Positions 1 through 34,832 of a stretch of 34,832 bases of DNA are shown here, piece after piece. This DNA is from a virus: the IMG/VR virus record IMGVR_UViG_3300025138_000152, positions 1-34,832 of that record. One strand, given 5' to 3'. Every line of letters starts with the position of its first letter. Positions within the stretch are counted from its first letter, which is position 1. Below the pieces are notes generated by a model, which saw nothing but the letters and a program-made list of their open reading frames with translations, ran no database searches and was not told the DNA's origin. The translations under genes and the position numbers were made by a program.

Positions 1-96
1 GATTTAAGAACTGAATGCGCAAGTAAAGAATCAGAAATAAATGCTTTAACTACAAAGGCTTCTATTGTAGATTACCAACTTCCAAGTTTTAGATAA
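1..96 (+). CDS. C-terminal end of a fibre-like or structural protein (partial)
   Basis: The window opens inside a reading frame that runs in frame 1 for 31 codons and stops with TAA at 94-96. The visible tail ends in DYQLPSFR. The stop shares its last A with the ATG of the next gene (TAATG), the same translational coupling used repeatedly elsewhere in the window. Its place just before a DUF7483-like surface protein, and the fibre-like gene cut at the right end of the window, suggest a tail-fibre or adsorption protein. This is inference from position only; too little sequence is visible to assign a family. Confidence 0.6.
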   Translation, partial: DLRTECASKESEINALTTKASIVDYQLPSFR

Positions 97-1109
97 TGAG
101 TTTAGGAAAAAAGAAAATGCTTTCACAGGGTGCAGCAGGTGGACTTGTGGCTAGAGATAATTTCAATCCTGTTTTATATACAGGGAGCGGAAATAATCAA
201 ACCATTACAAGTGTTGGATTTGATAGTGATTTTACTTGGACAAAAACTAGGTCAGAAGCACAACACAATTGGTTATTTGATACTGTAAGAGGCAATGGTA
301 TTTATCTTAGTAGCGATAGAACAGATGCAGATATAACTGTTTGGTCAGCTTTTGGTGTTCATTTTGATACTTCAAATGGTTTTACTGTTAAAGACGATTC
401 AAATGGTGGATTTTCGGTGAATAAACCTAATGCAACTTACGTAGCTTGGAACTGGAAAGCAGGAGGTGCAAAAGCATCAAATACAAATGGTACAATAGCA
501 AGTGAAGTTTCTGCTAATGTAGATGCAGGGTTTAGTATTGTAAGTTTTACATCAAATGGTGTAGGAAGTCCTGTTTCTACTGGACATGGACTGTCCTCGG
601 TTCCTGAATTAGTAATATTTAAAAATCGTGATGATACTTCCCAATGGCCTGTTTTTCATAAAGATATAGGATTTAATGGGCGTTTACAATTAGAAAGTAA
701 TGCTTCAGTATCAACTTTTACGCCATTTTTTGATATGACTACAACAACTATTGCAATAAGACAATCTTCTCTAGCAATAAATGGCGATAAATGTATAGCC
801 TATTGCTTCCATTCAGTAGATGGCTATTCTAAGATAGGGTCTTATACTGGAACAGGAGGAGCAGGTAATCCTATTGTGACAGGGTTTAAGCCCGCTTGGA
901 TAATGATTAAAGGCACTCACAATGTAGATTGGTGGATAGCTGATAATAAAATAAATTCAAGTGATAATATTACACAATGGCTTAAGGCAAACGATACTTC
1001 TAGCGTAACAACTTTAGATATACTTAATTTTACAAGTTCAGGATTTAATTTTACAAGAGAATATTTAAACGAAACAAATAATAGTTTTATCTATATGGCA
1101 TTTGCATAA
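96..1109 (+). CDS. DUF7483-like phage surface / tail fibre protein
   Basis: A 337-residue protein rich in Gly, Ser, Thr and Asn. It carries the pattern I associate with DUF7483 proteins of marine phages: a VAWNWKAGG stretch near residue 117, then a Thr/Asn-rich TIASEVSANVDAGFSIVSF segment, a GHGL motif and a P-x-L-V-I-F-K sequence. Near residue 244 there is a second Y-T-G-T-G-G repeat that precedes a similar W-I-M-I-K strand. These are beta-rich exposed proteins, probably fibre or adhesin parts that contact the host; the function is inferred. The ATG overlaps the stop of the preceding gene and its own stop overlaps the next start. No signal peptide or membrane segment is seen. Confidence 0.7.
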   Translation: MSLGKKKMLSQGAAGGLVARDNFNPVLYTGSGNNQTITSVGFDSDFTWTKTRSEAQHNWLFDTVRGNGIYLSSDRTDADITVWSAFGVHFDTSNGFTVKDDSNGGFSVNKPNATYVAWNWKAGGAKASNTNGTIASEVSANVDAGFSIVSFTSNGVGSPVSTGHGLSSVPELVIFKNRDDTSQWPVFHKDIGFNGRLQLESNASVSTFTPFFDMTTTTIAIRQSSLAINGDKCIAYCFHSVDGYSKIGSYTGTGGAGNPIVTGFKPAWIMIKGTHNVDWWIADNKINSSDNITQWLKANDTSSVTTLDILNFTSSGFNFTREYLNETNNSFIYMAFA

Positions 1110-1261
1110 TGGAAGATTTGAAGATTTTTGGAATATACGGAATCAACCTCTCAGCCTTGGCAATAAGCATATCTGAAATAAATCCTTACCTCCAAACTTT
1201 AGTCTTAGTTGCAACCTTTGCGTTTACGGTAATTCAAATAATAAAAGCACTTAATAAATAA
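1109..1261 (+). CDS. Small two-helix membrane protein, holin candidate
   Basis: A 50-residue ORF whose ATG overlaps the stop of the upstream gene and whose TAA overlaps the next ATG at 1261. After the start MEDLKIFGIYG, two hydrophobic stretches are visible, roughly residues 8-22 (INLSALAISIS) and 27-44 (LQTLVLVATFAFTVIQII), separated by a short EINPY turn, and the protein ends with a lysine. Size, topology and position three genes from an endolysin fit a small class II holin or holin partner. No family is recognised with certainty, so the lysis role rests on context. Confidence 0.65.
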   Translation: MEDLKIFGIYGINLSALAISISEINPYLQTLVLVATFAFTVIQIIKALNK

Positions 1262-1521
1262 TGGCAAAAGTAGATATAGATGGCGATGGGAAAGCAGACT
1301 TTTCTCTTAGCCTAGCAAATATAGTTATGTTAGTCACAATGATAATTTCATTAGTAGGAAGTTATTATACTCTAAATAGTAAGATTGCAATTCTAGAAAT
1401 AGAAGTCGAAGAAGCTAAGACACTACCTCCTCAGAAAATAAGTGAAAAAGAAATTGACTTAAAGTTTGAGTTACTTCAAAATGAGATTAAAGACATTAAG
1501 CAAAATTTTAAGCGTAAATGA
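1261..1521 (+). CDS. Membrane protein with EF-hand-like loop and coiled coil, lysis cassette
   Basis: An 86-residue protein. Residues 5-13 (DIDGDGKAD) match the DxDxDGxxD calcium-binding loop of dockerin or EF-hand type. A single membrane helix follows at about 18-38 (ANIVMLVTMIISLVGSYYTL), then a charged alpha-helical region rich in Glu and Lys to the C-terminus, probably a coiled coil. Its stop overlaps the endolysin start at 1518. The layout (short N-terminus, one helix, long coiled coil) resembles a spanin-like or holin-associated protein, but I know no exact family. The acidic loop may be structural rather than metal-binding. Confidence 0.7.
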   Translation: MAKVDIDGDGKADFSLSLANIVMLVTMIISLVGSYYTLNSKIAILEIEVEEAKTLPPQKISEKEIDLKFELLQNEIKDIKQNFKRK

Positions 1522-1886
1522 AATATTTTACTTTAGATGAATTTGATTCACCTGATGTTGAGGGTAGTGCTTCTAATATGGATTCTAACTTCCTTTCAAT
1601 GCTTGACAATGCCAGAGAGATGGCAGACATCCCATTTAAAGTCAATAGCGGTTACAGAACAAAAGAGCATAACATCGAAATCTACAGAAGACTTGGAAAG
1701 AAGCCAATTGATTCAGCTCACCTTAAAGGCAAAGCCGCTGACATTTCCTGTTCAGGTTCAAGAGAAAGATGGATTATTATTACAGCATTACAAGATGCCG
1801 GTTTCAGTAGAATTGGAATTGCAAACAACTTCATTCACGTTGACTCAGATGAGTCTAAATCACCAAACGTTATTTGGACGTACTAA
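1518..1886 (+). CDS. M15-family peptidase endolysin
   Basis: A 122-residue D-Ala-D-Ala carboxypeptidase-like domain (Peptidase_M15_3 type), expected to cleave peptidoglycan cross-links at the end of infection. Visible family signatures are VNSGYRTKEHN at 42-52, the zinc motif SAHLKGKAAD at 66-75 (H68 and D75 as likely ligands) and FIHVD at 105-109 (H107 as third ligand). The family is normally about 120-150 residues, so this one is complete and single-domain with no cell-wall-binding module and no signal peptide. It therefore needs a holin; candidate membrane proteins lie on both sides. The ATG overlaps the previous gene by four bases. Confidence 0.88.
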   Translation: MKYFTLDEFDSPDVEGSASNMDSNFLSMLDNAREMADIPFKVNSGYRTKEHNIEIYRRLGKKPIDSAHLKGKAADISCSGSRERWIIITALQDAGFSRIGIANNFIHVDSDESKSPNVIWTY

Positions 1887-1904
1887 CACAGTTGGTAATA
1901 CGTT

Positions 1905-2321
1905 ATGGATAAAAAGAAATTCAAAGATACCAAAGTAGGTAAGTTCCTATTAGAGAAGATTCCTAACGTTGTAGGTTCAATAGCAGGAGATACTGCTGTA
2001 GGAAGCGTTATACAGGCTATCATAGGTGGTTCTGATATGAGTAAGGAAGATAAAGAACTTGCTTTAAAGAAACTGGAATTAGAGCGTACTGAGATGGAGG
2101 GCATTACTCAGAGATGGGTAGCTGATTCCAAGTCTACAAGTTGGTTAGCTCAAAACGTGCGACCATTAACATTGGCATTTCTAACCACTTCTTTTGTTGC
2201 CGGATGGATTCTACAGCTAGAGGAGCTTAGTGTTGTAAAGGAATTACTCACTATAGTGTTTATAGGTTACTTTGGTTCAAGGGGTGCAGAAAAGATTATG
2301 GGAAACAACAAGCATAAGTAA
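1905..2321 (+). CDS. GTA-type 3TM holin-like protein
   Basis: A 138-residue protein similar in layout to the GTA_holin_3TM family. An N-terminal amphipathic or hydrophobic segment with small residues lies at about 19-42 (VVGSIAGDTAVGSVIQAIIGG), then a charged helix 44-66, the family-like W-x-x-x-x-x-R-P-L signature at 80-88 (WLAQNVRPL), and two membrane helices at about 86-104 and 108-124. It is expected to permeabilise the inner membrane to release the M15 endolysin encoded just upstream. The gap from the endolysin stop is 18 bases. The C-terminus is basic and its TAA overlaps the next ATG. Confidence 0.72.
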   Translation: MDKKKFKDTKVGKFLLEKIPNVVGSIAGDTAVGSVIQAIIGGSDMSKEDKELALKKLELERTEMEGITQRWVADSKSTSWLAQNVRPLTLAFLTTSFVAGWILQLEELSVVKELLTIVFIGYFGSRGAEKIMGNNKHK

Positions 2322-2458
2322 TGGCAAAGATTCAAGTATCAAACTATAAATCTAATAATAGAATAAAACGTAAGGGTGTTCACGCTAAGTCTAAGATGAG
2401 TAGTCTTAAATCATCTAAGAATTACAAGAAGAAATATAGAGGTCAAGGTAAAAAATAA
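2321..2458 (+). CDS. Very basic 45-residue conserved phage protein
   Basis: A short ORF beginning MAKIQVSNYK, with about 15 Lys and 3 Arg in 45 residues and a C-terminus YKKKYRGQGKK. The ATG overlaps the stop of the holin-like gene and the next gene starts four bases after its stop. The motif KGVHAKSKMSSLKSSKNY is one I recall from short unannotated proteins in other Bacteroidetes phages, which argues that it is a real gene. Net charge suggests binding to nucleic acid or to an acidic partner. No function is known to me. Confidence 0.65.
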   Translation: MAKIQVSNYKSNNRIKRKGVHAKSKMSSLKSSKNYKKKYRGQGKK

Positions 2459-2461
2459 ATT

Positions 2462-2680
2462 ATGCTAGTAGGTATAGAAGAAAAGGTAATTAGTTTTATA
2501 AGAAAAGAGAAAGAAGAGAATGGAAGCTGCTACGCTTCAAATAAGACGTTCTGCGACACTTTAAAGGTCTCAGAGAGGACTTTATATAGAATTATAAATA
2601 GATTGCAGCAGAGAGGCTTAATTACAAGAAAAACAACTTCAAACGGTCATTACGGTAAAACCCGTAAAATAGACGTATAA
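2462..2680 (+). CDS. Winged-helix (HTH_36-like) DNA-binding protein
   Basis: A 72-residue protein with a winged-helix fold: helix 3-18, the segment CYASNKTFCDTLKVSERTLYRIINRLQQRGLI at about 23-54 containing the helix-turn-helix, and a wing ending in TRKTTSNGHYGKTRKI. The sequence resembles the HTH_36 domain of replication initiators and small regulators. It is the last gene of the rightward lysis segment and faces a convergent minus-strand operon. It is one of two obvious sequence-specific DNA-binding proteins here, so it is a candidate to bind one of the iterated motifs in the control regions. That link is inference. Confidence 0.78.
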   Translation: MLVGIEEKVISFIRKEKEENGSCYASNKTFCDTLKVSERTLYRIINRLQQRGLITRKTTSNGHYGKTRKIDV

Positions 2681-2681
2681 G

Positions 2682-2724
2682 AAAAGGGGACTAAGTCTGT
2701 TACCAACTTTTATCCCCTTGTTCC
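2682..2724. terminator. Bidirectional terminator between convergent genes
   Basis: AAGGGGA (2684-2690) pairs with TCCCCTT (2713-2719). An inner AAGT/ACTT helix at 2693-2696 and 2706-2709 can extend the hairpin. Read on the minus strand the hairpin is followed by a T-rich tract (TTTTCTTAT), so it best serves the leftward operon. It lies exactly between convergent genes ending at 2680 and 2757. The loop is larger than in a textbook terminator. Confidence 0.45.
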
Positions 2725-2756
2725 TAATGGTAAATGAATAATAAATAGTAGACTAT

Positions 2757-3020
2757 TTAAAAGGGTAGTCCATCCCCTGCTTTAGCTGTTCTCTTAGGAG
2801 CATCTTGTTTTTGCTCAGGAACAAATTCATCAATCCAAACTGTATGGGTTTGACCATACTGATTAGCTTCTCTTAGAGTCCCTACGGACAGTCTAAGGTA
2901 TTTCTCTCCTTTGTACTCACTCCAGTAAGGCTGAACTTTACTAGCAGCTATAGAAATGTTTACCATTCCATAATCTCCTACTTGTTTGCCATTACCTACA
3001 TACTTTTTTTCGTTACCCAT
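2757..3020 (-). CDS. Small protein with SSB-like C-terminal tip
   Basis: An 87-residue minus-strand protein. Residues 10-67 look like a beta-rich domain (GDYGMVNISIAASKV, then YLRLSVGTLRE, then HTVWIDEFVP). A disordered Lys/Pro/Ala linker follows and the protein ends GDGLPF, close to the acidic -D-D-L/I-P-F tip by which bacterial single-strand binding proteins recruit partners. It starts 11 bases downstream of the recombination-like gene in the same operon. It could be a small single-strand DNA-binding accessory protein, but no OB-fold signature is clear enough to claim it. Confidence 0.6.
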   Translation of the reverse strand: MGNEKKYVGNGKQVGDYGMVNISIAASKVQPYWSEYKGEKYLRLSVGTLREANQYGQTHTVWIDEFVPEQKQDAPKRTAKAGDGLPF

Positions 3021-3031
3021 AATAATTAAAT

Positions 3032-3424
3032 TTAAATTAGTTTTCTCTTAAAGTCTTCTGACTCATCTTCTCCAAATACACCTAGTTCATAGAAACCTGT
3101 TAGCTTCAATACAGCTCTACTCATAGCTCTTTTCTCAGCCATTTCCATAACATACCAAGTATTACAGTTACCATCTTTGTAGCTATCTCCTTTTAATGCC
3201 GAACCAAATGTTTGTATTTGTGCGCCTTCTTTAGTTGCATTTGCTTTAACTACTGCAAATTTAGGTTCACAATTAATGACATCGTAATTGATGTTGATTT
3301 TCTCTATTGCCTGAATCTTATCGATTCCTGCACGAGTGATAATCATATAGTGCTGATGTTTGTAAATGTCATCAGAACTAAGTTCATACTTCTTGTAAAG
3401 TTTAGATAATTTATCTCTATTCAT
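3032..3424 (-). CDS. Probable phage recombination / DNA-metabolism protein
   Basis: A 130-residue minus-strand protein. The N-terminus is a short helical region, then ITRAGIDKIQAIEKININYDVI and the C-terminal block WYVMEMAEKRAMSRAVLKL followed by GVFGEDESEDF. The pattern 'MAEKRA.SRAVLKLTG' followed by an acidic 'EDE' tail recalls the C-terminal part of phage Rad52/ERF-like single-strand annealing proteins. I recall homologues in Bacteroidetes phages carried as hypothetical proteins. Its partner would be the RecE-like exonuclease at 8284-9069. It is the first gene after the minus-strand promoter at 3449-3480. The annealing role is inference; a general DNA-metabolism protein is the safer statement. 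Confidence 0.6.
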   Translation of the reverse strand: MNRDKLSKLYKKYELSSDDIYKHQHYMIITRAGIDKIQAIEKININYDVINCEPKFAVVKANATKEGAQIQTFGSALKGDSYKDGNCNTWYVMEMAEKRAMSRAVLKLTGFYELGVFGEDESEDFKRKLI

Positions 3425-3448
3425 ATTAAATAGTTTTTAGTTACAATG

Positions 3449-3480
3449 CAAATGTATATAATATTTTTATATAAAACAAA
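3449..3480 (-). promoter_or_regulatory. Bacteroidetes-type promoter for the leftward operon
   Basis: On the minus strand the sequence reads TTTG (3477-3480), 20 bases, then TACATTTG (3449-3456). This matches the Bacteroidetes sigma-factor consensus TTTG / TAnnTTTG at normal spacing. Transcription would start near 3443, about 19 bases before the ATG at 3424. The iterated motifs described separately begin about 36 bases upstream of the -33 box. Confidence 0.68.
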
Positions 3481-3714
3481 TTTATTCCTAACAATACAGT
3501 TACAAGTAATTACAAGTAACTATATATATCGCATAAGTAACTGTATATATACTTAAAAAGAAAAGATATATAAATGTATATGTAGTATATATAAATGTAT
3601 ATATAATTACTTGTAACTATATATATAAAGTAAAATATAAAAAAACAAATTTAATAACCAAATATAATTATATAAAATATTTTATTACTTTTACCTTCGA
3701 TTAAAACATTTATT
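3481..3714. promoter_or_regulatory. Divergent AT-rich control region with iterated GTAACT(A/G)TATATATA
   Basis: No gene is seen in 3425-3714. The imperfect palindrome GTTAC-AA-GTAATTAC-AA-GTAAC occupies 3499-3520. The motif GTAACT(A/G)TATATATA occurs at 3516-3529 (last base differs), 3537-3551 and 3613-3627, all in the same orientation. The stretch also holds runs of alternating TA. It sits between the leftward recombination operon and the primase-helicase gene, a likely place for a divergent operator or a replication origin. Near the right end a TACTTTTA box (3686-3693) could be a weak -7 element for the gene at 3715, but no matching -33 box is seen. Confidence 0.6.
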
Positions 3715-5478
3715 ATGGACGAAACATTTGAGAGTATTGGAATTGAACTAAAGGGAAATAGTAATCAACAGAAATCTAAATGCCCTAACTGTGCTAAAAT
3801 AGGCAAGGAGAATTATAAGGATAATTGTCTAGCTGTTAATATACAGGAGGGAATTTACTATTGCCATAAATGTAATTGGCAAGGTAAGGTTAGTAATAAG
3901 CCACAAACCCTATCAGATATAATACCAAAGAAAAAGATGTATAAGAAACCTGAAAGAAGTAAACTCAAGAAGTTAACTAAGAGAGGTGCAAACTTTCTTA
4001 TTAAAAGAGGAATTACAGAAGATGTTATTAAAGCAAATAAAATAGTTTCTTCTAGTGATGGTAAGAGTATTGTATTCCCATATCTAAAAGAAAGCACTAT
4101 TATAAATTATAAAGCTAGGGGAATTGATGGTAAATGGTTTACGCAATCTAAAGATGCCGAACCTATAATTTATAACTACGATAGATGTATCGCTAGTAAA
4201 GCTATTGTAATATGTGAAGGTGAAATGGATTCTTTATCTTGGGAGGTATCAGGAATCTATGCCCATACATCTGTTAACATGGGTGCGCCTAATGTTGGAG
4301 ATAAGAACATTGATGGTAAGTTAGAATGTATTTCTAATTGCTATGAAGTATTTGAACAGGCTGAAACAGTTTATATTGCAACCGATAATGACGATAATGG
4401 TAGGAATTTAGAAAAAGAATTGGTTAGAAGGATAGGAGACGACAAGTGCTTATTAGTCGATTTAAAGCCTTATAAAGATGCCAATGAGGTATTAATAGCA
4501 GAAGGAGTAGAAAGTCTCAGAAATCGCCTTAAAAACGCCTCTAGTCCTAAGCTAGAAGGTGTGTTCTCAGTTGATGATGTAAGAGAGAGTATGCTAGATG
4601 GTTTTCACAATGGACAAGACAGGGGAACTACAACTTATATTCCTCAGATAGATAAGGCTTGGACTTGGAGAAATGGAGAAGTTAATATTTGGACTGGCTA
4701 TCAAAATGAGGGAAAATCTATGTTTCTTAATCAATTAGCTTGTATAAAGTCAATACAAGACAATTGGAAGTTTGCAGTATTTTCTCCTGAGAATATGCCA
4801 ATGAATGATTTCTTCAATGATATAATTGAAATGTATGTTGGTAAATCAGCAGACCCATACTACAAAAGTAATCAGATGAAATTAGAGGAATACAAAGAGG
4901 CAATGGATTTTGCAAGAAAGCATTTCTTCTTAATATATCCTAAGAAGAATTTTACATTAGATAGTATATTCTCAAGAGCTAAACATCTAGTTAAGACTAA
5001 GGGAATTAGAAGTTTAATAATTGACCCTTACAATACTGTTCAGCATAAAATGCTTAGAGGTGAAAGAGAAGATTTGTATATCTCTAGGTTTATGAGTGAA
5101 TTAAAAAGATTTGCATTAGACAACAATATTTCGGTACATTTAGTAGCGCACCAAGTTACCCCTCATAAAGATGATAATGGAAGATACATTAAGCCTGATG
5201 TCAATAGGATTAAGGGTGGAGGTACATTTGCAGACAAGGCAGATAACGTGATGTTTGTATGGAGACCAAACAGAGGTTTGGATTTCTCAGATAGTTGTGT
5301 TACATTTGGTTCACAGAAGATTAAGAAACAGAAATTAGTTGGCATCCCACAAGAGGTAGATGCAATAGATTTTAACATTAAAACACAAAGGTATTTATTT
5401 AATGGGTCTACACCTTTTACCCAAATAGATTTAGACAGGAGTGAATCAAAGTATGACATTACCGATAGTGGCTTTTAG
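3715..5478 (+). CDS. Bifunctional primase-helicase (T7 gp4-like)
   Basis: A 587-residue replication protein that combines primer synthesis and replicative unwinding. A zinc-ribbon is visible at 23-53 (CPNC and CHKC). The TOPRIM domain follows, with IVICEGEMDSL at 164-174 (E168 as the catalytic glutamate) and ATDNDDNGR at 222-230. The C-terminal DnaB/RecA-like helicase has a Walker A GYQNEGKS at 328-335, Walker B SLIIDPYN at 433-440, a motif SVHLVAHQ at 473-480 and a GGGTFADKADNVMFVWRP motif near 501-518. Length is typical of phage gp4-type proteins. It opens the rightward early block after the divergent control region and overlaps the resolvase gene. Confidence 0.9.
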   Translation: MDETFESIGIELKGNSNQQKSKCPNCAKIGKENYKDNCLAVNIQEGIYYCHKCNWQGKVSNKPQTLSDIIPKKKMYKKPERSKLKKLTKRGANFLIKRGITEDVIKANKIVSSSDGKSIVFPYLKESTIINYKARGIDGKWFTQSKDAEPIIYNYDRCIASKAIVICEGEMDSLSWEVSGIYAHTSVNMGAPNVGDKNIDGKLECISNCYEVFEQAETVYIATDNDDNGRNLEKELVRRIGDDKCLLVDLKPYKDANEVLIAEGVESLRNRLKNASSPKLEGVFSVDDVRESMLDGFHNGQDRGTTTYIPQIDKAWTWRNGEVNIWTGYQNEGKSMFLNQLACIKSIQDNWKFAVFSPENMPMNDFFNDIIEMYVGKSADPYYKSNQMKLEEYKEAMDFARKHFFLIYPKKNFTLDSIFSRAKHLVKTKGIRSLIIDPYNTVQHKMLRGEREDLYISRFMSELKRFALDNNISVHLVAHQVTPHKDDNGRYIKPDVNRIKGGGTFADKADNVMFVWRPNRGLDFSDSCVTFGSQKIKKQKLVGIPQEVDAIDFNIKTQRYLFNGSTPFTQIDLDRSESKYDITDSGF

Positions 5479-5821
5479 TGGAAAGACTAAATACTATCTT
5501 AATCTTAATCAGTATAGAAATTGGCATTATGCAGTTTCTAACAATCTAAAGAAGAATTTTAAGGAATCTATTGCTAGTGAATTATTCTTTAATATTAAAG
5601 GAGAAGTTCACGTAGAATACTTTTACTATGCCCCCGATAAAAGAAAGAGAGACTTAATGAATGTAGTGGCTGTTGTGGATAAATTCTTTCAGGATGCACT
5701 TGTAGAGAAAAGATGTATAGAAGCTGATGACACTTCGATAGTCAAGAAGGTAAGTGTTGAGTATAAGGGTATTGACAAAACAAACCCAAGGATAGAAGTT
5801 AATTTAATATACAATTTATGA
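5453..5821 (+). CDS. RusA-like Holliday junction resolvase
   Basis: A 122-residue protein (starting MTLPIVAFSG) with the acidic motif layout of RusA-type endonucleases: RDLMN at about 66-70, D76 downstream, and IEADD at 89-93 near the end. RusA dimers cut four-way junctions arising in replication and recombination, using clustered aspartates and Mg2+. The frame stays open to an upstream GTG at 5441, but the ATG at 5453 is preferred because related proteins, as I recall them, start near this point. It overlaps the primase-helicase by 26 bases and its TGA overlaps the next ATG. Confidence 0.72.
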   Translation: MTLPIVAFSGKTKYYLNLNQYRNWHYAVSNNLKKNFKESIASELFFNIKGEVHVEYFYYAPDKRKRDLMNVVAVVDKFFQDALVEKRCIEADDTSIVKKVSVEYKGIDKTNPRIEVNLIYNL

Positions 5822-5988
5822 TGGTTCAGTTATTCCCTATTTATGGGGTTATGCTAGGTTTTAATTATTGGAATACCTCATTAGACCAATTTGAGGAGGA
5901 AGATAACGAAGAGACAGAACACTTGTTTCAAATAATGTTTTTTATAATAGGAATATCTTGTCACGTTTGGACTCAGAAAAAACTTTAA
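5818..5988 (+). CDS. Small membrane-associated conserved phage protein
   Basis: A 56-residue ORF starting MMVQLFPIYG and ending HVWTQKKL. It has two hydrophobic segments (about 3-16 and 39-50) around an acidic middle (DQFEEEDNEETEH). The start overlaps the resolvase stop (ATGATG; a second ATG at 5821 is possible) and its end overlaps the sigma-like gene by 31 bases. I recall very similar short ORFs in this position in other marine Bacteroidetes phages. No function known. Confidence 0.6.
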   Translation: MMVQLFPIYGVMLGFNYWNTSLDQFEEEDNEETEHLFQIMFFIIGISCHVWTQKKL

Positions 5989-6509
5989 TACAACTCTTAG
6001 GAGAGAAGCATAAGGACTGGATTCATATGGCTAAGTCGTTTAAGATAAGCGATGAGGATGCTAATGAATTAGTTCAGGAGATGTATGTTAGGATTTCCAA
6101 GTACATTGAGAACCAAGAAAAGATTATGTATAATAGTGAGGAATTAAACACTTACTATATATATGTTACTTTAAGGAATCTATTCCTATCCAGTTACCAT
6201 AAGTACAATAAGCCAAATCACTTCTTACTAGAAAATGAAGACGATTTTATCGATTCACCTCCTGATATGGAGATAGAAAATTCTTTTAATAACTTGATAA
6301 ATTCAATAGATGAGCAAGTTATTAAATGGCATTGGTATGATAAGAAGATGTGGAACATACACTTCTATTCAAAGATGAGCATGAGAAAAATAGCTAGAGA
6401 AACAAAAATAAGTTTAAGTTCAATATTTAATACATTAAGCAATGGCAAATCAGAAGTCAGGGAAAAAACCATCGAAAAGTACAAAGAGTACAAGAAAAAC
6501 AAAAAGTAA
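5958..6509 (+). CDS. Sigma-70-like / HTH regulatory protein
   Basis: A 183-residue helical protein. The N-terminal part (KHKDWIHMAKSF, then ANELVQEMYVRISKYI at about 35-50) resembles sigma region 2, and the C-terminal MSMRKIARETKISLSSIFNTL at about 136-156 is a helix-turn-helix like sigma region 4. Related phage proteins are commonly annotated as sigma-factor-like. The start is a TTG at 5958, which lies within the preceding small gene; the next in-frame ATG (6024, inside WIHMAKSF) would remove about 22 residues of what looks like conserved N-terminus. It may redirect host RNA polymerase to phage promoters, which would fit the strong promoters of host type found here; this is inference. Confidence 0.68.
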   Translation: MSRLDSEKTLIQLLGEKHKDWIHMAKSFKISDEDANELVQEMYVRISKYIENQEKIMYNSEELNTYYIYVTLRNLFLSSYHKYNKPNHFLLENEDDFIDSPPDMEIENSFNNLINSIDEQVIKWHWYDKKMWNIHFYSKMSMRKIARETKISLSSIFNTLSNGKSEVREKTIEKYKEYKKNKK

Positions 6510-6861
6510 ATCTAAAGGGTTAGGAGATACCGTAGAGAAGGTATTGGAAGCAACCGGAATCGCTAAGGTAGCGAAATGGGCATTAGGAGAAGACTGTGGA
6601 TGCGACAAAAGAAAGGAAACTTTAAATCACCTATTTCCTTATAATAAACCTGAATGTTTAAATGAACAGGAGCATACTTACCTGAAGGAGTTTTATTCTA
6701 ATACTAACAATACTATATCTCCAACAATTCAACAGGAGCTAGTAAATATTTACAATAGAATATTTAAGGAAAAGGTAAATCCAACTTCTTGCAGTAGCTG
6801 TTTCGTTAATAAAGTCCATAACAAACTCAAGAGGGTTTTTGACGAGTACAAAGATGAATAG
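6442..6861 (+). CDS. Conserved Cys-rich phage protein, function unknown
   Basis: A 139-residue protein. Residues 1-26 are a Lys/Ser/Thr-rich, very basic tail. The core begins GLGDTVEKVLEATGIAKVAKWALGEDCGCDKRK, and four more cysteines follow (PEC, then SCSSC), giving a likely zinc or disulphide-linked fold. I recall the GLGDT...EDCGCDxRK pattern as widespread in Bacteroidetes phages next to the sigma-like gene, without a known role. The ATG lies 68 bases inside the preceding gene, an overlap long enough that a later start cannot be excluded, though no better one is apparent. Confidence 0.7.
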   Translation: MANQKSGKKPSKSTKSTRKTKSKSKGLGDTVEKVLEATGIAKVAKWALGEDCGCDKRKETLNHLFPYNKPECLNEQEHTYLKEFYSNTNNTISPTIQQELVNIYNRIFKEKVNPTSCSSCFVNKVHNKLKRVFDEYKDE

Positions 6862-7255
6862 TTTAATAAGAGATAAAAAGAAAGTTAAACAAGTAATAGA
6901 TTTTACCGGTGTTCAAAACGGTAAGATTCACCCATCAGATATAGATGCGGTAATGGAATTTGATAACAAGGTTCTTATCTTAATAGAAGTAAAAAGAAAG
7001 CACGTGTTGATTCCAATAGGTCAAAGAATATTATTAGAAAGAATTTGCGACAGTTGGCATATTCCTGAGAAGGCAATAATACTTAAAGTAGAACATGAAT
7101 TTGATGATGCAGAACAAGACATTGTGTTAAGGGAGTGTACGGTAACTAGAACTTATTACAAAGGTAACTGGCACACACTAAAAGAACCATCTAACTTTAT
7201 TGGGTTTGTTAATAATCTTGGAATAAAATGGGAATGTAAAAAATGTAAATTTTAG
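6854..7255 (+). CDS. PD-(D/E)XK nuclease-like protein
   Basis: Starting at the ATG at 6854 the protein has 133 residues. The motif HPSDIDAVMEFDNKVLILIEVK contains D31, then E45-x-K47, with GQ at about 56-57, matching the PD-(D/E)XK nuclease core (acid, strand, ExK, then helix with Gln). Such enzymes in phages act as resolvases or repair endonucleases. Three cysteines lie at the C-terminus (WECKKCKF). A TTG at 6839 would extend the N-terminus by five residues; the ATG is preferred because its ATGAATAG overlap with the preceding stop is typical of this operon. Confidence 0.68.
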   Translation: MNSLIRDKKKVKQVIDFTGVQNGKIHPSDIDAVMEFDNKVLILIEVKRKHVLIPIGQRILLERICDSWHIPEKAIILKVEHEFDDAEQDIVLRECTVTRTYYKGNWHTLKEPSNFIGFVNNLGIKWECKKCKF

Positions 7256-7257
7256 AT

Positions 7258-7509
7258 ATGAGTGATAGTGTAAGTAAGTATTTCGAAAATGCAAATTCTA
7301 GTAATGGAAATATTAAACCAATACAGAAAGACCCAATCGTAGAAAACGTAAAGCGTTTATATGATATTAGAAGTAAGGTTGGTATAGATAAATATAATAC
7401 TACCTTATTTGATAGTCCTGATAGTTTTTATAACTTCCTTAATCACTTACAAGAAGAGTTAATGGATGCTACTCTTTACATTGAGAAGCTAAAGAATATG
7501 AAAAAATAA
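7258..7509 (+). CDS. MazG-like / nucleotide pyrophosphohydrolase-like small protein
   Basis: An 83-residue helical protein. The segment VKRLYDIRSKVGIDKYNTTL followed by FLNHLQEELMDATLYIEKL recalls the all-alpha phage proteins related to MazG or dATP/dGTP pyrophosphohydrolases, in which an R-x-x-x-G-x-x-K-Y-x-T-T-L motif is followed by an EExxD-type acidic helix. These enzymes hydrolyse nucleoside triphosphates to monophosphates. The EE-L-M-D here is the likely metal site. The gene begins two bases after the nuclease stop. The short length means an isolated domain; substrate is unknown. Confidence 0.55.
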   Translation: MSDSVSKYFENANSSNGNIKPIQKDPIVENVKRLYDIRSKVGIDKYNTTLFDSPDSFYNFLNHLQEELMDATLYIEKLKNMKK

Positions 7510-7513
7510 ACAA

Positions 7514-7639
7514 ATGAAGGAAAGTAAGTTAATTAAGATGCAGAAGGACATTAAAGATTTACAGCAATTTGTAATGATGCTCCATATGCAAGTAGAAACC
7601 CTACAGGGAAAGACAAAAAAGATTAAACCTAAAAAATAG
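7514..7639 (+). CDS. Short coiled-coil protein
   Basis: A 41-residue ORF (MKESKLIKMQ... ending KPKK) predicted to be almost wholly alpha helical, with Leu/Ile/Met at heptad-like spacing. It starts four bases after the preceding stop and the next gene follows within five bases. No homologue recognised. Packing within an operon and lack of alternative frames favour a real gene. Confidence 0.5.
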   Translation: MKESKLIKMQKDIKDLQQFVMMLHMQVETLQGKTKKIKPKK

Positions 7640-7643
7640 AACT

Positions 7644-7805
7644 ATGCCAATTACAATGAAACCAAAGAAATACGAAGAGCTTAAAGACTTTAACAAAAGA
7701 TGCATGAACAATGCCGGAATGATTACTGATTATTCTGATAGAGAGCAAAGGTTCGCAGTATGTCAAACTATTTGGAAAGATACCTTCACTCCGAAGAAAA
7801 GTTAA
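7644..7805 (+). CDS. Small protein with RCM...ERxAVC motif
   Basis: A 53-residue ORF. The sequence FNKRCMNNAGMITDYSDREQRFAVCQTIWKD carries the pattern 'RCM ... D..(E)QR.AVC...W', which I know as a short motif in phage proteins, for instance at the C-terminus of some prohead proteases and portal-adjacent proteins. Here it stands alone. Its two cysteines and aromatic residues suggest a small structured module. It ends the operon segment just before the promoter at 7823-7852. Confidence 0.55.
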   Translation: MPITMKPKKYEELKDFNKRCMNNAGMITDYSDREQRFAVCQTIWKDTFTPKKS

Positions 7806-7822
7806 CAAAGTGTTAATATTTC

Positions 7823-7852
7823 TTGTTTATTAATATATTTTTACTACTTTTG
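7823..7852 (+). promoter_or_regulatory. Bacteroidetes-type promoter
   Basis: TTG at 7823-7825, 19 bases, then TACTTTTG at 7845-7852. This is a full TAnnTTTG box at ideal spacing. Transcription would begin near 7858 and the first gene starts at 7871, so the leader is about 13 bases. It would drive the second early segment (7871 onward: membrane proteins, exonuclease, DnaA-like, SET, terminases). Confidence 0.72.
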
Positions 7853-7870
7853 TATCAAACACAATAAGAT

Positions 7871-8053
7871 ATGAAAGTAATAAAGCTACTACTTAACACC
7901 CCCAAGGTTTTACTTATATTCCTGCTTCTAGCGATATTCTTCGTACTAGAAGGATTCCTAATGATAATATACGTTATATTTGAGACTCCGCTATCCTTCA
8001 CTTTAGGATGGTTGGAGAGAACAATGAGAAGACTATTAAAACACGTACAGTAA
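7871..8053 (+). CDS. Small membrane protein
   Basis: A 60-residue protein with one long hydrophobic stretch, about residues 13-40 (VLLIFLLLAIFFVLEGFLMIIYVIFE), possibly two membrane helices in a hairpin, and a basic C-terminus (ERTMRRLLKHVQ) that would remain cytoplasmic. It is the first gene after the promoter at 7823-7852, and its stop overlaps the next start. No family recognised; early phage membrane proteins of this kind are often involved in host takeover or superinfection exclusion, which is speculation here. Confidence 0.65.
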   Translation: MKVIKLLLNTPKVLLIFLLLAIFFVLEGFLMIIYVIFETPLSFTLGWLERTMRRLLKHVQ

Positions 8054-8187
8054 TGGGAAAGACAAAAGAATTACTAGAGCAAGAATGGTTTATTGAATCG
8101 CAAAGAGCTGAACTTCATTGGATGGAGGAAGAGTATCTAAGTGAAGAACAGAAAAGGATTAACAAAAACAAAAAGAAAAAGAAATAA
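8053..8187 (+). CDS. Small charged helical protein
   Basis: A 44-residue ORF beginning MGKTKELLEQEWFIESQ and ending in a run of lysines. The middle is acidic (WMEEEYLSEEQ) and the protein is predicted to be helical throughout. The ATG overlaps the stop of the membrane protein before it, and the next ATG is two bases after its stop. It may work with the adjacent membrane proteins; there is no direct evidence. Confidence 0.55.
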   Translation: MGKTKELLEQEWFIESQRAELHWMEEEYLSEEQKRINKNKKKKK

Positions 8188-8189
8188 TT

Positions 8190-8294
8190 ATGTTAGAATT
8201 AATTGCAGCATCAATCTTTATAGCATCAATAGGAATACTTCTTGTTGGTTTAGCATTAATAATAGATACAAAATACTTTAGAAATGGACGTTAA
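8190..8294 (+). CDS. 34-residue single-pass membrane protein
   Basis: The ORF encodes MLELIAASIFIASIGILLVG and a further hydrophobic stretch to about residue 25, then a basic tail ending KYFRNGR. It overlaps the exonuclease gene by 11 bases in another frame. Composition is that of a real single-pass membrane peptide with positive-inside C-terminus. No function known. Confidence 0.5.
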   Translation: MLELIAASIFIASIGILLVGLALIIDTKYFRNGR

Positions 8295-9069
8295 AGAAAT
8301 AACAACACTAGACAATAGGACTTGGAATAAGCAGGAGCTGCTTACTGAGATGGCAGATGATAAATTCTACTATGACTACTTAGGAGTTAACGCTCTTTCC
8401 AGTAGCTCTATAAAGAAACTACTTGACTCGCCAAAGGCTTATGAAGATTCATTAATCAAAACAAGTGGTAAGATAATACCTGCCTTTGAATTCGGTTGGC
8501 TATTCCATACTGCTATACTAGAGCCTCACGTTTATGAGAAGCAACACTTTGTAGATATAAAGTCTAGGAATACAAATGTATTTAAAGAAGCATTGTCTGA
8601 ACATGGAAGAGTCTTTACCTACAAAGAGAGAGATGAGGTTGAAAGATTAGCTGAGGCATTCTATAACAATTCTATGGCTATGGAGTTGATGGAGAATACT
8701 AAGAAAGAAGTTCCTGCCATTGAGAATCTATTCGAAATACCATTTCGTGGTAAGGCAGATGTTCTTGGAGATGGCTACATTATAGATTTAAAGACTACAG
8801 GGAATATAAATAAATTTGAGTATTCAGCAAGGGAATACAAGTATGGGTGTCAAGCCTATATATATTGCAAGTTATTTAATGTTGACTATAGAGACTTTAC
8901 TTTTATAGCTATAGACAAGACTACTGCTACTATAGGATTCTATGGGATTAGCGAGAGAAGCTACTACGATGGAGAGAGAGATGTTGAACAAGCTGTAATG
9001 ATTTACAATGAGTTCTTTGTGAATAAGAATAGAGATGTATTTGATTACCAAATAGAGGGAGAAATATAA
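8284..9069 (+). CDS. RecE/exonuclease VIII-like PD-(D/E)XK exonuclease
   Basis: A 261-residue protein with the layout of phage RecE-type exonucleases (DUF3799-like). The N-terminal LSSSSIKKLLDSPKAYEDSL (about 38-57) is the family entry motif; FEFGWLFHTAILEP (68-81) follows; the catalytic core is GKADV with D159 and IIDLKTT with D168-x-K170; the Y-K-Y-G-C-Q-A-Y segment near 186-193 supplies the conserved Gln. Such enzymes resect double-stranded ends for single-strand annealing recombination. Its annealing partner is probably the minus-strand product at 3032-3424, so the two halves of the system are 5 kb apart and on opposite strands. Confidence 0.8.
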   Translation: MDVKEITTLDNRTWNKQELLTEMADDKFYYDYLGVNALSSSSIKKLLDSPKAYEDSLIKTSGKIIPAFEFGWLFHTAILEPHVYEKQHFVDIKSRNTNVFKEALSEHGRVFTYKERDEVERLAEAFYNNSMAMELMENTKKEVPAIENLFEIPFRGKADVLGDGYIIDLKTTGNINKFEYSAREYKYGCQAYIYCKLFNVDYRDFTFIAIDKTTATIGFYGISERSYYDGERDVEQAVMIYNEFFVNKNRDVFDYQIEGEI

Positions 9070-9249
9070 ATGAGTTACCTTACTAAGAAGGAATGTTATG
9101 ATGACGTGTTGAAGTCTCTAAAGTTAAATATAATTAGCTATCCTGATAAGGAATTACTTTTAAAGTATTATGAGGAAGATGAGGATTACATTTGTTGTCA
9201 AGGAGTTTTAGAAGCGTATAACGATTATGAAAAACAATTATTATTATGA
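9070..9249 (+). CDS. Small acidic protein, unknown
   Basis: A 59-residue ORF beginning MSYLTKKECYDDVLKSLKL with a strongly acidic centre (KYYEEDEDYICC). It directly follows the exonuclease stop and its own TGA overlaps the ATG of the DnaA-like gene (ATGA). Predicted mostly helical. Three cysteines are present without a clear zinc pattern. No family recognised. Confidence 0.55.
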   Translation: MSYLTKKECYDDVLKSLKLNIISYPDKELLLKYYEEDEDYICCQGVLEAYNDYEKQLLL

Positions 9250-9686
9250 AGTTACAAGAAATTAAGAAGTTAACCAGTCTAGAGTCAGGAATAGATATAG
9301 GCATAAAGAGTAGAGCTAGGGAAGTTGTATATGCTAGAGCAATATATTATAAGTTGTGTAGGCAGTTTACCAAGCAGCCATTGAGTGCTATAGGCAGGGA
9401 AGTTGGAAAAGACCACGCAACTGTATTATATGGAATAAATCTATTTGATGATGTTGTATCTGAGTTTGAAATGGAATACTTAAAAATATATGATAGAATT
9501 AAGTTAGCTATAACAAGTAGTGATGCCAACAAAGAAAAGTACCTATCGCCTAACGTATTCTATAAAAAGAGATATTTAGAATTAGAGGAAGAGAATAGAA
9601 TTATTCGCCATAAGTTTAAATTCCTATTGTCTCAGCTAAAACTCCAAGGTAATAAGTTTACCGATAAGAAAGAGTTTCAGATATGA
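9246..9686 (+). CDS. DnaA domain-IV-like DNA-binding protein
   Basis: A 146-residue protein whose first half matches the DNA-binding domain of the bacterial initiator DnaA: SRAREVVYARAIYYKLCRQ at 22-40, the helix LSAIGREVG at 46-54, and the signature GKDHATVLYG at 54-63, equivalent to GxxDHxTVxxA of DnaA. The AAA+ ATPase part of DnaA is absent. The second half (about 100-140) is a charged helical region likely to form a coiled coil (RYLELEEENRIIRHKFKFLLSQL). It may bind DnaA-box-like or phage iterons and either help or block initiation. It overlaps genes on both sides by four bases. Confidence 0.78.
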   Translation: MKLQEIKKLTSLESGIDIGIKSRAREVVYARAIYYKLCRQFTKQPLSAIGREVGKDHATVLYGINLFDDVVSEFEMEYLKIYDRIKLAITSSDANKEKYLSPNVFYKKRYLELEEENRIIRHKFKFLLSQLKLQGNKFTDKKEFQI

Positions 9687-9985
9687 AAAGTAATTATAGA
9701 CCGCTCCCTGTCGGATTAACTATAGGCAATAGTCATATAGATGGACTGGGACTTATAGCTGATAAAGACTTTGAGTCAGGATATAGCTTTGGAATTACTC
9801 ACGTTTGGTTAGACAATGGAGAAGTTATAAGAACACCTTTAGGTGGTTTCATAAACCATAGCGATAAACCTAATTGCAGAATAACAGAATGTGAAGCTGA
9901 GAAGACTAGAGTTGTTCACGCAATAAGAACTATACAGAAGGGTGAAGAGATTACTGTAAAGTATAGTCTATATAAAATACAATAA
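9683..9985 (+). CDS. SET-domain protein (possible protein lysine methyltransferase)
   Basis: A 100-residue compact SET-like domain. Visible motifs are GLGLIADKDFESG at 21-33 (the G-x-G opening strand), GGFINHSDKPNC at 54-65 (the NHSxxPN substrate and cofactor loop), and GEEITVKYSLY at 87-97 (the E-I-T-x-x-Y motif). SET proteins transfer a methyl group from S-adenosylmethionine to lysine. No pre-SET or post-SET cysteine clusters are present. It sits between a DnaA-like protein and the terminase genes. The target (host or phage protein) is unknown; the minimal length could also mean a domain that has lost activity. Confidence 0.78.
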   Translation: MKSNYRPLPVGLTIGNSHIDGLGLIADKDFESGYSFGITHVWLDNGEVIRTPLGGFINHSDKPNCRITECEAEKTRVVHAIRTIQKGEEITVKYSLYKIQ

Positions 9986-9986
9986 T

Positions 9987-10370
9987 ATGAATGAACAGGA
10001 GGAAGACAAAGAAAAGAAAATAGATGGTCGTAAGAACAACGGAGCTGTCAAGGGGGTCTACAGAGGTCAAGGGAGACCACGTAAGTCCAAAGACAAGGAC
10101 ATAGCTAATATGACTTTAAATGCAATGAAGAAAGCCTTTGGGAGTGAAGAGAAGGCTTGGGTAGAGATTGCTAAGTTAGCTAAGACCGGTTCTACTCAGC
10201 ATATGAAATGGCTATTGGAATACAGATATGGTAGACCAAAAGAACAACAGAACATCCAAATAGACACGAAAGTAAACATCCCCATTATAGATTTCTTTCC
10301 TACTAAAACAATAGATTTAACACCTAAAATAGAAAACAATGAGCAGAGCGAAGATGATAAACAATCCTGA
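9987..10370 (+). CDS. Putative terminase small subunit
   Basis: A 127-residue protein with a disordered basic N-terminus (GRKNNGAVKGVYRGQGRPRKSKDKD, partly an AT-hook-like GRPRK), a helical core at about 38-84 with the pattern EKAWVEIAKLAKTGSTQHMKWLLEYRYGRPKE, and an acidic, variable tail. The core pattern is what I expect of small terminase-type DNA-binding proteins of Bacteroidetes phages, and the gene lies 100 bases before the large terminase. It would recognise the packaging site. Position carries much of the weight. Confidence 0.6.
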   Translation: MNEQEEDKEKKIDGRKNNGAVKGVYRGQGRPRKSKDKDIANMTLNAMKKAFGSEEKAWVEIAKLAKTGSTQHMKWLLEYRYGRPKEQQNIQIDTKVNIPIIDFFPTKTIDLTPKIENNEQSEDDKQS

Positions 10371-10482
10371 AGATATGCCTACAGACTTTTGGAACTATAG
10401 AGTAAATCCAATAGTAGGATATTACATCAAACCTATGAAGGTAAGAGACTTAGGTAAAAGAGATAAGAAGACCGATGAGTAA
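10339..10482 (+). CDS. Small conserved protein between terminase genes
   Basis: A 47-residue ORF (MSRAKMINNPEDMPTDFWNY ... KKTDE). It overlaps the previous gene by 32 bases and the large terminase by 8. A second ATG at 10354 (MINNPEDM) would reduce the overlap to 17 bases. The segment DMPTDFWNYRV with a following tyrosine pair is one I recall before large terminase genes in related phages. Function unknown. Confidence 0.55.
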   Translation: MSRAKMINNPEDMPTDFWNYRVNPIVGYYIKPMKVRDLGKRDKKTDE

Positions 10483-11680
10483 TGTTTCCTTAAATTCAAA
10501 GTACAAAGGTTTAAAGTCGGATAGCAGGTACTTTGTAATTACTGGTGGTCGAGGTTCCGGTAAGTCTTTTAGTATTACTGTGTTTCTAGTACTGCTTACG
10601 TTTGAAGAAAACAACAAAGTATTATTTACTAGGTACACAATGAGTTCAGCAGGTATGAGTATTATTCCTGAATTCATAGAGAAGTTAGAATTGATGGGAT
10701 TGCTTGAGAATTTTACAGTTACTAAGTTTGAGATAATAAACAATCTAACAGGCAGCTCAATATACTTCTCAGGAATTAAGACTGCTAGTGGAGACCAAAC
10801 TGCAAAGCTAAAGTCTATTAGTGGGATTAATACTTTTGTACTTGATGAGGCAGAGGAGCTGCAAGAGGAAGAGAACTTTGATAAAATAGATTTATCAATA
10901 CGAGCCAAGGGAGTTAAGAACAGATGCCTATTGATTCTAAACCCTGCTACTAAGGAGCATTGGATTTATCAGAGGTTCTTTCAGAACAGAGGTATTCCTG
11001 ATGGATTTAATGGTACTAAAGATGGTGTAACTTATATCCATACAACCTACGAAGATAATAGAGAGAACCTATCTGAATCATTCTTGAAGGAGATTGAGAG
11101 AATGAAGCAAAGAAGACCTAATCATTACAGGCATCAAATACTAGGGGGATGGCTACAGAAGGCAGAAGGAGTTATCTTTACTGACTGGCAGATGGGTAAA
11201 TTCAATACTGAAATAGATTCAATATTTGGATTAGATATAGGATTTTCTAGAGATGAGTCTGTATTGGTTGAAGGCTGTGTGGACAAGGTACGCAAGATAA
11301 TATGGCTTAAAGAGCACTTCTATAAGAAAGGACTGGTTACCTCCAATATATATGAATTGTGCCTTAGATACGCAGGAAAACGCCTTATAGTGATTGATAA
11401 CTCTGAACCTAGACTACGAGCAGAATTAAATTCAAGAGGTCTTAACTTGACCCCTACATTAAAAAAGAAAGGTAGTATACTTACAGGAATTGCTTTGATG
11501 CAGGATTATAATATAAACATTGAAGGAGAGAATCTGGTCAAGGAGTTTAACAACTATGCTTGGAAGGTTAGCGGAGTTACTCCTATCGATAGTTACAACC
11601 ATGGAATCGATGCAGCGAGATATTTAATTCAATACCTATTAGGTAGAACTGCACCAAAAGGAATGTATGTTGTAAAATAA
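10475..11680 (+). CDS. terL: Terminase large subunit
   Basis: A 401-residue DNA-packaging motor of the Terminase_3 type. The ATPase part shows Walker A GGRGSGKS at 24-31, Walker B FVLDEAEE at 121-128 and a coupling motif LILNPATKEHW after that. The nuclease part has FGLDIGFSRDES (D of the RNase H-like core), LIVIDNSEP and a C-terminal H-G-I-D-A-A-R-Y. It cuts concatemeric DNA and pumps it into the prohead through the portal. The protein is a normal length for this class. The portal gene is about 20 kb downstream instead of next door. Confidence 0.92.
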   Translation: MSNVSLNSKYKGLKSDSRYFVITGGRGSGKSFSITVFLVLLTFEENNKVLFTRYTMSSAGMSIIPEFIEKLELMGLLENFTVTKFEIINNLTGSSIYFSGIKTASGDQTAKLKSISGINTFVLDEAEELQEEENFDKIDLSIRAKGVKNRCLLILNPATKEHWIYQRFFQNRGIPDGFNGTKDGVTYIHTTYEDNRENLSESFLKEIERMKQRRPNHYRHQILGGWLQKAEGVIFTDWQMGKFNTEIDSIFGLDIGFSRDESVLVEGCVDKVRKIIWLKEHFYKKGLVTSNIYELCLRYAGKRLIVIDNSEPRLRAELNSRGLNLTPTLKKKGSILTGIALMQDYNINIEGENLVKEFNNYAWKVSGVTPIDSYNHGIDAARYLIQYLLGRTAPKGMYVVK

Positions 11681-11712
11681 TTTGTTTATTTAGTAGAAAT
11701 GTTATATATTTG
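11681..11712 (+). promoter_or_regulatory. Bacteroidetes-type promoter after terL
   Basis: TTTG at 11681-11684, 20 bases, then TATATTTG at 11705-11712, a full match to TTTG / TAnnTTTG. It starts on the base after the terL stop codon. Transcription would start near 11718. No ORF follows before the terminator at 11763-11803, so the product may be a small RNA. Confidence 0.65.
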
Positions 11713-11717
11713 TATTG

Positions 11718-11800
11718 TTTTAATTTAGTTCATATTTAATATTGTTTCGTGTTTCATTTGATAAAAGCCATCTTCGGTTCATAGCGGAGGTGGTTTTTTC
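11718..11800 (+). ncRNA. Candidate small RNA between promoter and terminator
   Basis: A transcript of about 80 bases would run from the promoter at 11681-11712 to the hairpin terminator at 11763-11803. The stretch holds no start codon with a meaningful ORF. The 5' part (11718-11760) is U-rich and unstructured, the 3' part is the terminator hairpin, a layout typical of antisense-acting small RNAs. Alternatively the promoter feeds read-through into the gene at 11906. Existence is inferred from signals alone. Confidence 0.4.
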
Positions 11801-11803
11801 TTT
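11763..11803 (+). terminator. Strong intrinsic terminator
   Basis: Bases 11763-11776 (AAAAGCCATCTTCG) pair with 11785-11798, with three G-T wobbles, around the 8-base loop GTTCATAG, and the 3' arm runs into six T residues and then CTTT. It closes the early and terminase operon, or the small transcript from 11718. Confidence 0.8.
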
Positions 11804-11842
11804 ATATATAAATCCTACTTTGTTAAATAAATGTTAATATAT

Positions 11843-11873
11843 TTTGGTATATTAAAAATATTATGTAGTTTAG
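11843..11873 (+). promoter_or_regulatory. Probable promoter for the 11906-13540 operon
   Basis: TTTG at 11843-11846, 19 bases, then TAGTTTAG at 11866-11873, one base from TAnnTTTG. Transcription would start near 11879 and give a leader of about 27 A-rich bases (TTTAACAATTAAAACACATA) before the ATG at 11906. It follows directly after the strong terminator, so a promoter is required here. Confidence 0.45.
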
Positions 11874-11905
11874 CTTCAAGTTTAACAATTAAAACACATA
11901 TTACT

Positions 11906-12181
11906 ATGACAATCACAGAAATTTTAGACAAAGTATCAAGCGGTAAAGTATTCTCTGCTAAGTTCATTAAGAAGGATGGCTCAGAAAGAGTTATGAATTG
12001 CAGAACAGGTGTTGTAAAGCACCTTAAAGGTAAAGGATTAGCTTTTGACCCAATCAAGAAGGGATTGATTCCCGTATTCGATATGAAAAACAATGGTTAC
12101 AGGTTTATTAATTACAATACTTTAATCTCAATCACGATTGAGGGTGTTAAATCTAAGGAAACTTATAATATAAAGGAATAA
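11906..12181 (+). CDS. WYL_2-like Sm/SH3-barrel protein
   Basis: A 91-residue protein from the ATG at 11906. The sequence FSAKFIKKDGSERVMNCRTGVVKHLKGKGLAFDP followed by G-L-I-P-V-F-D-M and GYRFINYNTLISITIEG is the pattern of the small beta-barrel WYL_2 (DUF2693) family, where the KKDGSxRxMxCRTGV segment is conserved. These proteins are thought to bind nucleic acid or a ligand; the role in phages is not known to me. The frame stays open upstream to 11831, but that region is promoter DNA, so the later ATG preceded by the A-rich leader is chosen. Confidence 0.72.
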   Translation: MTITEILDKVSSGKVFSAKFIKKDGSERVMNCRTGVVKHLKGKGLAFDPIKKGLIPVFDMKNNGYRFINYNTLISITIEGVKSKETYNIKE

Positions 12182-12384
12182 TGGAAACAGAACTTACAAG
12201 ATTAGCGACAATAGAATTAGCTGCCATTAGGGCATCAATGGAATTGATTGGTGATAATAAAATGAGTGCAACAGTAGCATCAGAGTTTGTTAAATTATTA
12301 ATGAAGCAAATAGATAAAATAGAAAATGAAGAGTTAATTTACAAAGAACACCTAAGCAATTTAAATACTCATTATGAACGATAA
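12181..12384 (+). CDS. Small helical protein, unknown
   Basis: A 67-residue protein, METELTRLATIELAAIRASM at the start and HLSNLNTHYER at the end. It is predicted to be all alpha-helical with a Met/Ala-rich hydrophobic face. The ATG overlaps the stop of the WYL_2-like gene and its own end overlaps the next ORF by 11 bases. No family recognised. Confidence 0.6.
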   Translation: METELTRLATIELAAIRASMELIGDNKMSATVASEFVKLLMKQIDKIENEELIYKEHLSNLNTHYER

Positions 12385-12469
12385 AATACTAAAGGAAAAG
12401 ATTAATCTATTGGAATTTAAGATTAAGGATTTATTAGATAAATTAGAACAATGCCAAAACAAAAAATGA
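12374..12469 (+). CDS. 31-residue coiled-coil peptide
   Basis: The ORF MNDKILKEKINLLEFKIKDL and a short remainder ending QCQNKK has clear heptad spacing of Leu and Ile (I5, I10, L13, I17, L20), a compact leucine-zipper-like helix. It overlaps the previous gene and ends one base before the next ATG. It could be a dimerisation partner; without homologues the call rests on frame packing. Confidence 0.45.
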   Translation: MNDKILKEKINLLEFKIKDLLDKLEQCQNKK

Positions 12470-12470
12470 T

Positions 12471-13007
12471 ATGAGAGTAACAGAAGATTCATATGAGTTA
12501 TCAAATAGGCTTCACGAACAAGGAGTCAAGAGGGAAGATATAGCTTTAAACGTATTAGGTTACACTATAGATGACCAAGGTGTGGTAAGAAATAGATTCA
12601 ATAATATAATTGGAAGCAAAGACAAGTATAGCTATCAGAAGTTTCAAATTACTTTAAGCGGTAAATGCATTGTTGTATTTTCTCACAGACTACAAGCATT
12701 TAAGAAATATGGCTATAAACTATATGAAAAAGGCATAATGGTTAGGCATAAAGATGATGTTAAATCAAATAATACTGTAGATAATATTTTAATTGGAACA
12801 GCTAAAGATAATTATGATGACAGGGGTAAAGAAGCAATTTCAATTAGTCAGAAAAAAGCTACAGAGGCTAGTAAAAAATATCCTGATGAGTTGGTTAAGG
12901 AAATAAAGCAATTCTATAGGGATAATAATAATCCTCAAACATTAACAATGAATAAATATAACATATCAAATTCAAGCACACTTTGGTATATAATAAACAA
13001 AAGATAA
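12471..13007 (+). CDS. HNH-like endonuclease with C-terminal HTH
   Basis: A 178-residue protein. The segment VVFSHRLQAFKKYGYKLYEKGIMVRHKDDVKSNNTVDNILIGTAKDN at about 68-114 follows the HNH_3 homing-endonuclease layout: a first His (H72 or H93), the 'H.(D/N)..K.NN.(V/I)DNI..GT..(D/E)N' block with N101, N105 and N114. The C-terminal part (LVKEIKQFYRDNNNPQTLTM then a short HTH-like tail) may bind DNA. It may be a free-standing homing endonuclease or a packaging-associated nuclease. It lies in frame order within the operon and ends six bases before the next ATG. Confidence 0.65.
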   Translation: MRVTEDSYELSNRLHEQGVKREDIALNVLGYTIDDQGVVRNRFNNIIGSKDKYSYQKFQITLSGKCIVVFSHRLQAFKKYGYKLYEKGIMVRHKDDVKSNNTVDNILIGTAKDNYDDRGKEAISISQKKATEASKKYPDELVKEIKQFYRDNNNPQTLTMNKYNISNSSTLWYIINKR

Positions 13008-13012
13008 ATAAT

Positions 13013-13540
13013 ATGAGAGAGATAAGCGGACTTTATAAATATAATGAATTGAAAGCAGTCTCTAAAATAGAGGCTTTATATCAGCAACGTGAAGCTGTAA
13101 TCGAAAAAGGATACATCTATAGTGAGGAATCTATAAATAGCTTAATTGTATTTGCTGAGATACTACACTCGGAACTGAAGGAGTTTGAAATAGATTTCTA
13201 TGGGTTTAAGAATAGTTTCTGCAAATTCAAGAAAGTATTCAAGTATAAGAATATAGACTTTGAAGATATAATAAAAACGATGAGAGAACATGATGGACTC
13301 TTCACCGGATACTACATCGACATAACGCTTCACGCTGCATTAGAGGAGTGTTTAGGGGATAAGGAATACAATCCTAACACAATACTACAAAGATGCTTTG
13401 ACGAGTGGCTAATCGCCTGTCAGGAGGAAGCTGCTGTATATTTAACAGAAGATTATTTAGTCCATAAGTTTAGCCATAATAATTATTTATTTTTGGAGGA
13501 TGGCACATTCTTTTCGCAAGAAAATAATTACATAGCGTAA
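13013..13540 (+). CDS. Hypothetical protein, unknown
   Basis: A 175-residue soluble protein from the ATG at 13013. It is helical in its first two thirds, with Trp and Cys near EWLIACQEEAAVYLTEDYL and a C-terminal LFLEDGTFFSQEN motif. The frame extends upstream to a TTG at 12983, but that would overlap the HNH-like gene by 25 bases and offers no benefit. The stop TAA at 13538-13540 is at the same time the first three bases of the first iteron of the adjacent array. No family recognised; it closes the operon that ends at the terminator 13629-13653. Confidence 0.65.
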   Translation: MREISGLYKYNELKAVSKIEALYQQREAVIEKGYIYSEESINSLIVFAEILHSELKEFEIDFYGFKNSFCKFKKVFKYKNIDFEDIIKTMREHDGLFTGYYIDITLHAALEECLGDKEYNPNTILQRCFDEWLIACQEEAAVYLTEDYLVHKFSHNNYLFLEDGTFFSQENNYIA

Positions 13541-13629
13541 ATGTGAATTCAATACCCCTAAATGTGAATTCAATAGGGGGTCAAATGTGAATTCAATACC
13601 CCCCCCGAACTATAAATGTGAATTCAATA
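13538..13629. repeat. Four-copy 16-base iteron array
   Basis: The identical core AAATGTGAATTCAATA occurs at 13539-13554, 13560-13575, 13583-13598 and 13614-13629. Start-to-start distances are 21, 23 and 31 bases, close to two, two and three helical turns, so proteins bound to each copy would lie on one face of the DNA. Each copy is followed by a run of C (copies 1, 3 and 4) or G (copy 2). The core contains the palindrome TGAATTCA. The C and G runs can also pair: CCCCTA 13555-13560 with TAGGGG 13574-13579, or GGGGGT 13576-13581 with ACCCCC 13598-13603, which are mutually exclusive. Likely an operator or a replication-initiator site. Confidence 0.85.
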
Positions 13630-13653
13630 CCCCCTTTCTTTGGGGGTTTTTTT
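13629..13653 (+). terminator. Intrinsic terminator at the end of the iteron array
   Basis: CCCCC (13630-13634) and GGGGG (13642-13646) enclose the loop TTTCTTT and are followed by seven T residues (13647-13653). The C run belongs to the fourth iteron copy, so the array is built into the terminator. Confidence 0.8.
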
Positions 13654-13676
13654 GTCTATTTTACATAATAAATAAT

Positions 13677-13788
13677 ATGTTAAAGTTTTGTTAAATGTTT
13701 GGCTATGTCAAAAATTCTATTAATTTAACGGGTGCGTGTTATCCTTATATAGTTCATTGATTTTGCCAAATGTTAAAGTTTTGTTAAA
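13677..13788. repeat. 19-base direct repeat, two copies
   Basis: The 19-mer ATGTTAAAGTTTTGTTAAA occurs at 13677-13695 and again at 13770-13788, 93 bases apart, in non-coding DNA between the terminator of the preceding operon and the promoter of the small-gene module. It may be an operator pair or the remnant of a local duplication. Confidence 0.7.
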
Positions 13789-13801
13789 ATGCGTTTTAAA
13801 C

Positions 13802-13831
13802 ATTGCACGTTAAAAATATTTTATACTTTTA
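13802..13831 (+). promoter_or_regulatory. Probable promoter for the small-gene module
   Basis: ATTG at 13802-13805, 18 bases, then TACTTTTA at 13824-13831, one base from TAnnTTTG. A start near 13837 would give a leader of about 29 bases consisting of the A-rich sequence repeated before several genes of the module. The remaining part of 13541-13865 holds the iterons, the terminator and the 19-base repeat pair and no gene. Confidence 0.5.
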
Positions 13832-13865
13832 TGGGGAAATAAATTATTAACTAAATTAAAACACT

Positions 13866-14027
13866 ATGGAATTACAAAGAATTTTAAGGGAAATCGAAAT
13901 TATTAAAAACAAAAAATCGTTATTAGAAAGCAAAAAACTTAAAATAGATATTGAGCTTAATAATTTGGCTAAAAAAAGAAGTAGTTTATTCTATTCGTTG
14001 CATCAAATTCATTTTAATAATAATTAA
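13866..14027 (+). CDS. Small coiled-coil protein, module gene 1
   Basis: A 53-residue ORF, MELQRILREIEIIKNKKSLL at the start, with heptad-like Ile and Leu and a charged Lys/Glu pattern through residue 40, then FYSLHQIHFNNN. It is the first gene after the probable promoter at 13802-13831 and carries the A-rich leader ending AACACTATG that is repeated before the next genes. No family recognised. Confidence 0.6.
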   Translation: MELQRILREIEIIKNKKSLLESKKLKIDIELNNLAKKRSSLFYSLHQIHFNNN

Positions 14028-14047
14028 CACACTAAATTAAAAACACT

Positions 14048-14194
14048 ATGAAAAAAAGTTATTATGTATTCTTTAATGTTGACAATCAAATTTATGAAGT
14101 TATTGATTGCACTTATACTGTTAAACAGCCAGTAGTTAAAACTTTTAAGTATGAGGCTAATGCTTACCAATTTATGAAAAACTTAAAAAACTAA
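14048..14194 (+). CDS. Small protein, module gene 2
   Basis: A 48-residue ORF beginning MKKSYYVFFNVDNQIYEVID and ending QFMKNLKN, mainly beta-strand in character with a helical end. It is preceded by another copy of the leader CTAAATTAAAAACACTATG. The presence of the shared leader supports translation although no homologue is recognised. Confidence 0.6.
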   Translation: MKKSYYVFFNVDNQIYEVIDCTYTVKQPVVKTFKYEANAYQFMKNLKN

Positions 14195-14205
14195 ATTAAA
14201 ACACT

Positions 14206-14487
14206 ATGAAAACAGAAAAACAATTTACAAGAACCAATGGCTTTAAACAAAAAATTTGGTTTGCGAATAATTACGGAATAAGTTTAATAAATGTTCCATT
14301 TACTGCCTCTGGCGATGATTTTAGCTATGGTCTCGAATGCGCATTAATCCACAAAGAGGAAGAAAATATCATATCTAATAATAAGAAATTTAGTAAGTTT
14401 TGTCATGGGGATTCTGTCAAAGCATATTTAGATGGTGAAGACTTATTAAAAGCATTGAAATTAGTTAAAAAATTAAAATGTAGATAA
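14206..14487 (+). CDS. Hypothetical protein, module gene 3
   Basis: A 93-residue protein starting MKTEKQFTRTNGFKQKIWFA. A beta-rich first half (NYGISLINVPFTASGDDFSYG) and a helical Lys-rich C-terminus (DLLKALKLVKKLKCR) are visible. Its leader and first six codons are nearly identical to those of the gene at 14517 (MKTEKQ in both), a local duplication. Function unknown. Confidence 0.62.
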   Translation: MKTEKQFTRTNGFKQKIWFANNYGISLINVPFTASGDDFSYGLECALIHKEEENIISNNKKFSKFCHGDSVKAYLDGEDLLKALKLVKKLKCR

Positions 14488-14516
14488 AAGAAATTATTAA
14501 CTAAATTAAAACCACT

Positions 14517-14630
14517 ATGAAAACAGAAAAACAAATTATCAGAACTATTGACAATTTTAGTAGGTACTTATTTTTAGCCTGCCTAATTTCAACACCTATA
14601 TTTTTAATCTATAACCTTATAAAATTATAA
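14517..14630 (+). CDS. Small single-pass membrane protein, module gene 4
   Basis: A 37-residue ORF, MKTEKQIIRTIDNFSRYLFL then ACLISTPIFLIYNLIKL. Residues 17-36 form one membrane helix with a basic N-terminus inside. The first ten residues duplicate the start of the gene at 14206, as does the leader. A promoterless duplicate leader joined to a different C-terminus suggests a shuffled start. Confidence 0.55.
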   Translation: MKTEKQIIRTIDNFSRYLFLACLISTPIFLIYNLIKL

Positions 14631-14634
14631 TACT

Positions 14635-14883
14635 ATGAAATTAATCGGAATAACTGCAAAAGAAATCGTTTCAAGAGCTTGCCCAATGAAAAAAAAGGAT
14701 ATCTTTTTTGTCCTTCATGGTTTTGTTGAATGGTCCTGTAATGATGCACAAAAAGGCGTAGAGCTTGGAGACTCAATTGAGACAACCATAAATATAGATA
14801 TTCACGAATTTCTAGAATGGTTTGATACAAAAACAATAAATGAACTAAAAAAAGCATTAATCAACCATATTAAAACAAAATAA
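14635..14883 (+). CDS. Hypothetical protein, module gene 5
   Basis: An 82-residue protein starting MKLIGITAKEIVSRACPMKK. A helix-strand pattern is seen up to residue 45, then an amphipathic helical end (FLEWFDTKTINELKKALINHI). It starts four bases after the stop of the preceding membrane protein and its stop is three bases before the GP88-like gene. No family recognised. Confidence 0.6.
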   Translation: MKLIGITAKEIVSRACPMKKKDIFFVLHGFVEWSCNDAQKGVELGDSIETTINIDIHEFLEWFDTKTINELKKALINHIKTK

Positions 14884-14886
14884 ACA

Positions 14887-15492
14887 ATGGAACTTTTAAC
14901 ACAAAACACAAAACTAAAAAGTACGTCAAAGATAATAGGCAAAAGGGTTTTTAATTTCGGTATTACCGCATATAAAAGTATAACGGGCAAAATAATTTGT
15001 CCGTTCGCTGATAAATGCGTAAAGTATTGTTATGCACAAAAGGGTGCATACTCCTGGTCTAATGTGAAACCCGCATTTGAAAAGCGTTACGAAATAACAA
15101 AACAAGATAATTTCATTGAGTTAATGAATAAGGAAATAAAACGTAAAAAAGTAGACTTTCTAAGGGTACATGATTCGGGGGATTTTTATTCTAATGCCTA
15201 CATTCAAAAGTGGTTTAAAATAGCGAACCAAAACCCGAACGTGAATTTTTATGCTTACACAAAAAGCATTCCTTTGTTTAAAGGATTGGCAATACCTAAA
15301 AATTTTGATATAATATTTTCGGAGGGTTCAAAAGTTGACGAACTTATAAATGTCAAAACGGATAGGCACGCAAAGATTTTCAATAGTGTTGAAGAACTAG
15401 AAAAGGCGGGTTATATCAACGCATCCAAAAACGATTTAAATGCAACAAAATTCTTTACTAATAACCACAAAGTTGGTTTGGTATATCATTAA
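14887..15492 (+). CDS. GP88-family protein
   Basis: A 201-residue protein with the pattern of the Gene product 88 family known from phages and plasmids. A cysteine cluster CPFADKCVKYCYA at 38-50 (C38, C44, C48) is followed by GAYSWSNVKPAFEKRYEI, FLRVHDSGDFYSNAYIQKWF at about 91-110, and FYAYTKSIPL. Conserved Ser-Gly-Asp-Phe and the YTKS motif are intact. The C-x5-C-x3-C spacing and the barrel-like pattern recall radical-SAM enzymes, but no activity is established as far as I know. It is the largest gene of the small-gene module and the only one with a recognisable wide family. Confidence 0.78.
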   Translation: MELLTQNTKLKSTSKIIGKRVFNFGITAYKSITGKIICPFADKCVKYCYAQKGAYSWSNVKPAFEKRYEITKQDNFIELMNKEIKRKKVDFLRVHDSGDFYSNAYIQKWFKIANQNPNVNFYAYTKSIPLFKGLAIPKNFDIIFSEGSKVDELINVKTDRHAKIFNSVEELEKAGYINASKNDLNATKFFTNNHKVGLVYH

Positions 15493-15502
15493 AAAAAAGA
15501 TT

Positions 15503-15658
15503 ATGATTTTAAGACAATTTACATTTCATTATACCGATAAAAGGATTGGTTCAAAAATATTTAATAAATTTTGTATATATCCAAAAAAAACAAAACTATA
15601 TAAACAAGGAATAAAAATGCTCAACAATGGGCAAATAACAAGATTAGATATAAATTAA
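15503..15658 (+). CDS. Small basic protein, module gene 7
   Basis: A 51-residue ORF from the ATG at 15503, MILRQFTFHYTDKRIGSKIF and a Lys-rich remainder ending RLDIN. The frame extends upstream to 15440 within the GP88-like gene, but the ATG is preferred because the short spacing from the previous stop fits. No family recognised. Confidence 0.5.
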   Translation: MILRQFTFHYTDKRIGSKIFNKFCIYPKKTKLYKQGIKMLNNGQITRLDIN

Positions 15659-15665
15659 AAACATT

Positions 15666-15734
15666 ATGAGCGCACTATTATTCTTATCAATACCAATACT
15701 TTTTATATTAATACTTATAATTTTAATACTATGA
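15666..15734 (+). CDS. 22-residue hydrophobic peptide
   Basis: The ORF reads MSALLFLSIPILFILILI and ends ILIL; it is almost wholly Leu, Ile and Phe and would span the membrane once. Its ATG is preceded by AAACATT like neighbouring module genes and its TGA overlaps the next ATG (ATGA), which is why a real peptide is plausible although it is tiny. It resembles membrane-active toxins or small holin-like peptides in composition only. Confidence 0.4.
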   Translation: MSALLFLSIPILFILILIILIL

Positions 15735-15940
15735 AACAAAAAGAAACATTCACTAGGGAAATAACGTACAAAATGCGAAACGGAAAAGTCATAAAAGCGG
15801 TAAAAAAATTTAATAATTTACCGCATTTCGATAATTACTATAACAAGTTAGTTCAGGCGCAATGTACTATATTAGATATTACAAATCCAGTTCAGGACTT
15901 TTATAGGAATGTAAATAAGATTTTCAATTATGGGCAATAG
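15731..15940 (+). CDS. Hypothetical protein, module gene 9
   Basis: A 69-residue basic protein, MKQKETFTREITYKMRNGKV at the start, with a beta-hairpin-like first half (ITYKMRNGKVIKAVKKF) and a helical second half ending NKIFNYGQ. Overlaps the hydrophobic peptide by four bases and the next ORF by 11 bases. No family recognised. Confidence 0.6.
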   Translation: MKQKETFTREITYKMRNGKVIKAVKKFNNLPHFDNYYNKLVQAQCTILDITNPVQDFYRNVNKIFNYGQ

Positions 15941-16076
15941 AATACAATTCGAGCACCTTAGAAAGGCTAAAAAAGATAATAGGAAGTACTATTCCATAAA
16001 TTGGAAGGATGGAACTACAACTTATTTAAATAAAGAAACTAATAAAATAGAAACTATTAAAACAAAATTATTATGA
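15930..16076 (+). CDS. Small basic protein, module gene 10
   Basis: A 48-residue ORF, MGNRIQFEHLRKAKKDNRKY then YSINWKDGTTTYLNKETNKIE and a Lys-rich end. The strand pattern 'Y.INW.DG...YLN..' suggests a small beta-hairpin. It overlaps both neighbours in different frames (11 bases upstream, 4 downstream). No family recognised. Confidence 0.5.
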   Translation: MGNRIQFEHLRKAKKDNRKYYSINWKDGTTTYLNKETNKIETIKTKLL

Positions 16077-16330
16077 AAGTAAAAATACAACAAAGATGCG
16101 TTTATCATAAATTCGCTGAGATAGAAATCGAAATACCCGATACAATAACTAAAGAAACTATTCGAGACTATTTAGAAGATAGGGAAGATATTGATGAGCA
16201 AATTGATGAGGAAATATCTAAAGCTGAATATGAAGATGGGTTTGGTTGCGATTCAGCAATGAATGATATCGAATCAGAATCAGAGCATAGATATCAATGC
16301 GATAAACTTAAAACAGGGGGCCACCTATAA
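16073..16330 (+). CDS. Acidic protein, module gene 11
   Basis: An 85-residue, strongly acidic protein. The start MKVKIQQRCVYHKFAEIEIE is beta-rich, then a helical, Asp/Glu-rich region (IRDYLEDREDIDEQIDEEISKAEYEDGFG) and a C-terminal SESEHRYQCDKLKTGGHL. I recall short acidic phage proteins with an ISKAEYExGFG...GGHL arrangement without known roles. Such proteins may mimic DNA, which is speculation. Overlaps the previous gene by four bases. Confidence 0.62.
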   Translation: MKVKIQQRCVYHKFAEIEIEIPDTITKETIRDYLEDREDIDEQIDEEISKAEYEDGFGCDSAMNDIESESEHRYQCDKLKTGGHL

Positions 16331-16342
16331 AACAAAATTATT

Positions 16343-16591
16343 ATGAAAAAACTTGAAACAAGATTAAAAAAGAATTGCATTAAAGTTGATTTGATTAATG
16401 GAGTTGACACAAAAGAAAATATTATAAAATATTATGAAAATATTCCTTTTGTTAAATTGTTGCATATTTATAATAAATATAACGGTTTAAAGATTTATAA
16501 GAAAATAGAAAAGCAAGACTTTAAAAAGTCTTATTCATTGGATTTTTTGCAATTAGAAGTTATTTTAAATACAATTAACAAAAAACAATAA
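16343..16591 (+). CDS. Hypothetical protein, module gene 12
   Basis: An 82-residue Lys-rich protein beginning MKKLETRLKKNCIKVDLING. It is mainly helical, with a central FVKLLHIYNKYNGLKIYKKIE and ends LEVILNTINKKQ. It is preceded by AAACAAAATTATTATG, the same leader seen before the gene at 16073. No family recognised. Confidence 0.58.
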   Translation: MKKLETRLKKNCIKVDLINGVDTKENIIKYYENIPFVKLLHIYNKYNGLKIYKKIEKQDFKKSYSLDFLQLEVILNTINKKQ

Positions 16592-16594
16592 ATT

Positions 16595-16819
16595 ATGAGC
16601 GACGATTATTTAAAAGGGTTCGACCCATTAGAAGACAAAGAAAATGTAAACCTTGAGGATAAGGTTGAAAAGTATGTTAATTGGTTTATTTATGAATGTA
16701 GCGACCAGCACGATGAACTTTTCTGGCTAATTGACTCGGCAATTAACCCGACAAAAGAAACCGCCGAAAATGTCAGCGACGTAATGAACGACACTTATAA
16801 TATAATGAACGAAAGATAA
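16595..16819 (+). CDS. Hypothetical acidic protein, module gene 13
   Basis: A 74-residue acidic protein, MSDDYLKGFDPLEDKENVNL at the start, with two Trp and an acidic helix (VNWFIYECSDQHDELFWLID) and an Asn/Asp-rich end. It starts three bases after the preceding stop. Composition is unlike the basic neighbours. No family recognised. Confidence 0.58.
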   Translation: MSDDYLKGFDPLEDKENVNLEDKVEKYVNWFIYECSDQHDELFWLIDSAINPTKETAENVSDVMNDTYNIMNER

Positions 16820-16826
16820 CAACATT

Positions 16827-17042
16827 ATGAAGAAACAAGAAGGAAAAAATTGGTGGGAAAGTGAATTAGTAAACCATCCACCATCAAAGATGGTTATTGA
16901 AAGAAACAAATTAATAGAAAAACTAAATAAGGAAAGAATGCAAAACAGGGAAATAGTAAGCAATTGTTGTGGAGCTGGAATACACTTAACCGATATTTGT
17001 ATGCAGTGCGGTGAACATTGTGACGCTGAAATACTACATTAA
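16827..17042 (+). CDS. Small zinc-ribbon protein, last module gene
   Basis: A 71-residue protein. The N-terminal helical region (KMVIERNKLIEKLNKERMQNREIV) is followed by the cysteine pattern SNCCGAGIHLTDICMQCGEHCD, that is CC then C-x-x-C and HC, a likely zinc ribbon of the kind I know from small phage proteins with 'CCGA...C..C.EHC'. It is the last gene of the module, and the terminator at 17076-17100 follows 34 bases later. Confidence 0.66.
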   Translation: MKKQEGKNWWESELVNHPPSKMVIERNKLIEKLNKERMQNREIVSNCCGAGIHLTDICMQCGEHCDAEILH

Positions 17043-17075
17043 CAATTGAACTTAAAATAAATAATAATAATAATT

Positions 17076-17100
17076 AACCCTCTTAACTGAGGGTTTTTTT
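17076..17100 (+). terminator. Intrinsic terminator of the small-gene module
   Basis: AACCCTC (17076-17082) pairs with GAGGGTT (17089-17095) around the loop TTAACT, with T residues to 17100. A textbook terminator 34 bases after the zinc-ribbon gene. Confidence 0.88.
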
Positions 17101-17162
17101 ATGGCGTATAATTGCCTAATGTATTGGCTATCAATAGAACAAGATTAAATATAGGTTGAATA

Positions 17163-17222
17163 GGTGCGTTTGTCTTCCCTCACGTCCATTTTAAGCTACC
17201 TCACGTCCATTTTAAGCGCACC
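17163..17222. repeat. Two 19-base iterons inside an inverted repeat
   Basis: CCTCACGTCCATTTTAAGC occurs at 17178-17196 and, identically, at 17199-17217, a 21-base period (two helical turns). The pair is enclosed by GGTGCG (17163-17168) and CGCACC (17217-17222), which are inverted repeats of each other. The sequence is GC-richer than its surroundings. It looks like a protein-binding site such as a replication origin or recombination site. No gene is present. Confidence 0.8.
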
Positions 17223-17592
17223 AAACCAATTTCCTATGCTCGTATACCACTCAATTTAATATATGCCCTTAGAAACGCTTAGAATCAATTTTGTATTATC
17301 TCAACATTCTTATACATCAATGCCAGTTACTGATTTAATGCCATTAGAACTACTTAGAATGCGATTTAAGGCTATAAGCTATATAAGACGTTTTAAGCCA
17401 CTCAAATATGCTCAGGTATATATGAACACCTTGCAATATACTAAAGTCGCTTAAAAGTACCTTAGAATGCGTTTTAAGGGGTACTCTGCCCAGTTGCTCG
17501 GGGTCTAAGTGTATTACACCAAACTCTCCTCACAAGACATATTTCCACCTGCCACATTATAATACTTAAAACAAATTCACTATCTTGCATCT
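17223..17592. repeat. Non-coding region with degenerate CTTAGAATGCG / TTTTAAG palindromes
   Basis: About 370 bases without a credible gene. Related elements: ATGCCCTTAGAAACGCTTAG at 17262 and a diverged copy ATGCCATTAGAACTACTTAG at 17339; CTTAGAATGCG at 17353-17363 and 17461-17471; and TTTTAAG-type half sites near 17391 and 17472. At 17457-17484 GTACCTTA and TAAGGGGTAC form an interrupted hairpin. A 63-residue ORF (17263-17454) is judged spurious because its repeats follow the DNA repeats. TCCACCTGCCA at 17544-17554 recurs at 17856-17866, on the far side of the next gene. Confidence 0.55.
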
Positions 17593-17853
17593 ATGAACCG
17601 CAACAAGCTACCTAATCAGCATAAATCTATTCCGGTCTTTAGGAATGACCAATGGAATTGTTTTAGATGGTGCATTAAGAATAACATCAAGGTTTATCCT
17701 GTGCCAAGAAAATGGGAAGAGAAAACCTATGAGATTGAAATATTCGACAACGGCACTACTCAACGAAGCGGAGTAAAATACAGCTACGAGGAGATGGCAT
17801 TAAAACTTTGGGAATTATACTGCGTAATCTACGACAGGAATAATACTATATAA
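17593..17853 (+). CDS. Conserved small phage protein, unknown
   Basis: An 86-residue protein, MNRNKLPNQHKSIPVFRNDQ then WNCFRWCIKNNIKVYPVPRKW and an EIEIFDNGTTQRSG hairpin with a C-terminal helix (SYEEMALKLWELYCVIYDR). It stands alone between two non-coding, repeat-rich stretches. The beta-hairpin plus basic helix could bind DNA, but this is inference. It is flanked by the 11-base direct repeat TCCACCTGCCA. A TATCTTGC box at 17581-17588, just before the ATG, resembles a degenerate -7 element. Confidence 0.6.
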   Translation: MNRNKLPNQHKSIPVFRNDQWNCFRWCIKNNIKVYPVPRKWEEKTYEIEIFDNGTTQRSGVKYSYEEMALKLWELYCVIYDRNNTI

Positions 17854-18082
17854 TCTCCACCTGCCATTCCATTGTAAAGTTACAAGTGCTACGAGTAACT
17901 GTATATATACTTTTTCTCTGAATATATAAATTTATAGAGTTACCTGTTAAGTTATGTTATATTAATTTACAAGTAACAAGTAACTGTATATATAATATAT
18001 ATATATATATAATAAAAAATGCAATCAAAATTATTATATTTATAGTGAGGTACAATTAATCAGGAATTTATTACTATAGTAT
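17854..18082. promoter_or_regulatory. AT-rich control region repeating the 3.5 kb motif
   Basis: No gene is seen. GTTACAAGTGCTACGAGTAAC at 17879-17899 is nearly the same as GTTACAAGTAATTACAAGTAAC at 3499-3520, and GTAACTGTATATATA occurs at 17895-17909 and 17980-17994. A long alternating TA run occupies about 17985-18010. TATATTTA at 18035-18042 may be a weak -7 box for the structural operon; no -33 partner is clear. The region lies directly before the first structural gene at 18083. Confidence 0.6.
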
Positions 18083-18787
18083 ATGGGAAAAAGTAGAAAA
18101 ATAACTTTAAGCGTTCCAACAACATTGGGAGACATAACTCTTGGTCAATACCAAAAGTATATGAAAGTTATCGATATTAACAAAGATGATGACTCATCTG
18201 TTGATTTTGTAAATAAAAAGCTAATTGAGATATTTTGTGATGTAAATCTAAGTGACGTTGATAAAATACCGCTAAAAGAGGCTGAGAGAGTCGTAGAAGT
18301 GATTACTAAGGCATTCGAACAAAAGGATAAGCTAATACAACACTTTACCCTTAGAGAAGTGGAATTCGGTTTTATACCTAAACTAGATGATATTTCTTTA
18401 GGGGAATATATTGATTTAGAAAATACAATCGTAGACTGGCAGAAAATGCATAAAGCTATGGCAGTTTTATATAGAGCTGTAAACTTTAAGTCAAAAGACA
18501 AATACACTATAGCACCTTATGACCCTAATGATGAGGTAAGCGAAATAATGAAAGAAATGCCATTAGATGCCGTAATGAGTTCAATGGTTTTTTTTTACGA
18601 TTTAGGGAAGGAATTATCGATAGCTACCCTGAACTTTATAGAACAGGAGATGAAGAAGGGGAGGACTTCTCTGCCGAAGGAGCTTTTGGAAAAAAATGGG
18701 GATGGTATCAGTCAATATATGCAATCGCTAAAGGAAATGTCCTCGAATTTGATAGAGTTACACAAGAGTCCCTTTTTAAGTGTTTAA
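18083..18787 (+). CDS. Putative tail assembly chaperone (G-like)
   Basis: A 234-residue protein. Patterns I know from this family in Bacteroidetes phages are visible: VPTTLGDITLGQYQKYMKV at 11-29, VEFGFIPKLDDISLGEYIDLE at 93-113, DWQKMHKAMAVLYRAV at 118-133, and a C-terminal GDGISQYMQSLKEM. It would act as the chaperone that coats the tape measure protein before tube assembly. The downstream frame (see the -1 extension) and the runs of T (18588-18596) and A (18690-18696) make it the G part of a G/GT pair. It is the first gene of the structural block. Confidence 0.62.
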   Translation: MGKSRKITLSVPTTLGDITLGQYQKYMKVIDINKDDDSSVDFVNKKLIEIFCDVNLSDVDKIPLKEAERVVEVITKAFEQKDKLIQHFTLREVEFGFIPKLDDISLGEYIDLENTIVDWQKMHKAMAVLYRAVNFKSKDKYTIAPYDPNDEVSEIMKEMPLDAVMSSMVFFYDLGKELSIATLNFIEQEMKKGRTSLPKELLEKNGDGISQYMQSLKEMSSNLIELHKSPFLSV

Positions 18788-18858
18788 ACTACTTAGTGTT
18801 TGAGAAAGAGAAAAACGAATTAGAAGCAAAGTTGCTAAAGAAAGCATATAAAAAATGA
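18691..18858 (+). CDS. Probable -1 frameshift extension (GT-like chaperone C-terminus)
   Basis: In the -1 frame relative to the gene at 18083, an open stretch encodes KKWGWYQSIYAIAKGN followed by VLEFDRVTQESLFKCLNYLVFEKEKNELEA and a Lys-rich end, and stops at 18856-18858. This resembles the W-G-W-Y-x-S-I-Y segments I recall as a separate or fused domain in homologues. No start codon of normal type is apparent at the right point, while seven A residues (18690-18696) and nine T residues (18588-18596) are slippery sequences. The fused product would be the GT-like chaperone. The next gene overlaps it by four bases. The -1 frame is open as far back as the T run, so the slip site is not settled. 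Confidence 0.6.
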   Translation, partial: KKWGWYQSIYAIAKGNVLEFDRVTQESLFKCLNYLVFEKEKNELEAKLLKKAYKK

Positions 18859-19346
18859 AAACATATTACGACTTAATAGACAATATTTACAGTTACCTCA
18901 ACGGTAATGAGAATGTTACCACAGTTACTTTTGGTGATATAATGGAAGTTGATTTATCTAAGCAAAGTATATTCCCCCTCTCTCACATAAACGTAAATGA
19001 CGTTACTTTCTCAGACCATATAATGACTTTTGGAATTAATGTAATAGTGATGGATATTGTCGATGAAGATAAAGATGACAAACAAAGCGAGGCTTTGCCT
19101 TATAGAGGCTTGGATAACAAGCAAGATATTCTCAATACAATGCTTACTGTGGTTAATGGACTTCAGAGTTCGCTTCGTAGAGGAGGAATGCAAAAGAATA
19201 ATTACGAATTATTGGAATCGGCTAATGCTACTCTGTTTGAAGATAGGTTTGAAAATCTACTGACCGGATGGAGTTTAGTTTTAAATATAGAAGTTCCTAA
19301 CAATGAGATGGCATTAATTAACGCAAATGGAGAGTCGTGTCTTTAG
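18855..19346 (+). CDS. Tail completion / minor structural protein
   Basis: A 163-residue protein. Motifs VTTVTFGDIMEVDLSKQSIFPLSHINV and MDIVDEDKDDKQSEA, then LDNKQDILNTMLTVVNGL and LFEDRFENLLTGW, form a pattern I know as conserved in Bacteroidetes siphoviruses. It has an alpha-beta fold, no membrane or signal segments. By position (after the chaperone, before the HK97 gp10-like gene) it would close the tail terminus. Its ATG overlaps the -1 frame stop, and its own stop overlaps the next GTG start. Confidence 0.62.
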   Translation: MKTYYDLIDNIYSYLNGNENVTTVTFGDIMEVDLSKQSIFPLSHINVNDVTFSDHIMTFGINVIVMDIVDEDKDDKQSEALPYRGLDNKQDILNTMLTVVNGLQSSLRRGGMQKNNYELLESANATLFEDRFENLLTGWSLVLNIEVPNNEMALINANGESCL

Positions 19347-19900
19347 CAATTAAATTCAAGAATACAAATTCTTGGCTGAATGGATTTTCAGACAGACTTG
19401 TTAAGTTACTTCGCATTGAGGTAAGTAGAAACAGGACTAGAAGATATCAAAATGGTAGAAGTATAACCGCACCTATCGATAGCTCAGGAAGTTTAAGAAG
19501 TAGCCTAGAAGCTGTTAAGAAGAATTACGATGATGGTTTCGGTTCTAATATAATGGGGAATGATTATGCTGATAAAATAAATGATGGAGGTAGAGCAAAT
19601 CCTAGTATAGGTAGTTTAATAAATTGGATTAGAAAGAAGCCTGTTACATTGCAGACTACAGGGAATAGAGTAGTAAACTTAACAGAGGGAAGAATAAAGC
19701 ATTTAGCTAAAAACATAAAGCAATCTATAGAGTCGATAGGAATAAAAGAGACTGGATTTATAGACGATGCTGTAGAAGATGTAATGAAGGAAATAAATTC
19801 TATAGATTCTGCTTTGGCTAAAGACATAGGATTAGATATTGATAGAATACTAATTACAGCAGGTTATACTAAAGAAGGAGATAATTATATTATAAAATAA
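19337..19900 (+). CDS. HK97 gp10-like / neck or tail-completion protein
   Basis: A 187-residue protein using a GTG start at 19337 that overlaps the preceding gene by ten bases. The core GSLRSSLEAVKKNYDDGFGSNIMGNDYADKINDGGRANPSIGSLINWIRKKPV is the kind of 'G.YA..(I/V)..G......P....WI..K' segment seen in HK97 gp10-like tail-completion proteins, which join the tail to the head-tail connector. The C-terminal half is helical. The next gene begins one base after its stop. Confidence 0.6.
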   Translation: MSLAIKFKNTNSWLNGFSDRLVKLLRIEVSRNRTRRYQNGRSITAPIDSSGSLRSSLEAVKKNYDDGFGSNIMGNDYADKINDGGRANPSIGSLINWIRKKPVTLQTTGNRVVNLTEGRIKHLAKNIKQSIESIGIKETGFIDDAVEDVMKEINSIDSALAKDIGLDIDRILITAGYTKEGDNYIIK

Positions 19901-19901
19901 A

Positions 19902-21584
19902 ATGGCTACAAAAAAGATTAACGTAAGAAGTCCGTTCTATGTGGAGGTAAATGCACAATCACCACCATCACCTACTGCACCCGCAATTGATGCAACATTC
20001 TATCAATGGGGAGGTGTTATAAATTACTCTGATTCTGTAGGTACTTTAAAAACAGATTTATCATCATATACTCAAGCACAATTAGAATCTGAGTTTATAT
20101 GCGCAGAGTGCAATGGTCCAAGCGAAACTAGCAATAAGAGGAGTCAATATGGATTTTCTCAGTTTAAGTCTAAGAGGCTGCCAATGCAAGTTGGAGACCA
20201 AGTTTATGATGAAAACGAAGCTGCGTTAACAGTTGCAGCAACTAGAGGTACTATAGCTTATGGAATAGAAGGTGGAAAGGTTTTAGAAACCGGAATTAAC
20301 CCTTGTCAGAAATCAACAGCTACTCTTGGAGGACAGCCTGTATACAAGCAGTATTTAAGTCACATATACACTTGGAATTCAAGTGGTATAATAACAGCAG
20401 TAAAAGTGCCGCAATCTGACTGTGAAGCTCTGCCTGTAATAGAACAAGATGTTAGCTGTAGTGAATTAATTTCAATAGGGGAAGATGTAGGAAATAGAAG
20501 ATATATATTAGACACAACCAATAAAACTGGAAATTTCACAGTTACCTTATCTGCTTCTACACCAGTACAAATATTAACTACAGTTAATGGTATTCAGACT
20601 GACCAAAAATTTGTAGGAGGAGACCTGAGAAAACAAGAATTACTAGATTTAGGTGTTGCATCATCTCAGTTAGTGAATTTAACATCAGGTAAATTTGGAA
20701 CAGGAAGTTTTACTCTTAATAAAACAAGCAGTAATTATAATAAAATTATAGTAGAAATTCGTGCGCCATTAGTAAACGATGCGTACTCTCTTACTGTTTC
20801 TTGCCCTGCTAATAATTCAAGAAATGCCGCCCCTTCAGTAACTGGAACAAGTGGAAGTCTCATTAATGGAAGTGAATCTATAATACTTGCATTTTTAGGG
20901 AATGGTTATCAAGCTGATTTTCCATCACAAACAAGTTCTTTTCTTAACCAATATACAGGATTAGAAATACTCATAAATAATGTAGTAGTTAAAACAATGA
21001 CTCCTGCTCAATTGAGTTGGTCAACAAACAAGTCTTTTGTTTTAACCAATATAACAGGAGCTGAATACGTAATAGCACCGGGAGCATCTTCAAACACTAA
21101 CGGTGTTAAATCTCCGATATTAGTTAATGCATCTTCTATGAAGAAGGAGGATAATAGGATAGCATTCAGATTTACAACTTCAGATGTTGGTGCAGCCGGA
21201 GATTATTTTATAAACTCTTCATCTGTTTTAGCTATGAGAACAGCATTATTTTATAGTGGCGGTTCATATTATTGGGCATCTCCCGACCAACATTATCAGT
21301 ATAGTAATTATGGAGAACCTTCTCTTGCGCAGAGTAGAGTAAGGGTGTTAAATAAATTTGGTAGCTATCAACAAATGGGAGCAACTAAACGGGGTACATT
21401 AAAAGAAGTAAATTATCAGATACAGCAGCCAACATCAACTACAGAATTTCATATGTTAGAGCAATTTATATTTCCTTACAGTCCTTTTAGTGCTGAATCT
21501 GAAACAATTAGTCCTAGTGGGTTACCATTAACGACCATCTCTCTATCTAAGCCGCATTTTGTAGAAAACAACAATGTATCTTAA
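19902..21584 (+). CDS. Large tail structural protein
   Basis: A 560-residue beta-rich protein beginning MATKKINVRSPFYVEVNAQS. Repeated Gly/Ser/Thr/Asn-rich strands, a Cys-containing FICAECNGPSETSN segment, and a possible fibronectin- or Ig-like stretch in the middle (NFTVTLSASTPVQILTTV) are visible. I recall 'INVRSPFY' proteins in related phages next to the tape measure. The later part (from about 390) repeats a sugar-binding-like, Gly/Ser-rich pattern. Likely a distal tail or baseplate protein; the exact role is not known. Confidence 0.6.
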   Translation: MATKKINVRSPFYVEVNAQSPPSPTAPAIDATFYQWGGVINYSDSVGTLKTDLSSYTQAQLESEFICAECNGPSETSNKRSQYGFSQFKSKRLPMQVGDQVYDENEAALTVAATRGTIAYGIEGGKVLETGINPCQKSTATLGGQPVYKQYLSHIYTWNSSGIITAVKVPQSDCEALPVIEQDVSCSELISIGEDVGNRRYILDTTNKTGNFTVTLSASTPVQILTTVNGIQTDQKFVGGDLRKQELLDLGVASSQLVNLTSGKFGTGSFTLNKTSSNYNKIIVEIRAPLVNDAYSLTVSCPANNSRNAAPSVTGTSGSLINGSESIILAFLGNGYQADFPSQTSSFLNQYTGLEILINNVVVKTMTPAQLSWSTNKSFVLTNITGAEYVIAPGASSNTNGVKSPILVNASSMKKEDNRIAFRFTTSDVGAAGDYFINSSSVLAMRTALFYSGGSYYWASPDQHYQYSNYGEPSLAQSRVRVLNKFGSYQQMGATKRGTLKEVNYQIQQPTSTTEFHMLEQFIFPYSPFSAESETISPSGLPLTTISLSKPHFVENNNVS

Positions 21585-21599
21585 TAAAAAACAAAAAAA

Positions 21600-22697
21600 A
21601 TGACACTAGCAGATGCAACATTAAACTTATATATATATACCGGAGCTTTTGGTAATAGACCCTTAAATCCTCAATATACATTAACTAAAAAGGTTTCTTC
21701 ACCGGAACAACTTCTTGTATTTGAAATATCTGAATTAGTTAAGGATTATATTGATGTTGAATTCAATGGAGACTATGAGAGTATAAAACAAAATGCTTGG
21801 ATTGAATATGATGTATCTAGGGTATTTTCAGATGGTACAACTGATGTTAAGTCTCATAAAGCAATCGGTCTTCTTGGTTATGGTGATTTTGAAGATGGAA
21901 TAAATCCTGAATTAAGCAATGATGTTCTTATATCTAATGATGTTATATTTATAAAATCAGGAGAACAAGCATATATACCCATTTATACTTCAGTAAATTC
22001 AGATGGAATATTTAAAGTAGAATATTTTAATGGAAACACTTTATTAGATTCAATATCATATGGGGGTTCAGTTACTCGTTTTACCATAGATACTACGGAT
22101 ATTAAGACCGACACAATAGATTACACAACAGATTTAATGTCAACAAGAGAAGGAGGTTCTCAGGGATTCTCTCGACAATCAACAGTAGCTCAATTTTCAA
22201 CTAAGTTTAAATTAACTAGACAAGATGGAACAACAAGAGATATTGAAATAAGGGAAATAGAGGAATGTAAGCAAACACCTTATAAGATGTCTTTTATGAA
22301 TAAGTTTGGAGCAATTCAAGACCTTTGGTTTTTCAAACGTAGAGATGATTCCTTTCAAATTCAGAGAGAAGATTATAAGCGTTCTATATTAAAAACAAAT
22401 TCAACTGCTCAAAGTGAAGGTATAAGATATAACTCATTTGACCACTCAAGAAAGGCATTAGATATAAGAGCAACAAAGAATCTTAAATTAAATACAGGCT
22501 ATATAACAGAAGACCATAACGAAGTCATAAGACAGCTTATGGTTACGGAATACTGTTGGATTCACGAAGAGGGAGAAGTAAGACCTGTAGTGCCTAAAAC
22601 ACAATCATTTAATATTAAAACTAAGCTAAATGAGAAGTTGATAAACTTTACTATTGAGTTTGAATATGCCAATAATTACATACAAGATATTAGATGA
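21600..22697 (+). CDS. Tail structural protein
   Basis: A 365-residue protein with an ATG preceded by an A-rich leader and a 15-base gap from the previous gene. Features: LADATLNLYIYTGAFGNRPLNPQYTLTKKV at the start, a Gly-Ser turn-rich middle, and a C-terminal domain (FKRRDDSFQIQREDYKRSILK, NLKLNTGYITEDHNEVIRQLM). It ends four bases inside the next gene's start. I know such pairs (about 360 then about 1,000 residues) as tail-tip components of Bacteroidetes siphoviruses, where they probably form the hub or adhesion complex. Confidence 0.6.
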   Translation: MTLADATLNLYIYTGAFGNRPLNPQYTLTKKVSSPEQLLVFEISELVKDYIDVEFNGDYESIKQNAWIEYDVSRVFSDGTTDVKSHKAIGLLGYGDFEDGINPELSNDVLISNDVIFIKSGEQAYIPIYTSVNSDGIFKVEYFNGNTLLDSISYGGSVTRFTIDTTDIKTDTIDYTTDLMSTREGGSQGFSRQSTVAQFSTKFKLTRQDGTTRDIEIREIEECKQTPYKMSFMNKFGAIQDLWFFKRRDDSFQIQREDYKRSILKTNSTAQSEGIRYNSFDHSRKALDIRATKNLKLNTGYITEDHNEVIRQLMVTEYCWIHEEGEVRPVVPKTQSFNIKTKLNEKLINFTIEFEYANNYIQDIR

Positions 22698-25669
22698 TAG
22701 ACGTACAATTATATATTGAGAATAATAGAATTGACTTATTCGATGATGAAACCATTAGCTTGACCTCTAGCATTCAAAATGTAAGAGACATAGCTAAAGT
22801 GTTCTCTGACTATTCTCAGACGTTTACTGTTCCTGCAAATGATAGGAATAACAAGCTATTCAAACACTTCTATAACTTTGATATAGATGGGTTTAATGCC
22901 ACTACTAAGAAAAGAGCTAAAATAGAATTAAATCATGCACCATTTAGGGAAGGATTCATCTATGTAGAGGGGTGTAATTTAAAGAATAACGTAGCTAATA
23001 CTTACACTTTGGTTTTTTATGGAGGATTAGTTTTTCTAAAAGATAAGATAAAAGACCATACGCTTGAATCTTTGGTTGGTCAATTAAATCAATATGACCA
23101 TGAATACACAGCAGCTAATGTACTGACAGGATTCACAACTGGGTTAAGCGATGGGGATATTATTTATCCCTTAATAACACCTGAAAAAAGACTTTATTTT
23201 GATTCAGTAAGTTCAAATGCAAATACAAACTATAACGGTAACTTATTTAGTGCTTCAACTCCTAGCACAACTAGAGGTTTAAGTCACTTCGATTTAAAAC
23301 CTGCGATAAAAGTAATTAAAATAATAAAAGCTATAGAGGAAAAGTATTCTATAGACTTTACGGGTTTTTTTGATACAGATGACACTAAGATAGCTTCTCA
23401 ATTAGGTAACTTATACCTTTGGCTCTCTAGGGATAGCGGAAGAATAATAGATTATACTGAAGGTGAAGTTAAAACAATAAAATTCACGAATTTTGTTAAA
23501 ACTTCGGAATCAGGATACCCTCCAAGAGACCAAACCATAAACACCGATAACGACACTTGGTCTTTTACCGTTCCAAAGGGGAATAGAATTAATACCGGTC
23601 AGGCTTTTGGACAATGGATAAATTATCGATATCAAAGTAATATAACTATTTCAAATATTACTCCATCAACAAGAACTTTAACTGTAAAGGCTATTGATAG
23701 AATCACAGGGAATGTTGAAGGAGAGGCAACTGTTACGGGGAGTGGTTCTAAAACTGTTGAGTTTAATTATTACCATACATATCATCAAACACAAGACCTT
23801 TTAAATGCGGTAAATTCAGATGGTGAATTCAGGGAATTTGAAATATATTGGGTTGCTGAATGTGATGGAGACGTTTCATTTGAAGCAGAATTAGAGTTAA
23901 AGCTGAGAACAGTAATAAATAAAAGTAGAATTGCTCAAATATCAATTGTAAATTATAATGTCTTCAATAACTCTTCGGTATCAACTCTTAGCAATATGGA
24001 GATATTTCGTCAGATGCCTGATATGACTATTTTAGATTTCTTAACGGGACTATTCAAAGTATTCAATTTAACAGCTTATGTTAATGAACCCATACCTTTA
24101 GATGCAAATGATAATTACAATCCTATCATTGATATAAAACCCTTGGATAATTATTATGCAGATGCTATATTAAATACTTCTAAAGGAACTATAGATTTAT
24201 CGGATTCAATAGACGTAGAAAGTCATTCTGTAGAAGCAGCAAGACCATTTACTAAAGTTTCTTTTAAGTACGAAGAAACCAAAACAGTTTTAATGGAACA
24301 GCATACAGCTCTTCATAATAAAATATTTGGAAACACTTCATATCCCAAAGGAGATGCCTTTGACTTTATAGGAGAAGAATATGAAGTAGAAATACCTTTT
24401 TCTCATTTAAAATATGAGAGACTTTATGATTCAGGAGTTGCAGGTGCAGACACAGAGATTCAATGGGGTTACGCAGCAGGTGGTACTTTTAGTCACCAAG
24501 ATGCTACAACCGAGTCTAGTGTTCCTACAGGTAATTATAGTCCTGAAAATATTGAACCTTTGTTGTTTTATGGAATAAATCAAACTATAACAAACTCCGC
24601 TAAAAAGATAAACTGGATTTCAGGAACAGCAATCGGATTATCACAATACCTTAGACCTTCCAACTCAAATGAAGAAGGTGGTGGAACTGCCGAAACATCA
24701 CCTGCATTTAACCTAAACTTTGATAGTGAATTTGACGAATGGTACAGAATAGATTACAACGATTCAGTAGAAATTAATGGAATAGATGTAACAACAGATG
24801 CTTCATTGTTTGCATTATACTATAGAAACTATATAACGGGTATATACAATTCTAAAAAAAGAATATTTAAATACAATGCCTATTTACCTGCAAAAGTCTT
24901 AACAATATATAGACTTAATGACCAAATAAAGATACACGATAATTTGTTTCATATAAATACAATGAACACAAATATAACAACAGGTCAGACTGATTTAGAA
25001 CTTATAAATATAATTGAAGATACAGAACCTCAAATTCCAACTTCATTCGAAAAGCCTGCTTTAGCTGTAACTTCAATATCACTAGGTTACGCTGACAAAA
25101 GAGGACAGATTTCTTCCGCTAAAAAACAGGCTTGTGATAATTTTACATTTAGTCCAGTTAATTTATATATGAATTCATCATCATCCCCTACAACATTTGC
25201 TAACGCAGAATTCTTATATCAAGACCCATCCGGTACTATACCTTCTGATGGATTCTATAGTGATGGAACCATAGTAAGGGCATTTTTCAATGGAAAAGCA
25301 AGTACGCTTGAACCAACAACTACTTGTTCCGGAGAAGCTCCGACTCCATATGGTTTATGGGGAAGGGGTAACTTAGCTTTCTCAAGTGTCTCAGCTAGCG
25401 CCGCTTGTAGTAATTATGCATCTAATACATTTGTAAATGCTTTATATAGTAATCCGGATGTCCCTAATCCTGTTCCGGGTGGGAATGTTGTCCCTGATGG
25501 ATATTTATTTCCTAATGCTAAGTATGTTTACAATTGTATGACTTGCACAGAACTTGCTCCGGATGGTTGGTATGTTTCTTTAAGTGGTCAATTAGGTACA
25601 TCAAATACAATAGCAAGGCAATCTATAAAAGGAGTGCTTCAAACCGCAACACCAACTAATTGCCCATAA
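22694..25669 (+). CDS. Large tail tip / baseplate protein with two C-terminal Cys repeats
   Basis: A 991-residue protein, the largest here. The N-terminus (ISLTSSIQNVRDIAKVFSDY, FTVPANDRNNKLFKHFYN, IDGFNATTKKRAKIELN) is the entry motif of a tail protein family that I recall from Bacteroidetes phages. Beta-rich central domains follow. The last 190 residues contain two related modules, starting near SAKKQACDNFTFSPVNLYMN and SASAACSNYASNTFVNALYS, each with 'LY ... DP/NP ... P-DG-(F/Y)' and Cys at both ends; these look like exposed binding modules. It overlaps the previous gene by four bases and is followed by a 48-residue ORF. Confidence 0.66.
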   Translation: MIDVQLYIENNRIDLFDDETISLTSSIQNVRDIAKVFSDYSQTFTVPANDRNNKLFKHFYNFDIDGFNATTKKRAKIELNHAPFREGFIYVEGCNLKNNVANTYTLVFYGGLVFLKDKIKDHTLESLVGQLNQYDHEYTAANVLTGFTTGLSDGDIIYPLITPEKRLYFDSVSSNANTNYNGNLFSASTPSTTRGLSHFDLKPAIKVIKIIKAIEEKYSIDFTGFFDTDDTKIASQLGNLYLWLSRDSGRIIDYTEGEVKTIKFTNFVKTSESGYPPRDQTINTDNDTWSFTVPKGNRINTGQAFGQWINYRYQSNITISNITPSTRTLTVKAIDRITGNVEGEATVTGSGSKTVEFNYYHTYHQTQDLLNAVNSDGEFREFEIYWVAECDGDVSFEAELELKLRTVINKSRIAQISIVNYNVFNNSSVSTLSNMEIFRQMPDMTILDFLTGLFKVFNLTAYVNEPIPLDANDNYNPIIDIKPLDNYYADAILNTSKGTIDLSDSIDVESHSVEAARPFTKVSFKYEETKTVLMEQHTALHNKIFGNTSYPKGDAFDFIGEEYEVEIPFSHLKYERLYDSGVAGADTEIQWGYAAGGTFSHQDATTESSVPTGNYSPENIEPLLFYGINQTITNSAKKINWISGTAIGLSQYLRPSNSNEEGGGTAETSPAFNLNFDSEFDEWYRIDYNDSVEINGIDVTTDASLFALYYRNYITGIYNSKKRIFKYNAYLPAKVLTIYRLNDQIKIHDNLFHINTMNTNITTGQTDLELINIIEDTEPQIPTSFEKPALAVTSISLGYADKRGQISSAKKQACDNFTFSPVNLYMNSSSSPTTFANAEFLYQDPSGTIPSDGFYSDGTIVRAFFNGKASTLEPTTTCSGEAPTPYGLWGRGNLAFSSVSASAACSNYASNTFVNALYSNPDVPNPVPGGNVVPDGYLFPNAKYVYNCMTCTELAPDGWYVSLSGQLGTSNTIARQSIKGVLQTATPTNCP

Positions 25670-25671
25670 TT

Positions 25672-25818
25672 ATGATAAAAAATTTAATAGACTTACTAAA
25701 TGTAAGCGATTGGTACGGAATCTCAGAGAATGTAGACATTGCTAAAGGCAAGTACAAAGCTGTTGGAAATATGAAAGAAATGAAACAACAATTAAAACGA
25801 ATTTACAATGGCAAATAA
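25672..25818 (+). CDS. Small protein before the tape measure gene
   Basis: A 48-residue ORF, MIKNLIDLLNVSDWYGISEN then VDIAKGKYKAVGNMKEMKQQ and LKRIYNGK. Helix-rich and basic at the end. It starts two bases after the tail-tip gene stop and its stop lies 11 bases inside the tape measure gene. Placement suggests a small tail-assembly accessory; no family recognised. Confidence 0.5.
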   Translation: MIKNLIDLLNVSDWYGISENVDIAKGKYKAVGNMKEMKQQLKRIYNGK

Positions 25819-27445
25819 GAAGATATTAATTGAAGTTAAAGTAAATGACAAAGCTACACCTGAAATCAAACAAACAGATGGAGCTGTAAAAGGATTATCT
25901 TCAAGCGTAAAGATACTTAATAAGGAACAAAGACAGCAGATTGTTATTGAAGAGAAGTCTAAAATAGTCAAGAAAGCTCAGATTGATAGCTTAAAGAGAC
26001 AGGCTGCTGCTGAATTGCAAGTTGCTGCTGCCACAAAACAAGTTAAAGCCACATCAGGTCTTAACAATGCTATATTATTAGAGTCAGGTAGATTAGCCTC
26101 TGATGCTGCCTATGGGTTTCAGGGTATGGCGAATAACTTAGGTCAATTAGTCTCTCTATTTCAGATATCAGCTAAAAACGCAGGTGGCTTCGGAGCAGCT
26201 CTAAAGCAAGTAGGAGGTCAAATACTTGGAACTGGAGGAGTTCTTATTGGAATACAGCTTTTAATTAGTTTCTTGCCTAGAATAGTAAAGTTCTTCAATG
26301 GAACTAAAGATGCGGTAGAAAAGGCAGCAGAAAAAATCAAGGAAATGACGCAGGCTATATCTGAGCAAATTGAAATGTTTGACAGATTAACGTATAAACA
26401 TCTGCCTGATTTTATACTTACAGGAAAAGCACTTGATGAGGTTGTTTCATTTTTAACTAATAGGTTTTCTAAATTTAGAGCAGGAATGGAAATCCTTAAA
26501 GAAAAAGGATTAGATAAGAATGAGGAATCTGTTCGTAATTTAGTAAAGTCATTCGGAGAGCTTCAACTACGTCAAAAGGACTTACTAATAACAAATGAAG
26601 AGTATAAGAAATCTGTAGAAAAAGAATCGGAAACTAGCTTAAAAGCTATAAGGCTAAGAGGCAAGTATAATAAAATACTTAGAGAGTTAATAGCTCTTGA
26701 AAAATTATTTACTGCAGCAAAGGTAGAGGGCATTGAAAAAGACGAAGAATTATCTGACAATACTCGTGATAAAACTGAAAGATTAGAATCTAATCTTTAT
26801 AAGTCAGGGGCAGGAATAGTTGATATAATTGACCAAGAAAATGCAAAGCAAAAACTTCTATTGCAAACTATTGAAAAAGGATTTGGAGAAACATTTAGCG
26901 CAAGAAAAAGAGCCATTAAAAAAGAATCAGACTTATTCTTTAAGAATCTAAAGATTGAAAGAGATGCAAAAAATAAAGAGGCTAAAGAAGATATAGCTTT
27001 AGAAAAGCATAAAAGAGAAGCTATGCTTGATGCACTTGGAGCTTTTTTCGATGCATCTTCTATGTTAGCCGGAGAACATACCGCAGCAGGAAAAGCACTT
27101 GCTATAGTCTCAGCAACTATAGATACTTACGCCGCAGCTAATAATGCTTTAACGGAATTGAAACCCCCTGCTAGTTTTGTTGCAGCGGCAGCCACTATAG
27201 CATATGGATTGGCTAATGTAAAGAAAATAATGGAAACAGGAGACCCTGTGGGAATTTCTCCAACTACAGGAGGAGGTACTATAAATGCTCCTGACTTTAA
27301 TGTAGTCGGAACATCAGAAACATCTCAATTAGCGCAAGCAGTAGGAGGAAGAGAAGACTCAGTAGTAAGAGCATACGTAGTATCAAGTGAAATAACTTCA
27401 CAACAAGCAGCAGACAGACAAATAATTAATACCGCAGGATTATGA
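25808..27445 (+). CDS. Tape measure protein
   Basis: A 545-residue, mainly helical protein that sets tail length. Evidence: the opening IEVKVNDKATPEIKQTDGAVKGLSS, long coiled-coil segments with Lys/Glu/Gln (about 40-80 and 265-400), a hydrophobic stretch near 137-160 (GGQILGTGGVLIGIQLLISFLPRIV), and an Ala-rich C-terminal segment (AAGKALAIVSATIDTYAAANNAL). The length predicts a tail of roughly 80 nm by the usual 0.15 nm per residue rule. It lies after the tail-tip proteins, an inverted order compared with most siphoviruses, and overlaps the protease gene. Confidence 0.78.
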   Translation: MANKKILIEVKVNDKATPEIKQTDGAVKGLSSSVKILNKEQRQQIVIEEKSKIVKKAQIDSLKRQAAAELQVAAATKQVKATSGLNNAILLESGRLASDAAYGFQGMANNLGQLVSLFQISAKNAGGFGAALKQVGGQILGTGGVLIGIQLLISFLPRIVKFFNGTKDAVEKAAEKIKEMTQAISEQIEMFDRLTYKHLPDFILTGKALDEVVSFLTNRFSKFRAGMEILKEKGLDKNEESVRNLVKSFGELQLRQKDLLITNEEYKKSVEKESETSLKAIRLRGKYNKILRELIALEKLFTAAKVEGIEKDEELSDNTRDKTERLESNLYKSGAGIVDIIDQENAKQKLLLQTIEKGFGETFSARKRAIKKESDLFFKNLKIERDAKNKEAKEDIALEKHKREAMLDALGAFFDASSMLAGEHTAAGKALAIVSATIDTYAAANNALTELKPPASFVAAAATIAYGLANVKKIMETGDPVGISPTTGGGTINAPDFNVVGTSETSQLAQAVGGREDSVVRAYVVSSEITSQQAADRQIINTAGL

Positions 27446-28947
27446 GAATTATAGAATTATTAATTGACGAAGAAGCTCTTTTTTCAGGCATCGAAGCTAT
27501 ATCAATAGTAGACAAGCCGGCAATAGAAGAAAACTTCATTGCTCTTAACGAGCAACAGAAAACAAAGTTGGCTGAAGTAGACAATGAGAAAAGGATTCTT
27601 ATGGGTGCAGCCTTAATCCCTAACAAGAATATCTATCGTTCAGATGGAGAGGAAGAATATTACATCTACTTCTCTAATGATACGGTTAGACAGGCTTCTG
27701 AACTATTTCTAATGAATGGGAATCAGAATGAATCTACCTTAGAACACGAGGCTAAATTGAATGGTCTTAGTGTGGTTGAGAGTTGGATTATAGAAGACGA
27801 AGTCCACGACAAAAGTAGGAAATATGGACTTGATATGCCAGTAGGTACTTGGATGGTTTCTATGAAGGTTAATAATGATGAAGTTTGGGAAAAATATGTT
27901 AAGACAGGTTTAGTAAAAGGATTTTCTATAGAGGGTTATTTCACTAATAAACTTGAGATGTCTAATATAGAATCATTGTTAAGTGAAAATGAAGCTACAG
28001 AAATACTGTTTGAGATTCAGGACTACATTGAATCTAAAAAGTATAAAATGGAAACTTATAATGACTATCCTGATTCCGTTGTAAATAATGCTAAGAAAGT
28101 ATTAGAGTATGTTGACAATAATGGATGGGGGTCTTGTGGAACTGCTGTAGGAAAACGAAGAGCCTCTCAGTTAGCCTCTAGAGACAATATAAGCGTATCT
28201 ACGATAAAAAGGATGTACAGCTTCCTTTCTAGGCATTTAAGCGACCTAGATGCCTCTAAAAGCTATTCTGATGGATGTGGAAAGCTAATGTATGATGCTT
28301 GGGGAGGTAAGTCAGCTTTATCTTGGAGTAGAAATAAACTTAGAGGTCTTGGGGAAATAGAAATGACATCTATGGTTATAGATAATGATTATGCTGTTAT
28401 AGATGATAGATTGGGATTCTCTACAAAAGAAATGGCATTAAAAGGTGCTAAGGATTTAGGATGTGAAGGTTACCATGAACATGAGATGGATGGCAAGATT
28501 TGGTATATGCCATGTGAGAAACATAAACTTGCGGATGTTGATGACAAAGGTAATGTTAAAAGCAGTCCTAAAGCTCCTAAGTCTGATACTCCAAATAAGA
28601 ATCCTAAAGGTAAGGGTACTGCAAAAGGAGATGCTTCCGGTAAAACAGGAGCTAAAGTATCTGCAAAAGACAAAGCTACATTAAAAAATAAATCAGATGA
28701 ATTCAATAGTAAATATAAAAGTAAGTTGGGATATGGTGTTAGTGTTGGTGTATTAGCTTCTGTTTTTCAGCGTGGTTTAGGAGCTTTTAATACATCTAGC
28801 AGTCCTCAAGTTAAGTCGGCTTCTCAATGGGCATTTGCTCGTGTTAATGCTTATTTATACTTAATAAAGAATGGTAAGCCGCAAAATGCAAAATACACTA
28901 CAGATTATGACTTACTTCCTAACAAACATCCAAAATCAAAAAAATAA
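27442..28947 (+). CDS. XkdF-like prohead protease with extra C-terminal domains
   Basis: A 501-residue protein. Residues 1-170 match XkdF-type serine prohead proteases: ILMGAALIPNKNIYR at 52-66, STLEHE at 98-103 with H102, and VKGFSIEGYF at 158-167 with S162. A second domain at about 208-300 (DYPDSVVNNAKKVLEYV, GTAVGKRRASQLASRDNIS, YSDGCGKLMYDAWGGKSALSW) is known to me as attached to such proteases. A Lys/Gly/Pro linker (368-410) then leads to a third module (424-495) ending TTDYDLLPNKHP, like DUF5824. The protease matures the capsid; the C-terminal domains' role is unknown. It overlaps the tape measure stop by four bases. Confidence 0.8.
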   Translation: MRIIELLIDEEALFSGIEAISIVDKPAIEENFIALNEQQKTKLAEVDNEKRILMGAALIPNKNIYRSDGEEEYYIYFSNDTVRQASELFLMNGNQNESTLEHEAKLNGLSVVESWIIEDEVHDKSRKYGLDMPVGTWMVSMKVNNDEVWEKYVKTGLVKGFSIEGYFTNKLEMSNIESLLSENEATEILFEIQDYIESKKYKMETYNDYPDSVVNNAKKVLEYVDNNGWGSCGTAVGKRRASQLASRDNISVSTIKRMYSFLSRHLSDLDASKSYSDGCGKLMYDAWGGKSALSWSRNKLRGLGEIEMTSMVIDNDYAVIDDRLGFSTKEMALKGAKDLGCEGYHEHEMDGKIWYMPCEKHKLADVDDKGNVKSSPKAPKSDTPNKNPKGKGTAKGDASGKTGAKVSAKDKATLKNKSDEFNSKYKSKLGYGVSVGVLASVFQRGLGAFNTSSSPQVKSASQWAFARVNAYLYLIKNGKPQNAKYTTDYDLLPNKHPKSKK

Positions 28948-29321
28948 TGATAAGAAATAATAAACAACCTACACTTAGCAGAAGTTCCCCTAAAAGTAGT
29001 AAAAGAGGATGTCTTTGTAAAAATGGAAGAACTTACTCAACTGAATGTTGCGATGGAAGTCTAGCGGCTCAAGGCATTGGTAATATAACTAAAGCATCTA
29101 TTACTAGATACTATACTGTGACTAATTGTAGTGGGGGAACTAAACATATACATACCCACGATTTGAATTTAATTGTTGGTAATGTTTATTATTTAGTATT
29201 TGTTCACCATAATCATACAGATTGCTATACAATAACAGCAACTCGTGCATCAGGGAATTTTGAGATAACTTCAGCAACAGCACACAATAACTGTGTGGCT
29301 TGTCAAGCTGCAAATGGTTAA
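28947..29321 (+). CDS. Cys-rich small structural protein
   Basis: A 124-residue protein. RGCLCKNGRTYSTECCDGSLAAQGIG at about 20-45 is a Cys-rich motif I recall in related phage genomes. The rest has strands and a Cys at the end (NNCVACQAANG), with nine Cys in all and many His (HIHTHD, HHNHTD), which suggests metal binding or disulphides in the virion. It overlaps the protease stop by one base. Function unknown; position between protease and scaffold suggests a head-related component. Confidence 0.62.
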   Translation: MIRNNKQPTLSRSSPKSSKRGCLCKNGRTYSTECCDGSLAAQGIGNITKASITRYYTVTNCSGGTKHIHTHDLNLIVGNVYYLVFVHHNHTDCYTITATRASGNFEITSATAHNNCVACQAANG

Positions 29322-29378
29322 TACTGAAAATCTAACACCTAAGAATAATATTGTTACTTTATTATAAATAAAAATAAA

Positions 29379-29888
29379 ATGGAGAGTATAAAAGCAACTA
29401 CAATTTTGAATGACGTTTTACAGAAGTTGTCTTTACTCACTAATGCAGAAGAACTTTCAGAAGACGTGCTAGAACAAGAGGTACAAGAAGAGGTTATAGA
29501 AGCTGCTAGTGATGAGGCATCTACTGAAGAAGTAAAAGAAGAATCTACTGAACTTGAGGAAGCTGTTGAAGCACTTGAGCCTGTAGAAGAAGAAACACAA
29601 CTTATGGATGGTTATGTTACAGATGAAGAATTTAAAACTTCTATGTCAGCTTTAAGAGCTGAATTAGATGCTTTAAAAGGTATGCTTGATGGAGAGTTAT
29701 CTCTATATAAGTCTCAAAAGGAAGAATTATCTAAGAAATTAGAAAAACTTTCTTCTGAACCTGCTGCTGAACCAATCAAACATAGTCCTGAAAGTGAGTT
29801 AGAAACTAAAATTAACTTTAACAGACCTAATGGTAATAGAGCTATTGGAACAATGGATAGAGTTATGGCAAGATTGAATAACAAATAA
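29379..29888 (+). CDS. Acidic scaffolding-like protein
   Basis: A 169-residue, strongly acidic, helical protein. Residues 24-75 are Glu-rich (EVQEEVIEAASDEASTEE, EESTELEEAVEALEPVEEE), residues 88-120 form a coiled coil (SALRAELDALKGMLDGELSLYKSQKEEL), and the C-terminus is basic (INFNRPNGNRAIGTMDRVMARLNN). Acidic coil with a basic C-terminal helix is typical of capsid scaffolding proteins, and it lies between the protease and the capsid gene. A leader of A-rich DNA precedes the ATG, with TTGTTACTTTA at 29351-29361 that also occurs at 32008-32018. Confidence 0.66.
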   Translation: MESIKATTILNDVLQKLSLLTNAEELSEDVLEQEVQEEVIEAASDEASTEEVKEESTELEEAVEALEPVEEETQLMDGYVTDEEFKTSMSALRAELDALKGMLDGELSLYKSQKEELSKKLEKLSSEPAAEPIKHSPESELETKINFNRPNGNRAIGTMDRVMARLNNK

Positions 29889-29905
29889 AATAAACAAAAA
29901 CAAAG

Positions 29906-30325
29906 ATGAGTACAACAACAACAACAAGTAATGACGTAATAAGAGCTAGAAAAGCTCAAACTACAATTACAGCCTCTGGAGCAATTGGTGCAAATCAAGC
30001 CGGTGAGGAATTAAATGTGGCAACAGATGCCCTAGTAATTACACTTCCAAAGATTGAAAGCAGTCTTTTGGGAATGGAGTACACAATCAGAAACACAGGA
30101 GCTGATGGAAATAACATTATCACACTTTCTCCAAATGCAGCAGATGCATTTCATGGAACTATTGCAAACGCAGCAGCAGATGCAGTAGCCGGTGGAGTAG
30201 TAAATAAAGATTTCATCAACACTAAAGCAACAGCAAACAAAGGAGACTTTGTTACAATTAAAGCGGTTGCACTTACTGAGTGGTATATCACAGGAGGAGT
30301 TGGAATTTGGGCTTCTGAAGCATAA
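29906..30325 (+). CDS. Head decoration-like protein
   Basis: A 139-residue beta-rich protein starting MSTTTTTSNDVIRARKAQTT. Alternating strands (TITASGAIGANQAGEELNV, LVITLPKIES, NIITLSPNAADAFHGTIANA) and low Cys fit a capsid-surface decoration protein, and its place directly upstream of the major capsid gene supports this. Leader is A-rich with AAAACAAAG before the ATG, a sign of efficient translation in these phages. Assignment by position and composition only. Confidence 0.55.
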   Translation: MSTTTTTSNDVIRARKAQTTITASGAIGANQAGEELNVATDALVITLPKIESSLLGMEYTIRNTGADGNNIITLSPNAADAFHGTIANAAADAVAGGVVNKDFINTKATANKGDFVTIKAVALTEWYITGGVGIWASEA

Positions 30326-30351
30326 TAATTAATAAATAAAAAATAAATAAA

Positions 30352-31281
30352 ATGGCTACAACTACTTCAATAACTACTACTTATGCAGGTGAGTTTGCAG
30401 GAAAATATGTTTCTGCTGCACTTTTAAGTGGTTCAACTTTGGCTAACGATATTATTACTGTTAAGCCTAATGTAAAATTCAAAGAAGTGATGAAAAAAGT
30501 ATCTAGTGATGACATCGTAAAAGATGCCACTTGTGACTTTGATTCAACTTCAACTCTTACACTAAGTGAAAGAATTCTTCAGCCTGAAGAGTTTCAAGTA
30601 AACTTACAACTTTGTAAGAAAGACTTCGTATCTGACTGGGAAGCAATTTCTATGGGATATTCAGCTTTTTCTGACCTACCTTCTAGCTTTAGTGACTTTT
30701 TAATCGGTCACGTTGCAGGTAAAGTTGCACAAAAAATAGAAACAAACATTTGGCAAGGTGTTAATGCAACAGCAGGTCAATTCGATGGCTTTGAGGTTAC
30801 TCTAGGAGCTGATGGAGATGTTGTTGATGTTGCTGCTATCGGTGGTGGCGTAACTGCTGCAAACGTAGTTGCTCAAATAGGAGCTACAATAGATGCTATT
30901 CCAAGTTCTGTTTACGGAGCTGAAGATTTAACTGTCTATGTTTCTCCTAATGTATATAGAGCTTATGTAAGAGCTTTAGGTGGATTCGCTACTAACATTG
31001 GCGGAGCAGGTACAGATGATAAAGGAACACAATGGTTTAACGGAGGTGGACTTACTTTTGATGGAATTACCGTTGCACTAGCGCAAGGTATGAGTGCCAA
31101 CAAAATGGTTGCTGCTGAAAAGTCTAACTTATTCTTTGGAACTGGATTGATTTCAGACCAAAACGAAGTAAAAGTTATTGATATGGCTGACATTGATGGA
31201 AGTCAAAATGTGAGAGTTGTAATGAGATTTACAGCAGGAATTCAGCACGCTATTGGTTCAGACGTTGTTCTTTACTCGTAA
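30352..31281 (+). CDS. Major capsid protein (HK97 fold)
   Basis: A 309-residue protein, MATTTSITTTYAGEFAGKYVS at the start. Pattern evidence: an alpha-helical stretch FAGKYVSAALLSGSTLANDIITVKPN, the LSERILQPEEFQVNLQLCKKDFVSDWEA segment, a helix SFSDFLIGHVAGKVAQKIETNIWQG, a beta-rich A domain, then the C-terminal DIDGSQNVRVVMRFTAGIQHAI. I recognise this as the main capsid family of flavobacterial phages. Its A-rich leader (AATAAATAAAATGG) is the strongest of the region and a dedicated terminator follows the gene. Confidence 0.85.
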   Translation: MATTTSITTTYAGEFAGKYVSAALLSGSTLANDIITVKPNVKFKEVMKKVSSDDIVKDATCDFDSTSTLTLSERILQPEEFQVNLQLCKKDFVSDWEAISMGYSAFSDLPSSFSDFLIGHVAGKVAQKIETNIWQGVNATAGQFDGFEVTLGADGDVVDVAAIGGGVTAANVVAQIGATIDAIPSSVYGAEDLTVYVSPNVYRAYVRALGGFATNIGGAGTDDKGTQWFNGGGLTFDGITVALAQGMSANKMVAAEKSNLFFGTGLISDQNEVKVIDMADIDGSQNVRVVMRFTAGIQHAIGSDVVLYS

Positions 31282-31303
31282 TAAATAAACTAACTAATCA
31301 AAG

Positions 31304-31339
31304 AGGGTAGGTAAGCCAAGAGCCTACTTACCCTTTTTT
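31304..31339 (+). terminator. Intrinsic terminator after the capsid gene
   Basis: AGGGTAGGTA (31304-31313) pairs with TACTTACCCT (31325-31334) through one G-T wobble, followed by T residues to 31339. A strong terminator 22 bases after the capsid stop codon. The capsid message would end here, and the tube gene needs read-through or its own promoter. Confidence 0.82.
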
Positions 31340-31352
31340 AATACATAAAAAA

Positions 31353-31928
31353 ATGGCTTGTAATTTAACACTTGGTCGAAAAGAACCTTGTAAAGATGTT
31401 ATTGGAGGACTAAAGAATATTTATTTTGTTGATTTTGGAGGTCTAGGTACGGTATCTTTAACAAATGATGAAATAACAAATTTAACTGGAGCTTCAGGAA
31501 GTTTAACTGCATTTAAATATGAAGTAAAAGGAAATAGCAGCTTTGAACAAACTATAACATCTTCAAGAGAAACCGGTACAACTTTCTTTGACCAAACTCT
31601 TACTTTAACATTAAAAAAACTAACAAAAGAAGATAACAAAGAATTAAAACTTTTAGCGTACGGCAGACCTCATGTTGCTATTGAAGATTACAACGGTAAT
31701 GTATTTATGATGGGACTTGAGAATGGTTCTGATGTAAATGGAGGTACTATTGTGACTGGAGCTGCAATGGGAGAACTTTCAGGGTATACTTTAACTCTAA
31801 ATGCTCAAGAACCGCTTCCTGCTAACTTTATGGATTCAGATACAAAAGATATCGATTTCCCATTTAGTGTTGTAGATTACGCAGGATTAGATGGTACGGT
31901 TACAATTACTTTAGGAACAAACTCTTAA
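31353..31928 (+). CDS. Major tail tube-like protein
   Basis: A 191-residue protein. Opening MACNLTLGRKEPCKDVIGGLKNIYF is a pattern I know from tail tube-like proteins of Bacteroidetes phages, and the rest has the beta-rich layout of tube subunits (TAFKYEVKGNSSFEQTITSS, FDQTLTLTLKKLTKEDNKEL, LENGSDVNGGTIVTGAAMGEL). Highly expressed position between two terminators. It lies right after the capsid gene, separated from the other tail genes by the capsid block. Confidence 0.7.
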   Translation: MACNLTLGRKEPCKDVIGGLKNIYFVDFGGLGTVSLTNDEITNLTGASGSLTAFKYEVKGNSSFEQTITSSRETGTTFFDQTLTLTLKKLTKEDNKELKLLAYGRPHVAIEDYNGNVFMMGLENGSDVNGGTIVTGAAMGELSGYTLTLNAQEPLPANFMDSDTKDIDFPFSVVDYAGLDGTVTITLGTNS

Positions 31929-31951
31929 TAAGATTGTGTTTTATAGAAATT

Positions 31952-31976
31952 AGAGGGCGTATTGCCCTCTTTTTTT
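31952..31976 (+). terminator. Perfect intrinsic terminator after the tube gene
   Basis: AGAGGGC (31952-31958) and GCCCTCT (31964-31970) form a perfect seven-base stem with a GTATT loop, followed by a T run to 31976. A new promoter must therefore precede 32021; TTACTTTAG at 32011-32019 resembles a -7 box but is too near the ATG to be convincing. Confidence 0.9.
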
Positions 31977-32020
31977 ATGCCTATATTTAAAACACTTTAG
32001 TCTATTCTTGTTACTTTAGT

Positions 32021-32356
32021 ATGGAGATTTTAACAACATCAACAGCTAATCAGGCGATAAGGATAATACCTCGTGCCGATGCAACTAATCCAACTTTATC
32101 TTTAACAGATAAGTCTACTAGGAAAACAATAGCTGTAACTGTTGCTAAAACAACAGACGAAGACTTTATGGTCTTAACAGGTTCTTTCGCCTTAATAGAA
32201 GGGAATCAATATTCTTTTGTAGTTAAAAATGGAACTGCTGAATTATATAGAGGCATGATATTCTGTACTAATCAAACTGATTTACATAAGTATTTTGTCA
32301 ATCAAGGAGAATACACATCTGAAGACAGTTATGATAATGAGTTTGTAATCATATAA
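32021..32356 (+). CDS. Small structural protein before the portal gene
   Basis: A 111-residue beta-rich protein, MEILTTSTANQAIRIIPRAD at the start. Strand patterns (AIAVTVAKTT-type, FMVLTGSFALIEGNQYSFVVKNG) suggest a small virion component, perhaps a head-fibre or decoration protein. A short acidic C-terminus (SEDSYDNEFVII). Its stop overlaps the portal ATG by one base. I recall short proteins of this type before portal genes in related phages; the role is not known. Confidence 0.56.
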   Translation: MEILTTSTANQAIRIIPRADATNPTLSLTDKSTRKTIAVTVAKTTDEDFMVLTGSFALIEGNQYSFVVKNGTAELYRGMIFCTNQTDLHKYFVNQGEYTSEDSYDNEFVII

Positions 32357-33609
32357 TGAATAAAATATTAAAAGTGGCTAAAAATAGAAAAGTAAGTTTA
32401 GCAGTAGATAAGGTAAAGCAATCGATTCACGTCTTGAATTTATCATCCTACACAAAACCTGAAGTAAACGAATCAACTCGTTATGATTGGGTAGAATACG
32501 GAGATGACAATGACTATTTCTCTTACCTTATTGGTAGATATAATGGTTCGCCTACAAACAATGCCGCTATTAATGGAATAGCTGAAATGATTTACGGTAA
32601 AGGATTAGAGGCTACTGATAGTACTGAGAATTCAAAGGACTACGAAGAAATGAAGTCGTTGTTTAAGAAGGATGTTATAAAGAAAATATCTTACGACTAT
32701 AAAATGATGGGTCAAGCTGCTTTGCAAGTAATATACAGTAAAGACAGAAATAAGATTGTTCAGGTAGAACATATGCCAGTTGAAACTCTTAGAGCCGAGA
32801 AAGCTAATTCTGAAGGAGAAATAGAAGGATATTATTATTCTTCTGACTGGTCAGAGATAAATAGTAAGAGTAAGCCTAAGAGAATATCGGCATTTGGTAA
32901 AAGTAAAGATGGAATAGAGATTCTATACATCAGACCTTATAGAGCAGGATTTTATTACTACTCTCCGGTAGATTATCAAGGGGGTTTACAATACGCTGAA
33001 TTAGAAGAAGAGATTGCAAACTACCACATAAATAATATTCAGAATGGACTGCAACCTTCAATGCTTATTAACTTCAATAATGGAGTTCCTGATAAAGAAA
33101 GCAGAGATGAGATTGAAAGAGCCATCTACAGCAAGTTTAGCGGTAGTTCTAACGCAGGTAAGTTTATTTTGGCATTCAACGATAGCAAGGAGCTTGCGGC
33201 TTCAATAGAGCCTGTTGTATTGAACGATGCCCATCAACAATATCAATTCCTTTCAGATGAGTCAATGAAGAAAGTAATGGTTTCCCATAGGATTGTATCT
33301 CCAATGTTAGTTGGAATAAAAGACAATACCGGTCTTGGGAATAATGCCGAAGAGTTACAAACAGCATCTTTGCTTATGGATAACACAGTTATTCGACCTA
33401 TGCAGGTAACTATCTTAGATGAATTGGAAAAGATATTGGAATACAATGATATTAACCTAGATATTTACTTTAAGACGTTGCAACCTTTAGAATTTACTGA
33501 TTTGACTAATGCTATAACTGATTCCGAAATAGAAAAGGAAACTGGCATTAAGAATGAAGATGGTAATATTACGGTAGAAGAAGAAGTAGATACAAAAATA
33601 GAAGAATAA
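32356..33609 (+). CDS. Portal protein
   Basis: A 417-residue portal protein through which DNA enters the head. Evidence: GDDNDYFSYLIGRYNGSPTNNAAINGIAEMIYGKGLE at about 49-85, QVEHMPVETLRAE, YYYSSDWSE, a helical stem SDESMKKVMVSHRIVSPMLVGI at about 296-317, and LGNNAEELQTASLLMDNTVIRPMQVTILDELEKIL near 323-357. A highly acidic C-terminus (EKETGIKNEDGNITVEEEVDTKIEE). The order MCP, tube, portal is unusual. It is followed directly by the connector gene (TAATG overlap). Confidence 0.85.
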   Translation: MNKILKVAKNRKVSLAVDKVKQSIHVLNLSSYTKPEVNESTRYDWVEYGDDNDYFSYLIGRYNGSPTNNAAINGIAEMIYGKGLEATDSTENSKDYEEMKSLFKKDVIKKISYDYKMMGQAALQVIYSKDRNKIVQVEHMPVETLRAEKANSEGEIEGYYYSSDWSEINSKSKPKRISAFGKSKDGIEILYIRPYRAGFYYYSPVDYQGGLQYAELEEEIANYHINNIQNGLQPSMLINFNNGVPDKESRDEIERAIYSKFSGSSNAGKFILAFNDSKELAASIEPVVLNDAHQQYQFLSDESMKKVMVSHRIVSPMLVGIKDNTGLGNNAEELQTASLLMDNTVIRPMQVTILDELEKILEYNDINLDIYFKTLQPLEFTDLTNAITDSEIEKETGIKNEDGNITVEEEVDTKIEE

Positions 33610-34112
33610 TGGCAACAGCTCTATTTATAAAAAGACAAGACCTAGTTAAAAATACTGCATTAAGTGGCAATGTTGATACGGATAAATTTATACAGTTTAT
33701 AAAACTAGCTCAAGAGATTCACGTTAGAAGTTATTTAGGAACTGATTTATACGATAAAATAAGTGCTGATATAGTTGCAGGTAATTTAGCAGGAGATTAT
33801 TTAGAGTTAGTTAACGATTATATTCAAGATATGCTAATTCACTTTGCAATGGCTGAATATCTTCCTTTTGCGGCATACACAGTTGCAAATGGAGGAGTTT
33901 ATAAGCATACAAGCGAGAATAGTCAGTTGGCTGACAAAGCTGAAATAGATTATCTTATAGCTAAGGAGAGAGATTATGCTGAGTATTATACTAATAGATT
34001 CATTGAGTATATGACTTATAATGCTTCAAGCAAATTCCCTGAATATTATACTAATAATAATGAAGATATTTACCCTGACAAGGATGCATTATTTAATGGA
34101 TGGCACTTTTGA
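33609..34112 (+). CDS. Head-tail connector (DUF6712-like)
   Basis: A 167-residue helical protein. IKRQDLVKNTALSGNVDTDKFIQFIKLAQEIHVRSYLGTDLYDKI at about 8-52 is the family pattern of gp6-like head-tail adaptors annotated DUF6712 in Bacteroidetes phages, followed by an amphipathic helix and an acidic-aromatic C-terminus (PEYYTNNNEDIYPDKDALFNGWHF). It attaches to the portal. Translationally coupled to the portal (TAATG). Confidence 0.72.
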   Translation: MATALFIKRQDLVKNTALSGNVDTDKFIQFIKLAQEIHVRSYLGTDLYDKISADIVAGNLAGDYLELVNDYIQDMLIHFAMAEYLPFAAYTVANGGVYKHTSENSQLADKAEIDYLIAKERDYAEYYTNRFIEYMTYNASSKFPEYYTNNNEDIYPDKDALFNGWHF

Positions 34113-34222
34113 AAAAGAAAAATAAAGTTAAATCTAAATACAAGCCTAAAAAAGAAAACGAAATTAAACTAAATAGTTATCTTATAAAGAGAAAAGATGA
34201 GCTTCGGAGCAATATATTGTGA
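34109..34222 (+). CDS. Short Lys-rich protein with TTG start
   Basis: A 37-residue ORF starting at TTG in the overlap TTGA with the connector stop. The sequence is (M)KKKNKVKSKYKPKKENEIKL then NSYLIKRKDELRSNIL, with about 13 Lys. It overlaps the following gene by 26 bases. No start better than TTG is available. Short basic proteins next to connectors are known to me from related phages, but it may be a chance ORF. Confidence 0.4.
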   Translation: MKKKNKVKSKYKPKKENEIKLNSYLIKRKDELRSNIL

Positions 34223-34358
34223 AAGTTACTTTGGTTTAAGGAATGCAACCAATTCTTGGGGAAGTATTTATCCAAGTTGTGGTATATCATTTACAACAGA
34301 CAGCACTTTATTTTCAACAGATACAACATTATATACAACAGATAGAACAGTAACATAA
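34197..34358 (+). CDS. Small protein with TTD repeat
   Basis: A 53-residue ORF. The start MSFGAIYCESYFGLRNATNS followed by WGSIYP is like short fibre-associated proteins I recall from related phages. The C-terminal half is a repeat of seven-residue units TTDSTLF, STDTTLY, TTDRTVT, typical of an extended beta structure on virion surfaces. It is followed 10 bases later by the fibre gene. Confidence 0.55.
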   Translation: MSFGAIYCESYFGLRNATNSWGSIYPSCGISFTTDSTLFSTDTTLYTTDRTVT

Positions 34359-34368
34359 AGAATTAATA

Positions 34369-34832
34369 ATGGCACAAGAAAACATAGACATAGGAGCAGC
34401 TAATGCCGGTAATGGAGATACTCTATTCGCTGCTTTTACTAAAGTACAAAACAACTTTACCGACCTTTACACTAATCCGGCAGGAGACATTACTGGTGTA
34501 GTTGCAGGAGATGGATTAACAGGAGGTGGTACAGCAGGAAATGTAACATTAACTTTAGGAGTTGACAATTCAACAATTGAAATTAATTCAGATGCCGCAA
34601 GAATAAAAGACTTAGGTGTAACAACTGCTAAACTTGCAAATGATGGAGTTACACACGCTAAACTAGAAAATAGATATACAGCAAGTGGTAGTATTACAAC
34701 TTATACAGGAGCAGTAACTGTTAATTGGTCGGCAGCTACGAATTTTGTAATGGGTTCTTCTTTAACAGGAGCTATAGAATTTGATTTTACAGACTTTAAA
34801 ACAGGTCAAGTTCTAACTATTCACAACCTTAC
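34369..34832 (+). CDS. Tail fibre-like protein, N-terminal part (partial)
   Basis: A frame that runs off the right end after 154 codons. The N-terminus (AANAGNGDTLFAAFTKVQNNFTDLY at about 9-33) is the anchor motif common to phage tail fibres, followed by GVVAGDGLTGGGTAGNVTLTLGVDN and repeated beta-helix-like segments. It would form the receptor-binding fibre. If the genome is circular, the missing part lies before position 1, possibly with the partial gene at 1-96 and the DUF7483-like gene. Confidence 0.72.
   Translation, partial: MAQENIDIGAANAGNGDTLFAAFTKVQNNFTDLYTNPAGDITGVVAGDGLTGGGTAGNVTLTLGVDNSTIEINSDAARIKDLGVTTAKLANDGVTHAKLENRYTASGSITTYTGAVTVNWSAATNFVMGSSLTGAIEFDFTDFKTGQVLTIHNL

What the first reader, a model, noticed from the sequence alone, without database searches (positions are those of the whole stretch)
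13538..13654. Four phased iterons fused to a terminator, with alternative C/G-tract hairpins
Seen: the identical 16-mer AAATGTGAATTCAATA four times, at start-to-start distances of 21, 23 and 31 bases (close to 2, 2 and 3 helical turns). The first copy overlaps a stop codon and the last supplies the C arm of a T7 terminator. Copies end in C runs except copy 2, which ends in a G run, so copy 2 can pair with copy 1 (CCCCTA/TAGGGG) or with copy 3 (GGGGGT/ACCCCC) but not both. Inference: a co-operative protein-binding array or origin that also controls read-through into the small-gene module. I know no described element of this form.
Basis: partly seen in the sequence, partly recalled or inferred. 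Interest (0 to 1): 0.72.

Follow-up and report, generated by a model that had tools for sequence, protein, structure and literature searches.

The report
One-way operator-like arrays in marine flavophages
The repeated 16-letter word is one member of a family of one-directional DNA sites that a whole group of uncultured marine phages places at the borders of its gene blocks, spaced almost always by odd numbers of bases; they most likely let a phage protein switch transcription on or off there, and both the sites and the spacing rule appear undescribed.

Summary
In detail: four exact copies of AAATGTGAATTCAATA (13539-13629), spaced 21/23/31, the last forming an intrinsic terminator. It is not unique. 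More than 160 IMG/VR loci carry such arrays, essentially all in one group of uncultured, apparently flavobacterial phages; cultured kin (Nonlabens P12024, Tenacibaculum JQ, Olleya Harreka) have none. The site is asymmetric: TRTRAATYYAATA followed by a run of G or of C. In a motif-blind sample of relatives chosen by terminase, 177 sites lie on the terminase strand and 1 on the other. About 65% sit in the 10% of DNA that is intergenic, at syntenic transcription-unit borders, overlapping host-type -7 boxes or supplying a terminator arm. In some genomes an array is read antisense inside a gene and encodes its N-terminal extension. Alternative G/C hairpins are not conserved. Best reading: operators and stoperator-like sites for a phage DNA-binding protein, convergent with mycobacteriophage L5; the prime candidate is a DnaA-domain-IV-only protein (window 9246-9686). 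Binding is untested and the parity rule is unexplained.

The parts
13539..13554 (+). site 1 (16-mer; conserved core 13544-13554), followed by C4 13555-13558
13560..13575 (+). site 2 (core 13565-13575), followed by G5 13576-13580
13583..13598 (+). site 3 (core 13588-13598), followed by C8 13599-13606
13614..13629 (+). site 4 (core 13619-13629), followed by C5 13630-13634, the 5' arm of the terminator
13629..13653 (+). intrinsic terminator: ACCCCC-TTTCTTT-GGGGGT followed by a T run
   Evidence: the same construction in 8 of 20 array locus classes
12983..13540 (+). upstream ORF (likely start ATG 13013; unknown function, phrog_10310) whose stop codon overlaps site 1
13866..14487 (+). start of the small-gene module downstream of the array and terminator
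9246..9686 (+). DnaA-domain-IV-only protein, prime candidate for the site-binding protein (inferred)
   Evidence: PF08299 E 3e-13; PDB DnaA matches 3pvp and 1j1v; in 12 of 13 array-bearing records
2462..2680 (+). small winged-helix HTH_36 / replication-initiator-like protein, second candidate
   Evidence: PF13730, PHROG replication initiation, 11 of 13 records
5958..6509 (+). possible sigma-like protein (weak region-2 match, below the Pfam cut-off), third candidate
   Evidence: homologue of P12024L gp35 annotated 'Sigma-70 region 2'
3715..5478 (+). primase-helicase of TOPRIM/DnaB type; relevant only to the 2-nt-step rival

Best explanation
The array is one node of a phage-wide set of asymmetric double-stranded DNA binding sites, each about 13 bp (TRTRAATYYAATA) plus a G or C run, all facing the direction of transcription. 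A phage-encoded DNA-binding protein occupies two to six adjacent sites at each transcription-unit border. Where sites lie over the -33/-7 promoter region or the start site they act as operators; where they lie at gene ends and lead into a terminator, as in the window, the bound protein halts RNA polymerase and strengthens termination, as stoperators do. In the window this would insulate the small-gene module from read-through coming out of the terminase/HNH block. Shown: the sites, their conservation, single orientation, positions and spacing rule. Inferred: that a protein binds, that it is the DnaA-domain-IV protein, and the sign of the effect.
For: Single orientation: 177 vs 1 sites in motif-blind relatives; 91 vs 1 in 12 whole records. 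Positions: syntenic borders, upstream of the early operon, after TerL, in the small-gene module, before F8/tail genes, between F19 and F20/portal. -7 boxes (TAnnTTTG) sit at preferred offsets of -8, +14 and +20/21 from the site start, unlike the reversed control. 5 locus classes are promoter-type and 8 terminator-type. DNA-level selection: in some genomes the array lies antisense inside F29 and is translated as a repetitive N-terminal extension that F29 copies elsewhere lack. Exact spacing survives substitutions inside the C8 run in L269. Candidate: the DnaA-IV protein is present in every record except one truncated contig, with invariant residues matching R399, R407 and H434 of DnaA (residue roles from memory). 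Site half ATTCACA resembles DnaA box ATCCACA. P12024L lacks arrays and has lost the histidine.
Against: No binding or transcription data. The odd-spacing rule is not predicted by ordinary operators, and nothing explains why a G run and a C run are interchangeable. Arrays in F29 face against that gene's own transcription. 7 locus classes show neither a recognisable -7 box nor a terminator. No CI-like repressor or integrase was found, so an immunity repressor of the L5 kind is not apparent. The DnaA-IV candidate rests on co-occurrence and a partial motif resemblance.
Confidence: 0.5

Rival explanations
1. RNA-level element: nascent transcripts carrying GUGAAUUCAAUA repeats bind a phage protein that alters termination or RNA processing at gene-block borders (nut/put-like or processing site).
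For: Sites follow the direction of transcription, cluster at 3' ends and terminators, and variation at the site is mostly by transitions.
Against: Sites overlap the -33/-7 region and start sites of promoters, where they are not in the transcript of that promoter. No conserved structure: run pairing at chance level, fold z -1.1, no Rfam family.
Confidence: 0.15
2. Replication sites for a machine that moves in 2-nt steps: the primase-helicase (DnaB-type) reads the sites on one strand, and odd spacing offers a site in each of the two step phases.
For: One strand genome-wide; neighbour spacing odd; all 113 arrays with three or more strong sites contain both parities; the phages encode a TOPRIM/DnaB-type primase-helicase.
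Against: Sites are longer than known primase sites and are tied to promoters and terminators. No replication evidence. The both-phases argument was made after seeing the data.
Confidence: 0.1
3. Selfish or drifting mini-repeat (like small palindromic elements) that spread within this phage lineage without a regulatory role.
For: Copies sit even inside a coding frame and copy number varies among relatives.
Against: Syntenic positions, single orientation, strict spacing and preferred promoter offsets.
Confidence: 0.1
4. Origin iterons with a linked terminator, as the reader proposed as one option.
For: Direct repeats of an asymmetric site; DnaA-IV and RepO-like proteins in the genome.
Against: Usually several arrays per genome at unrelated operon borders, including 2-site arrays at promoters; no AT-rich unwinding region was demonstrated.
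Confidence: 0.05

Closest known systems
Stoperators/operators of mycobacteriophage L5 and other cluster A phages (PMC9283540)
   Same: About 13-bp asymmetric sites, many per genome, in promoters and in short intergenic spaces, orientation following transcription.
   Different: Unrelated sequence and hosts; tandem arrays with an odd-spacing rule, a G/C run and fusion to terminators; no recognisable cluster-A-type repressor, CI-like HTH_3 or integrase in the phages.
DnaA boxes / DnaA as a transcription regulator
   Same: Candidate protein carries the DnaA box-binding domain; one side of the site (ATTCACA) resembles TTATCCACA; same-direction direct repeats.
   Different: The site is longer, lacks the full DnaA box, and the protein has no AAA+ domain; binding untested.
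Plasmid/phage replication iterons
   Same: Short direct repeats spaced about 20 bp.
   Different: Dispersed at several operon borders, overlapping promoters and terminators.
T4 MotA box / class II activator sites
   Same: A site in the -30 region with a host-type promoter box just downstream in some loci.
   Different: Also present over start sites and at terminators, in arrays.

Membership tests
L5-type stoperators | asymmetric ~13-bp site present many times per genome | tested here: met
   3-16 sites per record in 12 relatives, 4 in the window; fewer than the >20 of L5
L5-type stoperators | sites in promoters and in short intergenic spaces | tested here: met
L5-type stoperators | orientation follows transcription | tested here: inconclusive
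   177 vs 1 on the terminase strand, but nearly all genes lie on that strand, and arrays in F29 keep the orientation although F29 is transcribed the other way
L5-type stoperators | bound by an HTH + stoperator-domain immunity repressor of a temperate phage | tested here: inconclusive
   no integrase or HTH_3 repressor found; the stoperator domain itself was not searched for
L5-type stoperators | bound protein stops elongation | not testable with these tools
   needs experiment
DnaA boxes | TTATNCACA-type nonamer | tested here: not met
   sites contain only the ATTCACA half; TTATNCACA occurs in the window at chance level
replication iterons | array at a single origin next to the initiator gene | tested here: not met
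   several dispersed arrays in most relatives; in the window the array is not next to 2462-2680 or 9246-9686
nut/put RNA antitermination sites | conserved RNA structure (boxB or put stem-loops) | tested here: not met
   no complementarity between neighbouring runs beyond chance, fold z -1.1, no Rfam match
helically phased co-operative operator array | spacings at whole helical turns | tested here: not met
   15, 17, 19, 21, 29, 31 common; 20 absent; 16, 18 and 22 rare between strong sites

The most novel reading that the evidence does not exclude
The odd-spacing rule is functional: neighbouring sites must sit an odd number of bases apart so that a nucleic-acid machine or filament working in 2-nt (2-bp) steps always meets a site in phase. 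That would be a spacing code of period two, unlike the 10.5-bp or 3-base periods known for regulatory arrays and codes.
Probability: 0.15. Interest if true: 0.9.

Novelty: new variant of a known kind. Interest (0 to 1): 0.72.

Why it matters
If the reading holds, a large group of uncultured marine flavophages independently evolved a stoperator-like punctuation system, possibly run by a stripped-down DnaA. The spacing rule (odd numbers only) and the interchange of G and C runs have no explanation I know of, and both can be tested with a reporter plasmid. For Bacteroidota phages, whose transcription control is poorly known, it also gives a ready marker for transcription-unit borders.

Tried and rejected
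Alternative hairpins between C and G runs: rejected, since neighbour run letters are close to independent and swap without compensation. Helical phasing: rejected by the spacing table. Single origin: rejected by several dispersed arrays. Integron, CRISPR or retron-like repeats: considered, no supporting feature seen and no Rfam hit. Phage-RNA-polymerase promoter (AATA-GGG): considered, but CCC is equally allowed and the sites come in tight arrays. Known phages: BLASTN of the region and of a composite array against 50,697 phage records gave nothing credible. GTDB genomes: no double TGTGAATTCAATA; the relaxed pattern gave 7 hits, about the level I would expect by chance, one of them (TMED96) looking genuine. 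P12024L/S, Tenacibaculum JQ and Olleya Harreka: no arrays. Literature: a search for GAATTCAATA with 'phage' gave 26 papers, none of the 20 listed evidently about this from titles and abstracts. No structure prediction was run, because the DnaA-IV assignment already rests on Pfam and PDB sequence matches.

Full report
WHAT IS THERE. The window is an IMG/VR virus record of 34,832 bases. At 13539, 13560, 13583 and 13614 lie four exact copies of AAATGTGAATTCAATA, on the + strand, spaced 21, 23 and 31. They are followed by C4, G5, C8 and C5. The last C5 forms, with a G5 and a T run, an intrinsic terminator. The array lies between an unknown ORF (phrog_10310), behind an HNH nuclease and the terminase, and a module of small genes.

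IT IS A FAMILY. Two exact 16-mers close together occur in seven further IMG/VR contigs, and relaxed patterns give many more. After merging, 165 loci hold arrays with at least two strong sites, and all but one match proteins of the window's phage group. Two of the 165 (L110, which has no match, and L086, with a single one) look like chance hits in coding repeats and were left out, leaving 211 distinct arrays. The nearest cultured phages by terminase or primase-helicase, or by the DnaA-like protein, namely Nonlabens phages P12024L/S (TerL 52% identical), Tenacibaculum phage JQ and Olleya phage Harreka_1, have no arrays. A search that did not use the motif (terminase relatives) found sites downstream of the terminase in 38 of 41 loci with enough sequence. 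The array is therefore a trait of a phage lineage, not of this genome alone. That the hosts are flavobacteria is inferred from the cultured kin and the TAnnTTTG promoter boxes.

THE SITE. Over 260 distinct sites the pattern is T-R-T-R-A-A-T-Y-Y-A-A-T-A followed by GG or CC, often extended to runs of 3-8. The core part of this pattern was used to collect the sites, but near-misses around the arrays also differ mostly by single transitions. Directly after the core, GG or CC occurs 404 times against 29 for GC or CG; the reversed control pattern shows nothing of the kind. At the same locus in close relatives GG, CC and CCC replace each other (L037/L039/L054). The TGAATTCA centre is palindromic but the whole site is not.

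ORIENTATION AND PLACE. In 12 whole records, 91 of 92 sites point one way; in the motif-blind sample 177 point with the terminase and 1 against. About 65% fall in the 10% of DNA that is intergenic. They recur at the same borders: in front of the early recombination/SSB/HTH operon, after TerL, in the small-gene module, in front of F8 and the tail genes, and between F19 and F20/portal. In promoter-type loci the host-like -7 box TAnnTTTG (consensus in PMC9723704) starts 8 bases before, or about 14 or 20-21 bases after, the site start, so sites lie between the -33 and -7 regions or on the start site. In terminator-type loci the run behind the last site is the 5' arm of the terminator, as in the window. 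Of 20 locus classes 8 are terminator-type, 5 promoter-type and 7 neither. In five records the array lies antisense inside a minus-strand gene (F29), where it is translated as an N-terminal extension with repeats such as TPIEFTETPIEFT; F29 copies elsewhere in two relatives lack the extension. That argues for selection on DNA, not on protein.

THE ODD RULE. Neighbouring sites are an odd number of bases apart. In the motif-collected set, 170 distinct spacers are odd and 23 even. In the motif-blind set, 93 pairs are odd and 9 even, and 8 of the 9 span a weaker site in between, leaving one true exception, 16 bases. By locus class the distinct spacings are 55 odd and 8 even. Spacing 20 never occurs although 19 and 21 are common. 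Spacers of one length have unrelated sequences, and in the window's relative L269 the C8 run became CCCCTCCC with the spacing of 31 unchanged. All 113 arrays with three or more strong sites contain sites in both parities. Phages of one group are related, so these counts are not independent, but the rule holds across about 20 locus classes. The lengths also bunch near 18, 30 and 40 (counts), which leaves room for a loose helical preference under the parity. I know no mechanism that predicts this. A machine working in 2-nt steps would, but that idea came after the data.

WHAT DOES NOT HOLD. The alternative hairpins are not a conserved feature: complementary neighbours occur 115 times of 216, about 107 expected from the margins; the window transcript folds only slightly better than shuffles (z -1.1); Rfam has no match. 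Helical phasing at 2 and 3 turns fits the window's 21 and 31, but not the commonest spacing in the group, 17.

HOW IT MOST LIKELY WORKS. Best reading: binding sites for a phage-encoded regulator, acting as operators at promoters and as stoperator-like roadblocks at gene ends. The parallel is mycobacteriophage L5, whose repressor binds more than twenty asymmetric 13-mers in promoters and short intergenic spaces, with orientation following transcription, and fails when sites are reversed (PMC9283540). Candidates are proteins found throughout the group: a DnaA-domain-IV-only protein (PF08299, 12 of 13 records; the exception is a truncated contig), an HTH_36 protein (11 of 13) and a weakly sigma-like protein. 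The DnaA-IV protein is preferred because residues matching R399, R407 and H434 of E. coli DnaA are invariant among nine members (the roles of these residues are from memory), because the site's reverse complement contains ATTCACA, one change from ATCCACA of the DnaA box, and because P12024L, which lacks arrays, has lost that histidine. This is correlation only. The phages lack integrase and CI-like HTH_3 proteins and are probably lytic, so the regulator would more likely time gene expression than maintain lysogeny.

VERDICT. A real, lineage-wide and apparently undescribed regulatory-site family; a new variant of the dispersed operator/stoperator kind in what it seems to do, with a spacing rule that has no precedent I know of.

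Noticed in passing
G010 (L142/L143), reverse-complement coordinates 6870-6990; G008 (L140/L141), reverse-complement 3531-3637 and 18291-18374: A second array family, the palindrome TACACTTAGTGTA in 5-6 copies right after F8 and before the tail genes; its spacings (19, 16, 29) do not follow the odd rule. Looks like a separate operator system.
   Followed up: partly
13677-13695 and 13770-13788: Exact 19-mer repeat ATGTTAAAGTTTTGTTAAA behind the terminator; the same word follows arrays in many relatives (e.g. L001, L014, L035).
   Followed up: no
G003, G005, G008, G009, G010 (F29, minus strand after TerL): F29 seems to have a TATATTTG promoter and a short hairpin with a T run directly before its start codon, i.e. 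a possible attenuator, next to the array (read by eye).
   Followed up: no
L335:298-327 and L337:2586-2615: A Flavobacteriales MAG (TMED96) has TATGAATTCAATAGGGG-TATGAATTCAATACCCCC (spacing 17) behind a plastocyanin-like gene, in what looks like chromosomal DNA without genes of the phage group.
   Followed up: partly
phage record OQ791282.1 (hit H9): 'Shigella phage Henu10' carries a terminase at the same coordinates and identity as Riemerella phage ON933637; the host label may be wrong.
   Followed up: no
9683-9985: A 100-aa SET-domain protein (PF00856) encoded next to the DnaA-domain-IV gene, unusual in a phage of this size.
   Followed up: no
14887-15492: A GP88 family protein (PF17338, E 3e-38) in the small-gene module.
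   Followed up: no
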